This document shows positions 1-64,000 of a DNA stretch of 64,000 bases, piece by piece. Below the pieces are notes generated by a model. The model was given only the letters and a program-made list of their open reading frames with translations, ran no database searches and was not told the DNA's origin. The position numbers and the translations under genes were made by a program. Position 1 is the stretch's first letter. Each line of letters begins with the position of its first letter. The stretch is from Rothia mucilaginosa (GTDB lineage: Bacteria > Actinomycetota > Actinomycetes > Actinomycetales > Micrococcaceae). The stretch is from assembly GCF_019334805.1 (NCBI RefSeq), contig NZ_CP079822.1, positions 496,001 through 560,000 on the forward strand, written 5' to 3'.

Positions 1-439
1 CTTCTGCGGTGAAATCGATCCACCAGAGGGGCTCGCCATCGGCTGCTACTCCGTAGGGCTTATCGTCGTAGTAGTTCACGATTCCACACCCAAATTTTCC
101 GTCGATATTCTGGCAAATAATATTGCCTGTCGGAGAGCGGAAAATCGGAGCGGTCAGCCCGTTACGGGTCGTTGAAGAAAGCAGCTCAACAGCACCGGAG
201 GGGATGCGCTTCTCCCCTGCTCCGGGGTATGCATCGGCAGGGATTTTCCCCTTCTTGGGGGTGCTCGAGGAGCTGAGCTGGATGCCCCGGAATAGGTTCT
301 CTACGAATCCTCCGCCGCTACCATCGGGGTGTGTGTACCCCCAGATGTTTCCGCATCCGGTCAGCAGGCAGGCTAGAGTAATGGCCAGCGTGGCACCCAC
401 GCCACGGCGAGGCTGCTTCTTCTTGTTGTCAACGTTCAT
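1..439 (-). CDS. Putative lipoprotein, 3' part cut by the window edge
   Basis: The reading frame is open from an ATG at 439 to the left edge of the window, so only the N-terminal ~146 residues are visible. A basic start (KKKQPRR) is followed by a hydrophobic stretch ending in the lipobox LLTGC, with the lipidated cysteine at residue 29. This predicts export and anchoring to the outer face of the membrane. The mature part is Gly/Ser rich and then carries a segment with the pattern FRSPTGNIICQN, two further cysteines (IICQ, FGCG) and several tryptophans, which looks like a small folded extracellular domain. I do not recognise the family and assign no function. The next gene downstream on the same strand cannot be seen. 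Confidence 0.75.
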   Translation of the reverse strand, partial: MNVDNKKKQPRRGVGATLAITLACLLTGCGNIWGYTHPDGSGGGFVENLFRGIQLSSSSTPKKGKIPADAYPGAGEKRIPSGAVELLSSTTRNGLTAPIFRSPTGNIICQNIDGKFGCGIVNYYDDKPYGVAADGEPLWWIDFTAE

Positions 440-536
440 TGTTCTTCCTTCCTGCGAGCCTTCCTGTAAGGGCTCCCGTAGAGCCCGGCTAGTGTGCCGG
501 GCTCTACGACTGGCAAACGGTACGGCTGGCAAACGG

Positions 537-2717
537 TTACGCGCCCCAGGGTAGTACCCCGCGGCGGGCCTTCGTCAGAGCGTCACGTGCATCCGGGTCG
601 GTTTCCATCTTTTCTTCAAATGCTCGGTACTGGTCGAGCACCATTGCGTCAATGACTTCACGTTCACGCGAGCCGAAGATGGGAGTAGGTAGCTGCTCTT
701 CCAGGCGGCGAAGGACTGCCTGAGAAATAAGCATGGTGCCTTCCGTCTTGTAGAGGTAGGGCAATGCGTAGCCCACGCGGAGTACCGTCACCGGCAGTCC
801 CCATTCGTAATGAATGGTGAAGGCGAGGTTCTCGGTCTGCTCAGCGACCTCATGGTCGAACGTACCGCTCTGGAATTTTGCCGGATGCGATACATCGTAG
901 GGCGCGCCGGGTTCGCATTCTACGCATCGACGGTAATACTCCGAGAGAGGGATTGGCTGCTCGTAGAGCTTGCCGTCGGTGCGGTAGGTTGCGGTCGAGC
1001 AGGGGGTCTGCTCGTATCGTTCGTCGTAGTCCAGCGCGCCGGTCTCAAGAATGATAACCTTCGGGTTGTACGCGCTAAGTTGCGTCAACAGGCTGTTGAG
1101 GGCTTCGTCCCGCTGGATATCAGGCACCTGCCCGTAAACAAGCACGAGGTGATGGTCAGGGGTTACCCCCTCCTCACCGGGCAGGAGCATGTGCCGAATT
1201 CGCATTTCCAAAGCTTCGTCACTCTCGTAGAGTGCCTTATTCATCTGGTCAACACGGAAGGAGCGTTCCTCAGGCGCCATGAGGGCGACGGTACGCAGAG
1301 GCTGGCAGTTCGTCCAGCGGCTGTCCTTCGGGCCGCGACGGTAATCCACCAGACCGGGGTACACGCCAAATACAACGGTGCATTCGGCTCCTTCAGCCAG
1401 TTCCTGGACCATCTGCTGTGAGTTCATCTCCTGTTCCATGTTCTCGGAAGCGGATGCTTCGTCCTCAGCCGCGTTTTTGATGTCTACCTGAATATTGGGG
1501 TTGCGGGTGGCCTCGTACCATTGGGCGTTCGGGTCCTTCGAGAAGGTTGAGGTTCGGTACGCTATTTCGCCGTATGCCTCGAACTCGATTGCCACGCGGG
1601 TTGCTAGTTCGAAATCCCAAATAATTCCTTGGACGACATCCACATCAATCGGTAGCTCTTCGACCTGGGGATATTCTTCTGCCGCCTGAATACGGTTCGT
1701 CTGCCAAGTGGTAAGAGCGTGGCTTCCTGCAGACATCTGGTAGGTCATTTGGTAGAGCGCTTCAACCGACTGAATGTCCTGCAGCAGTTCTTCGCCGAAG
1801 GGGAAATACTCCGTTTCACGCAGGTGGTTCGTCAAAATCCACAGCATGTGCGATGCACCCCAGACGTGAGGTCCCATACCCAAAATCTGCGGAACACTAA
1901 TGCGGTAGATATAGACATTCAGGGTGCTCTTATTCCCAAATACCTCAGCGATTTCCTCAGCGCTCAGAGAGGAACCGATTTCCGGGGTGGATTTGATGAG
2001 CTCGTTGCCTTCAATGCAGGGGGTTTTACCGCGGCCATCTGCGGGAAAAGCCGAGTGATCCTTCCAGAAGACGCGGGGCTTGAACGAGCTGTGCAGGCTG
2101 AGGTTAACGATCTCTTCACGCTGCCCCTTAGCGGTGCCGGGCGCGCCCTTCATCGGCACAGAATAGGTGGTGAATGATTCGTAGCCGGGCCCCAGCTTCT
2201 CATTGGCTACCCCGGTAAAGTGGGAGGCCAGCACGTACACCTTAGTACGGTTCCAAGTTTCGGCGGCGCGCAGTTTCGAAGCAAAAAGGGCGAGCTTGGC
2301 GTAGAACCCCTGGGGGTTCTTATCCGGTGCGTCACCGGTTACCAGGTACAGTCGAGGTGTTCCGTACAGGCTGGATAGCGCGTACTTCTGATTGACAGGA
2401 CCAAAGTCTGCTCCCATCACCAGGTGACATACGGGAGGGTTCAGAGGAGGTACCGAGTAGAAGGGGGAAAAATCAAACCCCAAGTCTACGGTCCGGCATT
2501 CGGAGGCGCTCAGGTGTAGCGCCTCCACGGCGAGAGAGGCGTTCGTCGGTTGCCCTGCTGAGTCGTTCAGTCCCAGGAAAAGAGCCGCGTAAGCGTTCTT
2601 GGCAGCGTGCGGGTTGTTAAGTTCAAGGGTTCCGCATTGATCGTGGGCACGGTATCGGTCACGGAAGTAAGCAGAAACGCGCTCAGCGCTCCCCCAATCG
2701 CCGGTGAAAGTCGTCAT
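537..2717 (-). CDS. Large uncharacterised cytoplasmic protein, 726 aa
   Basis: I do not recognise this protein. The start at 2717 (MTTFTGDWG) is chosen because AGGAGA lies about nine bases upstream; an in-frame ATG at 2735 has no ribosome binding site. There is no signal peptide, membrane segment or obvious repeat. The chain looks like a folded soluble protein with alternating hydrophobic strands (YLVTG, VYVLASH, VVFGVYPGLVDYRRG, HLVLVYG, KVIILETGALDYDERYEQTPC) and several cysteines in the last third (CSTATYR, RCVECEPG). A Glu/Asn/Gln-rich low-complexity linker lies near residues 420-445. The C-terminal part, with repeated hydrophobic strand plus helix blocks, could be an alpha/beta domain. 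It stands alone, upstream of the lipoprotein gene on the same strand with about a 97-base gap, and may be co-transcribed with it. Confidence 0.7.
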   Translation of the reverse strand: MTTFTGDWGSAERVSAYFRDRYRAHDQCGTLELNNPHAAKNAYAALFLGLNDSAGQPTNASLAVEALHLSASECRTVDLGFDFSPFYSVPPLNPPVCHLVMGADFGPVNQKYALSSLYGTPRLYLVTGDAPDKNPQGFYAKLALFASKLRAAETWNRTKVYVLASHFTGVANEKLGPGYESFTTYSVPMKGAPGTAKGQREEIVNLSLHSSFKPRVFWKDHSAFPADGRGKTPCIEGNELIKSTPEIGSSLSAEEIAEVFGNKSTLNVYIYRISVPQILGMGPHVWGASHMLWILTNHLRETEYFPFGEELLQDIQSVEALYQMTYQMSAGSHALTTWQTNRIQAAEEYPQVEELPIDVDVVQGIIWDFELATRVAIEFEAYGEIAYRTSTFSKDPNAQWYEATRNPNIQVDIKNAAEDEASASENMEQEMNSQQMVQELAEGAECTVVFGVYPGLVDYRRGPKDSRWTNCQPLRTVALMAPEERSFRVDQMNKALYESDEALEMRIRHMLLPGEEGVTPDHHLVLVYGQVPDIQRDEALNSLLTQLSAYNPKVIILETGALDYDERYEQTPCSTATYRTDGKLYEQPIPLSEYYRRCVECEPGAPYDVSHPAKFQSGTFDHEVAEQTENLAFTIHYEWGLPVTVLRVGYALPYLYKTEGTMLISQAVLRRLEEQLPTPIFGSREREVIDAMVLDQYRAFEEKMETDPDARDALTKARRGVLPWGA

Positions 2718-3067
2718 CTCGATGGCTCTCCTCATTATGACGGTACCGTCGCTGGCATCATCATATGTCGTATGGGTGTGGTTGTGTTCAGTGTCTTAAT
2801 CATGCCACAGGTCATCTTCACCGAGTGACCTGTATCGTCATCTACTCCTCTGCTGAGACAGTTATTCACATGTTGTGTGGGGTTGGTCTAACAGCGTTTG
2901 TTTGCCTTTGATGTCCACTTCAAGCGCCGTATCATAGATATATAGGCTTATTGATTCTATTCTGGTCGCCGAAGATGGCGGTTGGTTATGCATCTGGCAC
3001 CTTCCGGTGGTCGTGAGAACGGAGAGAGGCTCCGTTGGAAGGAGGGAGCGGGTTTCCCGCACCGATT
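2718..3067. other. Intergenic region between divergent genes
   Basis: These 350 bases separate the 726-residue protein gene (minus) from the small membrane protein gene (plus). They must hold both promoters. The stretch around 2930-2960 is AT rich (TATATAGG, TTGATTC, TATTCT) and is the best candidate for plus-strand promoter elements, but no single -35/-10 pair stands out. I see no additional gene. Confidence 0.5.
3048..3060 (+). promoter_or_regulatory. Hairpin between ribosome binding site and start codon
   Basis: GCGGG-TTT-CCCGC forms a five-base-pair stem between GGAGGG (3041-3046) and the ATG at 3068. If folded, the effective distance between ribosome binding site and start becomes about eight bases. 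Confidence 0.45.
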
Positions 3068-3382
3068 ATGGTTGATGTCCGTCGCCGCAAGCTTGCAATT
3101 ATTGCTATGAACGTTTCGGTTCTTGCAGCTGCTCTCTCCTGGCTGTTGGTGCTCTTCTCTGTCATGTATTCTCCCGCAGCTGTACCGTGGGCTCTGGGCG
3201 TTGCTATCGTACTGACTGTGATTGGCGCCTACGCGCTGTACCGCTACTACTCCAAGTACTCGCACGTGCTCCCGAGCGAGGACCCGGACGCACACGATGT
3301 GCTCGGTCACGACCTGCACTCGACCCACCTGCCGCACCTTCACCACACGGAGGGCAATCCCAACGGAGCAGCTGCTAAGTAG
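3068..3382 (+). CDS. Small two-helix membrane protein with His-rich tail, 104 aa
   Basis: The protein begins MVDVRRRK and has two predicted membrane helices, at about residues 9-34 and 39-60, followed by a short hydrophilic tail. The tail carries seven histidines between residues 76 and 93 (AHDVLGHDLHSTHLPHLHH), which could bind a metal, though that is inference. An upstream TTG at 3035 is in frame, but translation there would run over the Shine-Dalgarno-like GGAGGG at 3041-3046. I therefore prefer the ATG at 3068. The 21-base gap between GGAGGG and this ATG is long, yet a small hairpin (3048-3060) lies inside it and could shorten the effective spacing. I do not know the family. It is a single-gene unit ending in a strong terminator. 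Confidence 0.75.
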   Translation: MVDVRRRKLAIIAMNVSVLAAALSWLLVLFSVMYSPAAVPWALGVAIVLTVIGAYALYRYYSKYSHVLPSEDPDAHDVLGHDLHSTHLPHLHHTEGNPNGAAAK

Positions 3383-3412
3383 CGTGCCTGCCATCCCCTA
3401 GACAGCATAAAT

Positions 3413-3444
3413 GTGCCGCCTCACCGGTACCGGTGAGGCGGCAC
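3413..3444 (+). terminator. Rho-independent terminator
   Basis: This is a perfect 32-base palindrome beginning GTGCCGCCTCACC, followed by a short T-rich stretch (GTTTGCATT). It ends the small membrane protein gene and can also serve the minus-strand gene that terminates at 3490. Confidence 0.85.
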
Positions 3445-3489
3445 GTTTGCATTAAAATCGCGGTTCAGAGTCCGACCCTACACTCAAGA

Positions 3490-4071
3490 TTATTTCTGGT
3501 TTGAGTCAGTGCTCCGCTGCGCTTCAGCTTCGGCTCTGGCTAGTTCTAGTCTTTTGTTCTCTTCGACGATCAGAGCGTTATATTTCCAGCCGGGGATTCG
3601 CTCAACAAGCCACCCAACCCAGAGGAGCGCAGCGGTAATGAGAGCGACAGGAATCAGGTAAATGAGGGCTCTCGGGTCCCGGGTGTGGTCTGAGGTGCTC
3701 CCCGCGGTGAGTTCCCACAGCGCAAGGATTGGTACCGCCATTATAGGCATCACTATAAAAAGGATGAGGGCATAGTAAATGCCCATCATGCTACCGGGCC
3801 TGCCTCTATTCATACGGGCTTGGGTGACGGCTCTCTTCAGACGTTTGTATTCCTCTAAGGTTTCGCCGTCTAGAAGCGAAGCGTTAGGGATCTTGGCCAT
3901 GACGTACCGTACGGCTTCTAAATCTGAGGGCGAGCAAATAAAGATATGTCCCTGGGACGTAACGGTATATTCTTTCGCGATGTCGAGGCACGCCTGCGCG
4001 TAACGGTTATTAAGCTCTCGGCTCTCCGGGTTTTCTTTGAGTTGCCGGCGGATGTCTTTCAGATCTTCCAT
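3490..4071 (-). CDS. Uncharacterised membrane protein with two C-terminal helices, 193 aa
   Basis: The start at 4071 (MEDLKDIRR) is chosen because AAGGAG lies four to five bases upstream; upstream in-frame ATGs lack such a site. The first 90 residues are charged and helical (a KDIRRQLKENPESRELNNRY-type helix, then a small alpha/beta section with CSPSDLEAVRYVMAK). Two membrane helices follow, at about 97-120 and 136-156. A short basic and then Glu/Ala-rich coiled-coil tail (EENKRLELARAEAEAQR) closes the protein. This gives a soluble N-terminal domain and a coiled tail on the same side of the membrane. I do not recognise the family. It is transcribed alone. Confidence 0.65.
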   Translation of the reverse strand: MEDLKDIRRQLKENPESRELNNRYAQACLDIAKEYTVTSQGHIFICSPSDLEAVRYVMAKIPNASLLDGETLEEYKRLKRAVTQARMNRGRPGSMMGIYYALILFIVMPIMAVPILALWELTAGSTSDHTRDPRALIYLIPVALITAALLWVGWLVERIPGWKYNALIVEENKRLELARAEAEAQRSTDSNQK

Positions 4072-4408
4072 GTTTCTCCTTGCAATTTCAGTCATCGTTG
4101 AACCCATCGTTGGGGTACGAGAAACACAGGCCATCCCCTACCCGCTGCGGGGTGGAGAAGCCGGAGTATTGAATTGCGGTGTATCGGTGTGTACTTCACA
4201 GAATGCCAGCTCTTGGGGCTCAGGCAAAATTGACGGGGCGTCTTGAGATGTTTCAACAGCGGTGCATACATCTCATATATACCGGTCAGTTATAGACAAA
4301 ACCCGCTACAGGTACGGTACGGAGGCACCCCTCCCCTATGATGGTTGAAAGGGGTATTTGCCCTTTGCACCATCGGCAGTACACACCCACGAGCCTACGA
4401 GGAAGAGC

Positions 4409-5020
4409 ATGACCAAAGCGACCGATTCGCCGCAGCCGCCGGAAGCGCTCACGCGCTGGTACACTCGCTACTCGAGCCCCGTCGGCGTGCTCTATATCGC
4501 CGCCCGCGCGAACGCGATTGTTGGCATCTGGTACGAGGATCAGGCACATTTTCCGCTCCCCCATGAGCTCGGTGGACTCATCGAGAATCCCGGAGCCTAC
4601 CTGCGGGAGCACGGCGCTGCAGAAGGTGAAGAGCCAGCCGATGAGTATGCTGCGGCGCAGCTGCTGTCGCGTGCTGAGGTAGAGCTCTCTGAGTACTTTG
4701 AGCGCAAGCGCACTTCTTTTACATTGCCGTTAGACCCTGAAGGCACCGATTTTCAGCTGATTGTATGGGAGCATCTGAAGACTGTTCCTGCTGGGTACAC
4801 CACGACCTACGGTGATATTTCGCGAGCGGTCGGCCCCGGTGCCCCCGCGCAGGCGGTGGGTCAGGCGGTTGGCCGTAACAAAATTTCCATTATGATTCCT
4901 TGTCACCGCGTTATTGGTGCCGATGGAAGCCTCACCGGTTATGCCGGCGGTGTTGAGCGTAAACAATTCCTCCTTGATTTGGAGGAGCCGGAAGAGGTGC
5001 GGGAGGCGCGGCTCTTCTAG
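4409..5020 (+). CDS. ogt: Methylated-DNA--protein-cysteine methyltransferase
   Basis: This suicide repair enzyme transfers the alkyl group from O6-alkylguanine (and O4-alkylthymine) in DNA to its own cysteine. The C-terminal domain has the signature IPCHRV with the acceptor Cys at residue 165. It is preceded by the DNA-binding helix region (FQLIVWEHLKTVPAGYTTTYGDIS) and followed by GYAGGVERKQFLL, all typical of the family. The N-terminal RNase-H-like domain is present but carries an insertion around residues 48-85. The start at 4409 has GGAAGAG immediately upstream; the longer in-frame ATG at 4358 lacks a site. It lies directly before tag on the same strand, but a terminator-like hairpin separates them, so they are a functional pair rather than a proven operon. 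Confidence 0.93.
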   Translation: MTKATDSPQPPEALTRWYTRYSSPVGVLYIAARANAIVGIWYEDQAHFPLPHELGGLIENPGAYLREHGAAEGEEPADEYAAAQLLSRAEVELSEYFERKRTSFTLPLDPEGTDFQLIVWEHLKTVPAGYTTTYGDISRAVGPGAPAQAVGQAVGRNKISIMIPCHRVIGADGSLTGYAGGVERKQFLLDLEEPEEVREARLF

Positions 5021-5050
5021 CGCCTGCCGGCTAGTCTTCGAAGCTCATGA

Positions 5051-5090
5051 CGGGATAGGGTATGCATCGGATGCGTATCCCGCCCTTTTT
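5051..5090 (+). terminator. Probable terminator after ogt
   Basis: GGGATA near 5052 pairs with TATCCC near 5076, with an inner GCAT-CGG-ATGC stem, and the structure is followed by CGCCCTTTTT. The stem is imperfect. Confidence 0.55.
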
Positions 5091-5233
5091 CGTACCTGTT
5101 TTCGGTTTCGATGCTCTGCAACACGACACAAAATCGAATATAGTTGCGACTCAATCATAGAAGAGCTACTGTTTAAGTAGAACATGATTCCGAAACACTC
5201 GGATCGGCTCAGCAATCTCAGAGAGGAGAAACC

Positions 5234-6022
5234 GTGACCTCGCAACCTAACATTCCCGCCAAGCCCCTCGAAAACACCCCGAACTACCCCACGTGGGTGA
5301 CCGATGAGCTTCTGCGCGACTACTACGACACCGAATGGGGCATGCCCGTCACCGATGAGCGGGGACTCTTCGAAGCCCTGAGCCTCGAGGCTTTTCAGGT
5401 GGGACTCTCTTGGCGAACGATTCTTGCCCGCCGCGAGGCATTTCGTCACGCTTTTGAAGGCTTCGATCCCGAACGCGTGGCTGCGTTCACCGACCAGGAT
5501 GTTGCGAGACTCCTCCAGAACGAAGACATTATCCGTAACGAGCGGAAGATTCGCGCGGTCATCTCCAATGCACGGCTGACCCTGCGGATGCGCGAGCTTG
5601 CCGCAACGCCCCGTGACGCCTCCACGGAGGATATTCGTCTTCCCCTTATCGCGCCCTCTTCTACCCCGGCCAAAGAGGATAGCAGCGAGGCGGCAGACAC
5701 TCGCCGCCGTCGGGTTCGCACCCTGAGCTTCGAGGATCTGGAACGGATGCGCGAGCGCACCCTCAGCGACGGAACACGCGTACCGGCTGGCTTGCCCGCG
5801 TGGCTGTGGTCTTTCGCGCCGAGCAATACTATCGCGCCGCATACCCTGCAGGATATTCCTACCGATACGCCCGAGTCCGCGCTCCTCGCCAAGTCTTTTA
5901 AAGCTCTGGGCGGGGTATTCCTGGGCCCGGTGACCGCGTATGCGCTCATGTGTGCGGTCGGCATGGTGGACGCTCACCTGGTGGGTTCGCATCGGCGCGG
6001 CTGTTCGGGGCTCTTTACCTAA
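5234..6022 (+). CDS. tag: DNA-3-methyladenine glycosylase I, variant lacking the zinc site
   Basis: This base-excision repair enzyme removes 3-methyladenine from alkylated DNA. Family features are clear: EWGMP (W35), LFEALSLE with the catalytic Glu at residue 52, GLSW (W60), FDPERVAAF, IIRNERKI, and a C-terminal GPVTAYALMCAVGMVD. The start is GTG at 5234 with AGGAG seven bases upstream. At 262 residues it is about 70 longer than E. coli Tag. The extra length is mainly a low-complexity, charged insertion near residues 125-185 (TPAKEDSSEAADTRRRR). Of the four zinc ligands of E. coli Tag (C4, H17, H175, C179) only the third is present (H248). H17 is replaced by Y31 in YYDTEWG, C179 by Ser, and the N-terminal Cys is missing. 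A terminator follows. Confidence 0.9.
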   Translation: MTSQPNIPAKPLENTPNYPTWVTDELLRDYYDTEWGMPVTDERGLFEALSLEAFQVGLSWRTILARREAFRHAFEGFDPERVAAFTDQDVARLLQNEDIIRNERKIRAVISNARLTLRMRELAATPRDASTEDIRLPLIAPSSTPAKEDSSEAADTRRRRVRTLSFEDLERMRERTLSDGTRVPAGLPAWLWSFAPSNTIAPHTLQDIPTDTPESALLAKSFKALGGVFLGPVTAYALMCAVGMVDAHLVGSHRRGCSGLFT

Positions 6023-6078
6023 GACCCCTCGCCCTAAGCTCCCCTCGCTCGGCGTGCTCGCACCCAAGAGCATAGAAA

Positions 6079-6115
6079 AGCCGCGCGCCACTTCGTAGAA
6101 GTAAGCACGCGGCTT
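6079..6115. terminator. Bidirectional terminator between tag and the DUF1304 gene
   Basis: AAGCCGCG and CGCGGCTT arms enclose an inner ACTTC-GTA-GAAGT stem. The genes on either side converge, so one structure can serve both. Confidence 0.75.
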
Positions 6116-6158
6116 CTATACGTTGAGATGTTCCGCTCTGAATTAGATCGTCACAGGG

Positions 6159-6548
6159 TTAGATCATCACGAAGAGGAAAATCAGCGCCAGCAGCGGCGG
6201 GGTCAGCTGGATTAGCGCGGGCTTGCGCTTTGCCGGGGAGGTGAGGAACAGGTAGATACCTGCGATTGCCATAGAGCCCAGGCCTGCGAACATGAGTGCC
6301 ACGCCGACCTGCGGGGAGCCGAACCAGAAGGCAAGTAGACCGGTTGCGGCAATCCAGGCGAGCATCAGGTTGTACAGGCCCTGGTTTGCTGCCATCTCCT
6401 TGGTGGATTCGGCGAATTCTTCGGTCATGCCGAAGGTTTCGCGGCCCTTGGGCTTAGTCCAGAGGAAGGATTCGATGATCCAGATGTACACGTGAATAGC
6501 GATTGCTACGAAGGCAAAAACGGTGGTGACCGTTGCGAGTGCCTGCAT
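6159..6548 (-). CDS. DUF1304 family membrane protein
   Basis: This 129-residue protein has four predicted membrane helices and the features I associate with DUF1304: an early HVYIWIIESFLW segment, a soluble loop with TKEMAANQGLYNLMLAW, and two C-terminal helices. The function of the family is unknown. The start at 6548 has AAGGAG six bases upstream. It is a single gene on the minus strand, downstream of the lactate permeases but separated from them by a terminator-like hairpin. Confidence 0.85.
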   Translation of the reverse strand: MQALATVTTVFAFVAIAIHVYIWIIESFLWTKPKGRETFGMTEEFAESTKEMAANQGLYNLMLAWIAATGLLAFWFGSPQVGVALMFAGLGSMAIAGIYLFLTSPAKRKPALIQLTPPLLALIFLFVMI

Positions 6549-6704
6549 TATTTCTCCTTAAGCAGTAGGTGTTCTATGAGGCACCTGCCCGTTCTTTATT
6601 CTGGAGCACAACCTGTGGTGATGTTCAGAATCATGCAGGAGCAAGCACAAGAAGTAATTCTACGCTTCTTCCGGGCTTATCGGAACTTCCCTGAATATGC
6701 GTAG

Positions 6705-6758
6705 AACCCCTCGATTCGTCGTCTGCAGAGAAAATTGCAGGGTTCTCATCGAGGGGTT
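6705..6758 (-). terminator. Terminator after the first lactate permease
   Basis: AACCCCTCGAT (6705-6715) pairs with ATCGAGGGGTT (6748-6758), with an inner CTGCA/TGCAG stem. There is no strong T run on the minus strand. Confidence 0.6.
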
Positions 6759-6794
6759 TCTTACGCGGGGTTACGCCGAATCCGGTATTGGCCT

Positions 6795-8417
6795 TTAGCC
6801 CATCATGAGTGAGAGAGCAAAGGACCAGACGCAGACCAGGCCCAGCAGAATAGCGCTGTACTTAATGGACATGGAGGTAATCTTCGATTCCTCGCCGGCA
6901 CTGTTCACAGCCGCCGCCGCAATCGCGATGGACTGCGGGGAGACGATCTTGCCCATCACGCCACCGGCGGTGTTTGCAGCAACGAGCAGGGTCGGGTCAA
7001 CAGCAATCTGGGCTGCGGTGGTGGACTGCAGACCCGCGAAGAGCACGTTAGCGTTCGTCACGGAGCCGGTCACGAACACGCCAATCCAACCGATGATCGG
7101 GGACAGCAGAGGGAAGACCGGGCCGGCTGCCGCGAGCGCCAGAGCGATGGAGGTGGTCATACCGGCATAGTTCATGACGTTTGCGACGGACATGACCAGG
7201 CAGATCATGAGGATCGGCATCTTCAGCTGGTTCCAGGTACCGCCGAGTTCTTCAAAGGCTTCGCCCCAGCTGATCTTCGAGGTCAGGATGGTGATGAGTG
7301 CCGCCACCAGAATTGCGGTGCCGGATGCGCCCAGGGTGTTCCAGGAGAACATCGCGGTCACGGTCTTGCCGGCACCGGTGGTGATGGCTTCGTGAATGCC
7401 GGGGATGGGGAACGCCAGGGTTGCGGCACCAAGCGGACCGGTGGTTGCGAACACGGGCTTGAGCGCGGTGGACCAGAGCAGGATGGTTGCGGAGAGGAAG
7501 ATGAAGGGGCTCCACGCCTTAACAATCTCAGCGCCGGTGTGCTTGACGCCCTGCTGCGCCTGAACTTCTTCGAGGCTGGGAGCGGTAGGTTCACGGTAAA
7601 TGTGCTTGGGCTGCCAGGAACGCATGACGAGTGCCAGCGCTACCAGGGACAGCAGCGGCGGGATGATGTCGACCAGTTCGGGCGAGCCGAGCAGTATCAG
7701 GATAGCTGCCTGACCGCCGGAGAAGATTACGCCGGTCATGAGCGCTACGAGACCGACTTCGCGGATGCCGCGCATACCGTCCTGGATTGCGACCATCAGC
7801 AGCGGCACGAAGGCGACGAAGATCTGCAGTACCGGTACCATGCCTGCGGACAGGTGTGCGGTGTCCAGGCCGCCGACCTTAGCTGCGGTGGTCACGGGGA
7901 TACCGATAGCACCGTATGCGCCGGACGCGGCGTTGGCGACCAGCGCCAGCATGGATGCCTTGAGGGGGTTGAAGCCCAGGGATACCAGCAGCGCCGCAGA
8001 GATAGCAATGGGGATACCGAAGCCTGCCGCGCCTTCGATGAAGCCGCCGAAGCAGAAGGCAATCAGCAACACCTGGATGCGCTGGTCGTTCGAGATAGAG
8101 GAGACGGAGGCGCGCACGATGTCGAAGTTACCGGCACGCACGGCGATGCGGTAAAGCCACACCGCCATGAGTACGATCCAGCCGATGGGCCATGCGCCCG
8201 AGAGGAAGCCGGAGAGGATGGAGCCGGCACCTGCGGTGATGGGCAGGCCGAAGACGGCACAGCCGATGATGAGGGTGGTGCCGAGGGTCAGCAGTGCTGA
8301 CTTGAGGCCGCTGAGTTTCAGGACGGTCAGGCCCAGCAGGAAGAGGATGATGGGTACTGCTGCGACCAGTGCGGAGAGCACCGGCGCGTTTAGCGGGTCG
8401 TAGGTTTGCTGCCACAT
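6795..8417 (-). CDS. lldP: L-lactate permease (LctP family)
   Basis: This 540-residue secondary transporter takes up L-lactate (and probably related 2-hydroxy acids), most likely with protons. It has about 12-14 hydrophobic helices, starting right after MWQQTYDPLNAP, the N-terminal signature of the family. Conserved blocks include FCFGGFIEGAAGFGIPIAI, ASGAYGAIGIPVTTAA, GWIGVFVTGSVTNANVLFAGLQ and AANTAGGVMGKIVSPQSIAIA. The start at 8417 has AAAGGAA about 12 bases upstream. A very similar paralogue lies immediately upstream on the same strand; both have the loop KHIYREPTAPSLEEVQAQQ or a near match. The products should let the cell use lactate made by oral streptococci, which is inference from the genus. 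No lactate dehydrogenase gene is next to it. Confidence 0.95.
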   Translation of the reverse strand: MWQQTYDPLNAPVLSALVAAVPIILFLLGLTVLKLSGLKSALLTLGTTLIIGCAVFGLPITAGAGSILSGFLSGAWPIGWIVLMAVWLYRIAVRAGNFDIVRASVSSISNDQRIQVLLIAFCFGGFIEGAAGFGIPIAISAALLVSLGFNPLKASMLALVANAASGAYGAIGIPVTTAAKVGGLDTAHLSAGMVPVLQIFVAFVPLLMVAIQDGMRGIREVGLVALMTGVIFSGGQAAILILLGSPELVDIIPPLLSLVALALVMRSWQPKHIYREPTAPSLEEVQAQQGVKHTGAEIVKAWSPFIFLSATILLWSTALKPVFATTGPLGAATLAFPIPGIHEAITTGAGKTVTAMFSWNTLGASGTAILVAALITILTSKISWGEAFEELGGTWNQLKMPILMICLVMSVANVMNYAGMTTSIALALAAAGPVFPLLSPIIGWIGVFVTGSVTNANVLFAGLQSTTAAQIAVDPTLLVAANTAGGVMGKIVSPQSIAIAAAAVNSAGEESKITSMSIKYSAILLGLVCVWSFALSLMMG

Positions 8418-8724
8418 TGGGGCGGGTGTTCCTTTCGGTCTGTGCGTTTGTTGCGGTTGCTTCTTCCGATACGGCTCCTGTGCTGTATGGAAGCATTAGG
8501 CCGCATAAAAACCGATGGCCCCGGTCCTTGCGTCGTGGATGGGTCCATCGGTGAAGCGTGATGGTCTTGAGCTGCCGGGCGTTTGGTTGTATGACGTGGC
8601 GATATGCCGAGGCCATATACCGGGGCCATATACCGGGGCGCGGCGGCGGTGAGCGGAACCTTTCCCTCTCACTAGGTGCTCTTGACTTTATCTGTCTAAG
8701 CTAACAGGTCTTCCTCGAGACTTC

Positions 8725-8752
8725 AGGATAGGGTGACCTTAAGTGTGCACAA
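8725..8752 (-). promoter_or_regulatory. Probable promoter of the first lactate permease
   Basis: On the minus strand TTGTGC (8752-8747), a 16-base spacer and TATCCT (8730-8725) form a plausible housekeeping promoter about 310 bases upstream of the start. The self-complementary TGTGCACA overlaps the -35. Together with a second TGTGCA about 13 bases further upstream it forms an inverted pair that could be an operator. Confidence 0.5.
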
Positions 8753-8824
8753 ATGAAACTTATGTGCATAATTGCGCTCCTTAGCCGCGAACCTCCTCCC
8801 CAGCGCACAAATACAGAAATGCGA

Positions 8825-8856
8825 AAGCCCCCTCCTACCGAAGTAGAAGGGGGCTT
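8825..8856 (-). terminator. Terminator after the second lactate permease
   Basis: AAGCCCCCT (8825-8833) pairs with AGGGGGCTT (8848-8856), with an inner CTAC-CGAA-GTAG stem, followed on the minus strand by TTTCG. Confidence 0.8.
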
Positions 8857-8926
8857 GATACAGACCGTGTCGCGGGCACCTTACCTTCAGAGAAGGTAGG
8901 TTACACGCATCTGGTTCTCACGCTGT

Positions 8927-10564
8927 TTAGAGGCCGACCAGAGACAGGACATAAACCCAAACACAGGTGACAGCCAGCAGAGCTGCACTGTACTTGATCG
9001 CCATGGAGGTAATCTTCGATTCCTCGCCGGCGCTGTTCACAGCAGCAGCTGCAATTGCGATGGACTGCGGGGAAACGATCTTCGCCATCACACCACCGGC
9101 GGTGTTAGATGCAACCAGCAGGGTCTGGCTGACGCCAATCTGCTGTGCGGTGGTAGCCTGCAGGCCAGCGAAGAGGATGTTGTTGTTCACCACGGAGCCG
9201 GTCACGAACACGCCAATCCAACCGATGATCGGGGACAGCAGCGGGAAGATAGCACCCACAGCGGCAACAGCCAGTGCGATGGAGGTAATCATACCCGCGT
9301 AGTTCATGACGTTAGCAACGGACATGACCAGGCAGATCATGAGGATCGGGGTCTGCAGCTGCTTCCAGGTTGCGCCGAGCTCCTCGATAGCCTCACCCCA
9401 GCTAATCTTGGAGGTCAGGATGGTGATGATGGCAGCCACCAGAATTGCGGTACCGGATGCACCCACAATGTTCCAGGTGTAGGTCACGTCAATAGGCTTG
9501 GGGGTTGCAACGATCGGTGCTGCCTGCTGGATGCTCTGGTGTAGCCACGGAACAGGGAAGGTAATGTTAGTGAAGCCGAGCGCACCCTTAGCAGCGAAGA
9601 CGGGCTTCAGAGCGGTGGACCAGAGCAGAATCACGACGGACAGGTAGACGAAGGGGCTCCATGCCTTGAGGATTTCGCCACCGGTGTGCTTGGTGCTCTG
9701 CTGAGCCTGAACTTCTTCCAGGGAGGGAGCGGTGGGCTCGCGGAAGATGTGCTTGGGCTGCCACTTCTGCATGACCAGTGCCAGCGCCACCAGGGACAGC
9801 AGCGGCGGGATGATGTCGACGAGCTCGGGGTTACCCAGGGTTGCGAGCAGAACGGACTGGCCGCCGGAGTAGATGACACCAACCATCAGGGCTACCAGAC
9901 CGACCTCGCGGATACCGCGGATGCCGTCCTGAATAGCAACGAGCAGTACGGGGATGAGAGCCGCCATAATCTGGAGAACCAGGACCATTTCGATGGACAG
10001 TGCGTGCAGGTCCACGCCACCGCGGGTTGCTGCGGTGGTCACGGGGATACCGATAGCGCCGTATGCACCGGAGCTCACGTTAGCGATCAGCGCGAACATT
10101 GCGGCCTTGAGCGGGTTGAAGCCCAGGGACACGAGCAGTGCAGCACAGATAGCAATCGGGATACCGAAGCCTGCAGCGCCTTCAAGGAAGCCACCGAAGC
10201 AGAATGCGATCAGCAGCATCTGGACGCGCTGGTCGGTAGAGATGGAGGAGATGGAGGAGCGGACGATTTCAAAGCCGCCAGAACGCACGGAAATGCGGTA
10301 GAGCCACACAGCCATGAGCACGATCCAGCCGATGGGCCACATGCCCGAGAGGAAGCCGTAGAGGATGGAGCCTGCACCGGCGGTGATGGGCATACCGAAG
10401 ATAGCGCAACCGATGACCAGTGCAATGACGAGGGAGATAACGGCAGATTTAATACCGCTGAGCTTCAGGACGGTGAGGCCCAGAAGGAAGAAAATAATCG
10501 GGACTGCTGCCACGAGTGCGGAGAGTGCGCTCGAGTTCAGCGGGTCGTAGACTTGCTGCCACAT
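8927..10564 (-). CDS. lldP: L-lactate permease (LctP family), second copy
   Basis: This 545-residue paralogue of the neighbouring permease has the same start (MWQQVYDPLNSS), the same FCFGGFLEGAAGFGIPIAI and GWIGVFVTGSV blocks, and the same C-terminal MAKIVSPQSIAIA. The most variable part is the extracytoplasmic loop around residues 330-360 (here with PIVATPKPIDVTYTWN), which could tune substrate range. The start at 10564 has GGAAAGGAA about 11 bases upstream; a GTG at 10591 is in frame but overlaps that site. Each copy has its own terminator and long upstream region, so the two are independently controlled rather than one operon. Confidence 0.94.
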   Translation of the reverse strand: MWQQVYDPLNSSALSALVAAVPIIFFLLGLTVLKLSGIKSAVISLVIALVIGCAIFGMPITAGAGSILYGFLSGMWPIGWIVLMAVWLYRISVRSGGFEIVRSSISSISTDQRVQMLLIAFCFGGFLEGAAGFGIPIAICAALLVSLGFNPLKAAMFALIANVSSGAYGAIGIPVTTAATRGGVDLHALSIEMVLVLQIMAALIPVLLVAIQDGIRGIREVGLVALMVGVIYSGGQSVLLATLGNPELVDIIPPLLSLVALALVMQKWQPKHIFREPTAPSLEEVQAQQSTKHTGGEILKAWSPFVYLSVVILLWSTALKPVFAAKGALGFTNITFPVPWLHQSIQQAAPIVATPKPIDVTYTWNIVGASGTAILVAAIITILTSKISWGEAIEELGATWKQLQTPILMICLVMSVANVMNYAGMITSIALAVAAVGAIFPLLSPIIGWIGVFVTGSVVNNNILFAGLQATTAQQIGVSQTLLVASNTAGGVMAKIVSPQSIAIAAAAVNSAGEESKITSMAIKYSAALLAVTCVWVYVLSLVGL

Positions 10565-11107
10565 GATGTACTGTGTTCCTTTCCAGCCCACGGGGGCGGG
10601 ATCGAGTTGTGCCGTAAAACCTTCCCAGTGACGCTTGTGGCGGCGTGTGTGCCGTGTGTTGTAGGTGCGTGCACCTAGCTGTTTGATGCGTTAAGGACGC
10701 TATCCCTTGGGATATATGCCTTCACTTGGGTTCGTGTTGGTTTTGCGGCTATGAAATTTAGCGTGTTGAAACGGCGTTTTTGTCACAAAAACCTAAATAT
10801 TCCTTGATTTGTCAAGGGAATTTCAGGGTCAGGACAATGAATCCTTAATCCCAAAAACGCAATTCCTTGTGTACCCAATGTACCACTTAACACCCACAAA
10901 ATCGGGCATATTCCAACATTTAGATTCAAGCTCATAATTGCAACCTAACCTAAAGCCCACCCCGGGTTGAGGGCTCATCCAGCCCCCTCCCCCGCTATTT
11001 CAAGGAAGAAACAGCACCCCGGCGCTTTCGGCAGTACACACAGAGCATATCCTGATTACAAACCGCTCAAACTATCAAACCCCGCGAACCCCTAAACGGC
11101 ATACAAA
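10565..11107. other. Upstream region of the second lactate permease
   Basis: No gene is visible in these ~540 bases. They contain an AT-rich section (10690-10930) with a hairpin-forming inverted repeat at 10799-10821, and several related AATCCTTAA / ATTCCTTG motifs. The remainder (10960-11100) is featureless CA-rich sequence. The region probably carries the permease promoter and operator. Confidence 0.5.
10799..10821. promoter_or_regulatory. Inverted repeat overlapping a -35-like TTGACA
   Basis: CCTTGA (10802-10807) and TCAAGG (10812-10817) are perfect inverted arms flanked by TT/AA. On the minus strand the repeat contains TTGACA, a consensus -35. It may be an operator for the second lactate permease; no clear -10 at 16-18 bases was found. 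Confidence 0.4.
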
Positions 11108-11140
11108 AAAGCTCCGGAAGGAAAAACCTTCCGGAGCTTT
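11108..11140 (-). terminator. Terminator of the tRNA-Pro gene
   Basis: A 14-base-pair perfect stem (AAAGCTCCGGAAGG and its complement) has a five-base loop and is followed on the minus strand by TTTTTTGT. Confidence 0.9.
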
Positions 11141-11145
11141 ATCTG

Positions 11146-11219
<74 letters not shown>

Positions 11220-11446
11220 ATTCGTTATTCACGATATTGTGTTTTCAAGGTTTCCCCTGAACACTCGAATAACTATACCGGGCTTTTAACCCCCGCGCAA
11301 GCCAGAATCCCTATTTTTAGAAAAAATCTTAAAAATCTTTTCCTCACGGATTTTCCTCGCAGATTTTCTGCACAGAATCCAGCGCGTGGGGGCCAAACCT
11401 AGCGAGAGACCAGCCCAGCAACACGGCATCGGGCAGACCCCCGCCA
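11220..11446. other. Spacer between der and tRNA-Pro
   Basis: This stretch is AT-rich near 11240-11345 and probably contains the tRNA promoter. No gene is visible. Confidence 0.4.
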
Positions 11447-13027
11447 CTAGCGGCGGCCGCCCTTACCCTTCCTAGCCTTCGCGCTCTGACGCTCACCCAG
11501 GGAGCGGCGCTCACGCACACGCATCGAAATCTCAATCGGAGTACCCGTGAAATCAAAGGTCTCACGCAGACGACGCGTAATGAAGCGGCGGTAACCCGGA
11601 TCCAAGAAGCCGGTAGTAAACAGCACGAACTTCGGCGGACGCGAAGACACCTGAGTACCGAAGAGAATACGCGGCTGCTTACCGCCACGCAGCGGGTGCG
11701 GATGCGCGGCCACAATCTCGCCCAGGAACGCGTTCAGGCGACCGGTCGGAATACGCGAATCCCACGACTCCAGCGAGTGCTCCAGGGCAGGCACCAGCTT
11801 GTCCTTATGCCAGCCGGTCTTCGCCGAGATGTTCACGCGAGGAGCCCACTGCACGTGCGCCAGGTCGCGCTCAATCTCACGCTCGAGCATGTAGCGGCGG
11901 TCCTCATCGAGGGTATCCCACTTGTTGAATGCCAGGACCATTGCACGGCCCGAATCAATCACAGTCTGCACGATACGCACATCCTGCTCAGAAATCGGCT
12001 CGGAAACGTCCAGCAGCACCACGGCAACCTCAGAACGCTCCAGAGCAGTCTGAGTACGCAGCGAAGAGTAGAACTCCGCGCCCTTAGCCATGTGCTGGCG
12101 ACGGCGAATACCCGCCGTATCCACGAAACGCCAAGGGTAGCCGCCCAGCTCAATAATCTCGTCAATCGGGTCACGAGTCGTACCAGCCAGGTCGTTCACC
12201 ACGGCACGCTCAGAACCAGCCAGCTTGTTCAGCAGCGAGGACTTACCCACGTTCGGGCGACCCACCAGAGCCACACGACGCGGGCCACCCAGCGCCTCCG
12301 GCTGAGCGAACTGCGAGTGCTCCGGCATGACCTCAAGGATCTCGTCCAGAGCATCCGCCAGGCCGCGGCCGTGCAGACCCGACACCGGGAACGGCTGACC
12401 CATACCCAGCGACCAGAGGTTATAAATCTCCGGCTCCAGGTGGGCGTCGTCAATCTTGTTAGCAATCAGAATGATCGGCTTCTTCACGCGGCGCAGCATA
12501 CGCACAATCTGCTCATCCGAAGCGGTCACACCCACGCGGGCGTCCACCACCAGGACCACAACATCGGCCTGCTCCACAGCAATCTCAGCCTGCTCAGCAA
12601 CCTGAGCATCAATACCGCGGGCGTCAGACTCCCAACCACCGGTATCAACCAGGGTGAAGCTCTTACCCAGCCACTCAGCCTTATAAGACACGCGGTCACG
12701 AGTCACACCCGGCTTATCCTCAACCACCGCTTCACGGCGGCCCAGAATACGGTTAATGATGGTCGACTTACCCACGTTCGGGCGGCCAACAATCGCCACT
12801 ACCGGATCAGCGAGCTGCTCTTCCTCTTCCTCAATGTCGAAGCCCCAGGCGCCCAGCAGGGCGCGGTCCTCTTCATCCAGGTCGTAATCCTCAAGGCCCT
12901 CAAGCAGAGCCTGAGCACGCTGGTCAGCGGTCTCATCATCAATCTCAGCGAGGCGCTCGGTAACGTCGTCCTCGCCACCACCCAGGTACTTCTCTTCGTA
13001 ATCGTCGCGGATAGCGTCCTCAGCCAT
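11447..13027 (-). CDS. der: Ribosome-assembly GTPase Der (EngA)
   Basis: Der has two consecutive GTPase domains and a KH-like C-terminal domain, and is essential for maturation of the 50S subunit. The two P-loops are both GRPNVGKS (near residues 84 and 263), with DTGGW and DTAGI switch II motifs and NKID / NKWD specificity motifs. The KH-like domain ends in a basic tail ([10 protein letters not shown]). The first ~75 residues form an acidic extension (EEEEEQ), common in actinobacterial Der. The start at 13027 (MAEDAIR) has AAAGGA six bases upstream; the ATG two codons earlier is too close to that site. It is the last protein gene of the tyrA-cmk-der run. Confidence 0.96.
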
Positions 13028-13139
13028 GCGCATTCCTTTCTCTACCCGCCCCCGCGCCCAACCCGCAGGTCAGCACGCGAGCGCGGCTCAACGTCTTATC
13101 GGGAGCGGATGCACCACTCCCCCAGCGTTTCGGCGGGGC

Positions 13140-13832
13140 CTAACCCGCGCGCTTCGCCTTCAACTGGTCATTCACAGCGTTAATCACTGCAGAGACCGTC
13201 GCATTAAAATCAAGATCCGAGCTGTCCACCAGGGTCACGCCCTCGGCAGCTTCCATAAAGTTATTGACCTTAGAGTCCTTCGCATCACGCTCAGCAATCT
13301 GCTTGCTCAAATCACCCGAAGCACCCGACTTCTCAGAGTTCTCCAGGCCGCGGCGCGCCATGCGCACCTCCTCAGAAGCAGTCAGCAGGATGCGCGCATC
13401 AGCATCGGGAGCAACCACGGTGGTAATGTCGCGGCCCTCAGCGACCATGCCGTTGATAGCGTGGTCAATCATCCAACGCTGCAGTCCAATCAGGTGCTCA
13501 CGAACCGCCGGAACCGAAGCCACAGCAGAAACGGCCGAAGAAATGCGCTCGCTACGAATCTCCTCACGGATATCGGTCGAACCCATCAGAATCTCTTCTT
13601 CCTTAATGTTCGTACCGAACACCAGGGGCATCTCCTCGACAGCCTTCGCGATCGCCTCAGCGTCGTTCAGGTCAATGCCAAGTTCCAGCACACGGTAGGT
13701 TGCGGCACGATACATTGCACCGGTGTCCAGGTACGCCAGACCAAAGTGGCGTGCAACTTCCTTAGACACAGACGACTTACCGGAACCGGAGGGACCGTCA
13801 ATAGCAATCGTCAGTTTAGGGTTCTCGTGCAT
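13140..13832 (-). CDS. cmk: Cytidylate kinase
   Basis: This enzyme phosphorylates CMP and dCMP to the diphosphates with ATP. The N-terminal P-loop DGPSGSGKSS, the LDTGAMYRA motif and EGRDITTVV are diagnostic. At 230 residues it has normal length. The start at 13832 has AAGGAG five bases upstream; the GTG two codons before lies inside that site. It is flanked by tyrA and der as in other actinobacteria, with gaps of 54 and 112 bases, so the run is probably co-transcribed. It works in the same pyrimidine branch as pyrG in this window. Confidence 0.96.
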   Translation of the reverse strand: MHENPKLTIAIDGPSGSGKSSVSKEVARHFGLAYLDTGAMYRAATYRVLELGIDLNDAEAIAKAVEEMPLVFGTNIKEEEILMGSTDIREEIRSERISSAVSAVASVPAVREHLIGLQRWMIDHAINGMVAEGRDITTVVAPDADARILLTASEEVRMARRGLENSEKSGASGDLSKQIAERDAKDSKVNNFMEAAEGVTLVDSSDLDFNATVSAVINAVNDQLKAKRAG

Positions 13833-13886
13833 CAGCACTCCTTCAAATTCGTCTCAAACTTTATGCCGGAAAATACAGCTTTAACT

Positions 13887-15056
13887 CTACTTCACAACAC
13901 GCCAACCGCGAGCCGACAAATCGCGGACTAGCACCTCATGAATAGACGGATTGACCGAGATTTCAGCCATACCCACCGGGGCACCCGTCGAGTGCTCCAG
14001 ACGCAAATCTTCAAGGTTCGCGCCCAGCTCGCCAATCTCGGCAAGCAAACGAGCCAGCGTGCCGGGGGTGTCGTCCACCAGCACCGTCATCTTTGCGAAC
14101 GCGGCGGGTGCCGTACCGTGCTTACCCGGAATGCGGCTAACGCCCGCGTTGCCTTCGCTCATCAGCTGCGCCAAATCCAGGCGAGCGCCGGATGCCGTCG
14201 GGTTCTCCAGCGTTGCGATGAGGCGGTTCAGGTCATCACGGACCCCGTAGAGGGTCTTCACAATCGGGTCTGCGTTCGCCGCAAAAATCTGCACCCACAG
14301 CGTCGGGTCCGAAGCCGCAATACGCACCGTATCGCGCAAACCCTGACCCGCCAGGGACAGCGCATACAGCGGAGTGTCCTGCAGACGCGACGCCAGAAGC
14401 GAACTCATCGCCTGCGGCACATGAGAAATCAGGGCAACCGTCTGATCGTGCTCCTCAACGCTCAAAGAAGTCACAATCGCGCCCAGCTCCACCGCCACAG
14501 AACGCACCAGACGCACACACTCGGGGCGAACCGAATCGTGCTCGCAGATAATCCACGGACGCGCCTGGAACAACTCACCGCGAGCAGCCACCGGGCCCGA
14601 CTTCTCACGCCCAGCCATCGGATGCGAACCCACGTAACGGGACGCATCCGCACCCGAGGCAAGCACATCAGCCAGCGGCTGCACCTTCACCGAGGCAACA
14701 TCCGTCACCACGGCGCCGGGGTAGCCCGCCTCCGGCCGAGGCGCATAAGTATTCAACGCGTGAGCGCACACGGCACCGGCACTATCCGGAGGCGCAGCCA
14801 CCACCACCAGCTGCGGGGCGAAGGCGGCGCGCTCCTCCTCCGACAGGGTGGAGAAGCTTGTACCGGCACCGATATCCTGCGCCACAGCCTCGGCGGTGGG
14901 TGAAATATCTTGGACGTACACGTCCTCGCATCCTGCCGCACGCAACCCCAGACCAATCGAGGCACCCAGCAGACCCGAACCGATAATGAGTACCGGCCCG
15001 GTCAGCGTTGAGTCCATGGGCAGCTCAGATGCGGAAAGCTCAGCGGGCGAGCTCAT
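13887..15056 (-). CDS. tyrA: Prephenate dehydrogenase with C-terminal ACT domain
   Basis: The enzyme makes 4-hydroxyphenylpyruvate for tyrosine. An N-terminal Rossmann motif (IIGSGLLGASIGLGL, residues ~25-40), VVAAPPDS, a DVASVK segment and the active-site HPMAGREKSG identify the dehydrogenase domain. A typical helical dimerisation part follows (EEHDQTVALISHVPQ). The last ~75 residues (TVLVDDTPGTLARLLAEIGE) form an ACT domain, expected to sense tyrosine or phenylalanine. The start at 15056 has AAGGAG five bases upstream. It lies 18 bases downstream of rluB. Tyrosine synthesis is thus retained here, in contrast to the signs of loss of histidine and arginine synthesis elsewhere in the window. 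Confidence 0.93.
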   Translation of the reverse strand: MSSPAELSASELPMDSTLTGPVLIIGSGLLGASIGLGLRAAGCEDVYVQDISPTAEAVAQDIGAGTSFSTLSEEERAAFAPQLVVVAAPPDSAGAVCAHALNTYAPRPEAGYPGAVVTDVASVKVQPLADVLASGADASRYVGSHPMAGREKSGPVAARGELFQARPWIICEHDSVRPECVRLVRSVAVELGAIVTSLSVEEHDQTVALISHVPQAMSSLLASRLQDTPLYALSLAGQGLRDTVRIAASDPTLWVQIFAANADPIVKTLYGVRDDLNRLIATLENPTASGARLDLAQLMSEGNAGVSRIPGKHGTAPAAFAKMTVLVDDTPGTLARLLAEIGELGANLEDLRLEHSTGAPVGMAEISVNPSIHEVLVRDLSARGWRVVK

Positions 15057-15074
15057 GACAACTCCTTAGCGTTA

Positions 15075-16235
15075 TTACATGTCCACCGAAGCGAGCAGGT
15101 GACCGATCTCGACCTTGGAGAGGTTACGGACGGTGCCCTGCTTCTGCGAACCAATACGGATCGGGCCCATCTCGACGCGGACCAGGCGCTCAACCGGGTA
15201 GCCGACAGCGTCGAAGAGACGGCGCACGATGCGGTTCTTACCGGAGTGGATGGTCACCTCAACGAGCACGTGGCCGGGGGTGGAGTCCACCAGCTTGAAC
15301 TCGTCCACGCGGGTCACGCCGTCTTCCAGGCGGATGCCCTTCTTCATGGCTGCGCCGACGCCGGGCTCCATCGGGCCGGGAACCTGCACCAGGTAGGTCT
15401 TGGGCACCTCGTAGGAGGGGTGGGTGAGGCGGTTCGCCAGTTCACCGTCGTTGGTCAGCAGCAGCAGACCCTCGGTTTCAACGTCCAGGCGGCCCACGTG
15501 GAACACGCGCTCGCTCATGGAGGAACGCAGGAAGTCGGAGATGCAGGGGCGACCTTCGGGGTCTTCCATGGTGGAGACCACGCCGGCGGGCTTGTTGAAT
15601 GCCATGTAGACGAGCTTGTCGTTGGTCTGAACGGTCATGCCGTCCACCTGCACGGTCACCTTGGAGGGGTCCACGCGCACACCCAGCTCGGTCACGACTT
15701 CACCGTTGACGGTGACGCGACCTTCGGTAATCATTTCTTCGCAGACGCGGCGGGATGCCACACCGGCCTGAGCCAGCAGCTTCTGCAGGCGCACGCCGTC
15801 GTGGTCGTAGAACTCGTAGTGGTCTACCGGGGCGTTGCGGGGGCGGCGGGGGCGGTGCGGGCCAGCGTAGTTGCTGACGCGGTATTCGCCGCGCTCGTTT
15901 GCGAAGGCTTCGCCGGAGCGGTAGGGGCGGCCCGGTGCGCGGCGTTCGCGCTTGGGCAGTTCGGTGCCGCGGCCTCGGCCGGAGCCTGCGCGGCCTGCGC
16001 CGAACTTCTTCTCGCCAAATTTCTTGTCACCGAATTTCTTCTCGCCGAAGCCCTTTGCGCCGCCCTTGCCTGCGCCGCTCTTCGGTGCGCCGGGACGACC
16101 GCCGCGTGCGGATGCGCCCTTAGCGCCGAGCTTACCTCCCTGACCGGGACGACCGGCGCCGGGACGGCCACCGCGAGAGTTCTGGGGGCGACCGGATGCA
16201 GAGCGGCCGCCGCGGGAGGAGTTTCCATATGCCAT
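15075..16235 (-). CDS. rluB: 23S rRNA pseudouridine synthase RluB type, with long Gly/Lys-rich N-terminus
   Basis: Residues ~150-386 form an S4 RNA-binding domain (RLQKLLAQAGVASRRVCEEMI) and a pseudouridine synthase domain with GRLDVETEGLLLLTNDG, containing the catalytic Asp. It should modify a helix 80-90 region uridine in 23S rRNA. The first ~145 residues are unrelated low-complexity sequence very rich in Gly, Arg, Lys and Ala, and include a KKFG[ED] repeat encoded by a 15-bp tandem array (16001-16060). Such tails often contact RNA. The start at 16235 has GAGAAGAA upstream. It sits between scpB and tyrA as in other actinobacteria. Confidence 0.93.
   Translation of the reverse strand: MAYGNSSRGGRSASGRPQNSRGGRPGAGRPGQGGKLGAKGASARGGRPGAPKSGAGKGGAKGFGEKKFGDKKFGEKKFGAGRAGSGRGRGTELPKRERRAPGRPYRSGEAFANERGEYRVSNYAGPHRPRRPRNAPVDHYEFYDHDGVRLQKLLAQAGVASRRVCEEMITEGRVTVNGEVVTELGVRVDPSKVTVQVDGMTVQTNDKLVYMAFNKPAGVVSTMEDPEGRPCISDFLRSSMSERVFHVGRLDVETEGLLLLTNDGELANRLTHPSYEVPKTYLVQVPGPMEPGVGAAMKKGIRLEDGVTRVDEFKLVDSTPGHVLVEVTIHSGKNRIVRRLFDAVGYPVERLVRVEMGPIRIGSQKQGTVRNLSKVEIGHLLASVDM
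16001..16060 (-). repeat. 15-bp tandem repeat inside rluB
   Basis: There are four consecutive 15-base units (16001-16015, 16016-16030, 16031-16045 and a diverged 16046-16060). They encode a repeated pentapeptide close to EKKFG / DKKFG in the disordered N-terminal tail. Confidence 0.85.
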
Positions 16236-16322
16236 GGTGTTCTTCTCTTTTCTGTCGTATAGTGCGAACGTTTCAGGAATTTCCCGAACGTTCGTTCGTC
16301 TTATTGATTCGTTGTCTTTGTC

Positions 16323-17336
16323 TTAGTCGTTGCCCTCGGCAAGCACTGCGGCTTCCGTATCATCGGGCAGGAAGGGCGCAAGCGCCGGCAGCTCCTCCAG
16401 GGAGTTCAGCCCGAGCTTCGCCAGCAGTAGCTCCGTGGTTTCGTAGAGGGTCGCGCCGCTTCCGGATTCTCGCCCTGCTTCACGAATCAGCTGCCGTTGC
16501 AGTAGCTGACGGATTGCCGCGTCCGCGTTTACGCCACGGATGGAGGCTACCCTCGCCCTGGTCACCGGCTGCTGGTAAGCAATCACGGCGAGCGTCTCGT
16601 AGGCGGGCTTGCTGAGGGTTGCGCTCTTGGAGCGGGTCACGAAGCGTGCCACCCAGGGGGCGAAGTCGTCGCGGGCGTAGAGCTTCCAGCCTCCTGCGAT
16701 GTTCCGCAGCTGGAATCCGCGCGGTTCGGGCGCCACCCGGTTTTCGTCTTCTCCGTAGCCGCTTTCTTCGCCGTTGTACTCTCGGTACAGCTGGTCGAGC
16801 GCGTGCTCAACAGCTCGTTCGCTGACGATGAGCGCGGCGGAGAGTTCTTTGACGCCCACGGGCGCTTCGGCAACGGCGAGGATCGCTTCGATGGCGCTTT
16901 TGACGCCGCCGGGGATTGCCTCGACCTTGGAGAATTCGGCTTCGGCATCGACCGCCACACTGGGTGCGGTGGAGGGGCCTCCCACCGGAATCTTCGCAGT
17001 TTTCTTCTCTGCGTGGGGCGCAGGTTCCTGCGATTCCTCGGAGCTGTCGGAAATGTCGGAACCATCGGAGTCCTCTACCGTTTCAGCGGCTTCAGCCTCC
17101 TCAGCTTCTTCGGGAACCTCATCCAGAGGAGCGGCGGCTACCTCGTGCTCAGCCGGTTCAGCGTCCGCCTCAGCAGGCTTTGAGCTCTCAGTCTCTACCG
17201 TCTCTGCTACCTCTACCGGCGCCGAGTCAGCCTGTTCCGAATCCTCATCCGCGTTCGGATCCCAGTAGCCCATGTTCACGATGGCAAGGTCATCAGGGGT
17301 GAATTCACGGTCAAAGCGTGAGCCGTGACTACTCAT
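16323..17336 (-). CDS. scpB: Segregation and condensation protein B
   Basis: ScpB is the winged-helix partner of ScpA in the Smc condensin complex. The winged-helix part spans residues ~145-310 (SAIEAILAVAEAPVGVKELSAAL, then AYQQPVTRARVASIRGVNADAAIRQLLQRQLI and TLYETTELLLAKLGL). It is preceded by an unusually long acidic region (about residues 25-145, rich in Glu, Ala, Ser) that is probably disordered. The ATG at 17336 overlaps the scpA stop by eight bases with AGGAGG just upstream, so translation is coupled to scpA. Confidence 0.95.
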   Translation of the reverse strand: MSSHGSRFDREFTPDDLAIVNMGYWDPNADEDSEQADSAPVEVAETVETESSKPAEADAEPAEHEVAAAPLDEVPEEAEEAEAAETVEDSDGSDISDSSEESQEPAPHAEKKTAKIPVGGPSTAPSVAVDAEAEFSKVEAIPGGVKSAIEAILAVAEAPVGVKELSAALIVSERAVEHALDQLYREYNGEESGYGEDENRVAPEPRGFQLRNIAGGWKLYARDDFAPWVARFVTRSKSATLSKPAYETLAVIAYQQPVTRARVASIRGVNADAAIRQLLQRQLIREAGRESGSGATLYETTELLLAKLGLNSLEELPALAPFLPDDTEAAVLAEGND

Positions 17337-18318
17337 AATCCTCCTCTACCGGTTCCGTGTTAGCTTCAGATTCGTTCACTTCGGGTGATTCAGACGCTTC
17401 ACCGATTTCGTGCGCATCCTGAGTGTCTGTTGCTTCGCGAATCACGAACTGTGCAGCGCTCGCGCTCGCACGTACCCGAATGGCTCCAAGCGGTGCGTCC
17501 TGTTCTACGTGCAGGGCGCCTTCTTTGTAGAGCTCAAGCAGGGCGAGAAAACGAACCACCGCGATTTCTAGTTCGCCGGATCCTTGAACCAGTTCGGCAA
17601 AGCTCAGTTCCCGCGCCGCGGTATCGAGCAGGCTGTGCAGAATGTAGTGTTCTTCAGCCGCGATGGTGGTTAGCGGAACGTGTAGGTGCTCGTTGAGTTC
17701 TTCAACGATTTCTTCGGGTTCCGGTTCGGGCTCTTTGGGGGTTCGGCTCAGCGCTGCTGCGGCGATGCGGGCAAACTCTTCGGCACCTCCGGTAAAGACC
17801 AGCTCGGGTAGTGCCTGGGCGAATCGTTCTTCGAGGGCTACCGCACGGGGAAAACGCTGTGCTTCTTGCGCCCAGCGTTCAGCAAAAATATCGGCGACTT
17901 CGCGGTAGGCACGGTATTGCAGCAGACGGGCAAAGAGCAGGTCGCGTGCCTCCAGCAGTGCAACGTCCTCTTCGAGGGGTTCACGATGCTGCGGGAGCAG
18001 GCGTGCGGTTTTGAGTTCCAGCAGGGTTGCGGCGGTGACCAGAAATTCGCTGGCTTCGTCGAGTGCACGTTCTGTGCCTTCAGCGTAGAGGGCGTGCAGG
18101 TATGCGAGGAACTCGTCGGTGACCTCTGCGAGCGCCACCTCGGTAATGTCGAGTTTGCTGCGCGAAATCAGGGTCAGTAGAAGATCAAAGGGACCCTCAA
18201 AATTACTGAGGGTGAGGGTGAAACCCGGGTTCTGCAGGCCGCGGCCCTCAGTCCGGGCGTTCGCGGCGGTGTCTGCGTTCGGTGTCGGTACCCTCACGGC
18301 AGCGACGTTCGTGGTCAT
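17329..18318 (-). CDS. scpA: Segregation and condensation protein A
   Basis: ScpA is the kleisin that bridges the Smc heads. The N-terminal Smc-neck-binding part (FEGPFDLLLTLISRSKLDITEVALAEVTDEFLAYL, near residue 40) and the C-terminal winged helix that contacts the other head (VVRFLALLELYKEGALHVEQ) are both present, with a variable middle. The start at 18318 (MTTNVAAVRV) has AAGGAG about 13 bases upstream. It overlaps scpB by eight bases and follows the parA-like gene after a hairpin. The last 25 residues are acidic. Confidence 0.95.
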   Translation of the reverse strand: MTTNVAAVRVPTPNADTAANARTEGRGLQNPGFTLTLSNFEGPFDLLLTLISRSKLDITEVALAEVTDEFLAYLHALYAEGTERALDEASEFLVTAATLLELKTARLLPQHREPLEEDVALLEARDLLFARLLQYRAYREVADIFAERWAQEAQRFPRAVALEERFAQALPELVFTGGAEEFARIAAAALSRTPKEPEPEPEEIVEELNEHLHVPLTTIAAEEHYILHSLLDTAARELSFAELVQGSGELEIAVVRFLALLELYKEGALHVEQDAPLGAIRVRASASAAQFVIREATDTQDAHEIGEASESPEVNESEANTEPVEEDYE

Positions 18319-18454
18319 AAACGACCTATTCTCCTTAGGTTTATTCTCCCCGGCTGTGCTGGTCCGGCTGTGTTGGTGCCGTCTCAGATGCGGCTTTTAC
18401 TTCGCCTACTTTTTCGGCGTAAGCAGTGTGCGGGGTCTTTAGAATCCACACAAT

Positions 18455-18512
18455 TATACGCCCTCTGCCGGTGCGACTCAAGGGTGAGAGTCGCCTCAGC
18501 AGAGGGCGTATA
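18455..18512 (-). terminator. Two-stem hairpin between parA and scpA
   Basis: The outer 14-base arms start with TATACGCCCTCTGC, and a separate inner CGACTC/GAGTCG stem is enclosed. There is no T run on the minus strand, so it may be a weak terminator or an RNA-stability element between parA and scpAB. Confidence 0.6.
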
Positions 18513-18524
18513 GGTGTGGGGGCT

Positions 18525-19385
18525 TTAGCGTGCGCCGCCCTTGTAGATCAGTTCGCGCGCCACCTGGCGGTATGCTTCCGCGCCGGGGTGGCTGGAGGCG
18601 TAGCTGAGAATCGGCTCAGCAGACACCGATGCGTCCGGGAACTTCACGGTGCGCTTGATGACGGTGTCGAAGACCTTGTCGCCGAATGCGTCCACGATGC
18701 GTGCCAGAACTTCCTTGGAGTGGATGGTGCGCGCATCGAACATGGTGGCAAGTACGCCGGAGATTTCGAGGTCGGGGTTCAGACGATCCTGAACCTTCTC
18801 GATGGAGTCGACCAGCAGCGCGACGGCGCGCAGTGCGAAGAACTCACAAATCAGCGGAATAATGACGCCTTCGGAGGCGGTCAGTGCGTTGACGGTCAGC
18901 AGGCCCAGGGAAGGCTGGCAATCGATGAGGATGACGTCGTATTCGTCACGGACCTTGCGCAGTGCCGAGGCGAGAACCTGCTCGCGAGCCACTTCGTTGA
19001 CCAGCTGAACTTCAGCTGCGGAGAGGTCAATATTGGCGGGCAGCAGGTCGATGTTCTCCACACCGGTAGGCAGGATGACGTCCTTGATATCGACCTTGCG
19101 GTCCATCATGACGTTGTAGACGGTCAGGTCCAGTTCGTGCGGGTTCGCACCGAAACCGGCGGAGAGAGCACCCTGCGGGTCGAAGTCGACCAACAGCACC
19201 TTACGGCCGCATTCTGCCAGTGCCGCGCCCAGGTTAATGGTGGAGGTGGTCTTACCCACGCCGCCCTTCTGATTCACCATAGAGATAATGCGGGCGGGAC
19301 CGTGGCTGCTCAGCGGAGCCGGGTCGGGGTATACGCGCAGGGGTCGACCGGTGGGGCCGAGTTCTTGAGCCTGAGCTTCAGTCAA
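18525..19385 (-). CDS. ParA/Soj family ATPase
   Basis: This Walker-type ATPase of the ParA/MinD family has the deviant Walker A motif QKGGVGKTTS at about residue 40, followed by VLLVDFDPQGALS and LIDCQPSLGLLTVNA. No parB lies beside it. Its place next to scpAB and xerD is conserved in actinobacteria and suggests a chromosome-organisation role distinct from the parAB locus near the origin; that is inference. The start is TTG at 19385 with AAGGTG six bases upstream. Residues 1-32 form a short Pro-rich extension before the ATPase core. Confidence 0.88.
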   Translation of the reverse strand: MTEAQAQELGPTGRPLRVYPDPAPLSSHGPARIISMVNQKGGVGKTTSTINLGAALAECGRKVLLVDFDPQGALSAGFGANPHELDLTVYNVMMDRKVDIKDVILPTGVENIDLLPANIDLSAAEVQLVNEVAREQVLASALRKVRDEYDVILIDCQPSLGLLTVNALTASEGVIIPLICEFFALRAVALLVDSIEKVQDRLNPDLEISGVLATMFDARTIHSKEVLARIVDAFGDKVFDTVIKRTVKFPDASVSAEPILSYASSHPGAEAYRQVARELIYKGGAR

Positions 19386-19478
19386 TGGTTCACCTTCATC
19401 AATGAATTCGAAGTTTTAAAGTTTAAGCGTTGTCTATAAGGTTACCTCAAGAGCGGCTGTTCCGCGGATTGACGGGGT

Positions 19479-20825
19479 TTATCCCCGTTCGTGGGCACGC
19501 GGATGCGCCATGCGGTACACCTCCATGAGCCCCTCGGGCGTGACCTTGGTGTACACCTGAGTGGTGGTGATGGAGGCGTGCCCGAGCAGTTCTTGCACCA
19601 CGCGAATATCGGCGCCGCCCTGCAGCAGGTGCGTTGCGAAGCTGTGGCGCATGGAGTGCGGTGAGAAGTCGGAGCTGAGCCCGGCGGCTTCGGCGGCTTC
19701 TTTGAGGATGAGCCAGGCGCCTTGGCGTCCGAGTCTGCCGCCTCGTCCGTTGACGAAGAGCGCGGCGGTGCCTTTACCGTGCGCTACGAAGGAGGGGCGG
19801 GCACGCACCAGGTAGTCTTGGATTGCTTTTTGGGCGTAGCTACCGATGGGTACGAGTCGTTCTTTATTTCCCTTGCCGAAGAGTCGAACGTAGCCGGGCA
19901 GGGTGATCTGGTTGCCGTCTTCATCGGTGAGAGCTCCCTCGAAGTGCACGTCGTCGATATCGGCGTTGAGCATTTCGCTCACGCGCGCGCCGGTGGCGTA
20001 GAGGAATTCGAGTATGGCTCGGTTGCGGAGCCCGGTGGCGGTTTCGCGGTCGGGTACAGCGAGTAGCCGCTGGATGTCTTCTACGCTAACTGCTTTGGGT
20101 AGGCGCTTAAGGTTCTTGGGCGGGGTGACCGGTGCCGCCGGGTCGGTGGGCACGATGAGCGCGGAGACCCAGAAGGCATGTGCTCCGCGGACTGCCGCCA
20201 TGGTGCGGGCGATGGAGTTCGGACCCAAGGGCAGGGGCAGGCTCGGCGCCCCTTCAGCGGTTGGCGTTTCTTTTTCTGGCACCCCAGCTGTCTCCGGCTG
20301 CCCGACACGACTTTTCCCAGCACGACCTTTTCCAGCGCGCCCGTTTCCAGTACCTCGCCCCGACTCAGAGGCGATCATCAGCGCCAGCGATTCCGCGGCT
20401 TCTTCCTGCGCTTCCTGAGCTTCCTGCGCGTTCTGGTTGTTCTTCTCCCCCGCTTCGAATCCGGCAACGAATCCAGCAAGGGGCACGGTAGGGGCGGCGA
20501 GTTCCCGCATGAAGGAACGCACCTGCGCGGTGGTGATGCGTTCGGGGTCGATGACGCCGAGGGTCGCCATGTAGGTGCTGTATCGTCGCAAATCGCGCGC
20601 GTAGGAGGCAATGGTGTGTTCGCTGCTTCCTCGTTCCACGCGCAGGTGGATGAGGTACTGGTCAACGGCTTTCTGGAGCGGGGTCTGTGCCTCCTGGTGG
20701 GAAGCACCCAGGCTAGAAGAATCCAGAGCAGAAGAACCCAGCACGGAGGAACCGGCAGAAGAGGTTACGCCGAGCAGACCCGCGCCGCGGGGCGCCTTGC
20801 TCACCGTGCTTTCAGCCTGCTTCAC
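19479..20825 (-). CDS. xerD: Tyrosine recombinase XerD with a large insertion
   Basis: XerD resolves chromosome dimers at dif. The catalytic domain is intact: R281 (ATGARVSEM), the GKGNKERLVP lysine region, H390 and R393 (HSMRHSFATHLL), H416 (LGHASITTTQ) and the nucleophile Y425. At 448 residues it is about 150 longer than the usual ~300. Residues 1-45 are a Ser-rich extension, and residues ~110-200, between the SAM-like core-binding helices, are an inserted disordered segment with a Gln/Glu/Ala repeat and a Gly/Arg/Lys stretch. The start is GTG at 20825 with AGAGGAG six bases upstream. Confidence 0.93.
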   Translation of the reverse strand: MKQAESTVSKAPRGAGLLGVTSSAGSSVLGSSALDSSSLGASHQEAQTPLQKAVDQYLIHLRVERGSSEHTIASYARDLRRYSTYMATLGVIDPERITTAQVRSFMRELAAPTVPLAGFVAGFEAGEKNNQNAQEAQEAQEEAAESLALMIASESGRGTGNGRAGKGRAGKSRVGQPETAGVPEKETPTAEGAPSLPLPLGPNSIARTMAAVRGAHAFWVSALIVPTDPAAPVTPPKNLKRLPKAVSVEDIQRLLAVPDRETATGLRNRAILEFLYATGARVSEMLNADIDDVHFEGALTDEDGNQITLPGYVRLFGKGNKERLVPIGSYAQKAIQDYLVRARPSFVAHGKGTAALFVNGRGGRLGRQGAWLILKEAAEAAGLSSDFSPHSMRHSFATHLLQGGADIRVVQELLGHASITTTQVYTKVTPEGLMEVYRMAHPRAHERG

Positions 20826-20918
20826 GCTATCTCCTCTGTCGGTTCTGTTGATGTTTGGGCCTCTTGATATTTGGGCTTGCCGTAGGCGAGGCTACTCCCC
20901 CGCCCCCCTGTTCCGTTC

Positions 20919-21593
20919 TTAGTGGTTGCGGAAGTTCTCCGGCTTTTCGCGGCGCTGTCCCATGTAGGGGTGGAACTCCCAGCCACCCTCGGCGGGGCGC
21001 AGGCCTTCAAAGTTGTTCTGCGCAGCCGCGTAGGTGGCGAGTACCGCCTGGATAGCGAGCGCGTTATGAACCTTTCCGCCCAGCACCAGCTGTACTGCCT
21101 CGGTGAGGGGCACCCAGCGGTAGGTCATTTCTGCTTCTTCATCGGTGCGTTCGCTACGTTCTTCGGCGGGCAGTTCCGAGAGGTTACGCGCCAGGTAGAC
21201 GCGGCCTGCTTCGCTGGTTGCGCCGGGGCTGCTGAAGTAGTCGGTCAGTGCGTTCCAGGTTTCTGCCTGCAGGTCTGCCTCTTCGGCGAGTTCGCGCTGC
21301 GCGGCGACCAGAGGGTCTTCACCATCGATGTCGAGCAGTCCAGCGGGTACTTCCCAAAGGTTCATGCGCACCGGGTGGCGGTACTGGTTTAGCATCAGCA
21401 GTTCGTTGTTGTCGTTGAGGACCGCCACGGCGACGGCGCCGGGCATTTCCACGACGTCGCGGGTCAGCACGGTGTTTTCGTTGAGTTCGTACTCTTCAAC
21501 GGTCGTTTCGATCACGTAGCCGCTGTACTTCACGGTGCGGGTGCGGATGGTGCGTTCGGAGGGTGCATCAATAATCTGCTGGTTGTTGCTCAT
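20919..21593 (-). CDS. NUDIX hydrolase, ADP-ribose pyrophosphatase type
   Basis: This 224-residue protein has the NUDIX box pattern beginning LVAAQRELAEEADLQAETW (residues ~95-115) in a context typical of ADP-sugar pyrophosphatases (MLNQYRHPVRMNLWEVPAGLLD before, SSPGATSEAGRVYLARNL after). It probably splits ADP-ribose to AMP and ribose phosphate. It lies between pyrG and xerD, as Rv1700 does in mycobacteria. No Shine-Dalgarno sequence precedes the ATG at 21593. Instead TACAAT ends six bases before it, so the mRNA is probably leaderless. Confidence 0.9.
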   Translation of the reverse strand: MSNNQQIIDAPSERTIRTRTVKYSGYVIETTVEEYELNENTVLTRDVVEMPGAVAVAVLNDNNELLMLNQYRHPVRMNLWEVPAGLLDIDGEDPLVAAQRELAEEADLQAETWNALTDYFSSPGATSEAGRVYLARNLSELPAEERSERTDEEAEMTYRWVPLTEAVQLVLGGKVHNALAIQAVLATYAAAQNNFEGLRPAEGGWEFHPYMGQRREKPENFRNH

Positions 21594-21599
21594 TCTTTC

Positions 21600-21605
21600 A
21601 TTGTA
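21600..21605 (-). promoter_or_regulatory. -10 element placed for a leaderless NUDIX mRNA
   Basis: TACAAT on the minus strand ends six bases before the ATG at 21593, the spacing usual for leaderless actinobacterial transcripts. No strong -35 is seen. Confidence 0.5.
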
Positions 21606-21680
21606 GGCGGCTTCTTAGCCCCGCTACGTTTGGCGCGTCAGGTACGGGCACGGAATAAGGCACATTCAGGTTTAAACGAA

Positions 21681-21717
21681 AGCATCCCGCTCACCCCTGC
21701 GGGGGTGAGCAGGATGC
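21681..21717 (-). terminator. Terminator after pyrG
   Basis: AGCATCC-GCTCACCCC pairs across TGCG with GGGGTGAGC-GGATGCT, with one mismatch, and TTTCG follows on the minus strand. Confidence 0.85.
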
Positions 21718-21737
21718 TGAACGTTCGTGCCTAGATG

Positions 21738-23432
21738 TTAGGCGCCGCGACGCTCCAGAGCAGCCTTAATCAGACCGGAGAAGAGCGGGTGCGGGCGGGT
21801 CGGACGCGAGCGGTACTCGGGGTGTGCCTGAGTTGCCACGTAGTAGGGGTGTGCCTCTGCGGGCAGTTCCACGTACTCGACCAGCGAGGAGTCCGGGGAG
21901 GTACCGGAGATGCGCAGGCCTGCTTCTTCAAGCTGCTCGCGGTACTCGTTGTTCACCTCGTAGCGGTGGCGGTGACGCTCTGCAACCTCGGTTGCGCCGT
22001 ATGCCTTAGCAACCTGAGAGCCGGGAACGAGGTTTGCCTTGTACAGGCCCAGGCGCATGGTGCCGCCCAGGTCGCCTGCACCTTCGACGAACTGCTTCTG
22101 CTCTTCGATGGTTGCGATGACCGGTACGGAGGTTTCCGGATCGAACTCAGTGGAGGATGCTTCAGCCAGACCCAGTACGTTGCGTGCGTACTCGATGACC
22201 ATGGACTGCAGGCCGAGGCAGATGCCCAGGGTCGGGATCTTGTGCTCGCGTGCGTACTTGAGGGCGCCGATCTTGCCGTCCAGGCCGCGGATGCCGAAAC
22301 CGCCGGGCACGAGGATTGCGTCCATGTTGCGCAGCTGGTGGTCTGCATCTTCGTCGGTTGCGCACAGGTCGGCTGCAACCCACTTGATGTTGACCTTCAC
22401 GTTGTTTGCGAAGCCGCCGGCACGCAGAGCCTCGGAGACGGACAGGTATGCGTCGGGCAGGTCGATGTACTTACCGACCAGGGCAACGTTGACCTCTGCT
22501 GCGGGGCGGTGCACTGCGTCGAGCAGGCGGTCCCACTGGGTGAAGTCCGGTGCGGGTGCCTCAATGCCGAAGTAGTCGAGGATGTAGTCGTCAAGCTTCT
22601 GGCTGTGCAGGGTCTTGGGGATGTCGTAGATGCTGGGTGCGTCGGCGCAGGAGATGACTGCGTCGCTGTCCACGTCGCATGCGTTACCGATCTTGGTACG
22701 GTGCGATACGGGGACCTCACGCTCACAGCGCAGAATCAGACCGTCAGGCTGGATGCCCAGGCCGCGCAGTGCTGCGACGGAGTGCTGGGTCGGCTTGGTC
22801 TTGAGCTCGCCGGAGGGGCCGATGAAGGGCACCAGGGAGACGTGCAGGAAGAAGACGTTCTTGCGGCCAACATCGCGGCGTACCTGGCGTGCTGCTTCCA
22901 TAAAGGGCAGGGACTCGATATCGCCGACAGTACCACCGATTTCAGTGATGATGATGTCGGGTGCGTTGTCAATTTCCGCTGCGTGACGCATGCGGGCCTT
23001 GATTTCGTCGGTAATGTGAGGGATGACCTGGACGGTGTCGCCGAGGTATTCGCCGCGGCGTTCCTTTGCGATGACGGAGGAGTAGACCTGGCCGGTGGTC
23101 ACGTTAGCGGACTGGTCGAGGTTTTCGTCCAGGAAGCGCTCGTAGTGTCCGATGTCGAGGTCGGTTTCAGCACCGTCGTCGGTGACAAAGACTTCACCGT
23201 GCTGGAAGGGGTTCATCGTACCGGGGTCGACGTTCAGGTAGGGGTCGAACTTCTGCATGGTCACAGAGAGGCCACGTGCGCGAAGAAGCTGACCGAGGGA
23301 AGAGGCCGACAGGCCCTTACCGAGAGAAGATGCAACGCCGCCGGTTACGAAAATCTGGCGGGTTACCTTGTCGTTAGAGGACGCGTTTAGAGTGTTATTT
23401 TTTTCATTCACCACGGAATTCAAGCCTACCAT
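21738..23432 (-). CDS. pyrG: CTP synthase
   Basis: CTP synthase aminates UTP to CTP using glutamine. The N-terminal synthase domain starts with [16 protein letters not shown] and contains the [18 protein letters not shown] block. The C-terminal glutaminase domain has [20 protein letters not shown] with the nucleophile Cys, and a catalytic His/Glu pair. It is complete at about 560 residues. The start is uncertain. The ATG at 23432 has no good ribosome site. The GTG at 23414 lies eight bases after a well-spaced promoter (-35 TTGGAT, 17 bases, -10 TAGGCT), so a leaderless start at 23414 is attractive and would shorten the protein by six residues. Confidence 0.96.
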
Positions 23433-23451
23433 TTTCTTGTCTGCTATCCAA
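23423..23451 (-). promoter_or_regulatory. pyrG promoter overlapping the annotated ATG
   Basis: On the minus strand TTGGAT (23451-23446), a 17-base spacer and TAGGCT (23428-23423) are followed after eight bases by GTG at 23414. The ATG at 23432 lies inside the spacer and -10 region. Confidence 0.5.
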
Positions 23452-23771
23452 GCAGAGGGTTTTGCCGCGAGATGATTCTCTCAGGCGGCTTTCCCTCCCC
23501 TATTTGTCCTTATCACCACTGTAAACGGAGCCGGGGATTTATTATTCCCGCCGCGCCGTGTAGAAGCAGGTGTAGGAGCATTCTCAGAGTATCTCACATC
23601 CTCTGGGCTCCATGCGCCGCTGTTGGTCACCGGCACGGGCTGTACTGGCAACTTCTGAGGCACGCTCGCACGCTTCAGTCCCTTTGATGGTCTTTAGTGC
23701 GAAAGATGCTACCTTTCGGCGCTTTTGCCAGTACTTTCCCGATGCTTTTCCCGGCAGGTTTGCCGTCAGTT
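23452..23771. other. Gene-free gap between recN and pyrG
   Basis: About 320 bases hold no convincing gene. A CGAAAG/CTTTCG hairpin near 23700-23718 may end recN. In M. tuberculosis two genes (Rv1697 and Rv1698) lie at this place as I remember it; none is visible here. Confidence 0.5.
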
Positions 23772-25490
23772 TCAGCGCCCCTGCGGCACTTCTCGACCGG
23801 CAGCCAGCAGCTCTCGGGCGTGCTCTCGTGCCGATTCTGATTGATCGTGTCCGGAGAGCATTCGCGCCAGTTCCACCACGCGTTCCTCCTCGGAAAGTAC
23901 CTTGACCTTCGAGAGGGACGCGTCATCGTTTTTCAGCACGAGGATGTGCTGGTCCGCGAAGGCGGCAACCTGCGGCAGGTGGGTAACCACCAGAACCTGC
24001 ACGTGTCGGGCGAGCATGGCAAGACGGCGACCGATTTCAATAGCTGCCTTACCGCCCACGCCGGAGTCCACCTCATCGAAGATGAAGGTGGGTACGGGGT
24101 CCACTTCGGCGAGCACTACCTCCAGGGCGAGCATCACGCGGGAGAGCTCACCGCCGGAGGCGCCCTTACCGAGCGGGCGCGGCACGGCGGTTCGGTGCGG
24201 CGCCAGCATGAAGGTCACGGTATCTCGGCCGTGCACCGAGAACTTTTCAGCTTCGGCGACCTCCACAACCAGGGAGGCGTTCGGCATGGCAAGAGCAGTG
24301 AGCTCCTCGCTGACGGCATCCGCCAGTTTCTGCGCGGCGGCACGGCGTAGGGCGGTCAGCTCTTCTGCCTGGGCGCCGAGTACCTTGCGTAGCTGTACCA
24401 GCTCGGTTTCCAGGGTTTCCTGTCGCTGCGGGTCGTCCACCAGGGTCTCGAGGCGTGCACGGGATTCTTCGGCCCATTCGAGAACCTCGGCAATATCGGC
24501 ACCGTACTTGCGGGTGAGGGTCGCCAGCTGGGCGCGGCGAGTCTGCACCTGCGCCAGGCGTTCGGGACCTTCAACGTCCAGGGAGGCCATGTAGGAGGAC
24601 AAATCCGAGGAGATATCGGTGGCAAGAATCAGCAGTTCGTTGACGCGCGCGGCGAGGGATGCAAGCTCTTCGTCAGCGTCTGCCTGCGCCTGTAGCGCGG
24701 AGCGGCTTGCGTCGAGCAGGCTCATGACGCTCTGCTCGTCACCGGTAGAGTATTCACTACCGCTGAGCGCTGCGGAGGTGGTTGCCGAGGCAATGCGCAG
24801 CGCTTCAACGTTCATGAGCTTCACCATTTCGGCTTTGAGCTCTTCTTCTTCCCCGACCTGCGGGTTGACGGCACTGATTTCTTCGAGGGCACCCTGCAGG
24901 GTCTGCGCTTCGAGGGCGCGTGCGCGCGAGTTTTCGCGTACTTCCTTCAGCTCTGCGGCAGCGGCGCGGTATCGCTCGTAGTTTTCGCGGTACTTCTCAA
25001 GCAGGTTGGCGAGTTCTTCACCGGCGTACAGGTCGAGGGAGTGGCGCTGCTCTGCCGCTGATTTGAGGCGCAGCTGATCGGACTGGCCGTGGACTGCAAC
25101 AAGAGTCTGACCAATCTGAGACAGGGTTCCGATGGGTGCGGAGCAACCGCCAACGTGCGCGCGGGAGCGTCCCGAGGCGTTGACGGTGCGTGCCAGAAGT
25201 AGCTCGGAGGTCTGTTCGTCGATGTCTTCGGCGGTGCCGCCGGCTTCTTCGGCAAGCTCGAGGGCGCGGTGCCCATGGGGCAGGCGAATCACGGCTTCGG
25301 CGAGAGCGCTCTTGGCTCCGTTGCGCACGCTGGATGCGTCGGATCGGGCGCCCAGGAGCATGCCGAGGGCGGTGACGACCATGGTTTTACCTGCGCCGGT
25401 TTCGCCGGTCAGCACGGAGAATCCGGGTTCGAGGGGGAGCCTCGCATCGGTGATGATGCCGAGGTCTCGAATATGGATTTCCTCAATCAC
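23772..25490 (-). CDS. recN: DNA repair protein RecN
   Basis: RecN is an SMC-like ATPase acting early in double-strand-break repair. The N-terminal half has IRDLGIITDARLPLEPG and the P-loop TGETGAGKTMV (residues ~29-39). The centre is coiled coil. The C-terminal half has the signature KGASGGELSRVMLALEVVLA, the Walker B FIFDEVDSGVGG and LVVTHLPQVAAFADQH. Length (572) is normal. The start is GTG at 25490 with AAGGAA about 11 bases upstream, 19 bases after the nadK stop, so the two are co-transcribed. recN belongs to the SOS regulon in many bacteria, but I see no convincing LexA box immediately upstream. Confidence 0.96.
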   Translation of the reverse strand: MIEEIHIRDLGIITDARLPLEPGFSVLTGETGAGKTMVVTALGMLLGARSDASSVRNGAKSALAEAVIRLPHGHRALELAEEAGGTAEDIDEQTSELLLARTVNASGRSRAHVGGCSAPIGTLSQIGQTLVAVHGQSDQLRLKSAAEQRHSLDLYAGEELANLLEKYRENYERYRAAAAELKEVRENSRARALEAQTLQGALEEISAVNPQVGEEEELKAEMVKLMNVEALRIASATTSAALSGSEYSTGDEQSVMSLLDASRSALQAQADADEELASLAARVNELLILATDISSDLSSYMASLDVEGPERLAQVQTRRAQLATLTRKYGADIAEVLEWAEESRARLETLVDDPQRQETLETELVQLRKVLGAQAEELTALRRAAAQKLADAVSEELTALAMPNASLVVEVAEAEKFSVHGRDTVTFMLAPHRTAVPRPLGKGASGGELSRVMLALEVVLAEVDPVPTFIFDEVDSGVGGKAAIEIGRRLAMLARHVQVLVVTHLPQVAAFADQHILVLKNDDASLSKVKVLSEEERVVELARMLSGHDQSESAREHARELLAAGREVPQGR

Positions 25491-25509
25491 GAACGTTCAT
25501 TCCTTTTCT

Positions 25510-26547
25510 TTAGTGCTTCTCGGTGTCCTGCGGGCCGCGCCAGCCACGGATCGGAAGCTCAAATTTACGCACCAGTCGCTCTGAGAAGGGAGCCGGGTGA
25601 ATACGGGCGAGCAGCACCGACTTTTCGGAGCGTCGCACCTCAATGCGGGAGCCGGGGTCCAGCTCTACGGTTCGGCGGCCATCGCACCAGAGCACGCCGG
25701 AGGCGCCGTTTCCGGGCATCATTTCTACCGCCAGGGTGGAGGTCGGCGCTGCTACCAGCGGGCGTGCGAAGAGCGCGTGAGCCGAGAGCGGCACCATGAG
25801 AATGGCTTCAACTTCGGGCCAGACGACCGGGCCGCCACCGGAGAAAGCGTAGGCGGTTGAGCCGGTGGGGGTTCCCATAACCACGCCGTCGCAACCGAAG
25901 CTGCTGAGCGGGCGGCAGTCCACCTCGATAATGACTTCAATCATTTTTTCGCGGTTGCCCTTTTCGACGCTGGCTTCATTCAGCGCCCAGTCGCTGTGCA
26001 CTCGCTTACCATCGTTCCAGACTTCCACGTCGATTGCCATGCGTTCTTCAACGGTGTATTCGTTGTTGACGATGCAGCGAACGGTTTCGGTCAGGTCGCT
26101 CTCTTCGGATTCTGCAAGGAAGCCGACGTGTCCCAGGTTTACACCGATGAGCGGAACGCTGGTTCGGCGCACCATTTCGGCGGCACGAAGAATCGAACCG
26201 TCACCACCGAGCACCACGCCGAGCTCAATATCGATAAGCGCCACGGATTCGTGGACGACCTGCACGGGGACGGGCTCGTCCCAGTTTTCGCTCAGGGTCT
26301 CCAGATCGGAGCGAGTCATGACGGGCGCGAGTCCCGCTTCATAGAGCTGGGTGCACGCCTGTCGGGCAGCATCTCGTGCTTCTTTACGCCCCACGTGGGC
26401 GAAGACGAGAATCTTACGGTGGCGTTGCTCCACCGAGTCTTCGGAACCATAACGATCAGACTCATGGCGTTCGGAACCATGACGCGCACCCGCAGCAGCT
26501 ACCTGTGCGGTTGCTTCCTGCGGTGCGTGGCTTTCGTGTTCTGCCAT
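25510..26547 (-). CDS. nadK: NAD kinase
   Basis: The enzyme phosphorylates NAD to NADP. The GGDG motif is at residues 114-117 (VVLGGDGSILRAAE), followed by GVNLGHVGFLAE, ALNEASVEKGNREKM and the GTPTGSTAYAFSGGGP block, all diagnostic. The first ~45 residues are a hydrophilic extension rich in His, Ser, Glu and Arg, with a near-repeat (RHGSERHESDRYGSED) reflected in the DNA at 26440-26485. The start at 26547 has GGGAGAG about seven bases upstream. It forms the tlyA-nadK-recN run known from other actinobacteria, with a hairpin after tlyA. Confidence 0.95.
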   Translation of the reverse strand: MAEHESHAPQEATAQVAAAGARHGSERHESDRYGSEDSVEQRHRKILVFAHVGRKEARDAARQACTQLYEAGLAPVMTRSDLETLSENWDEPVPVQVVHESVALIDIELGVVLGGDGSILRAAEMVRRTSVPLIGVNLGHVGFLAESEESDLTETVRCIVNNEYTVEERMAIDVEVWNDGKRVHSDWALNEASVEKGNREKMIEVIIEVDCRPLSSFGCDGVVMGTPTGSTAYAFSGGGPVVWPEVEAILMVPLSAHALFARPLVAAPTSTLAVEMMPGNGASGVLWCDGRRTVELDPGSRIEVRRSEKSVLLARIHPAPFSERLVRKFELPIRGWRGPQDTEKH

Positions 26548-26724
26548 AACGACTCTCTCCCATCGGGTGTTGAGATGGTGTATCTACACCTATCATACCG
26601 AATATGTTCTCGAAGATTTTCTAAAGCACCATATTTTTAGAAAATTATTTCGAATAGCGTGCAGCTGGGGTCTCTCAAAATACCTGTGAAAAATACCCCC
26701 GACTAAAATGCCCCTGAATAGCGC

Positions 26725-26790
26725 GGCAGCCTGAGAAAGCCTCACCCCTCAACGCGTCCTGCGTTACCGAGCGGTTTTTCTCAGACTGCC
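26725..26790 (-). terminator. Terminator-like long hairpin after tlyA
   Basis: GGCAGCCTGAGAAA (26725-26738) pairs with TTTCTCAGACTGCC (26777-26790) with one mismatch. An inner AACGC/GCGTT stem lies between the arms. Confidence 0.6.
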
Positions 26791-26793
26791 TTA

Positions 26794-26852
26794 GCACTAT
26801 TTATTTTCGGCACTATATTTACTTTCGACACCGTATTTATTTTTTGCACCAT
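26794..26852. repeat. Degenerate 16-18 bp tandem repeat at the 3' end of tlyA
   Basis: Three units begin GCACTAT, GCACTAT and ACACCGT (26794-26809, 26810-26827, 26828-26845), followed by a partial GCACCAT. The last unit runs into the tlyA coding sequence, which stops at 26837. Confidence 0.7.
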
Positions 26853-27565
26853 AGGAAGTACTCTACGTTGCCGTCCTGTCCGGGGAGTGGGCTGGGTTCC
26901 ATACCCATCACGCGCAATCCGTGGCTTACCGCAGACGCCTGGACTTTTTCCACTGCTTCACGGCGGGCGGATTCTTCGTGCACCACTCCCCCGCGTCCAA
27001 TGCGGTGTTTGCCGACCTCGAACTGCGGCTTGACCATGAGCACCAGGTCGCCGCCGGTTTCGGTTGCGTTCGCTAGAGCCTCCATGACCAGGGTCAGCGA
27101 GATGAACGAGAGGTCAGAAACCGTCAGCTCGACCTGCCCACCAATGTCTTCGGGCGTCATGTAGCGAACGTTGAGTCCTTCGTACACGCCAACTCGCGGT
27201 TCTTCGCGTAGCGTGTCCACGAGCTGCCCGTGTCCTACGTCAACGGCGGCTACGTGGGCGGCTCCTCGACGAAGTAGCACGTCGGTAAAGCCTCCGGTGG
27301 ATGCTCCCGCGTCCAGGCAGCGCTTGCCTTCCACCTTGATCTCGGGGAACGCGTCGAGGGCACCGGCGAGCTTATGGCCTGCGCGACTGACGTATTCGGT
27401 CAGCTCGCTCTGGCACACGTAGAGGGTATCCTCCGGTCCCACGAGCATGGACGCTTTGCGTGCAACCTTGCCGTTGACTTGCACGTCTCCTGCCGCAATG
27501 AGTTTTGCGGCGAGGGTTCGGGAGCTCACGAATCCGGCTTCGACCAGGTATTTATCGAGGCGCAC
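26837..27565 (-). CDS. tlyA: 16S/23S rRNA (cytidine-2'-O)-methyltransferase TlyA
   Basis: TlyA methylates the ribose of C1409 in 16S and C1920 in 23S rRNA. In mycobacteria its loss gives capreomycin resistance. An N-terminal S4 domain (MRLDKYLVEAGFVSSRTLAAKLI) precedes the Rossmann methyltransferase domain with LDAGASTGGFTDVLL, VDVGHGQL, VSDLSFISL and VLMVKPQFEVGK. Length (242) is below the ~268 of mycobacterial TlyA but the motifs are complete. The start is GTG at 27565 with AAGGA five bases upstream. It follows the 55-residue micro-protein gene by 87 bases. Confidence 0.94.
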   Translation of the reverse strand: MRLDKYLVEAGFVSSRTLAAKLIAAGDVQVNGKVARKASMLVGPEDTLYVCQSELTEYVSRAGHKLAGALDAFPEIKVEGKRCLDAGASTGGFTDVLLRRGAAHVAAVDVGHGQLVDTLREEPRVGVYEGLNVRYMTPEDIGGQVELTVSDLSFISLTLVMEALANATETGGDLVLMVKPQFEVGKHRIGRGGVVHEESARREAVEKVQASAVSHGLRVMGMEPSPLPGQDGNVEYFLWCKK

Positions 27566-27652
27566 AGTGTCCTTGTCTTCTTTCTCTCGTCTGGTGACGG
27601 GTTATCTAGTGCTCCTCAGAGCATTGCTGTTCTGAGGGTTCACCGCCGCGAA

Positions 27653-27820
27653 CTAGGAGAGGTTTTCGAGGTCCTTCTCCAGCTGCTCACTCATCGTTTC
27701 GAGGCGCTTGACGCGCTCTACGGGGTCCATGGCGAGGGTCGCCGCCAGCTGACGCTCGAATTCTGCGTCAAGCTCAGCGTTTTCCTCTGCCGTGTTGTTA
27801 GTCTCCGGTTCTTTAGGCAC
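27653..27820 (-). CDS. Conserved micro-protein, coiled-coil, 55 aa
   Basis: The start is GTG at 27820, which overlaps the stop of the HAD phosphatase gene by eight bases (GTGCCTAA) and has AGGGGA six bases upstream. The product is acidic and helical, with a heptad-like end (MDPVERVKRLETMSEQLEKDLENL). A gene of this size lies at the same place in mycobacteria (Rv1693, between a HAD phosphatase and tlyA) as I remember it, which supports a real gene. No function is known to me. A longer in-frame version from 27850 would overlap the phosphatase further and lacks a ribosome site. Confidence 0.7.
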   Translation of the reverse strand: MPKEPETNNTAEENAELDAEFERQLAATLAMDPVERVKRLETMSEQLEKDLENLS

Positions 27821-28850
27821 CGGGAATCCCCTGGATGTTGGGGCGTGCACCCTGTTCGGGGTTTGCTGCCCACCATGCCGCGCAGGCTACACGCCATGCT
27901 TCGGCTTCGCTCTCGCTGCCCGCGAATGCTTCGACATCTTCAATCTCGGGGCCGGTCAGGCTGAGGTTTTCACCGCGAACTCGTGCCTGCCAGGTGGGGC
28001 CGGTTGCGATGACTTCGTACCCTTCGTAGAGCACCTCAATGTCGGGGTAGGGTGCGAAGAAGTCCTCGAGGGTGCGCAGAATATAGGTCGGACGCTGGTT
28101 CGGCACGGCCTCGATGACATCCTGGTAGGTCTGTACGCCGGTGAGGACGAGGGCGCCGTCCATCTTTGCGTTGTTGGCGCCGAGAATATCGGTGTCCAGG
28201 CGGTCGCCCACGATGACGGGGCGGCTGGAGTTTACAGCCTGCGCTGCGGTGTGGAAGATGGGCGCTTCGGGCTTGCCCGCGACGAGCGGGGTGCGGCGGG
28301 TTGCGCTTGCCACGGCTGCTACGAGGGTGCCGTTACCGGGTGCCTGGCCTCGTTCCTTGGGGATGCTCTGGTCGGTGTTGGTTGCAATCCAGAGGATGTC
28401 GGGGTTTGCGAGGGTGTAGGCGGCTTCCGCGAGGTCTTCCCAGCCGATCTTGGGGTCGAATCCCTGAATGACGGCTACGGGGCCTTCTTCTTCCTTGCGG
28501 ACGGTTTCGAGGCCTACTGCACGAACGCAGTCGGCAAGTGCTTCGGTGCCGGTGATGAGTACCTTGGAGCCTGCGGGTACATGCTGTGCGAGCAGTGCGG
28601 CACCTGCCTGTGCGGAGCTGACGACTCGTTCTGCTCGGGTGTGCACGCCCAGTTCACGCAGGTGCTCTGCTACGGATTCTACGGAGCGCGATGCGTTGTT
28701 GGTGACGAAGATGACCGGTACGTTGAGTTCTTCTTCGGCGCGGTTGAGCGCTTCGGGTGCCCCTTCGATGGCGAAGGGACCCGCGTAGACCACGCCGTCT
28801 AGATCGGAGAGGAGGGCATCGTAGCGGGATAGGAGTGCGTTCGTGGTCAT
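27813..28850 (-). CDS. HAD-superfamily phosphatase (NagD/HAD-IIA type)
   Basis: The HAD motif I, LLSDLDGVVYAG, is near residue 16. VIFVTNNASRS (motif II) and GDRLDTDILGANNAKMDGALVLTGVQ (motif IV, near residue 230) follow, with the large cap between motifs II and III typical of the NagD / p-nitrophenyl phosphatase group. Substrates may be phosphoglycolate, glycerol phosphate or nucleotides. The start at 28850 has AGAGGAA about seven bases upstream; a longer frame from 28991 lacks one. A ~75-residue extension after the HAD core resembles the C-terminal part of actinobacterial homologues. Translation is coupled to the micro-protein downstream. Confidence 0.88.
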   Translation of the reverse strand: MTTNALLSRYDALLSDLDGVVYAGPFAIEGAPEALNRAEEELNVPVIFVTNNASRSVESVAEHLRELGVHTRAERVVSSAQAGAALLAQHVPAGSKVLITGTEALADCVRAVGLETVRKEEEGPVAVIQGFDPKIGWEDLAEAAYTLANPDILWIATNTDQSIPKERGQAPGNGTLVAAVASATRRTPLVAGKPEAPIFHTAAQAVNSSRPVIVGDRLDTDILGANNAKMDGALVLTGVQTYQDVIEAVPNQRPTYILRTLEDFFAPYPDIEVLYEGYEVIATGPTWQARVRGENLSLTGPEIEDVEAFAGSESEAEAWRVACAAWWAANPEQGARPNIQGIPGA

Positions 28851-29038
28851 AGAGTGTTCCTCTCGGGGGCTCTGGCGGTTGTCGCTATTAATCGTACCTG
28901 TTAGACACTCTAGCGTTGGTGCCTTCGGGCGATTATATAGAAAACCGCTGAACGCTCTCCCCTGCTTGGGTGTGGCGTCCAGCGGTTTCACGCTGACACT
29001 TAGGTCACGTATTTAGAATTCTTAGATTCTCTGCAGTC

Positions 29039-30160
29039 TTATTCTGCGGAGGTTTCTTCTGCTTCTTCAGTCTTGGGAGCTTCGGTCTTCTCGTCCTCAG
29101 TTGCTTCTTCCTGAGCTTCGTTTGCTTCCTCTTCAGCGGAAGCTTCTGCGGTCTCTTCAGCTTCTTCTGCAGTCTCAGCGAGTTCTACAGACTTCTCTTC
29201 CTGTTCGAAGAGGCCTGCTTCACCGAACATGTCGAAGATTTCGGGTTCTGCGAAGTTGCCCTGGCCCAGTGCTGCTTCTGCCATAAAGGCGAGGCGTGCC
29301 CAGCGTTCTGCTTCCTGGTTACGGCCTGCGTTAGCCAGCGCGTCGGAGTATGCGCTGAACAGGCGGGGGCTGTACTCAAAGGCACGCTTGGGGTTCAGCT
29401 GAGGAATCTGCAGCGCTACGACAGCTTCAGACTTCTTGCCCTGATCACTGAGGATGCCGGATTCAACGATGGCGAGCTCTACGCGCACGTTAGCAGGCAG
29501 TTCTTCTTTCTTGAATTCTGCAATCATTTCCATTGCCTTGGGCAGACGGCCGAGCGCGCGTTCGCAGTCCACCAGCAGTGCCAGGTGGTCTACGGAGCCG
29601 CTAATACGGCGGTGGGTGCGCAGTTCACGCAGTGCCAGTTCGAAGTCTTCTGCCACGTATGCGGCGACGCCAACGGCTTCGCGTACTGCGGCGATACGGC
29701 CTGCGCTGCGGGATGCAGCAACGGCGTGTTCCAGCGCGAATTCGGGGTCGATGTCGAGGTAGCGACCAGCCATGGCGAGGTGCTTTGCGACGGTTTCTGC
29801 GTTGCGAGGTTCCAGGGCGCGCAGCTGACGGAAGGTCGCGCCGTCCAGCTCGCGACCGGTGATGTCATCGTCAATTTCCGGCGCCTTGGGCTTTGCGGGG
29901 CGATAGCCTGCACGGCCACCGATGCTGCGTACTTCTTCGCGAGGTGCTTCTGCCTCGGGACCGTTGGAGCGAGGTGCCTTGGATCGGGAGTCGGAGCGAC
30001 GGCCGTCGAACTTCTTGCCTCCGCGGTCGTTACGCTTGAAACCGCCCTTGCCGCCAAAGTTCTTGCCGCCCTTCTTGGAGCGGAAGTCCTTTCCTCCGCT
30101 GTTCTTGCGGTGCTGGCGGGGGCCGGAGCCGTTAGACTCGTGACGGGGGGTCTCAGACAT
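29039..30160 (-). CDS. TPR-like protein with oppositely charged tails, 373 aa
   Basis: The start at 30160 (MSETPRHES) has AAGGAG four bases upstream. Residues ~1-75 are strongly basic and Gly rich (KDFRSKKGGKNFGGKGGFKRN), like an RNA-binding tail. Residues ~95-310 are helical repeats of the tetratricopeptide kind (AMAGRYLDIDPEFALEHAVAA, EDFELALRELRTH, DALANAGRNQEAERWARLA). The last ~60 residues are almost purely Glu, Ala and Thr. The corresponding mycobacterial gene (Rv1691) is an uncharacterised TPR protein next to tyrS. Here an rRNA operon separates it from tyrS. The ends could interact with each other or with rRNA. Confidence 0.8.
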   Translation of the reverse strand: MSETPRHESNGSGPRQHRKNSGGKDFRSKKGGKNFGGKGGFKRNDRGGKKFDGRRSDSRSKAPRSNGPEAEAPREEVRSIGGRAGYRPAKPKAPEIDDDITGRELDGATFRQLRALEPRNAETVAKHLAMAGRYLDIDPEFALEHAVAASRSAGRIAAVREAVGVAAYVAEDFELALRELRTHRRISGSVDHLALLVDCERALGRLPKAMEMIAEFKKEELPANVRVELAIVESGILSDQGKKSEAVVALQIPQLNPKRAFEYSPRLFSAYSDALANAGRNQEAERWARLAFMAEAALGQGNFAEPEIFDMFGEAGLFEQEEKSVELAETAEEAEETAEASAEEEANEAQEEATEDEKTEAPKTEEAEETSAE

Positions 30161-30381
30161 GAATCTCCTTGGGAGGTATCCGCCAGTGTGGGCGGGTAGG
30201 GTATGCAGTCGATTCGGACGAACCGCTGCCTGAGGCATCAACTCTATGAGGGGTGCTTAGATACACCCGCTAATGCCTAAACATAAGCCATACCATTCTA
30301 GTATAGAGAGCACCTTCCGTGCACCCGTACTGATGGGATGTTAAAGACAAATGGGGAGGCCTAACGACCTCCCCAAACAAA

Positions 30382-30408
30382 AATAGCCCCGGCGAAGCCG
30401 GGGCTATT
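30382..30408 (-). terminator. Terminator of the rRNA operon
   Basis: The 12-base-pair perfect stem AATAGCCCCGGC has a GAA loop and is followed on the minus strand by TTTTGTTTG. Confidence 0.92.
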
Positions 30409-30418
30409 GAATAATAAA

Positions 30419-30535
30419 GCGGCAATAACCTACTCTCCCACACCCACAAAAGTGCAGTACCATCGGCGCAAAGAGTCTTAGCTTCTGGGTTCGGAATGGA
30501 ACCAGGCGTTTCCCTCTTGCTATAATCACCGCAAA
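30419..30535 (-). rRNA. rrf: 5S ribosomal RNA
   Basis: About 117 bases on the minus strand begin TTTGCGGTGATTATAGC and contain the conserved GAACCCAGAAGCTAAG and GATGGTACTGC blocks. It is the last gene of the 16S-23S-5S operon. Ends are estimated by eye. Confidence 0.93.
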
Positions 30536-30596
30536 CCTACGGGATTGTTATCCAAAAACCATACAGTGAACGCAAACAACAAACATCTCGAAAAAG

Positions 30597-35520
<4,924 letters not shown>

Positions 35521-35680
35521 AATAGAAAAGCTTGATAATCTGATCTCAAACAGCGAATCACACACGGGGGTGCGTGACTCAAGCTGACTAAATTTGAAAC
35601 CATTTGATGATTATCAAATATCAATAAATATTTGGTATTAGTTTCAGTTTCCATCACCATTCGGTGATTTTATTGAACAA

Positions 35681-35705
35681 AGCACACTATTGAGTTCTCA
35701 AGCAA
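35681..35705 (-). promoter_or_regulatory. boxA-like element in the pre-16S leader
   Basis: The minus strand reads GTTGCTTGAGAACTCAATAG, sharing GTTG-TTGAGAACT and TAGTG with the spacer copy at 33771-33790. An ATCACC-ATTC-GGTGAT hairpin (35653-35668) lies just downstream, as a boxB-like stem would. Confidence 0.55.
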
Positions 35706-35810
35706 CACACCGATTCAACACCTCAACCCCTTCATTCGAAGGAAGCCTTACCGTTGAACGGTCATTCATGTTATTTTCATTGTTACCGCGTTCCCGCGAC
35801 AACTCAATCA

Positions 35811-35839
35811 ACTATACCAGCGTCTTGTTTGCCATGCAA
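35811..35839 (-). promoter_or_regulatory. rRNA promoter, proximal
   Basis: On the minus strand TTGCAT (35839-35834), a 17-base spacer and TATAGT (35816-35811) match the housekeeping consensus well. Confidence 0.75.
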
Positions 35840-36031
35840 ATCCGTTTTCCGTGATTCACACCACAATGTTTCTTCCCTAAACTCCTCCACCATCACCAAC
35901 AGGCAACCTGAGATTCTTCTAAGCAAGAAACCAAAACACTATACAATTGAAAGATATTCAACCGCTTCCGACTAGGAGAAACACCGAAGAAAACTCTTCG
36001 TTTTTTCCTCCTCGCCGCGGCGACTCATACA

Positions 36032-36060
36032 ACTATACAGACCACCAAACAGCCCTGCAA
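36032..36060 (-). promoter_or_regulatory. rRNA promoter, distal
   Basis: On the minus strand TTGCAG (36060-36055), a 17-base spacer and TATAGT (36037-36032). A third TATAGT at 35943-35938 has no good -35. Confidence 0.75.
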
Positions 36061-36310
36061 CCCGAAATAGGGTGAAGTGAACCACAAGTGGGGCCTTGAA
36101 AGGGTCTCAAACACCCTCACAAACATCAAAATGCCTAGTCAGTGCGTTTTATGGGTGGTAAAAAATCTTCAAAAAACTTCTAGAAACCTCAAAAATCTGC
36201 GAATTCCCCTCGCTGGAGCCCCAAAACAGGGTCGAAAGGCGCCCAAAGCCCTCGCCAACAAAGACAAACCAAGAAACCCCAGAGACAGAGGGCAGCAGAA
36301 CGATACAAGA

Positions 36311-36336
36311 AGAGCCCCTCCTGACGGAGGGGCTCT
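36311..36336 (-). terminator. Terminator after tyrS
   Basis: AGAGCCCCTC (36311-36320) and GAGGGGCTCT (36327-36336) form a 10-base-pair stem, followed on the minus strand by TCTTGT. Confidence 0.8.
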
Positions 36337-36376
36337 GTGTATATAGGGAACAGAAAAGGAGGGGCACTCCCCCACC

Positions 36377-36418
36377 GAACATTCAGTACCGAACACTCAG
36401 CACTAAACACTCAGCAGA
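36377..36418. repeat. 14-bp tandem repeat, three copies
   Basis: The units GAACATTCAGTACC, GAACACTCAGCACT and AAACACTCAGCAGA follow each other exactly, between tyrS and its terminator. Confidence 0.85.
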
Positions 36419-36453
36419 GAAGAACCCCTCCCCATCTATATGTATCGAGAAGA

Positions 36454-37758
36454 CTAAATCAGCTCTACAGCGCCCTGGTTCTTCTTGCCACGGCGAACCA
36501 TCGCAAAACGACCGTGCAGCAGATCATTCTTAGAAATCGCTGCGTCCTCGCCCTGAACCTTCACGCCGTTCACCGAAGCGCCGCCCTCCTTCAGAATGCG
36601 ACGAGCCTCAGAGTTAGACTTCGCAAAGCCCAGCTCAGTCAGAACAGAAATCATGTCCAGGCGGTCCTCGGGTAGCTTAGCCGAAGGAAGCTCAGCAACC
36701 ACAGACTCCAGGGTAGCCTCATCCAGAGCAGCGAAATCGCCCTTACCGAACAGAGCCTCCGAAGCAGCAACAGCCTGATCAGTAGCCTCGGTGCCGTGCA
36801 CCAGCGAAGTCACCAGGTACGCCAGAGTCTTCTGAGCCTCACGCTTAAACGGCTCCTTCTCAACCTTCTCGGCGAACTCGGCAATCTCAGCGCGGGTCAG
36901 GAAGGTGAAGACCTTCAGGCGATCCAGCACATCCGCATCCGCGGTGTTCAGCCAGAACTGGTAGAACGCGTACGGCGAGCACATCTGCGGGTTCAACCAA
37001 ATAGCGTTACCCTCGCTCTTACCGAACTTAGTGCCATCAGAGTTAGTAATCAGCGGAGTACCAATAGCGTGAACGCTCTTACCCTCCACCTTACGAATCA
37101 GCTCAGTACCGCTCGTCAGGTTACCCCACTGATCAGAACCACCGGTCTGCAGAGTACAACCGAAACGACGGTTCAGCTCCAAGAAGTCCAGGCCCTGCAG
37201 AATCTGGTACGAGAACTCGGTGTACGAAATGCCCTCATCAGAGTTCAGGCGCTTCGCAACAATCTCCTTCTTCACCATGGTGCCCACGCGGAAATGCTTA
37301 CCAACATCGCGCAGCAACTGCAGAGCAGACATCTGACCGCTCCAGTCCAGGTTATTCACCATACGAGCAGCGTTCTCACCCTCGAAAGAGAGGAAACGCT
37401 CAATCTGAGCACGCAGAGACTTAACCCACTCAGCAACAACCTCAGGAGAGTTCAGCACACGCTCAGAAGTCTGACGCGGATCACCAATCAAACCAGTGAA
37501 ACCGCCCACCAGACCCAGCGGCTTGTGACCAGCCAGCTGCAGACGACGCATCACCAGCAGCTGCACCAGGTGACCCAGGTGCAAAGAAGCCGCAGTCGGA
37601 TCATAACCCGTATAGAAAGTCAGGCTCTCCTCGCTCAGCGCCTTCTCCAGAGCAGCCTCATCAGTGCTCACGTGCACCAGGCCGCGCCACTTCAGCTCCT
37701 GCCAAATATTCTCGAAGGTATCGTCATTATGCTGCGCGTTGAGGATCTCGGCAGACAT
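36454..37758 (-). CDS. tyrS: Tyrosyl-tRNA synthetase
   Basis: This class I synthetase charges tRNA-Tyr. The HIGH-like motif is LHLGH, preceded by YTGYDPTAAS. Tyr recognition residues lie in YTEFSYQILQ and QTGGSDQWGN, the KMSKS-like motif is KFGKS, and an S4 domain closes the protein (ARRILKEGGASVNGVKV). Length is 434 with the start at 37758 (MSAEILN), where GGGAG lies upstream; a GTG five codons earlier overlaps that site. It is transcribed alone, upstream of the rRNA operon. Confidence 0.96.
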   Translation of the reverse strand: MSAEILNAQHNDDTFENIWQELKWRGLVHVSTDEAALEKALSEESLTFYTGYDPTAASLHLGHLVQLLVMRRLQLAGHKPLGLVGGFTGLIGDPRQTSERVLNSPEVVAEWVKSLRAQIERFLSFEGENAARMVNNLDWSGQMSALQLLRDVGKHFRVGTMVKKEIVAKRLNSDEGISYTEFSYQILQGLDFLELNRRFGCTLQTGGSDQWGNLTSGTELIRKVEGKSVHAIGTPLITNSDGTKFGKSEGNAIWLNPQMCSPYAFYQFWLNTADADVLDRLKVFTFLTRAEIAEFAEKVEKEPFKREAQKTLAYLVTSLVHGTEATDQAVAASEALFGKGDFAALDEATLESVVAELPSAKLPEDRLDMISVLTELGFAKSNSEARRILKEGGASVNGVKVQGEDAAISKNDLLHGRFAMVRRGKKNQGAVELI

Positions 37759-37925
37759 GCTTCTCCCATTCACAAGGTAACAACGCCCGAAGGCGCTCGA
37801 ACAAAATATGTAACAAGCCTAGCACCGCACCAGCCCAAACGCTCAGAAAAACCCAAGCGAGCGCCCAAACCGGTGCGGCACCGGCTCAAAGAAATAACAG
37901 ATAGAGGCTACACAAGCCACAAGGC

Positions 37926-40220
37926 TTACAGGCCCGCGGGCATCCGCGAACCCACCATGTGCAGGCGCTGAGTCGGACGAGTCATCGACACGTACAAATC
38001 ACCCACAGCACCATCAGCATCATCAATCAGCTGCTGCGGCTCAACAATCACCACAACATCAAACTCAAGGCCCTTCGCCTCCCACGGAGTCAGAACCAGC
38101 ACCTGATTCTCCAACGCAGTCTGCGCGGTACCCGTACGATCAGCATGAGCACGAGCCACAGCCTGAGCCGTCTGAACATACAGACTCGGCGGGCACACCA
38201 CACCAATCAGAGCGCCACCCGAATGAGCGACCTCCTCGCTGACCACAGACACGGTCTGCTCCACGACAGACTCGGAGGCAACCTCATGAACCAGCGGAGC
38301 CCAACGACCCTCACGCACCGCACGAGGCGCAGACACCTCATAGCCAGCAGCCTGCGCAACCGACACCGCCGCCTCAGCAATCTGCGCCGGAGTACGGTAA
38401 TTAATCGTCAGCTCCTCCAGAGTGAAGCGCTCACCCACAAACGGCTCCAACGCCTGCGACCACGAGGAAGCAGCCGCAGCAGAAGAAGCCTGAGCAATAT
38501 CGCCCACAATCGTGAACGACTTCATCGGGCAACGACGCATCAGCAGACGCCACTGCATGGGCGAGAGCTCCTGAGCCTCATCCACCACAATATGGCCATA
38601 CGCCCACGTACGATCAGCCGACGCCGCAGCCGCAGCGGTCATACGCTCGCCACGAACCTCATTCATCATCGCAATCTGCTCAGGAGTAATCACGCCATCA
38701 GCGCCAATATCCTCCAGCGACTGGTGAACATTCTCCAGCGCCTTCGCAGCGTTCTCAAGGTTCGCGCGATGCTCCGCCGCAGCACGAGCCGCAGCAGCCG
38801 CACCGGTCACCTTCGAAAAATCACCCAAAAGCTCAGCAGCCTCATCCAACAGAGGAACATCAGCCTCCGTGAAAGGGGCATCCGCCGGGCGAGCCAACAG
38901 CTCACGCTCAGCCTTCGACAGCTCACGAGTCGCAGACTCCAGATAGTGCGGCTTCGAAAACAGCGAGCGCAACAGAGTCTCAGGCGACAGCGGCATCCAC
39001 GCCAGATTCAAGGCACGGCGCACATCCATCGAGGCACGCACATCATCCTGCAGATACGGACGCTCCACCACACGACCCGCCGCACGGTTCAGCTGATCAT
39101 CCAGCTTCGCAGTCAGCTCCTTCAACAGAATCTTCACGAACGTCTCACGAGCCTCATTATGCGGCTTGCCCGTCGAACGAGCACGAGAACGAGCCGAACG
39201 AACCATCTCCGGAGTCAGCTCAACATCAGTACCCTCAACATTCAGACGCTGAACCTGAGCCGGCACCTTCTGACGATCCGCCACCGCACACTTAATAACC
39301 TTCACCATGCGCAAATCGCCCTTCAACGCGGCAACCGCGCGGTCCTTCTCAGGCACAGCACGCAGACCCGGATACAGGGTCGCCAACGAAGACATCACCA
39401 CGCCGGTCTCACCCAGCGACGGAAGCACACGCTCGATGTACCACATGAACGAATTCGAGGGGCCAACCACCAGCACGCCAGCCTTCGACAGGCGCTCACG
39501 GTTCGTGTACAGCAGGTACGCCGCACGATGCAGCGCCACAGCAGTCTTACCGGTACCCGGACCACCCTGCACAACACGCACACCCGGCAGCTCCGAGCGG
39601 ATAATCGCATCCTGCTCAGCCTGAATCGTCGCCACAATATCGCCCATGCGGCCGGTACGCTTCTTGTTCAACGCCGCCAGCAGAGCACCCTCACCGTGGA
39701 GGGTGTCCTCATCCTGCAGCATCTGAGTATCAAAGACCTCATCCTCAATATTTACGACAGTGCGGCCCTCAAGCATCAGGTGACGGCGGCGGCGCACACC
39801 CATGGGGTGGAAAGCAGTCGCCTGATAGAACGTACCCGCCTCCGGGGCACGCCAGTCCATCAGCAGACGCTGCTGATTGCTATCCGTAATACCAATACGA
39901 CCGATATAGCGCACCGCATCAGTGCCCTCACGGTCCATATCCAAACGACCAAAGGTCAGACGAGAATCCACAGCATTCAGCTGCGCCAAACGATCTTCAT
40001 AGTGAGTAGCAAAAGAGTCACGCTCCGAACGGTTCTGATGACCGCCCACCGCCTGATTCTTACGCACAGCAGCCAGCTTCTCAGCCGTCTCCTCACGGAG
40101 CTCATCCAGACGGGCATATACGCGAGCAACATACTCACGCTCCGCAGCCATCTGCTCAGCAAACAGCTTCTCAGCCGCCGAAGAATCAGCAGACTGCTGG
40201 GGCAAAGATTCAGATGACAC
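37926..40220 (-). CDS. helD: HelD-type UvrD/Rep-like ATPase that recycles RNA polymerase
   Basis: The protein is a superfamily I helicase-like ATPase of the actinobacterial HelD class. It has an N-terminal coiled region (residues ~14-60) that in HelD enters the RNA polymerase secondary channel, Walker A GGPGTGKTAVAL at 219-230, a large insert (about 330-500), VDEAQELSPMQWRLLM (motif II), TIVGDIAQASS, INYRTPAQIAEAA and a C-terminal TPWEAKGLEFDVVVIVEP / YVSMTRPTQRL. HelD proteins strip stalled or idle RNA polymerase from nucleic acid. The start is GTG at 40220 with AAGGAG six bases upstream. In some actinobacteria such proteins relate to rifampicin tolerance; nothing here proves that. Confidence 0.9.
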   Translation of the reverse strand: MSSESLPQQSADSSAAEKLFAEQMAAEREYVARVYARLDELREETAEKLAAVRKNQAVGGHQNRSERDSFATHYEDRLAQLNAVDSRLTFGRLDMDREGTDAVRYIGRIGITDSNQQRLLMDWRAPEAGTFYQATAFHPMGVRRRRHLMLEGRTVVNIEDEVFDTQMLQDEDTLHGEGALLAALNKKRTGRMGDIVATIQAEQDAIIRSELPGVRVVQGGPGTGKTAVALHRAAYLLYTNRERLSKAGVLVVGPSNSFMWYIERVLPSLGETGVVMSSLATLYPGLRAVPEKDRAVAALKGDLRMVKVIKCAVADRQKVPAQVQRLNVEGTDVELTPEMVRSARSRARSTGKPHNEARETFVKILLKELTAKLDDQLNRAAGRVVERPYLQDDVRASMDVRRALNLAWMPLSPETLLRSLFSKPHYLESATRELSKAERELLARPADAPFTEADVPLLDEAAELLGDFSKVTGAAAAARAAAEHRANLENAAKALENVHQSLEDIGADGVITPEQIAMMNEVRGERMTAAAAASADRTWAYGHIVVDEAQELSPMQWRLLMRRCPMKSFTIVGDIAQASSAAAASSWSQALEPFVGERFTLEELTINYRTPAQIAEAAVSVAQAAGYEVSAPRAVREGRWAPLVHEVASESVVEQTVSVVSEEVAHSGGALIGVVCPPSLYVQTAQAVARAHADRTGTAQTALENQVLVLTPWEAKGLEFDVVVIVEPQQLIDDADGAVGDLYVSMTRPTQRLHMVGSRMPAGL

Positions 40221-40336
40221 GTAAGCTCCTTAAACCTATGGTGTCTCAAAGACAGGGTGCGACAGGCACCCAAAAATACGGGTCACTATTTTACAGGACA
40301 GGCTCCGTAGCGCCGAAATATTACCCCCACAGAAAA

Positions 40337-40365
40337 GTGCCCCACCGGCTCAACCGGCGGGGCAC
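40337..40365 (-). terminator. Terminator after apt
   Basis: GTGCCCC-A-CCGG pairs across CTCAA with CCGG-C-GGGGCAC and is followed on the minus strand by TTTTCTG. Confidence 0.85.
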
Positions 40366-40423
40366 CCCTCATCAATATCAGCTGCACACGCCCAAAGGAC
40401 GGTACGCCTCAAACTCTATAAAA

Positions 40424-40999
40424 CTACTTCGACGGCAGCGGGTACTCAGAGACCAAGCTCAGCGTCTCAAGACGGTAACCGTCCAGCGCCTCACGACCGC
40501 CCAGGCCCTCCAGCTCCAGAAGAGCACCAACGCCGGCAACCTTCAGGTTCGCGCGCTCCACCAACTTCGCGGCAGCCACCAGAGTACCGCCAGTCGCCAG
40601 CAGATCATCCAGCAGAAGAACACGGGTGCCCGGCGCGAAATCACTACAGTGAATCTCGATCGCGGCGCTACCGTACTCCAGCGCATACTCCTCACGGTAC
40701 GTCTCACGCGGAAGCTTACCCGCCTTACGAACCGTCATAATGCCAGTGCCCGTAGCGTACGCGAGCGCAGAAGCCAGCAAGAAACCGCGAGCCTCAACAC
40801 CAGCCACCACATCAAACTGACCATCAAAACGAGCAGCCAGCTCATCAATGCACGCCTTGAACACCTCAGCATCAGCGAAGAGAGTGGTCACATCGTAAAA
40901 GAGGATACCCTCATGCGGGTAATTCGGAATCGTAGCGCAAGCAGTCGGAATCAACTGCTCAATAGGGGTTCGCGAAGCCTCAGAAGCGGGAACGCTCAT
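40424..40999 (-). CDS. apt: Adenine phosphoribosyltransferase
   Basis: Salvages adenine to AMP with PRPP. The PRPP-binding motif is VLLLDDLLATGGTL; VVAGVEARGFLLASALAYATGTG and the YPHEGILFYDVTTLF start region are also typical. Length (191) is close to the family norm of ~180. The start at 40999 has GAAAGAGAG upstream. It lies 134 bases downstream of the acyl-CoA ligase gene on the same strand. No rel or other purine genes are adjacent. Confidence 0.95.
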   Translation of the reverse strand: MSVPASEASRTPIEQLIPTACATIPNYPHEGILFYDVTTLFADAEVFKACIDELAARFDGQFDVVAGVEARGFLLASALAYATGTGIMTVRKAGKLPRETYREEYALEYGSAAIEIHCSDFAPGTRVLLLDDLLATGGTLVAAAKLVERANLKVAGVGALLELEGLGGREALDGYRLETLSLVSEYPLPSK

Positions 41000-41133
41000 G
41001 CTCTCTCTTTCGTGAAGGGGATAGCCCCGGAAAAATTACCCGGGAACAATAACGCGGTAGAAGCCGCCTACAAAATTCTACCCTCTTCACCCGCGCTTGT
41101 CCTCAGATGAGCGACAAGAACCATCTGCCGGGA

Positions 41134-42738
41134 TTAGCCTCTCTGAATCACAACCCGCAAGTCACGCTTAAGAATCTTGCCGGTCGGCCCCAGCGGCATG
41201 CTCTCCACCATCACGTAGCGGCGAGGATACTTATACGCCGCCAAACGAGTACGCGCCAACGCATTCAACTCCGCATGCAACACACCCTCATCAGCACCCG
41301 GACGCGGCATCACCACGGCGACAACCTCCTCGCCCACGCGCTCATCCGGCACACCCAATACCGCTACCGACTGCACATGCTCATGGGTATAGAGAACATC
41401 CTCAATCTCACGCGGATACACCGAATAGCCGTTACGCAGAACCATGTCTTTAATACGATCCACAATAAAAATATTGCCCTGCTCATCAACACGAGCAACA
41501 TCGCCGGTCGCAAACCATTCGCCGTCAAAAACCTCAGCAGTAGCCGCCGGATTATTCCAGTAGCCAGCCATTACGTTCTCACCGCGCACCCACAGCTGAC
41601 CGCTCACACCCGGCGCGCACTCGGAACCTTGCGGGCAACGGACCTGCACCTGCACACCCGGCAGCACACGACCCACCGAACCGAGCACCATGCCAAACTC
41701 CGCCTGATTAAACGAAACCACCGGCGACGTCTCACTCAAACCGTAGCCCTCATACACCGGGCACTCAATCAGCGTTTTCAACGCAGAATGCACCGGCGCA
41801 GGCAACGGCGAACCACCCGAAATGCCGAAACGGATGCGACCACGCAGCGAGCGCGTACGCTCAGGCTCAGCCTCCAGCGCCGCCGCTAACGACACATACA
41901 TGCTCGGGACCGCAGCCAACACCGACACCCCAGCACTCTCAATCAGATTCAGCGCACCATCAGGGGTAAAACGCGGCAGCAAAGCCACCGTAGCCGACGC
42001 CGCAAACGCCGCGTTCATCGACACCGTCTGACCAAACGCGTGGAACAGCGGAAGGCCACCAAAAATGACGTCCTCAGCGGTAAAACCAAAAACGCTCACG
42101 CAGCTACGAGCATTCGAGAGGATATTCGCGTGGGTCAGCGTCGCACCCTTCGGTTTGCCCGTCGTACCCGAAGTGTACAGAATAATCGCCGGGTCGCTCG
42201 CCGCCACCGGGACAGGCTCCAGAACAGCATCCGACGAATCAGTAGCCGACAGCGCGCTATCGGCAGGCACGTCAAAAGGAGCCACCGGCGAGCCCTCTCC
42301 CCCGGTGAAAATCTCGCAACGAACCGAACCGTTCTTCACCAGCACCGTCGAGGATGCCTCCGACGCCAGACGAGTACCCGCAAACGCAAAAAGCACCTTC
42401 GCCCCGCTATCGCGCAGATGATACTCCAGCTCAGCACCCGACAACAGCGGATTCAACGGAACACAAATCGCACCCGCAGCCACAATGCCGTAATACAGTG
42501 CAGGCATCAACGCCACATTCGGCATAGACAACGCCACACGGTCACCACGCTCAACACCGAGCGCCGCCAAATGACGCTGAACCTGCGCGGCCGCAGACGC
42601 CAACTGCGCGTAGCTCACCACCCGCATATCAGCAGATTCAGAAGCCGGAATCGCCAAAGCTGTCTTAGCCCCCGAACCAGAAGCAGCCTCAGCCAAAAGG
42701 TAGGCAATATTGTTCGCTGAATCGTGTATTTCAGACAT
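41134..42738 (-). CDS. Acyl-CoA ligase (AMP-binding enzyme)
   Basis: This 534-residue adenylate-forming enzyme probably activates a fatty or aromatic acid to its CoA thioester. The AMP-binding motif is ILYTSGTTGKPKGATLTH (near residue 187). YEGYGLSETSPVV, the WFATGDVARVDEQGNIFIVDRIKDMVLRNGYSVYPREIE hinge block and the catalytic Lys in PTGKILKRDLR follow. The sequence resembles long-chain fatty acid-CoA ligases; substrate is not determinable by eye. No strong ribosome site precedes the ATG at 42738. It stands between argR and apt with no fatty-acid genes nearby. Confidence 0.9.
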   Translation of the reverse strand: MSEIHDSANNIAYLLAEAASGSGAKTALAIPASESADMRVVSYAQLASAAAQVQRHLAALGVERGDRVALSMPNVALMPALYYGIVAAGAICVPLNPLLSGAELEYHLRDSGAKVLFAFAGTRLASEASSTVLVKNGSVRCEIFTGGEGSPVAPFDVPADSALSATDSSDAVLEPVPVAASDPAIILYTSGTTGKPKGATLTHANILSNARSCVSVFGFTAEDVIFGGLPLFHAFGQTVSMNAAFAASATVALLPRFTPDGALNLIESAGVSVLAAVPSMYVSLAAALEAEPERTRSLRGRIRFGISGGSPLPAPVHSALKTLIECPVYEGYGLSETSPVVSFNQAEFGMVLGSVGRVLPGVQVQVRCPQGSECAPGVSGQLWVRGENVMAGYWNNPAATAEVFDGEWFATGDVARVDEQGNIFIVDRIKDMVLRNGYSVYPREIEDVLYTHEHVQSVAVLGVPDERVGEEVVAVVMPRPGADEGVLHAELNALARTRLAAYKYPRRYVMVESMPLGPTGKILKRDLRVVIQRG

Positions 42739-42891
42739 GATAGAAAACTCTCACCACAGAAAAATCGGTATATCTAGAAAAGGAGAAGACGAGCTAGAAG
42801 CCCGGCAAAGAACCCGAAGACAGCAGAAGGGCGTACCTTCAACCGCTCCCCCCGAAATATCAGAAGAACAGCGCAAGATACGCCCCAGCTA

Positions 42892-43377
42892 CTACTGAGC
42901 AGCAGACCAATCCAAGAAGCTCTCGGCAAGCGCAGCCCCACCATTGGGGTCACGAGTAATCACTATTACCGTATCGTCACCGGCAATAGTGCCCATAATC
43001 GCTTCAAGACCGCCCTGATCAATAGACGACGCCAAGAACTGCGCAGCACCCGGAGGAGTACGCAGAACCGTAATATTTGCCGAACCCTCAGCGGTAATCA
43101 GCAGTTCCTTAAACAGGGAAATCATACGGGCATCAGGTGCAGTACCGCCGCCACGACGAGCAGGGTAATTCGGCACAGCATAAATCAAGCCGGCGCCTTC
43201 ATCACGGATGCGCTCAGCGCCAATTTCAACAAGATCACGGGAAAGGGTCGCCTGAGTAACCTTCATACCATCATCGGCCAGGTACTGCGCCAGTTCAGCC
43301 TGGGAGCGGACACGTCGGGTCTGCAGCAATTCAACGATGCGTGCCTGACGCGCGATCTTGGTCGAGGGGAAAGGCAT
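42892..43377 (-). CDS. argR: Arginine repressor ArgR, orphan
   Basis: ArgR binds ARG boxes as a hexamer with arginine. The N-terminal winged helix (RIVELLQTRRVRSQAELAQYL, KVTQATLSRDLVEIGAERI) and the C-terminal arginine-binding hexamerisation domain (LRTPPGAAQFLASSID, IMGTIAGDDTVIVITRD) look intact. The start at 43377 (MPFPSTK) has AGAGA upstream; a longer frame to 43449 is unlikely. In relatives argR sits inside argCJBDFRGH between pheT and tyrS. Here none of those genes is present, so it probably controls arginine uptake or catabolism elsewhere. A near-palindrome upstream at 43476-43491 could be its own operator. Confidence 0.93.
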   Translation of the reverse strand: MPFPSTKIARQARIVELLQTRRVRSQAELAQYLADDGMKVTQATLSRDLVEIGAERIRDEGAGLIYAVPNYPARRGGGTAPDARMISLFKELLITAEGSANITVLRTPPGAAQFLASSIDQGGLEAIMGTIAGDDTVIVITRDPNGGAALAESFLDWSAAQ

Positions 43378-43783
43378 AATATCTCTTCTTCCTACGGTGC
43401 CAATCACGAATTCAGAACGGAGCTGCCCAACGGTGGCGCAGCGCAACATTCTTTACTACCCAAGATAATACATATGCACATAAATATGCGCACCAAATAT
43501 GGATTATTCCAAGATATGGGGGAAATTTCAGGGTTTATCTCACCAACTGTCACGCAAAATGCCGCGAATGTAGCGTGTATCTACACATTCGGGCGCATAA
43601 CCTCGCAATGAATGCATAGCGTGCAAGAACATTGTGGACTGGTGCGCTGCGCCGGTCAAGAGACCTCCGGTAGGCGAGCGCGAAAAAGGAGCCCGCCTCC
43701 AGCAACATCATGTGCGCCAGAAACAGGCTCCCAGGCTCCCTCAACAAAACGTCAACCGGTCAATCCGCAAGATTCAGAAACGC
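43378..43783. other. Gap upstream of argR where arg genes would be expected
   Basis: This holds the argR promoter region (43440-43530), a short hairpin-forming segment at 43565-43595 (CGAATGT/ACATTCG arms) and otherwise featureless sequence. I looked for remnants of argF or argD and found none. A 65-codon minus-strand ORF (43550-43747) has no ribosome site or recognisable content. Confidence 0.5.
43476..43491. promoter_or_regulatory. ARG-box-like near-palindrome upstream of argR
   Basis: GCACATAAATATGCGC is a 16-base AT-centred imperfect palindrome about 100 bases upstream of the argR start, in an AT-rich stretch with possible promoter elements. The match to a known actinobacterial ARG box is only general. 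Confidence 0.4.
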
Positions 43784-44581
43784 CTAGCGCTCATCCTCCA
43801 CCAGACCATCCAGGTCCTCATACTCGACATCGCGCGAACGGCGGTTCAGCCACACAGCAAAACCCATACCCAGCAGAAGCACCAGCACCGCACCAACAAT
43901 ACTTGCGATACCGGCAAAACGCTCAGCATTTACGCTTGCCTCAGTCACAGGCTTCAGCGTGCCCTTCTCAGCGGTATACACAACCTCAAGGCTACCGTTC
44001 TTCTCCACCAACAGGCCGTCTACCTCACGCGGGAACTCCGAAGGAACGTCACCAGTCTGCGAACCACGGAACTCAATCGGAGCACCCGAAGTCACTTGAT
44101 ACTTATCCTTCAGGTTCGACACATACGTCTTACCGTTCAGCGCGTCATCAGCCGGCAGGTTGCCCTTATAACGAGCCACATTACCCTTCGTAATCAGGTC
44201 AGGAGTCAAATCCTGATAAGTGCCCTGAACAACCCAGCTCTTGCCAGCATACTCAGCGTTATTATTCACCGACGCAAAAGCACGAACACCCACAACAGCC
44301 AAAATAATGGAAAGAATAACCGCAACGACAGCAGAAAGAACCGACAGCCAGTTCACGCCCGGACGGTCATCCAGCTCTTCCTCACTCATCGCGAAAAGGG
44401 AGGAGTTCTCTTCCTCATCGTCGTAATCCTCGTACTCGTCGTACTCCTCATACTCAGAATCTTCATACTCAGAGTCATCGTACTGAGAATCATCGTACTG
44501 GGAATCCTCAAAGTAGGTTTCTTCGACCTCAGTAGACTGCGACAGCTCATCCTGTTCGCGCGAGTTCTCTCGATTAGCCAT
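43784..44581 (-). CDS. Membrane protein with acidic Tyr-rich repeat tail, 265 aa
   Basis: The start at 44581 (MANRENS) has GGGAG eight bases upstream. Residues ~20-60 are a disordered, highly acidic stretch with tyrosine every five residues (DSQYD, DSEYE, then EYDEYEDYDDEE), encoded by a 15-bp tandem repeat. A membrane helix follows at about 80-105 (WLSVLSAVVAVILSIILAVVGV), then an extracytoplasmic domain of about 115 residues, and a second helix at about 225-248 near the C-terminus (IVGAVLVLLLGMGFAVWL), with a short acidic end. N- and C-termini are therefore both cytoplasmic. I do not recognise the outer domain. It occupies the place of the arginine operon between pheT and argR. Confidence 0.75.
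   Translation of the reverse strand: MANRENSREQDELSQSTEVEETYFEDSQYDDSQYDDSEYEDSEYEEYDEYEDYDDEEENSSLFAMSEEELDDRPGVNWLSVLSAVVAVILSIILAVVGVRAFASVNNNAEYAGKSWVVQGTYQDLTPDLITKGNVARYKGNLPADDALNGKTYVSNLKDKYQVTSGAPIEFRGSQTGDVPSEFPREVDGLLVEKNGSLEVVYTAEKGTLKPVTEASVNAERFAGIASIVGAVLVLLLGMGFAVWLNRRSRDVEYEDLDGLVEDER
44448..44507 (-). repeat. 15-bp tandem repeat encoding the acidic Tyr repeat
   Basis: Four consecutive 15-base units (44448-44462, 44463-44477, 44478-44492, 44493-44507), 60-80 percent alike by eye, encode D/E-S-E/Q-Y-D/E. Confidence 0.85.
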
Positions 44582-44707
44582 TACTCTCTCCCTCACTTCA
44601 TCTATCTTCTAGGGTACCCATAACCACATGAGTTCACCAATGAAAGCGCTTATCAACGCTTCAAAAACCAACTCAACAGGTAAACCCACCACGCAACGCC
44701 AAAAGCT

Positions 44708-44738
44708 ACGGGGTGGGAGCCAACAACTCCCACCCCGT
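44708..44738 (-). terminator. Terminator after pheT
   Basis: A 12-base-pair perfect stem (ACGGGGTGGGAG and its complement) with an eight-base or shorter loop; AGCTTTTGG follows on the minus strand. Confidence 0.85.
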
Positions 44739-44773
44739 CAGCACTAAGCGTTACGCCATAGGGTTAGACCCGG

Positions 44774-47344
44774 TTAGACACGCGGTTCCGCACCCAGCTG
44801 CTCAACAGTCGCAGCCACAGCAGCCTCACGAGCAGCCGACGCCTCATCAGCAGTCAGCGTACGACCCGGCGCGCGGAAACGCAGGGCAAACGCCAAAGAC
44901 TTCTTCGACTCATCAATACCGACACCGCGGTAATCATCAAAGACGCGGATGTCCTCCAGCAGCTCACCAGCGCCCTCACGCAGAACACGCTCCACCTCAG
45001 AAGCAGGCAGATCGCGGTCCACCAGAAGCGCCACATCCTGAGTAGCAGCCGGGAAAGTCAGCACCGGAGTAGCCTGACGCGCCTCAACACGACCAGCAAA
45101 CAGCGCCGAGAAATCCAGCTCAAACGCGCAGGTGCGCTCAGGCAGGTTCAGCTCCTGCAGCAGCTTCGGGTGCAGCTCACCAGCAAAACCAACACGCTCA
45201 CCGGCAGCGTTCAGAACCTCAGCCACACGGCCCGGGTGGAACGCAGTGTGCACACCGTTACGCACCTGAATCTCAGCCGAAACAGCGTCAGCAACCAGAC
45301 GCACAGCGTCCAGAGCGTCACGCCAATCGAAAGCGCGCGGAGTAGCGCCGGGCATCACTTCATGCTCAGTACCTGCGAACAGGCCAGCAATGAAAGTGGG
45401 CTGATGCGGAATACCGGCGTTCAAATCAGCCAGAACCTCATCCGAAGGACGAGCACCCAGCGGCGGAATAGACTCCGAACCCAGCTGCTCACCCGGGATG
45501 AACACGTGACCCGCCTCAAAAATAGCCAGGTTCTTGAAACCGCGAGACAGGTTACGCTTCAGAACCTCAACCAGGCCCGGCAGCAGCGAACGGCGCATCC
45601 AGCCCTCAGCCGAAGAAATCGGGTTCTCCAGGCGAACCGAAGGAACCTCAGTCACCGGGTTCTCAGGGGTGCTCACCCACGGAGCCGACCACAGGTTGTT
45701 CGCATCAGCCGACACGAAGGGGTACGCGAAAACCTCAGTCAGACCCGAAGCCGCCAACGCATTCAGCGCACGACGCTTACCCGCCTGCTCCGGAGTGTAA
45801 CCGTGACCCGCAGGAGCCACCGGCAGAGTCGAGGGGATGTTCTCGTAACCGTCAATACGTGCGATTTCCTCAGTCAGGTCCTCCTTCGCACGCAGGTCAG
45901 TACGCCACGACGGGACAGTCACCGCGTAACCAGACTCGGTACGCTCCACAGAGCAACCAATCTCACGCAGGCAGGACTCAATCTGCTCCGGCGAGTAATC
46001 CACGCCAATACGACCAGCAGTGTAGTCAGCAGGCAGATCAATCACGACCGGCTCATAGCCGAGCGACACATCAGTAACACCCGGCTCAACCTGAGCACCA
46101 GCCAGCTCAACCAGCAGCTCAACCGCACGCTGAGCAGCCGCAGCCTGAATCTGCGGATCCACGCCACGCTCAAAACGCTTCGAGGACTCAGAAATCAGCT
46201 TGTGGCGGCGAGCAGTACGAGCCACCGACACCTCATCAAAACGAGCAGACTCCACCAGAATGCGGGTGGTCGAGTCAGTCACCTCAGTCGAGGCGCCGCC
46301 CATCACACCGGCAAGACCAATCACGCCGGAATCATCAGCAATGACGATATCCTCGGGGTGCAGAGTACGCTCAACACCATCCAGGGTCACCAGCTTCTCG
46401 CCAGCAGCGGCGCGACGCACCACAATCTCACCCTGAACCTTGTCAGCATCGTAGAAGTGCAGCGGCTGACCGGTCTCCAGCATCACGTAGTTCGAAATAT
46501 CCACCGGCAGCGACAGCGAGCGCACACCCGCCAGACGCAGACGCGAAGACATCCAGGTCGGAACCGGCGCATCCGCCTTCACGTCCGACACCTCACGCAT
46601 CACGAAACGAGTGCATGCGGGGTTACCGTGAATCGGAGCGTCATCACGCAGAGAAACCGGGTGACCGGACTCGTTCGCCTCCGGGGCGCGCTCGCCGTAC
46701 GCCAGCACAAAATCCTCAAAGGAAGAACCGGTAGCGTGGCACCACTCGCGAGCGATACCGCGCAGAGAGAACGCGTAACCGCGGTCCGGGGTCACGTTCA
46801 CCTCGGCAGCCTGATCGTACAGACCCAGCAGCTCCATCGCATCGGTGCCAAGCTCCGGGTCCAGGCCCAGGGTCGAAAGCACCAGGATGCCGCCGTGATC
46901 ATCGCCAATACCCAGCTCACGAGTCGAAGCAATCATGCCAGCCGACTTGTGACCGTAAGTCTTACGGGCAGTAATCGCGAAACCACCGGGCAGAACAGCG
47001 CCGGGCAGGGTCACAACAACCTTGTCGCCGGGTTTGAAGTTGTGGGCACCACAAATAATGCCCTGAACGCCGGAAGGCTCAATGCCCTTACCGGTCAGAG
47101 TCTGCTCCTGGCCCTCCGGAACCACACGCACCTGGCACCAGTTCACGGTCTTGCCGTTCGAGTGGGTCTCCGGCTCCATAGAGAGCACCTGGCCAACCAC
47201 AATTGGTCCGGACAGCTCATCAGAGGGGCGGTGAACGTCTTCTTCTTCCAGGCCAACCTTCACCAGGGTTGCCATCAAATCTTCAGCCGAAGCATCCTCA
47301 GCTACAGGCACGAACTCGCGCAGCCATGACAGGGGTACACGCAT
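44774..47344 (-). CDS. pheT: Phenylalanyl-tRNA synthetase beta subunit
   Basis: This 856-residue subunit forms the alpha2-beta2 enzyme with PheS. It begins with MRVPLSWLREFVPV, has the tRNA-binding EMAP-like domain (NWCQVRV, GIICGAHNFKPGDKVVVTLPGAVLPG), the B3/B4 editing region (ETGQPLHFYDADKV), the DLRAKEDLTEEIARIDGYENIPSTLP block, and a C-terminal anticodon-binding FDX domain (TFPAATQDVALLVDRDLPASEVERVL, VGIDESKKSLAFALRFRAPGRTL). Length is normal. The start lies three bases after the pheS stop, so the two are coupled. A terminator follows; in relatives the argCJBDF genes come next. Confidence 0.96.
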   Translation of the reverse strand: MRVPLSWLREFVPVAEDASAEDLMATLVKVGLEEEDVHRPSDELSGPIVVGQVLSMEPETHSNGKTVNWCQVRVVPEGQEQTLTGKGIEPSGVQGIICGAHNFKPGDKVVVTLPGAVLPGGFAITARKTYGHKSAGMIASTRELGIGDDHGGILVLSTLGLDPELGTDAMELLGLYDQAAEVNVTPDRGYAFSLRGIAREWCHATGSSFEDFVLAYGERAPEANESGHPVSLRDDAPIHGNPACTRFVMREVSDVKADAPVPTWMSSRLRLAGVRSLSLPVDISNYVMLETGQPLHFYDADKVQGEIVVRRAAAGEKLVTLDGVERTLHPEDIVIADDSGVIGLAGVMGGASTEVTDSTTRILVESARFDEVSVARTARRHKLISESSKRFERGVDPQIQAAAAQRAVELLVELAGAQVEPGVTDVSLGYEPVVIDLPADYTAGRIGVDYSPEQIESCLREIGCSVERTESGYAVTVPSWRTDLRAKEDLTEEIARIDGYENIPSTLPVAPAGHGYTPEQAGKRRALNALAASGLTEVFAYPFVSADANNLWSAPWVSTPENPVTEVPSVRLENPISSAEGWMRRSLLPGLVEVLKRNLSRGFKNLAIFEAGHVFIPGEQLGSESIPPLGARPSDEVLADLNAGIPHQPTFIAGLFAGTEHEVMPGATPRAFDWRDALDAVRLVADAVSAEIQVRNGVHTAFHPGRVAEVLNAAGERVGFAGELHPKLLQELNLPERTCAFELDFSALFAGRVEARQATPVLTFPAATQDVALLVDRDLPASEVERVLREGAGELLEDIRVFDDYRGVGIDESKKSLAFALRFRAPGRTLTADEASAAREAAVAATVEQLGAEPRV

Positions 47345-47347
47345 AAT

Positions 47348-48475
47348 TTAGATCTCCATCCCGAACTGCTCAGAGAAACGGATGTCGCCTTCAACCATGT
47401 CATGCATGTCAGCGACGTTGTTACGGAACATGAGGGTACGTTCAATACCCATACCGAAAGCGAAGCCCGAGTACTCCTCAGGATCAATACCCGCAGCACG
47501 CAAAACGTTGGGGTTCACCATGCCGCAGCCACCCCACTCAATCCACTGCGGGCCGCCCTTAGCGTTCGGGTGCCACAAATCCAGCTCAGCGGAAGGCTCA
47601 GTGAACGGGAAGAAGTTCGGGCGCAGGCGAATCTTAGCGTCCTCACCGAACATGGCGCGTGCCATGTACTCCAGGGTGCCCTTCAGATCAGCCATAGTCA
47701 GGCCCTTATCCACGGCAAGACCCTCGATCTGGTGGAAGACCGGGGTGTGGGTCGCATCCAGCTCATCGGTACGGTACACCTGACCCGGGCACACAATGTA
47801 CAGCGGCAGCTCGCGAGAAAGCAGCGAGCGCATCTGCACCGGCGACGTGTGGGTGCGCAGCAGCAGGTGAGCGTTCTTCGGCTCAACGTAGAAAGTGTCC
47901 TGCATTTCGCGTGCCGGGTGATCCGGCTTAATGTTCAGAGCGTCAAAGTTGTACCACTCAGACTCCAGCTCGGGGCCGTCAGCAACCTCCCAGCCCATAC
48001 CAACGAAGATATCAGTCAGGCGCTCCTGCATCAGAGCAATCGGGTGGCGGCCGCCCAGGGAACGGCGAGGCGACGCAGCGGAAACGTCCACAGCCTCCTC
48101 AGCCAGGATGCGAGCCTCACGCTCAGCCTCCAGCTTGGCGGTACGAGCCTCAATAGCCTCAGTCAGGGCTGCACGAGCCTGACCCATCAGCTTACCCACC
48201 GGGCCCTTGTGCTGGTTCTGAAGATCACGCATCTGGCGGTTAGCGATGCTCATGATGCCCTTCTCACCGAAGAAGCTCAGGCGCACCTCCTTGAGGCTGT
48301 CAAAGTCCTTAGCCTTCTCGCGAATCTCCTGGCGGGCGCGCTCACGCTCAGCCTCAAAAGCCTCACGGATAGCGTCCAAACCGTTCTCGGGGTTCTCCTC
48401 CAGAACCTGCGCAATGCGGGCGAGAACCTGAGCCGGGCCGTTAAGACCCTCGTGTTCCTGCACGGAATCGGTCAT
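47348..48475 (-). CDS. pheS: Phenylalanyl-tRNA synthetase alpha subunit
   Basis: This class II catalytic subunit, about 375 residues, has an N-terminal coiled coil (~20-110), motif 1 around GRHPIALMQERLTDIFVGMGWEV, motif 2 HTSPVQMRSLL, and VYRTDELDATHTPVFHQIEGLAVDK. The Phe-binding and motif 3 regions (GGPQWIEWGGCGMVNPNVLRAAGID and GFAFGMGIERTLMFRNNV) are complete. The start at 48475 (MTDSVQEH) has GAAGAG six bases upstream; an ATG at 48493 overlaps that site. Two small GC hairpins (48561-48575 and 48499-48513) lie in its leader. Confidence 0.96.
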   Translation of the reverse strand: MTDSVQEHEGLNGPAQVLARIAQVLEENPENGLDAIREAFEAERERARQEIREKAKDFDSLKEVRLSFFGEKGIMSIANRQMRDLQNQHKGPVGKLMGQARAALTEAIEARTAKLEAEREARILAEEAVDVSAASPRRSLGGRHPIALMQERLTDIFVGMGWEVADGPELESEWYNFDALNIKPDHPAREMQDTFYVEPKNAHLLLRTHTSPVQMRSLLSRELPLYIVCPGQVYRTDELDATHTPVFHQIEGLAVDKGLTMADLKGTLEYMARAMFGEDAKIRLRPNFFPFTEPSAELDLWHPNAKGGPQWIEWGGCGMVNPNVLRAAGIDPEEYSGFAFGMGIERTLMFRNNVADMHDMVEGDIRFSEQFGMEI

Positions 48476-48640
48476 TGTCACTCTTCTCTGCATACCACCG
48501 GCACTATGCCGGCTGGCTCGTTATACACCTTAGGCAGCACCGTCTGCTCTCCCCTGCTGCCCGCACAGGGTGCGGAACAGGGGGATGGCGACGGGCGCAT
48601 ATCCTATCCATTTTAGACCAGAGAAGGAAGCGTAAACAGC

Positions 48641-48671
48641 AGAACGCCCGGATAGTCCATCCGGGCGTTCT
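48641..48671 (-). terminator. Terminator upstream of pheS
   Basis: AGAACGCCCGGAT, a five-base loop and the perfect 13-base complement. It ends the membrane protein gene at 48712-49236 and insulates pheST. Confidence 0.85.
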
Positions 48672-48711
48672 AGAGTATATCTTTTCAACAACAGGGTTGA
48701 AGAGGGTACTT

Positions 48712-49236
48712 CTACTTCAGAGCCTGCTTCACAGCCGGGTCGAAAGAAGCACGAATCCACAGCACGTTCGCAATGAGCCATGCCGCGTACAGGGGCACGA
48801 AGCCGTAGCGCTGAGCGTCAATGACATTACCAATCAGAGACAGAATCGCCACGAACGCACCCAGAATTGCAAAAATCAGACCGACAGTCAGGCCCAGACG
48901 CTTGCCCTTCTGAATCGTGAAGTACACCCAAATGTACACAACCGCAGAAACAACCAGCAGGCCGATACCGCCTGCAACACCGAACTCCGGCAGACCCTTC
49001 AGCGGGGACAGGTTATCCGGCGCGAACGAGGAAATAACACCGTGGATCAAGCAGAGCAGCGCGGAGACAATCATAATCTCCTGCAGACGCAGAATCTTCG
49101 GGTGCTTGGTCGGCGAGTGGAACAGAATTCCGCGCGGCTCAGCGCCGCCTTCCTGAATATAAATAGCTTGAGTGTCCGAGGGAACCGCGTCGGAGCGGTA
49201 GGCACCCGGATCAAACGGGGGTTGAGCAGTCATCAT
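48712..49236 (-). CDS. Four-helix membrane protein, about 174 aa
   Basis: The start at 49236 or 49233 (MMTAQPPFDPGAYRSD) has GGGAG just upstream; the longer frame to 49353 lacks one. A ~50-residue Pro-rich hydrophilic N-terminus precedes four hydrophobic helices (IMIVSALLCLIHGVI, GVAGGIGLLVVSAVVYIWVYF, LGLTVGLIFAILGAFVAILSLI, FVPLYAAWLIANVLWI). I do not recognise the family. It resembles the many small actinobacterial proteins with a Pro-rich cytoplasmic tail. It is transcribed alone. Confidence 0.7.
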   Translation of the reverse strand: MMTAQPPFDPGAYRSDAVPSDTQAIYIQEGGAEPRGILFHSPTKHPKILRLQEIMIVSALLCLIHGVISSFAPDNLSPLKGLPEFGVAGGIGLLVVSAVVYIWVYFTIQKGKRLGLTVGLIFAILGAFVAILSLIGNVIDAQRYGFVPLYAAWLIANVLWIRASFDPAVKQALK

Positions 49237-49398
49237 TGTCTCCCAATACGTATGTGATTTCTCCCTCAATACTACCCGCCTACCGATTGGTTTCCAAAGT
49301 ATGTATCCGTGTCGAACCCATATGTGACAAAGTCCCCTCCCCAACAAACACACAAGTCAGGATTACACGGCGCATAAATCCCCCTCAAAATATGAATA

Positions 49399-49430
49399 AA
49401 GGCGGGACTCCCCACAGGGAATCCCGCCTT
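49399..49430 (-). terminator. Terminator after the CDF-DUF421-NUDIX operon
   Basis: AAGGCGGGA-TCCC pairs across CACA with GGGA-TCCCGCCTT, with one internal mismatch; TATTCATATT follows on the minus strand. Confidence 0.8.
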
Positions 49431-49546
49431 CAAACAGTGTCACAAAAGATAGAGAAAATTTATCCTGTTACCGCCGCGAATGTGTCACACAACGGCGAAT
49501 TAGCCTCGCAACGAACTAGCGCAGAGCATTAGGTCATACCTTGGGT

Positions 49547-50029
49547 CTACGCCTCACCAGTGCCAGTGTCCTGCAGCTGCTGCAGAAGAGCCACAACAAT
49601 CGGCAAATCCGCCGGAATCCACGGCAAACCCAGCAAATCATCGTACGCCTGTGCGTCATCCTTAGACTTCGGCAGCGGCATCCACCGCAGCGCGCTGTGA
49701 TCTTCCAAAGTATCCGGAGTACCCGAAAGAATCTCCGCGAAGAACACGCGCATCGCCAGACGCTCGCTCAGACGCCAGCCCTGCGGGTACGCGCCGGGCA
49801 CCTCAGCACCCAAACGCGCCTGCACGCCCAGCTCCTCCTTCAGCTCACGCACCAGCGCCTGCTCGCAACTCTCCCCCGACTCGACCTTACCGCCCGGGAA
49901 CTCCCACATACCGGCAACAGTCTGCGGCTCAGAACGCTGAGCCACCAGCATACGGGTCGGAGCCTCCAAAGAATCAACCACGGCGGCGCCAACCACCTGA
50001 ACCTCAAACGAGGGCGACAATTCACTCAT
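49547..50029 (-). CDS. NUDIX hydrolase, MutT type
   Basis: This is a 160-residue protein with the NUDIX box GGKVESGESCEQALVRELKEELG after MWEFPGGK, the arrangement of MutT (8-oxo-dGTP sanitising) enzymes. A VVGAAVVDSLEAPTRMLVAQRS strand region precedes it. Whether the substrate is 8-oxo-dGTP or another nucleotide cannot be told. It is the third gene of a probable operon: the DUF421 gene stops 16 bases upstream. The start at 50029 has TAGAG upstream. Confidence 0.88.
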   Translation of the reverse strand: MSELSPSFEVQVVGAAVVDSLEAPTRMLVAQRSEPQTVAGMWEFPGGKVESGESCEQALVRELKEELGVQARLGAEVPGAYPQGWRLSERLAMRVFFAEILSGTPDTLEDHSALRWMPLPKSKDDAQAYDDLLGLPWIPADLPIVVALLQQLQDTGTGEA

Positions 50030-50045
50030 CTTTCTCTACCTTCTT

Positions 50046-50861
50046 CTACGCTTTAGAATCCTTCATCGGATGCGCATCCTCAGCAGCGTGCTCCGCTACT
50101 TCCTTCTCAGCATCCTCAGTATCCTCTGGCTCAGGAGCTTCCTCCACGCCTTCCTGCCACTCTTCTTCCTCATCATTCATATTCGAGGCTTCCGCCACCT
50201 CACGGCGAATATTAGTGCCGTCATTCAGCAGGATCAGAAGGCGGTTACCGTTCTTGAACTCCATGAGGAAGACATCCTCAAGTTCGACCTCAGCCGCACG
50301 CAATTGCAGGTACACCCAATCCTCGGTCTTGTGCGCATCCGCGATATCGCGAGTGACCAAGCTACCCTTCACAATCAGAGCAAAGTTCGGCACACCGTCA
50401 CCCTTACGGATCACACTCAGCGCACCGTTCGGCTCAATCTGAGCAAACTCAATCTCTTCCAGATCGTAAATACCCTGCGCACGCAGGTCAGCAATCAGGC
50501 GCATCGGGTCAAGAACCACATCTGTCTGCTGGAAACTCTTAATATCGATATCGCCATCCGTAATGACCGGCACGCGCTGCTCACGCACCGCCATATGCAG
50601 AAAACGAATCTTCGAGGTCGCCATGTTTAGCAGCTGAATCATGCACAGCGTAAACACCAGGTAGACGAGGAAGTAGAACAAGCTAATCTGCTCGCTGTAC
50701 AACACGCCACCAATCAAACCACCGATGACAAAGTTACCGATGGTATCAATCGGGGTCTGGTGCCCCGCCTGAGAACGGTGAGTCAGGCGCAGGTACACCA
50801 AAATGATGATCAGGCCGAAGAAAATCTTCAGCAAACCATCAACAACCGTCTCAACGGTCAT
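50046..50861 (-). CDS. DUF421 family membrane protein (YetF/YcaP type)
   Basis: About three N-terminal membrane helices (residues ~8-100) precede the cytoplasmic DUF421 domain. Its typical pattern is TPIDTIGNFVIGGLIGGVLY, followed by VREQRVPVITDGDIDIKSFQQTDV, DLEEIEFAQIEPNGALSVI. The last ~45 residues are a strongly acidic tail (EEEEWQEGVEEAPEPEDTEDAEKE), not part of the family core. The function of DUF421 proteins is not established. The start at 50861 has AGGGGA about nine bases upstream. It lies 18 bases after the CDF transporter gene and 16 before the NUDIX gene. Confidence 0.87.
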   Translation of the reverse strand: MTVETVVDGLLKIFFGLIIILVYLRLTHRSQAGHQTPIDTIGNFVIGGLIGGVLYSEQISLFYFLVYLVFTLCMIQLLNMATSKIRFLHMAVREQRVPVITDGDIDIKSFQQTDVVLDPMRLIADLRAQGIYDLEEIEFAQIEPNGALSVIRKGDGVPNFALIVKGSLVTRDIADAHKTEDWVYLQLRAAEVELEDVFLMEFKNGNRLLILLNDGTNIRREVAEASNMNDEEEEWQEGVEEAPEPEDTEDAEKEVAEHAAEDAHPMKDSKA

Positions 50862-50879
50862 AACAAAAATCCCCTAGAA

Positions 50880-51800
50880 CTAAGCCCGGAAAATATCCGG
50901 CTCCAAATAAATGATGCGTGCCGCAGGAACAGCCTCACGAATACGTACCTCAGCCGCATCAATCTCATCAGCTACCGAACGACCAGTGTCAGCATCATGA
51001 ATGCGAATCTTCGCCGCCACCAGAATCTCCTCAGGACCCAGGTGCACAGTCTTAATGTGGATAATGCGCTCGCTATCGCCATCCTCGATCGCCGCACGAA
51101 TCTTCGCCAAATCCTCAGGAGAAGCAGCCTCACCCAAAATCAGCGACTTCATCTCCACCGCAAGGAACACAGCAATAAAGACCAGCAGCACACCAATAGC
51201 CAGGGTGCCAAACGCATCCCACAGGCCATTACCGGTCAACAGGGTCATGCCCACGCCAAAGAGCGCAAAAATCAGACCCAGCAACGCACCCGCATCCTCC
51301 AACAGAAGCACCGGAAGCTCCGGGTTCTTCGAAGTACGCAAGAAACGCATCCAGCTCTGCTTGCCCTTCAGCCCACGCGACTCCTTCACCGCCACGCGGA
51401 ACGAGTTACCCTCCAGCAGAATCGAACCCACCAGAACAGCCACCGGAACCCACTGCCACTCAGTAATACCGTGCGGATCATGCAGCTTCTCGTAACCCTC
51501 ATACAGAGCGAACAAGCCACCCAGGGCAAAGATAATAATCGACACAATAAACGCGTAAATATAGCGGTTACGGCCATAACCAAACGGGTGTTCCTCATCA
51601 GCCTGCTTCTGCGAAGCGCGACCGCCCAGAAGAAGCAGAAGCTGATTACCCGAATCAGCCACCGAGTGAATAGCCTCCGCCAGCATCGACGAAGAACGAG
51701 TCAGCGCAAAAGCCAAAAACTTCAGCACCGCAATACCCAGGTTCGCACCCAGCGCCGCAATAATCGCGCCCGAACCCGAATGACCAGAAGGAGCAGACAT
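50880..51800 (-). CDS. Cation diffusion facilitator family transporter
   Basis: The protein is a CDF (SLC30-like) metal or cation efflux carrier with about six membrane helices. Helix II has the metal-site pattern SSSMLAEAIHSVADSGNQLLLLLG, the loop HPFGYGRNRYIYAF follows, and a C-terminal cytoplasmic ferredoxin-like domain (DSERIIHIKTVHLGPEEILVAAKI) closes it. The HPFGYG loop and the ALYEGYEKL segment resemble the SLC30A9-like subgroup. The metal (Zn, Mn, Fe or Co) cannot be assigned. The start at 51800 has AAGGGAA upstream. It is the first gene of a probable operon with DUF421 and NUDIX genes. Confidence 0.9.
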   Translation of the reverse strand: MSAPSGHSGSGAIIAALGANLGIAVLKFLAFALTRSSSMLAEAIHSVADSGNQLLLLLGGRASQKQADEEHPFGYGRNRYIYAFIVSIIIFALGGLFALYEGYEKLHDPHGITEWQWVPVAVLVGSILLEGNSFRVAVKESRGLKGKQSWMRFLRTSKNPELPVLLLEDAGALLGLIFALFGVGMTLLTGNGLWDAFGTLAIGVLLVFIAVFLAVEMKSLILGEAASPEDLAKIRAAIEDGDSERIIHIKTVHLGPEEILVAAKIRIHDADTGRSVADEIDAAEVRIREAVPAARIIYLEPDIFRA

Positions 51801-51891
51801 AATTTCCCTTTCTCAGCCCTAACCTAAAACTCAAAAACCTATAAGGCTAAAGCAGCCCACCGCTGTGCCACAGCCGCGAACCGCCCAAAAC

Positions 51892-52803
51892 CTAGCGAGA
51901 AACGCCGCGCTGAGCCATCGCCGAAGCATACAGACACACAGCAGCAGCCGTACCCACATTCAAAGACTCAGCCGAACCATAGACAGGAACAGCCACACGC
52001 ATCGTAGCGGCAGCCTTCTCCTCAGCGTTCAGGCCCTGAGCCTCATTCCCGAAAAGCCACATGGTCGGCTGAGAAAGATCAAAATTACCCTTCACGCCGG
52101 ACGGGGCGCTCGCCTCCACACCGGCACGACGAGCCGCCGTGTACTCACTCAGCTCCTGCAGATTCACCGCACCATAGCCGTCAGCAGCCAACACAGCAGT
52201 ACCCTGAGACTTCACATCCTCCGCGAAATCCTCCAGCTGCACGCCCTGAATAATCGGCACATGGAACAGCGAACCAGCGGTAGAACGCACCGTCTTCGGG
52301 TTATACAAATCCACCGAACCCTTAGTCGTAATCACCAGGTCGGCACCAGCCGCATCAGCCACACGAAGAATAGTGCCCGCATTACCCGGATCCTGCACAC
52401 GAGACAGCACAGCAATCAGCTTCGGATTCAACGCGCCCTCACCCCACAGCAGCGAGAACGACGCATCCACCATGAAGGAAACCGCAATAATACCCTGCGG
52501 GCTCACCGAATCAGCCATCGCCTCCAGCACCTCATCGGTCACCACACGCATAAAGACGCGGCGGCCTTCCTCCGGGGTGGGGGTGCCGTACACCTGCTCC
52601 AGTAGCTCAGCAATATCCTCATGACGGTCAAAAGCCGCCTCCGTAACGTAGACAGCATCCAGAATCGGCTTCTGCAAATGCGCCTTCAACGCCTCACGCA
52701 CAGCCTGCGGGCCTTCCACCAGGAACTGGCCCTTCTTCGTGCGGGCGGCGCGGGTACGCAGCTTCGCAATATCGCGCACACGATCTGCCTGCGGATTGGA
52801 CAT
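51892..52803 (-). CDS. SpoU/TrmH family RNA 2'-O-methyltransferase
   Basis: A substrate-binding N-terminal domain (LRTRAARTKKGQFLVEGPQAVREAL) precedes a SPOUT knot domain with LIAVLSRVQDPGNAGTILRVADAAGAD (motif 1), PTMWLFGNEAQGL (motif 2) and VPVYGSAESLNVGTAAAVCLY (motif 3). It should methylate a ribose in rRNA. The position next to rplT is conserved (tsnR in mycobacteria). The start at 52803 (MSNPQADRVR) is chosen on homology. No ribosome site is seen, and longer frames would run into the rplT terminator at 52912-52947. Confidence 0.9.
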   Translation of the reverse strand: MSNPQADRVRDIAKLRTRAARTKKGQFLVEGPQAVREALKAHLQKPILDAVYVTEAAFDRHEDIAELLEQVYGTPTPEEGRRVFMRVVTDEVLEAMADSVSPQGIIAVSFMVDASFSLLWGEGALNPKLIAVLSRVQDPGNAGTILRVADAAGADLVITTKGSVDLYNPKTVRSTAGSLFHVPIIQGVQLEDFAEDVKSQGTAVLAADGYGAVNLQELSEYTAARRAGVEASAPSGVKGNFDLSQPTMWLFGNEAQGLNAEEKAAATMRVAVPVYGSAESLNVGTAAAVCLYASAMAQRGVSR

Positions 52804-52911
52804 CACAACGGGGGTACTAATACGTTCAAAAAAGTTCACTCTTAAAGGGTACAGGCAAAGGCACACCCCAAAACGCAGAACAGCCACACGCACAACCTCG
52901 GATACGCAGAA

Positions 52912-52947
52912 AGCGGCCGCCCACACTCAAAAGTGCAGACGGCCGCT
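52912..52947 (-). terminator. Terminator after rplT
   Basis: Outer arms AGCGGCCG/CGGCCGCT and an inner CACT/AGTG stem; TTTCTG follows on the minus strand. Confidence 0.7.
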
Positions 52948-53010
52948 CACGACGCTTAAGCATCCTACCCCGAACCTAGATCTTCGAGGCAAGAACACAA
53001 CCTAGGCTCA

Positions 53011-53391
53011 TTAAGCCTTGGGAGCCGAGGTGTCCTCGGGCAGGTTGTTCTTAGCAATCTCAACCAGTGCGTTGAAGGCAGCGGGCTCGTTAACAGCCAG
53101 CTCAGCCAGCATACGGCGGTCAACCTCAACACCAGCAGCCTTCAGACCCTGGATGAAGCGGTTGTAGGTCAGGCCCTGTGCGCGGGAAGCAGCGTTGATA
53201 CGCTGAATCCACAGGCGACGGAAGTCACCCTTCTTCTTACGACGGTGGTCGTAGCTGTAAACCAGCGAGTGAGTGACCTGCTCCTTAGCCTTACGGTACA
53301 GGCGAGAACGCTGACCGCGGTAGCCGGATGCACGATCGAGAATAGTACGGCGCTTCTTGTGCGCGTTAACCGCGCGCTTCACACGTGCCAC
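53011..53391 (-). CDS. rplT: Ribosomal protein L20
   Basis: This 126-residue primary 23S rRNA binding protein begins with [20 protein letters not shown] and contains [16 protein letters not shown] and [21 protein letters not shown], all characteristic. The start is GTG at 53391 with AAGGAG six bases upstream. The last ~10 residues are slightly longer than usual. It is the third gene of infC-rpmI-rplT. L20 autoregulates this operon in other bacteria. Confidence 0.97.
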
Positions 53392-53505
53392 GTGTGTCTC
53401 CTTCGTCTTATGTCCTGAACAGCTCACATATCACGCTGAACAGGAGCGAGTCTTTAATCAGTGCGCACCACTATCGGTGCGCCAGGTGCAGAGAGTAAGC
53501 GTTGC

Positions 53506-53700
53506 TTACTTACCCAGCATCTTCTTGACAACCTTTGCCTGGCCGCCGGTAACGATCTGGTCAGAAGCCAGACGACGGGTCAGACGAGAGGACTTGTGCT
53601 CCAGGTAGTGGCGACGGTTCGCCTGCTGGCGCTTAACCTTGCCGCTACCGGTGAGCTTGAAGCGCTTCTTAGCACCAGAGTGGGTCTTCTGCTTCGGCAT
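53506..53700 (-). CDS. rpmI: Ribosomal protein L35
   Basis: This 64-residue basic protein starts [22 protein letters not shown] and ends VKKMLGK, the whole L35 pattern. The start at 53700 has AAGGAG ten bases upstream. It lies between infC and rplT in the conserved operon, 114 bases before rplT. Confidence 0.97.
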
Positions 53701-53897
53701 AGCTGCCGTTCTCCTTACATTCATCCCCCGCCACAACGGCGGGGTAGCTTAGTGGGGTTGAGCGATACACGCATCAGCCCCAAGGACCAAAGGTGAGGCA
53801 CCCCTGACGAGGTGCCTCGGAACCGGCACCGGGTGAACCCGCAACACCCACCCAACGGTGGAGGCGCGTGCCCATCCTAAAGTGACGACCCGGTTCC

Positions 53898-54545
53898 CTA
53901 CTCGGCGGAAGCCTGTGCCTTCAACTCGGCAGGCATAGCGTCTGCCAGAGAATTAGTTACGGGCTTCGCCTTGGTCGTGTCAATACGCTCGCGACCCTTG
54001 CGACCGCCGGCGCCCTGCTCACGGCGAGCCTCTGCCTTACCGCGAAGCGGAGCCAGAACCATCACCATGTTGCGGCCATCCTGACGGGGGCGAGACTCAA
54101 CGGTGCTCACCTCAGCCAGCTCAGCCGCCAGACGCTCCAGCAGACGCACACCCATCTCGGGGCGCTGCTGCTCACGACCACGGAACTGAATCATTGCCTT
54201 GACCTTGTCACCACCGGAAAGGAAACGACGAGCGTGTCCAACCTTGGTTTCGTAGTCGTGGGTATCAATCTTCAGGCGGAAACGGATCTCCTTCAGAACG
54301 GCATTAGCCTGCTTCTTGCGGGATTCACGAGCCTTGATTGCGGCTTCGTACTTGTACTTACCGTAATCCATGAGCTTGCACACGGGCGGCTTCGCGTTCG
54401 GGGCAACCTCGACCAGGTCGAGTTCGGCGTCCTCAGCCAGACGCAGAGCGTCCTTCAGAGGGACAACGCCTACCTGCTCGCCACCGGGACCGACAAGACG
54501 GACCTCGGGAACGCGGATACGATCGTTAATGCGTGGTTCGCTAAT
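53898..54545 (-). CDS. infC: Translation initiation factor IF-3, with an AUU start codon
   Basis: IF-3 keeps the ribosomal subunits apart and proofreads initiation codons. The N-terminal part ([27 protein letters not shown]), the linker [25 protein letters not shown] and the C-terminal domain with [24 protein letters not shown] are typical. It ends in a ~35-residue basic extension. No ATG, GTG or TTG lies near the conserved N-terminus. The codon at 54545-54543 is ATT, six bases after AGGAG, and gives the expected N-terminus (ISEPRIND). An AUU start is the classic autoregulatory start of infC in E. coli. Upstream in-frame starts (54635) would lie in the attenuator-like leader. Confidence 0.95.
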
Positions 54546-54600
54546 GACTAGCTCCTGTGCTCTGTGGGTTTCCCCGTGAATACTATCCGTTGCGGGCACT

Positions 54601-54631
54601 AAAAAGCCCCCGCAGTTACACAAGCGGAGGC
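54601..54631 (-). promoter_or_regulatory. Attenuator-like hairpin in the infC leader
   Basis: On the minus strand GCCTCCGC (54631-54624) pairs with GCGGGGGC (54613-54606) and is followed by TTTTTA, a complete intrinsic terminator about 55 bases upstream of the infC start and about 110 bases after the predicted transcription start. It suggests control by premature termination. Confidence 0.65.
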
Positions 54632-54746
54632 ACAAACCAGCGTACGCCGAAAGCGGCGGACGAACCCGTTCACCTCAAAACTCGCAAACTAACGCCTGCG
54701 GCGGTCAACCGGGTGGGAGACATGCTCCACTTGCAAACTGCCTACA

Positions 54747-54776
54747 ACCATACCGCAGAATCCCCGATAGACGCAA
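54747..54776 (-). promoter_or_regulatory. infC operon promoter
   Basis: On the minus strand TTGCGT (54776-54771), an 18-base spacer and TATGGT (54752-54747). This gives a leader of roughly 195 bases. Confidence 0.55.
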
Positions 54777-54892
54777 GGAAATAGACGCAAAACACCATAA
54801 AAATTGCGGGGACTCCCCCCAGAAAGTCCACAGAAGCGCCCACTCTTAAGGACGCATTTACCGAAACAAACGAAATATGAGATTCTAGGACT

Positions 54893-55315
54893 ATGAGCAC
54901 TGAAAACACGAGTTTCCGCTTCACCGCGGAAGAAGAAACCCCCGTACACGGCCACACCGAACTCACCGAAGAGCAGGTCGAAGCCGTCAACGAACAGCTG
55001 CGCGACATCGCAGACGTACCCGCCATCGAAATCATCAGCTCCGCAGCCATCCACATGATGAGCGCCGCAGCCGTCAAGTGCGGCCTCGCAGCCGAAGAAA
55101 ACGCCGACGACCTCAAGGACCTCGACGAAGCACGCAAGCTCATCACCGCACTGGCAGGCCTCGTCACCGCCGCAGCACCCGAAATCGGCTCCCAGCACGC
55201 AGCACCCCTGCGCGACGGCCTGCGCACCCTGCAGCTCGCCTTCCGCGAAGCATCCCCCTTCCCGGACGAGCCCGGCAAGGGCCCCGGCGAAAAGCTCACC
55301 GGCCCGGTCTACTAA
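54893..55315 (+). CDS. DUF1844 family protein
   Basis: This 140-residue acidic soluble protein is divergent from infC, as its homologues are in other actinobacteria. The DUF1844 core is IADVPAIEIISSAAIHMMSAAAVKCGLAAEE followed by DLDEARKLITALAGLV. The function is unknown; the conserved linkage to infC suggests a link to translation. Only a weak AGGA lies directly before the ATG. A GATTCT ending six bases before it, with TTACCG 17 bases further up, raises the possibility of a leaderless mRNA. Confidence 0.88.
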   Translation: MSTENTSFRFTAEEETPVHGHTELTEEQVEAVNEQLRDIADVPAIEIISSAAIHMMSAAAVKCGLAAEENADDLKDLDEARKLITALAGLVTAAAPEIGSQHAAPLRDGLRTLQLAFREASPFPDEPGKGPGEKLTGPVY

Positions 55316-55338
55316 ACCGTACCCGGTCTATTCACAGC

Positions 55339-55377
55339 GAAGCCCCGCCTCCCTCGTACTGAGGAAGACGGGGCTTC
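55339..55377. terminator. Bidirectional terminator between the DUF1844 gene and priA
   Basis: GAAGCCCCG (55339-55347) pairs with CGGGGCTTC (55369-55377), with an inner CTC/GAG stem. The flanking genes converge. Confidence 0.75.
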
Positions 55378-55449
55378 GTCACATATAAAGCCTATGAGGA
55401 TAAAAAATCGACGCGGGCTAGATAAGCGGACTAGTGCGAACCGGTAGCT

Positions 55450-56232
55450 TTAGCGGGAGCCAGCGGCCGCAAGAGCCTGCTCAAAACTAAAGTTACCCAC
55501 ATACAGCGCCTTACCAAGCACTACGCCCTCCAAACCAGAAGGCACCATAGAACGCAGCTTCACAAGATCAGCCAGCGACGCCACACCACCGGACGCCACC
55601 ACCCGACAAGCAGTCTGAGCCAGCACCTCATCCAGCAGCTCCGCACCGGGGCCCGCCAGGGAACCGTCCTTGCTCACATCCGTAACGATATAGCGGCGCA
55701 CGCCCGCATTCTCCAGCCACGCCAGCGCCTCCGCCAGGTCAGGGCCCGACCAGTCGGTACCGCGAGCCACCGTCACCCAGCCCCGCTCAGGGTTATAGCG
55801 GGCATCGAGGCCAAGAGCCAGAAGATCAGAATCGGCATAGCGAGCCAGGGCACTTTCAAGCCAGGAAGAATCCGCCAGAGCCGCACTGGTCACGTTCACG
55901 CGATCCGGGTTCAGGCTCAGGGCACGCTCCAGGCTCTCAGCATTACGCACGCCGCCACTAACCTGAATACGAACCGGGGCAGAGCTCCGGGCGCTCTCGG
56001 CACGGACGGCGGCAACCACCTCAGCCAGAACCTCAGTATTCGTGCCGCGACCAAATGCCAAATCAAGGTCAACCAGGTGAATCCAGCGAGCACCAGCCTT
56101 CACCCAGGTCAGAGCCGCCTCAACAGGGTCGAGGCGCTGCTCACCACCGGACAGGGTGCCGCCCACCGGGCGCACCGCGTAGCCTTCAGAAATATCAACA
56201 GCGGGCAGAAGTTCAAGAACGGGTGCAGACAT
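55450..56232 (-). CDS. priA: PriA / HisA-family phosphoribosyl isomerase with altered substrate loops
   Basis: PriA is the actinobacterial (beta-alpha)8 isomerase that serves both histidine (HisA reaction) and tryptophan (TrpF reaction) synthesis. The catalytic acids are present in LLPAVD and VTDVSKDG, as are HLVDLDLAFG, SGGVRNAESL and VVASGGVASLADL. Substrate-contact regions differ from my memory of Streptomyces and mycobacterial PriA. The usual RGW before the DGG loop is RGT followed by DWSGP, GTAAL is TSAAL, and the first loop (RPVGGTLSGGEQRLDP) lacks the usual YGSP. This suggests loss of one activity, probably the histidine one. The start overlaps the hisH stop (TAATG) with GGAGG upstream, so translation is coupled. 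Confidence 0.9.
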   Translation of the reverse strand: MSAPVLELLPAVDISEGYAVRPVGGTLSGGEQRLDPVEAALTWVKAGARWIHLVDLDLAFGRGTNTEVLAEVVAAVRAESARSSAPVRIQVSGGVRNAESLERALSLNPDRVNVTSAALADSSWLESALARYADSDLLALGLDARYNPERGWVTVARGTDWSGPDLAEALAWLENAGVRRYIVTDVSKDGSLAGPGAELLDEVLAQTACRVVASGGVASLADLVKLRSMVPSGLEGVVLGKALYVGNFSFEQALAAAGSR

Positions 56233-56999
56233 TAGTTACCTCCCGCAGCAGTAGCGGAGTCGCCAGAAGACAGAGACTCAGAAGACAGGCGACCGGTCAC
56301 CGCCAGGGACGCAACCCAGCGGCGCATAAACTCTGCGCCCAGTTCACCAGAGCCCACAGGGCAGAACTGCACCGCCGTCAGCGGGCCGTTCTCAACCGCC
56401 GCGATATAGGCGGGCTCGGTGACAGTCCAAGTCACCGCCGGAGGGGCAATATATTCAATACTCTGATCAAAAGCCCACTCAAAAACGCCGTGCTCAGATT
56501 TGAAGTGAGCCTCGCCTTCAAGATCTTTGAGCAGCGCACTATCGGCGGACGGGCGCAAAGTAGCAACACCGGGAGTTACCTCGCGGGTAGAAAGCTCCAC
56601 GCTCTCACCGGGCCACTCCCCCATACACTGAACCTGAACCTGCCCCATCTGCGGATGCTCCACCGTAACCGAATCGAAGAGGCAACTCAACGCTGCACCG
56701 GCAACCAACACCGGACGACCACCAGCAACACGGCGACCAATCACACGCTCAGCGTCCTTAGCTTTCAGGTCTTCATACGCCTCAAGAGAGCTCGCACCGC
56801 CGGTAACCACCATGCCGTCAGCCTCACGCAGCTGATCGGGCACAGCGGTCACGATGACCTCCGCCCCCGCATCCTGAAGAAGCTTCACCAGGGCGCCACG
56901 AGTTCCGGGTTCCCCCAAAACGGCAACCACAGGACGAGCAGTCTGAGCATTCTGTACAGATTCAGTTTCGACGGGTGCGGATTCAACGGGAACAGGCAT
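56232..56999 (-). CDS. HisH-derived protein lacking the glutaminase triad
   Basis: Position (translationally coupled upstream of priA) and residual alignment (RPVL..., CLFDSVTVEHPQMGQ, TAVQF.P..SGELGAEF) identify this 255-residue protein as a HisH homologue. HisH is the glutamine amidotransferase subunit of imidazole glycerol phosphate synthase. None of the catalytic residues remains. The nucleophile motif GICxGMQ reads VAGAALS (Gly101 in place of Cys), and the QFHPEKSG motif reads QFCPVGSG (His to Cys213, Glu to Val215). The N-terminal DYGxGN and PGVGAF motifs are also replaced (GEPGTRG, TGGASS). The frame is open with normal codon use and a good ribosome site (GGAGC, six bases from the ATG at 56999). 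It cannot be a glutaminase; it may be a non-catalytic relic or have a new role. Confidence 0.82.
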   Translation of the reverse strand: MPVPVESAPVETESVQNAQTARPVVAVLGEPGTRGALVKLLQDAGAEVIVTAVPDQLREADGMVVTGGASSLEAYEDLKAKDAERVIGRRVAGGRPVLVAGAALSCLFDSVTVEHPQMGQVQVQCMGEWPGESVELSTREVTPGVATLRPSADSALLKDLEGEAHFKSEHGVFEWAFDQSIEYIAPPAVTWTVTEPAYIAAVENGPLTAVQFCPVGSGELGAEFMRRWVASLAVTGRLSSESLSSGDSATAAGGN

Positions 57000-57118
57000 C
57001 GGTGCGCTCCTATTTCATAGGCTCAAGAATTCGGCTCAAGCGCTCTAGCTTGAGAGATAGCGGATTCGGAGTCAAGACATCAACCTCATGCAAAAGCCAA
57101 CCACACGCGGGTCCATGC

Positions 57119-57757
57119 TTAGCGCTGAGTCTGAGGGATTTCCAGACGCTGACCGGCATCAACAGAGGTGCTGGTCAACGAGTTCAACTCCATAATACGA
57201 ACCACAGTATCACGGGTGTCACCGTGCGGATCCACCGCCTGAGCAATATCCCACAGGGTCTCTCCGTGCTTGACCACGACGACGGTTCGAGTCACCGAAG
57301 CGTTCTCCACGGAGGCAGAAGCCGCCGGACCAAAGAAGCTAATAGCGCCGAGCACAATCAGTGCCGCCAAAGTCAGCAGAGGCAGACCCTTCAAGAAACC
57401 GCGCGGAGTACCAAGACGACGAATAGAAGAGGGAACCGCGCGCAGAAGCTCGCCACCCTTAGCCAGAAGAACACTCTTCGCACTAGGCGCCTGAGCCGCA
57501 GAAGATGCCTGAGTAGAAACAACAGGGGTAGAAACGGCGGGAGCGTGAGCGGGCTGAGCCTCCTGCGCGGGACGGGGTGCATGAGCCGCACGAGAAGAGC
57601 GAACAGACTGCGAAGACGCAGGCACACGAGAACGCCCCTGCACGGTGCTGGCGGACACGGTGCTGGCGGACGCTGTGCGGGCGGGGTGAAGTACCACCAA
57701 ACCTGCCGGAAGGTGTGCAGAAGTGCCGTGAGAAGCAATAGGTGCTGCAGTAGTCAT
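57119..57757 (-). CDS. LysM-domain protein divergent from lexA
   Basis: This 212-residue protein has an Ala/Ser/Pro-rich N-terminal half (residues ~1-110, with a repeat AHAP / SASTVSAST), a membrane helix at about 135-157 (LPLLTLAALIVLGAISFF) and a C-terminal extracytoplasmic LysM motif (VVKHGETLWDIAQAVDPHGDTRDTVVRIMELN ... VDAGQRLEIP) that should bind peptidoglycan. Proteins of this design next to lexA are likened to YneA/DivS, SOS-induced cell-division inhibitors, which fits the divergent position. The start at 57757 has AAAGGAA upstream. SOS control is inference. Confidence 0.88.
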   Translation of the reverse strand: MTTAAPIASHGTSAHLPAGLVVLHPARTASASTVSASTVQGRSRVPASSQSVRSSRAAHAPRPAQEAQPAHAPAVSTPVVSTQASSAAQAPSAKSVLLAKGGELLRAVPSSIRRLGTPRGFLKGLPLLTLAALIVLGAISFFGPAASASVENASVTRTVVVVKHGETLWDIAQAVDPHGDTRDTVVRIMELNSLTSTSVDAGQRLEIPQTQR

Positions 57758-58015
57758 TGTGGTTCCTTTCTCTCAGCTCGCCCGGGGTTGCCCCGCGGGT
57801 CTAGCAATGCCGAGCGATACCCGCTCGGAGGTCCTAGTTGAGTGATAACTATGGAGTGGTGATTGTTAGGCGATAACTATTGGGTAGCTATTCTCTAGTT
57901 AGGTCAGAGCGTCGGATGCACCGGGCTGATTTGGGCACCCCATCCCCTGCGCTCTCCCTTCGCCAGATGCGTCTAGAGCATCCGAGGTAGATCATGCGAA
58001 GAGAGAGACAGAGGA

Positions 58016-58197
58016 TTCGAATACATTCGAACACTCATTCACTCTCGTCTCCCGGAAGACTCCGGGTCGAATCTTCGAACATTTTTCGAACATCCACCCG
58101 TAAATCCTGAATTTCAGGAGAGATTCAAGAGTATATACGAACTCTTGTTCTAAAGTCTAGCAGAGATGTACTAAAAATTTCTTCGAGTTTCGAAGAA
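58016..58197. repeat. Cluster of TTCGAA motifs upstream of lexA
   Basis: The hexamer TTCGAA occurs at 58016-58021, 58026-58031, 58074-58079 and 58085-58090, in two pairs spaced 10 and 11 bases. A longer inverted repeat, TTCTTCGA-GTT-TCGAAGAA, is at 58179-58197. They lie between the LysM gene and the lexA promoter and could be regulator sites. Confidence 0.7.
58137..58152. promoter_or_regulatory. LexA-box-like site
   Basis: ACGAACTCTTGTTCTA matches the actinobacterial SOS consensus (CGAAC, four bases, GTTCG) except at the outer bases. It lies 64 bases upstream of the lexA -35 and could act on either divergent gene. Confidence 0.55.
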
Positions 58198-58215
58198 AAA
58201 ATCTAGAATATTTGT

Positions 58216-58244
58216 TTGAGTTTTTCGGTGTAGTGTTCTACACT
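58216..58244 (+). promoter_or_regulatory. lexA promoter
   Basis: TTGAGT (58216-58221), a 17-base spacer and TACACT (58239-58244) predict transcription from about 58251 and a leader of roughly 300 bases. Confidence 0.55.
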
Positions 58245-58556
58245 GGTGTCAAGAGACGTTCCACACGCTCCTGATGAGTCCTACTCACAGCAGGTTTCTG
58301 TACCCGTTACAGCTTGGTTCTGTATCGAGTGCAGGTGCTGCTGACTGAGTTTTATAGGGCGGAGGTGCATACTCGTTGCCTGTGTATCGCTCCGGTATCG
58401 CTCCGGCACGGATAGAATTCCTCCACCCCCTGACGAGATAAGACCCATTTCGGCAGAACCAAAAAAATTTTTAGGACACCATCGGAAAACGTGTGAAGCA
58501 CCCATCCGTGCCCCGACCGGAATACAGAGGCCGGAGTACAGACCGAAGGAAAAGAA

Positions 58557-59231
58557 ATGGCAACAGCACCCCGTCCGGCGCTGACCGCGCGCCAGCAGAA
58601 GATTCTTGACGCGATCCGCACCGAGATTGAACAAAAGGGTTACCCGCCGTCCATGCGCCAGATTGGTGACATGGTGGGTCTTGCGTCCCTGTCCTCGGTC
58701 ACTCACCAGCTCGGTCGTCTCGAGACCATGGGCTACATTCGCCGCGATCCCAAGCTCCCCCGCGCCATTGAGGTGCTGGATGAGAACGGCGTCGGCATGC
58801 ACGGTAGCTCCTCCTCGTCCCTGCCCGAGCTGCCGAACTTCGAAGTCGGCGATGAGGACCTCGTACCCGTTCCCCTGGTTGGACGAATTGCGGCGGGCGG
58901 TCCCATCACCGCCGAGCAGTCCGTGGAGGATGTGCTCGCCCTGCCCCGCCAGCTGGTCGGTAGCGGCAAGCTTTTCATGCTCAAGGTCAAGGGCGATTCC
59001 ATGATTGACGCCGCAATTTGCGACGGCGACTGGGTGGTTGTCCGCGAGCAGCACACCGCTGACAATGGCGATATCGTTGCTGCTCTGCTTGACGATGAAG
59101 CAACCGTGAAGGTGTTCCGTCAGGTCGACGGCCACACCTGGCTCATGCCGCGCAACTCCAACTACGAGCCGATTATGGGCGACCGCGCAACCGTCATGGG
59201 TAAGGTCGTCTCCGTGCTGCGTAGTCTCTAG
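58557..59231 (+). CDS. lexA: SOS repressor LexA
   Basis: This 224-residue repressor cleaves itself when stimulated by RecA filaments. The N-terminal winged helix ([48 protein letters not shown]) is followed by a Ser-rich linker and the peptidase domain. The cleavage site is Ala113-Gly114 (RIAAGGP), the catalytic Ser148 is in KGDSMID, and Lys185 is in ATVKVF. All are intact. The start at 58557 has AAGGA about seven bases upstream. The gene is divergent from the LysM gene and converges on dinG. Confidence 0.97.
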
Positions 59232-59281
59232 ACAGCACAGCATCTAAAAGACATAGCAGCGAGGCTTTTAGCTCTATATAG

Positions 59282-59329
59282 AAATCACCCCGGTGATACG
59301 TGAACGTTCACGTATCACCGGGGTGATTT
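59282..59329. terminator. Perfect 48-bp palindromic terminator between lexA and dinG
   Basis: A perfect palindrome centred at 59305/59306, with arms AAATCACCCCGGTGATACGT..., has A/T runs on both sides and so can end lexA and dinG from either direction. A hairpin needs a small loop at the AACGTT centre. Confidence 0.85.
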
Positions 59330-59382
59330 TTATATTTCCAAAGCGGAAGGTGCGGCGCTGCCAGGACTGGATCCCGCCCGAG

Positions 59383-61455
59383 CTAACGCTCAATACTCGC
59401 CGAAAGACGAGCCAGCGCGCCGGTCACCGCGGCCTTATTCTGCGTTGACCACATCGGCGGCATCGCCTTCATCAAGAAACCGCCGTAGCGTTTAGTCGCC
59501 ACACGCGAATCCAGCACAGCCACCACGCCGCGGTCAGACACCGAACGGATCAGGCGACCCGCGCCCTGCGCCATACGAATCGCCGCGTGGTGAGCAGAAA
59601 CCGCCATAAAGCCGTTACCGCGGTGACGGTTCACCGCCTCCGTACGAGCCTGCGCAATCGGGTCATCCGGGCGCGGGAACGGAATGCGGTCCATCACCAC
59701 CAGGCGGCACGAGTCGCCCGGAACGTCCACGCCCTGCCACAGGCTCATCGTGCCAAACAGGCAGGAGTCGACGTCCTCGCTGAACTCCTCTACCAGTGCC
59801 TTGAGCGAAGACTCGCCCTGCAACAGGATGTTCAGGTCGCTATGCTCACGCATGTATTCGGCGGCACGCTCGGCGGCACGTTTCGAGGAGAACAGGCCCA
59901 GGGCACCACCCTCGGATGCTTCGCACAGTTCACGCAGACGCTCCAGTTGCCCCTCGTGCACACCAAATCCCGGAGGCTTCAAATCCCCGGCAACGTACAT
60001 GATGCCCTGCTTGCGGTAGTCGAAAGGTGAACCCACGTCGATACTCGTCCAGCGCGGCGCACCCTCCCCTTGCAGTCCCAGGGCAGCGGCTGCAACATCA
60101 AAAGAGTCACCCACCGTCAGGGTTGCACTCGTCAAAATTACGGTGCGGTCAGCGAACAGGCCGTCACGCAGCTGCAGGCCAACGCTCAACGGGGCGATAT
60201 TCAGGGTCGCCGGGTCGGTGTCGGAAGCAGCCACATAGCGACCGTTCTCCCAGCCGCCCTGACGAGAAATCCACAGAACGTCCTGCTCGCCCGAAGCCTC
60301 CAGAATGCGGCTACTCATATCGTGCACCTCAGAGACACGCGAGCGCGCCATCTGCAGGCCGGCGTCAACGTCCTGACCGTCCGGTTTTATATCGGAGAGG
60401 GCGGTGCGGGCGGCATCGTTGACCGCAGAAATAGCGGTCAAAAGGCGACCGCCCAGGCCCTTCAGCAGGCCCTCGGCAAGACCCTCGAAAGCGGTCTCCA
60501 GGGTGCCGGCTGCCATTTCCAGTGCGCCGGAATCAGCCTTCGAATGCTTCTTCACGCTACGTGCCGCACGGCGAACCATCGCAACCGTCAAAGAACCAGA
60601 CACGGCACCGGTCACGCGGTCCACCAGCTCATGAGCCTCATCAATAATGACCGTCTCATGTTCGGGCAGAACCTTCATGCCTTCAAAAGCGTTAATCGCC
60701 AGCAGGGCGTGGTTCGTGATGACAATGTCAGCCTCAGCGGCACGGCTACGCGCCATCTCGCTAAAGCACTCTTCCACCAGCGGGCAGCGGCGGCCCAGAC
60801 ACTCGGCGGCACTGACCGACACCTGAGCCCAGGCGCGGTCAGAGACGCCGGGCTTCAACTCGTCACGGTCGCCAGTCTCCGTGCGGTCAGCCCACTCGCG
60901 CAGGCGCACCACTTCCTCACCCACGCGGGAGGTCGAAGAAGGCATGTCAAAGAGAGCATCCGGCTCGTCTTCCGGGTAGCCGCCCTCCAGCTTGTGCAGG
61001 CAGAGGTAGTTATTGCGGCCCTTGAGCAGAGCCACCTGCGCCTGCGACTCCGGGCGAGGCTCCAGCGCTTGTAGAAGACGCGGAATATCGCGGTTCACAA
61101 TCTGCGCCTGCAGGGCGAGGGTCGCCGTCGCAACCACAATCGGCTGGTCCGACTCCCCCACCCGCGCCAGGGCAGGAACCAGGTAGCCCAGGGACTTACC
61201 GGTACCGGTACCCGCCTGGACCAGCAGGTGACGCTGCAGTTCAAGAGCCTGCGCCACATGCGCCGCCATGGTGCGCTGACCGGCACGATTCTGACCGCCA
61301 GTGGCGGCAACCGCCTCATCCAGCAGGGTCAAGGCATCCTTCGCACCGGGCAGGCTCTCAAGCTCCTGTCCGGTGAATCGGGTGCCGTCGGTCGCCGATC
61401 CGGGCACAGTTCCCGGGGCGTTTTTGGGCGCGTTGATGCTCTCGGTCACGCTCAT
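59383..61455 (-). CDS. DinG-type 5'-3' DNA helicase with iron-sulfur cluster
   Basis: This 690-residue XPD/DinG-like helicase has Walker A AGTGTGKSLGYLVPA near residue 82. Cysteines for a 4Fe-4S cluster are in NNYLCLHKL and AECLGRRCPLVEECF. The Walker B box is VIIDEAHELVDRV, with TSATLTVGDSFD, SLWQGVDVPGDSCRLVVMDRIPF and QGAGRLIRS motifs following. It should unwind forked or R-loop DNA. The start at 61455 has AAGGG upstream and lies six bases after the hflX stop, so the two form an operon. In E. coli dinG is SOS-induced; here it follows hflX and no LexA box is evident for it. Confidence 0.92.
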   Translation of the reverse strand: MSVTESINAPKNAPGTVPGSATDGTRFTGQELESLPGAKDALTLLDEAVAATGGQNRAGQRTMAAHVAQALELQRHLLVQAGTGTGKSLGYLVPALARVGESDQPIVVATATLALQAQIVNRDIPRLLQALEPRPESQAQVALLKGRNNYLCLHKLEGGYPEDEPDALFDMPSSTSRVGEEVVRLREWADRTETGDRDELKPGVSDRAWAQVSVSAAECLGRRCPLVEECFSEMARSRAAEADIVITNHALLAINAFEGMKVLPEHETVIIDEAHELVDRVTGAVSGSLTVAMVRRAARSVKKHSKADSGALEMAAGTLETAFEGLAEGLLKGLGGRLLTAISAVNDAARTALSDIKPDGQDVDAGLQMARSRVSEVHDMSSRILEASGEQDVLWISRQGGWENGRYVAASDTDPATLNIAPLSVGLQLRDGLFADRTVILTSATLTVGDSFDVAAAALGLQGEGAPRWTSIDVGSPFDYRKQGIMYVAGDLKPPGFGVHEGQLERLRELCEASEGGALGLFSSKRAAERAAEYMREHSDLNILLQGESSLKALVEEFSEDVDSCLFGTMSLWQGVDVPGDSCRLVVMDRIPFPRPDDPIAQARTEAVNRHRGNGFMAVSAHHAAIRMAQGAGRLIRSVSDRGVVAVLDSRVATKRYGGFLMKAMPPMWSTQNKAAVTGALARLSASIER

Positions 61456-61461
61456 CCGCCC

Positions 61462-63174
61462 TTAGAGAGCCTCAGAGTTAGAGGGCTGCTCGGAGTCAGA
61501 TGCGGTCGCTTCAGCCAGGGCGTGCGCCTCCGCAAGTTCCTCTTCCAGGACCTCCAGCAGGTCGCCTTCCAGCACATACTCGGACAGTTCGGAGGCGACA
61601 TCCTCACGGACCAGAGCCACCACGAACGTGCCGTCCGATACGAAATCGGTGCTCTTAATTTCGGCGTCCCACTCGTGCAGGCGCGAAATAATCTCACCGT
61701 GCGAGTACGGAATCAGCAGCTTCACCTCAATGGAGGGGCGCGGAATGGTGTCCGCAATCTTCTGCTTCAGCTCCTCAATACCCTCACCGGTACGCGCCGA
61801 AACAATCACGTGCTCCGGCTCGCGCTGGCGCATACGCTCCAGCACGAACGGGTCGGCGGCATCCGCCTTATTCAGCACAATAATCTCGGGGATATGGCGG
61901 GCGTCAACCTCCGCAATGACCTCGCGGACAGCACGAATCTGCCCCTCCGGATCCGGGTGCGAAGCATCCACCACGTGCAGGATGACGTCAGCGTCAGCGA
62001 CCTCTTCCAGGGTGGAGCGGAACGCCTCCACCAGCTGGGTCGGCAACGAACGCACGAAACCCACCGTGTCAGAGAGGGTGTAGCCGATACCGTCCGGGGT
62101 CTGAGCCTTACGGACGGTCGGGTCCAGAGTCGCAAACAGGGCGTTCTCCACGAGCACGCCGGCATCGGTCAGACGGTTCAGCAGGGAGGACTTACCCGCG
62201 TTCGTGTACCCGGCAATAGCAACCGAAGGCACACGGTTACGGCGACGGTTCAGACGCTTCGTCTCACGCGCCGGCGCCATCGCAGCAATCTCACGCTTAA
62301 GCTTCGCCATGCGAGCGCGCAGGCGGCGGCGGTCCATCTCAATCTTGGTTTCACCGGGACCACGCGAACCGATACCCTCACCGGCTGCGGCACGGCCACC
62401 CGCCTGACGGGACAGGGACGCACCCCAACCACGCAGACGCGGCAGCATGTACTCCAGCTGAGCCAGCTCAACCTGTGCCTTACCCTCGCGGGACTTAGCG
62501 TGCTGAGCGAAAATGTCGAGAATCAGGGCGGTGCGGTCAATGACCTTGACCTTCACGATGTCTTCGAGGGCACGACGCTGAGAGGGAGCCAGTTCGGAGT
62601 CGACGATGACGGTGTCGGCGCCGGTCGCCTCCACAATGTCCTTGAGTTCCAGTGCCTTACCGGAGCCGAGGAAGGTGCCGGGGTCCGGCTTGAGGCGGCG
62701 CTGAACCAGGCCGTCCAGAACCTCGGAACCTGCGGTTTCAGCCAGTGCCGCGAGCTCACGCAGAGAGTTCTCTGCGTCCTCTACGGTGCCTTCAGTCCAC
62801 AAACCAGCCAGCACCACGCGCTCCAGGCGCAGCTGGCGGTACTCGACCTCGGTGACGTCTTCAAGTTCGGTGGAGAGGTTCGCGATACGGCGCAGTGCGC
62901 GGCGCTCAGCGAGATCTTCCTGGTCACCGTCATATTCGGAATGCTCGCGCTGAACGTCAGAAATTTCACGCGCGCGAGTATCCAGCACACGGCGGCTATT
63001 GTTGCCGTGAGTGCTGGAAGAATTATCGCTGTGATGCGCGGTACCGGTGGCGTCATACGTCGTGACGGAGGCGGCGGCCTGGGAGCGACCCAGAACGCGG
63101 TCTACGGTGCGGCGTAGCTGCTCATCGCTGGGCAGCTTTTCGGTATCAGATACGGGGGTGTTCTTAGAATTCAT
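61462..63174 (-). CDS. hflX: Ribosome-associated GTPase HflX
   Basis: HflX rescues stalled ribosomes by splitting the subunits under stress. The N-terminal HflX domain (RLERVVLAGLWTEGTVEDAENSLRELAALAETAG, DTVIVDSELAPSQRRALEDIVKVKVIDRTALILDIFAQHAKSREGKAQVELAQLEYMLPRL) leads to the GTPase domain with GYTNAGKSSLLN, DTVGFVRSLP and NKAD. A C-terminal domain and a Glu/Ala-rich tail follow. The gene begins at 63174 with almost no leader: TAGAAT lies nine bases upstream and only a weak GAG is present. It is divergent from the methyltransferase gene. Confidence 0.95.
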   Translation of the reverse strand: MNSKNTPVSDTEKLPSDEQLRRTVDRVLGRSQAAASVTTYDATGTAHHSDNSSSTHGNNSRRVLDTRAREISDVQREHSEYDGDQEDLAERRALRRIANLSTELEDVTEVEYRQLRLERVVLAGLWTEGTVEDAENSLRELAALAETAGSEVLDGLVQRRLKPDPGTFLGSGKALELKDIVEATGADTVIVDSELAPSQRRALEDIVKVKVIDRTALILDIFAQHAKSREGKAQVELAQLEYMLPRLRGWGASLSRQAGGRAAAGEGIGSRGPGETKIEMDRRRLRARMAKLKREIAAMAPARETKRLNRRRNRVPSVAIAGYTNAGKSSLLNRLTDAGVLVENALFATLDPTVRKAQTPDGIGYTLSDTVGFVRSLPTQLVEAFRSTLEEVADADVILHVVDASHPDPEGQIRAVREVIAEVDARHIPEIIVLNKADAADPFVLERMRQREPEHVIVSARTGEGIEELKQKIADTIPRPSIEVKLLIPYSHGEIISRLHEWDAEIKSTDFVSDGTFVVALVREDVASELSEYVLEGDLLEVLEEELAEAHALAEATASDSEQPSNSEAL

Positions 63175-63304
63175 ACGACTCTAATTCTACCGCCGTTGCC
63201 CGCATCAGGTAGGGGGTTCGGTCGCCTGTGCGCTCAGGGCGTGCAAGCTGCCGACCCGCCCCGCGCATACACTGCCCGTGTGCGGCGGGTTCTTGCCCTA
63301 CCGG

Positions 63305-63310
63305 TACACT
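63305..63310 (+). promoter_or_regulatory. -10 element placed for a leaderless methyltransferase mRNA
   Basis: TACACT ends seven bases before the ATG at 63318, and there is no ribosome binding site. The counterpart on the minus strand is TAGAAT (63189-63184), nine bases from the hflX start. Confidence 0.5.
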
Positions 63311-63317
63311 GGATAGC

Positions 63318-63941
63318 ATGAGCGAGCAGCATTATTTCTCTGAAACCCCCGAGACCGAATTCAAGCCCCGTCCCGTGCAGGTGGAGCTTGCCGGCCGCAA
63401 GGTCACCGTCACCACAGCTAACGGCATTTTCAGCCCCTCCGGTATTGATAAGGGCACCGCTATTTTGCTGCAGGAAGCACCCGACCCGCAGGGTACACGC
63501 ATGCTCGACATCGGCTGCGGTTGGGGCCCCATCACCCTGACTTTGGCGATGCTCGCACCGCAGGCGCAGGTGCACGCGGTGGACGTGAACTCCCGCTCCA
63601 TTAGCCTGACCGAACGCAATGCCGCCGCTCTCGGCCTGTCCAACGTCACCGTGGGAACCCCCGAATCGGTTGACCCCCAACTGCGTTTTGACACCATCTG
63701 GTCAAACCCGCCGATTCGCGTGGGCAAGGAGGTTCTGCACGAAATCCTGCTGACCTGGCTGCCGCGCCTGGCGCCCGGCGGTGACGCCTACCTGGTGGTT
63801 CAGAAGAATCTGGGCTCCGATTCTTTGCAGAAGTGGATGGACGCGCAGCTTGAGGATCTGCACCCCGGCGAGTTTGAGGTGTCGCGCTATGCGACCTCGA
63901 AGGGCTTCCGTATTCTGCGGGTGCACCGCTACGAGGACTAA
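63318..63941 (+). CDS. RsmC/RlmG-like rRNA guanine-N2 methyltransferase
   Basis: This 207-residue class I SAM methyltransferase has the N-terminal MSEQHYFSETPE typical of actinobacterial RsmC-like proteins, the SAM motif DIGCGWGPITL at 64-74, and the N6/N2-amine motif NPPIR at 130-134, where the NPP binds the amino group. It corresponds to the C-terminal catalytic half of E. coli RsmC. The likely product is an m2G in 16S rRNA. The start at 63318 follows TACACT by seven bases without any Shine-Dalgarno sequence, so a leaderless mRNA is likely. The stop TAA at 63939 lies within the first unit of a 15-bp tandem repeat. Confidence 0.88.
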   Translation: MSEQHYFSETPETEFKPRPVQVELAGRKVTVTTANGIFSPSGIDKGTAILLQEAPDPQGTRMLDIGCGWGPITLTLAMLAPQAQVHAVDVNSRSISLTERNAAALGLSNVTVGTPESVDPQLRFDTIWSNPPIRVGKEVLHEILLTWLPRLAPGGDAYLVVQKNLGSDSLQKWMDAQLEDLHPGEFEVSRYATSKGFRILRVHRYED

Positions 63942-63999
63942 AACCTCTGGTGTTAAATCCTCTAGCGCTAAAACTTCTGGCGCTAAATCCTCCGGCGCT
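63940..63999. repeat. 15-bp tandem repeat, four copies, running to the window edge
   Basis: The units (63940-63954, 63955-63969, 63970-63984, 63985-63999) follow AAA[AT]C[CT]TCT-G-G[CT]G[CT]T. The array begins inside the methyltransferase stop codon and probably continues beyond the window. In the +1 frame it would encode K-[TS]-S-[GS]-[AV] pentapeptides. Confidence 0.9.
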
Positions 64000-64000
64000 C

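Follow-up and report, generated by a model that had tools for sequence, protein, structure and literature searches.

A HisH-like protein without the glutaminase triad is kept in Rothia genomes that lack histidine genes, which suggests a second function of HisH

In Rothia genomes without histidine (his) genes, an old enzyme is kept with its catalytic part erased, which suggests that it has a second, undescribed job. The window, that is, the whole stretch of 64,000 nucleotides of Rothia mucilaginosa DNA analysed here, carries such a gene on the reverse strand at 56232..56999, an uninterrupted frame with an ATG start for a 255-residue HisH-fold protein without the Cys-His-Glu triad (hereafter pseudo-HisH). 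The catalytic residues are lost and purifying selection acts on the protein, while its fold is that of HisH in a predicted model and a role in binding may be surmised; we regard it as probable that this is a HisH-derived pseudoenzyme which exposes a second function of HisH. HisH and HisF form a textbook model complex, in which HisH is assumed to do a single job, and two losses that erase this job but spare the protein would amount to a natural separation-of-function experiment.

When pseudo-HisH is aligned to the 25 triad-bearing HisH proteins of the genus, the Cys, His and Glu columns are occupied by Gly101, Cys213 and Val215, respectively, and the motifs DYGAGN, PGVGAF, PHMGWN and YFVHSY are all gone. 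On the reverse strand of the window, the erased nucleophile elbow, in which GICVGLQ has become VAGAALS (residues 99–105), lies at 56685..56705, the erased His/Glu motif, QFHPE turned into QFCPV (residues 211–215), at 56355..56369, the erased DYGAGN loop (residues 29–33) at 56901..56915, and the erased PGVGAF loop, now TGGASS (residues 66–71), at 56787..56804. A wider set of homologues comprised the 111 database matches ranked above the first one with a Pfam GATase domain, plus the three closest to the protein of genome G023; 96 of these 114, with at least 210 residues, were used, and the 18 shorter ones, many on short contigs, were excluded. The Cys column is Gly in 96/96 and the Glu column is Val, Leu or Ile in the same number, and the His column is Cys in 93 (window and G001/G010 types) and Asp in three (G023 type); the G015 protein has Ala at the position of Cys213. 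Neither G-x-C-x-G nor HPE, the marks of a displaced triad, occurs in any of the 96, and the statement of the first-pass annotation that the whole glutaminase triad is replaced is thus upheld by the genus alignment and by the homologues alike.

The best NCBIfam match of pseudo-HisH is HisH of imidazole glycerol phosphate synthase (TIGR01855), at 39.1 bits and under the cut-off of 105.4, and the Pfam GATase profile gives no match. Its AlphaFold2 model (pLDDT 88, pTM 0.84) has HisH proteins as closest structures and indicates that the HisH fold is retained. PdxT was rejected as its identity (NCBIfam TIGR03800, only 17.8 bits vs a cut-off of 105.55), as was any other GATase family, profile scores and structure matches favouring HisH. 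Unlike the HisH described by TIGR01855, the protein has no triad, no docking motifs and no HisF; homologous to active enzymes and devoid of their catalytic residues, it would be classed as a pseudoenzyme. The earlier idea of a HisH-family pseudo-amidotransferase gains support from the triad loss together with purifying selection. Public records naming the protein label it imidazole glycerol phosphate synthase, which leaves an annotation gap.

A HisH profile search of the genus gave a match in 34 of 35 genomes, and 33 HisH proteins were aligned, with the omission of G016 (65% complete, no match) and G004, which had no locus at that stage and carries hisB, hisD and hisF. The triad is absent and the frame open in eight of the 33, namely G000, G009, G020, G043, G001, G010 and G015 (clade A) and G023 (the MAG UBA7136, 72% complete); with the dN/dS values given below, this is well beyond chance. 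The intact frame noted earlier in the window is therefore matched by open frames in every triad-less homologue of the genus. Profile searches found neither hisF nor hisD over the cut-off in G000, G001, G009, G010, G015, G020 and G023 (G043 lay outside both searches), and hisB has no match in any of the eight triad-less genomes, nor in the incomplete G016. Of the 32 genomes with a completeness of 90% or more and a contamination of 5% or less, 25 carry hisB, and the remaining seven are those of clade A; trpC was found in all 35 genomes of the genus. A quite recent loss, one of the options first offered, is contradicted by a triad-less state common to seven genomes whose proteins are as little as about 37% identical.

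HisF docks on HisH close to the HisH active site. We take PHMGWN, with the interface Trp, YFVHSY and HPEKS to be the HisF-docking motifs of HisH, and the erased blocks presumably include the position that is the interface Trp in T. maritima HisH; this Trp and its neighbours are missing in all eight pseudo-HisH. In T. maritima HisH, the available portion of one report gives Trp hW123 as an interface residue (PMC9032424). The check for hisF elsewhere in the genome found none over the cut-off in G000, where the only hisF-profile match is PriA at 48.7 bits; HisF, one of the two partners initially suggested, is rejected because hisF is absent, and the docking motifs are erased as well.

Pseudo-HisH was found neither among the weak matches examined in the family f4 nor in the seven non-Rothia hisD-less genomes of the class. 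In f4, a HisH search of 121 genomes put 95 over the cut-off and 26 under it, 17 of the latter without any match; weak matches were inspected in six of nine genomes (G435, G446 and G449 were left out), and all were PdxT-like, with Cys and His intact. Nine genomes among 393 of the class lack hisD, two being Rothia. HisH with an intact triad occurs in three of the others (G052, G107, G406), and the weak HisH matches of G155 (one), G183 (two), G084 (one) and G384 (three) look PdxT-, TrpG/PabA- or GuaA-like, those of G155 and G183 being two PdxT and, in G183, one of TrpG/PabA type.

The triad loss apparently happened twice independently, in clade A and in G023, and a double origin is probable. The largest tree was built from infC, rpmI, rplT, DUF1844, SseB and a small membrane ORF (34 genomes, 917 columns; the G001 stretch lacked infC, rpmI and rplT), TrpC being dropped as a species marker because the trp operon of G023 is of another type. 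Clade A has a support of 100, and G023 clusters with genomes matching R. nasimurium records (group support 65). Forcing all eight triad-less genomes together is rejected in this tree (AU p = 1.2e-5), a result that stems from SseB and the small membrane ORF, both absent from five of the seven clade-A genomes; two smaller marker sets point in the same direction but are compatible with a single origin as well (AU p 0.14 and 0.18). The G023 protein carries the nasimurium-type FDQNNEAM-PPQVTW, the mucilaginosa group having FDQSI(E/D)YIAPPAV(T/S)W, and an error in the G023 assembly is unlikely since three further database proteins of equal length are 87–98% identical to its pseudo-HisH.

The second lineage keeps the same positions and loses the same blocks as the first. 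The 25 active HisH have 114 invariant columns; all seven clade-A proteins keep 35 of them, and G023 shares 32 of these 35, an overlap with a Fisher p of 2e-9, although this correlated retention could in part be explained by structural needs specific to the fold or by shared site rates. The kept blocks lie on the reverse strand of the window: GRRVAGGRPVL (residues 88–98) at 56706..56738, with nine of its eleven positions among the 32 kept in 8/8 pseudo-HisH and 25/25 active genus HisH, GEWPG (residues 127–131) at 56607..56621, the positions W175, F177, P187, V189 and W191 at 56427..56477, and A-x-ENGPL-x-A (residues 201–209) at 56373..56399. The 32 kept columns differ from the universal HisH core. 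In a class sample of 41 genomes, plus one of the same family and two of the same order, mean identity over the 41 HisH was 0.75 in kept vs 0.87 in erased columns (p = 9e-4), and the corresponding values were 0.54 vs 0.81 in five of ten f4 HisH loci, those extractable by the motif rule, and 0.28 vs 0.65 in E. coli HisH. Closer to Rothia, 31 of the 32 kept columns occur in the same-family genome and 27 and 28 in the two same-order genomes, kept and erased sets being equally conserved there. Another 66 loci, nearly all Micrococcaceae by title, gave 0.96 for kept and 0.94 for erased columns; this set is usable only outside the fetching patterns, since it was fetched by two kept-block peptide patterns.

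In the predicted model, GRRVAGG-RPVL precedes strand 97–101, GEWPG lies between strands 119–124 and 129–135, W175 to P187 follow strand 170–172, and ENGPL occupies the turn between strands 199–204 and 207–210, and the erased blocks follow strands 24–28, 62–67, 97–101 and 207–210. From this strand order and topology, kept and erased blocks would sit at opposite ends of the sheet, and the order of secondary structure suggests that the kept positions might form one surface.

We propose a second, non-glutaminase role for HisH in Rothia and probably in related genera, which would be independent of HisF and of the histidine pathway and, on the evidence of one incomplete genome, of PriA too. Once the his genes were lost, selection would have been left only on this second role, so that the catalytic, HisF-facing end decayed and the opposite one (GRRVAG-RPVL, GEWPG, W-F...P-V-W, ENGPL) remained unchanged. 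The protein would then probably act by non-catalytic binding of a partner through the kept end of the fold. The losses thus point to GRR-AG-RPVL, GEWPG, W-F, P-V-W and ENGPL as residues of the possible second function, and these indicate where to search for the partner. Against the second function stand the 72% completeness of UBA7136, which makes the absence of his genes, and of a PriA outside the locus, uncertain there, the compatibility of the two smaller marker sets with a single origin, and a selection weaker than that on active hisH. The wider statement, that HisH of Rothia and probably of all Micrococcaceae is two-faced, with a glutaminase/HisF end and an essential or strongly selected end independent of histidine, HisF and PriA, the latter exposed by the two his losses, is offered tentatively, at slightly less than an even chance.

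Pseudo-hisH is followed by priA (HisA/TrpF isomerase family; 55450..56232, reverse strand), its TAA and the priA ATG having one base in common. The overlap reported at first therefore exists in the window, but it is not a general trait, as it is limited to the four closest genomes, and gaps of 32–222 bases separate the genes in the three further genomes that have priA but no his genes. Window PriA reaches 225.7 bits with TIGR01919, under the cut-off of 306.45, and looks TrpF-only: loop 5 reads ARGT instead of the ARGW of active relatives, ARGW occurring in 25/25 his-plus and ARGT in 7/7 his-less PriA. In the available part of a study of Actinomyces (Juarez-Vazquez et al. 2017, PMC5404923), the disappearance of ProFAR activity is linked to that of the loop-5 Trp, and by our own reading of the residue the his-less Rothia PriA would belong to the SubTrpF type named there, window priA likewise lacking the ProFAR-stacking Trp and its genome the his pathway. 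No separate PF00697 trpF was found in G000, while trpC is present, and PriA is therefore predicted to be the TrpF enzyme and probably supplies that activity.

Pseudo-HisH might then be kept as a chaperone, scaffold or regulator partner of the adjoining TrpF-only PriA, given that the two genes adjoin in all seven clade-A genomes and that PriA has shifted there to a SubTrpF-like state. We consider this unlikely, because G023 keeps pseudo-HisH at a locus (pseudo-hisH, small membrane ORF, SseB) without priA, has a dedicated trpF beside trpC in its different trp operon, and yields nothing in its 72%-complete assembly to the hisF profile, with which PriA was detected in all but two (G016 and G023) of the 25 genus genomes searched. 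Conversely, G155 and G183 (L078, L079; another family, 1.2 Mb) have neither hisD nor HisH and retain a divergent PriA (205–215 bits), likely an independent TrpF-only form. Moreover, according to the available text, Actinomyces SubTrpF genes complemented TrpF activity in vivo (PMC5404923), presumably with no HisH supplied. PriA, the other partner first suggested, is thus disfavoured and, on present evidence, does not explain why pseudo-HisH is retained; nineteen hisH-less f4 genomes do not bear on the question, as none has priA. The compact trp operon of UBA7136 (L227, C43), by ORF appearance trpE, G, D, C, F, B, A, differs with its dedicated trpF from 13 other genomes of the genus tested, and was probably acquired horizontally.

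Slow neutral decay, with a relic frame open by chance, is improbable. The NG86 dN/dS of pseudo-hisH is 0.223 (G000-G009), 0.155 (G000-G020) and 0.183 (G009-G020), and 0.163–0.202 for these three genomes against G043; active hisH gives 0.04–0.09 in six pairs, and priA 0.07–0.32 in the same six his-less pairs. The dN/dS check proposed at the outset thus speaks for purifying selection and not for decay, the bootstrap intervals of four close pairs remaining below 0.36 (highest upper bound 0.352). Decay would fit a selection weaker than on active hisH and the variable length of both protein ends, but it is contradicted by values far under 1, by frames open in 8/8 his-less homologues of which the searched genomes have no match to hisB, hisD or hisF, and by identical positions retained in two lineages.

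That the frame serves only as a translated leader of priA, or as an embedded DNA or RNA signal, is very improbable. Nine distant pairs were compared, seven of pseudo-HisH and two of active HisH; in seven of the nine, identical residues share no more codons than expected from codon usage (z -0.83 to 0.97), and selection therefore acts mainly at the protein level; the close pair G000-G043 has z 5.43, as recent kinship would give. The one-base overlap in four genomes and a codon excess in the other two distant pairs (z 1.75 and 2.33) would suit a leader or signal, whereas the gaps to priA in three genomes, the G023 locus without priA and the breakage of a long antisense ORF in G009 do not, and most pairs of the codon comparison lend no support to an embedded signal. 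This antisense ORF, of 321 codons at 56055-57020 of the forward strand opposite hisH and priA, is probably an artefact of composition, because the matching frame is broken in G009. A putative Shine-Dalgarno-like AGGAG is read at 57007..57011 (reverse strand), 7 bases before the pseudo-hisH ATG. A new catalytic activity taking over from glutamine hydrolysis, for example around Cys213, is very improbable, for this Cys, though present in 93/96 homologues, is replaced by Asp in the three proteins of G023 type and by Ala in G015.

Some glutaminase-like domains, such as that of human CPS1, lack the catalytic Cys. Such domains, like pseudo-HisH, retain the GATase fold without glutamine hydrolysis, but they sit inside a working enzyme, whereas pseudo-HisH is a free-standing protein in genomes from which its enzyme partner and its pathway have disappeared. 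Deletion of hisH in Corynebacterium glutamicum causes no histidine auxotrophy, according to the available part of a review (PMC3896937); this HisH is likewise actinobacterial and kept though dispensable for histidine but, unlike pseudo-HisH, it is catalytically functional and complements E. coli hisH. By analogy, the case fits the view that the retention of hisH need not be due to glutaminase activity alone, but it is not evidence for a second role. HisH, hisF and Rothia go unmentioned, and no retained dead HisH is described, in the available main text of the SubTrpF paper (PMC5404923); the three terms are also absent from a 2026 PriA paper (PMC13055916), and no account of a triad-less Rothia HisH came up among the papers listed on Rothia histidine-gene loss, PriA, histidine auxotrophy of R. 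mucilaginosa, HisH pseudoenzymes or moonlighting, and glutamine amidotransferase pseudoenzymes.

Of 34 genus regions, 29 have beside hisH (in the hisH-priA spacer) an ORF of 56 residues, probably a two-helix membrane protein and without a significant Pfam match; the mucilaginosa group and G015 lack it at this locus, and the G023 copy is at L107:712-882. Downstream of rplT, three ORFs resembling the iron-uptake genes efeU, efeO and efeB can be read at L107:4365-7946 in G023 and at L108:9379-13081 in G015.
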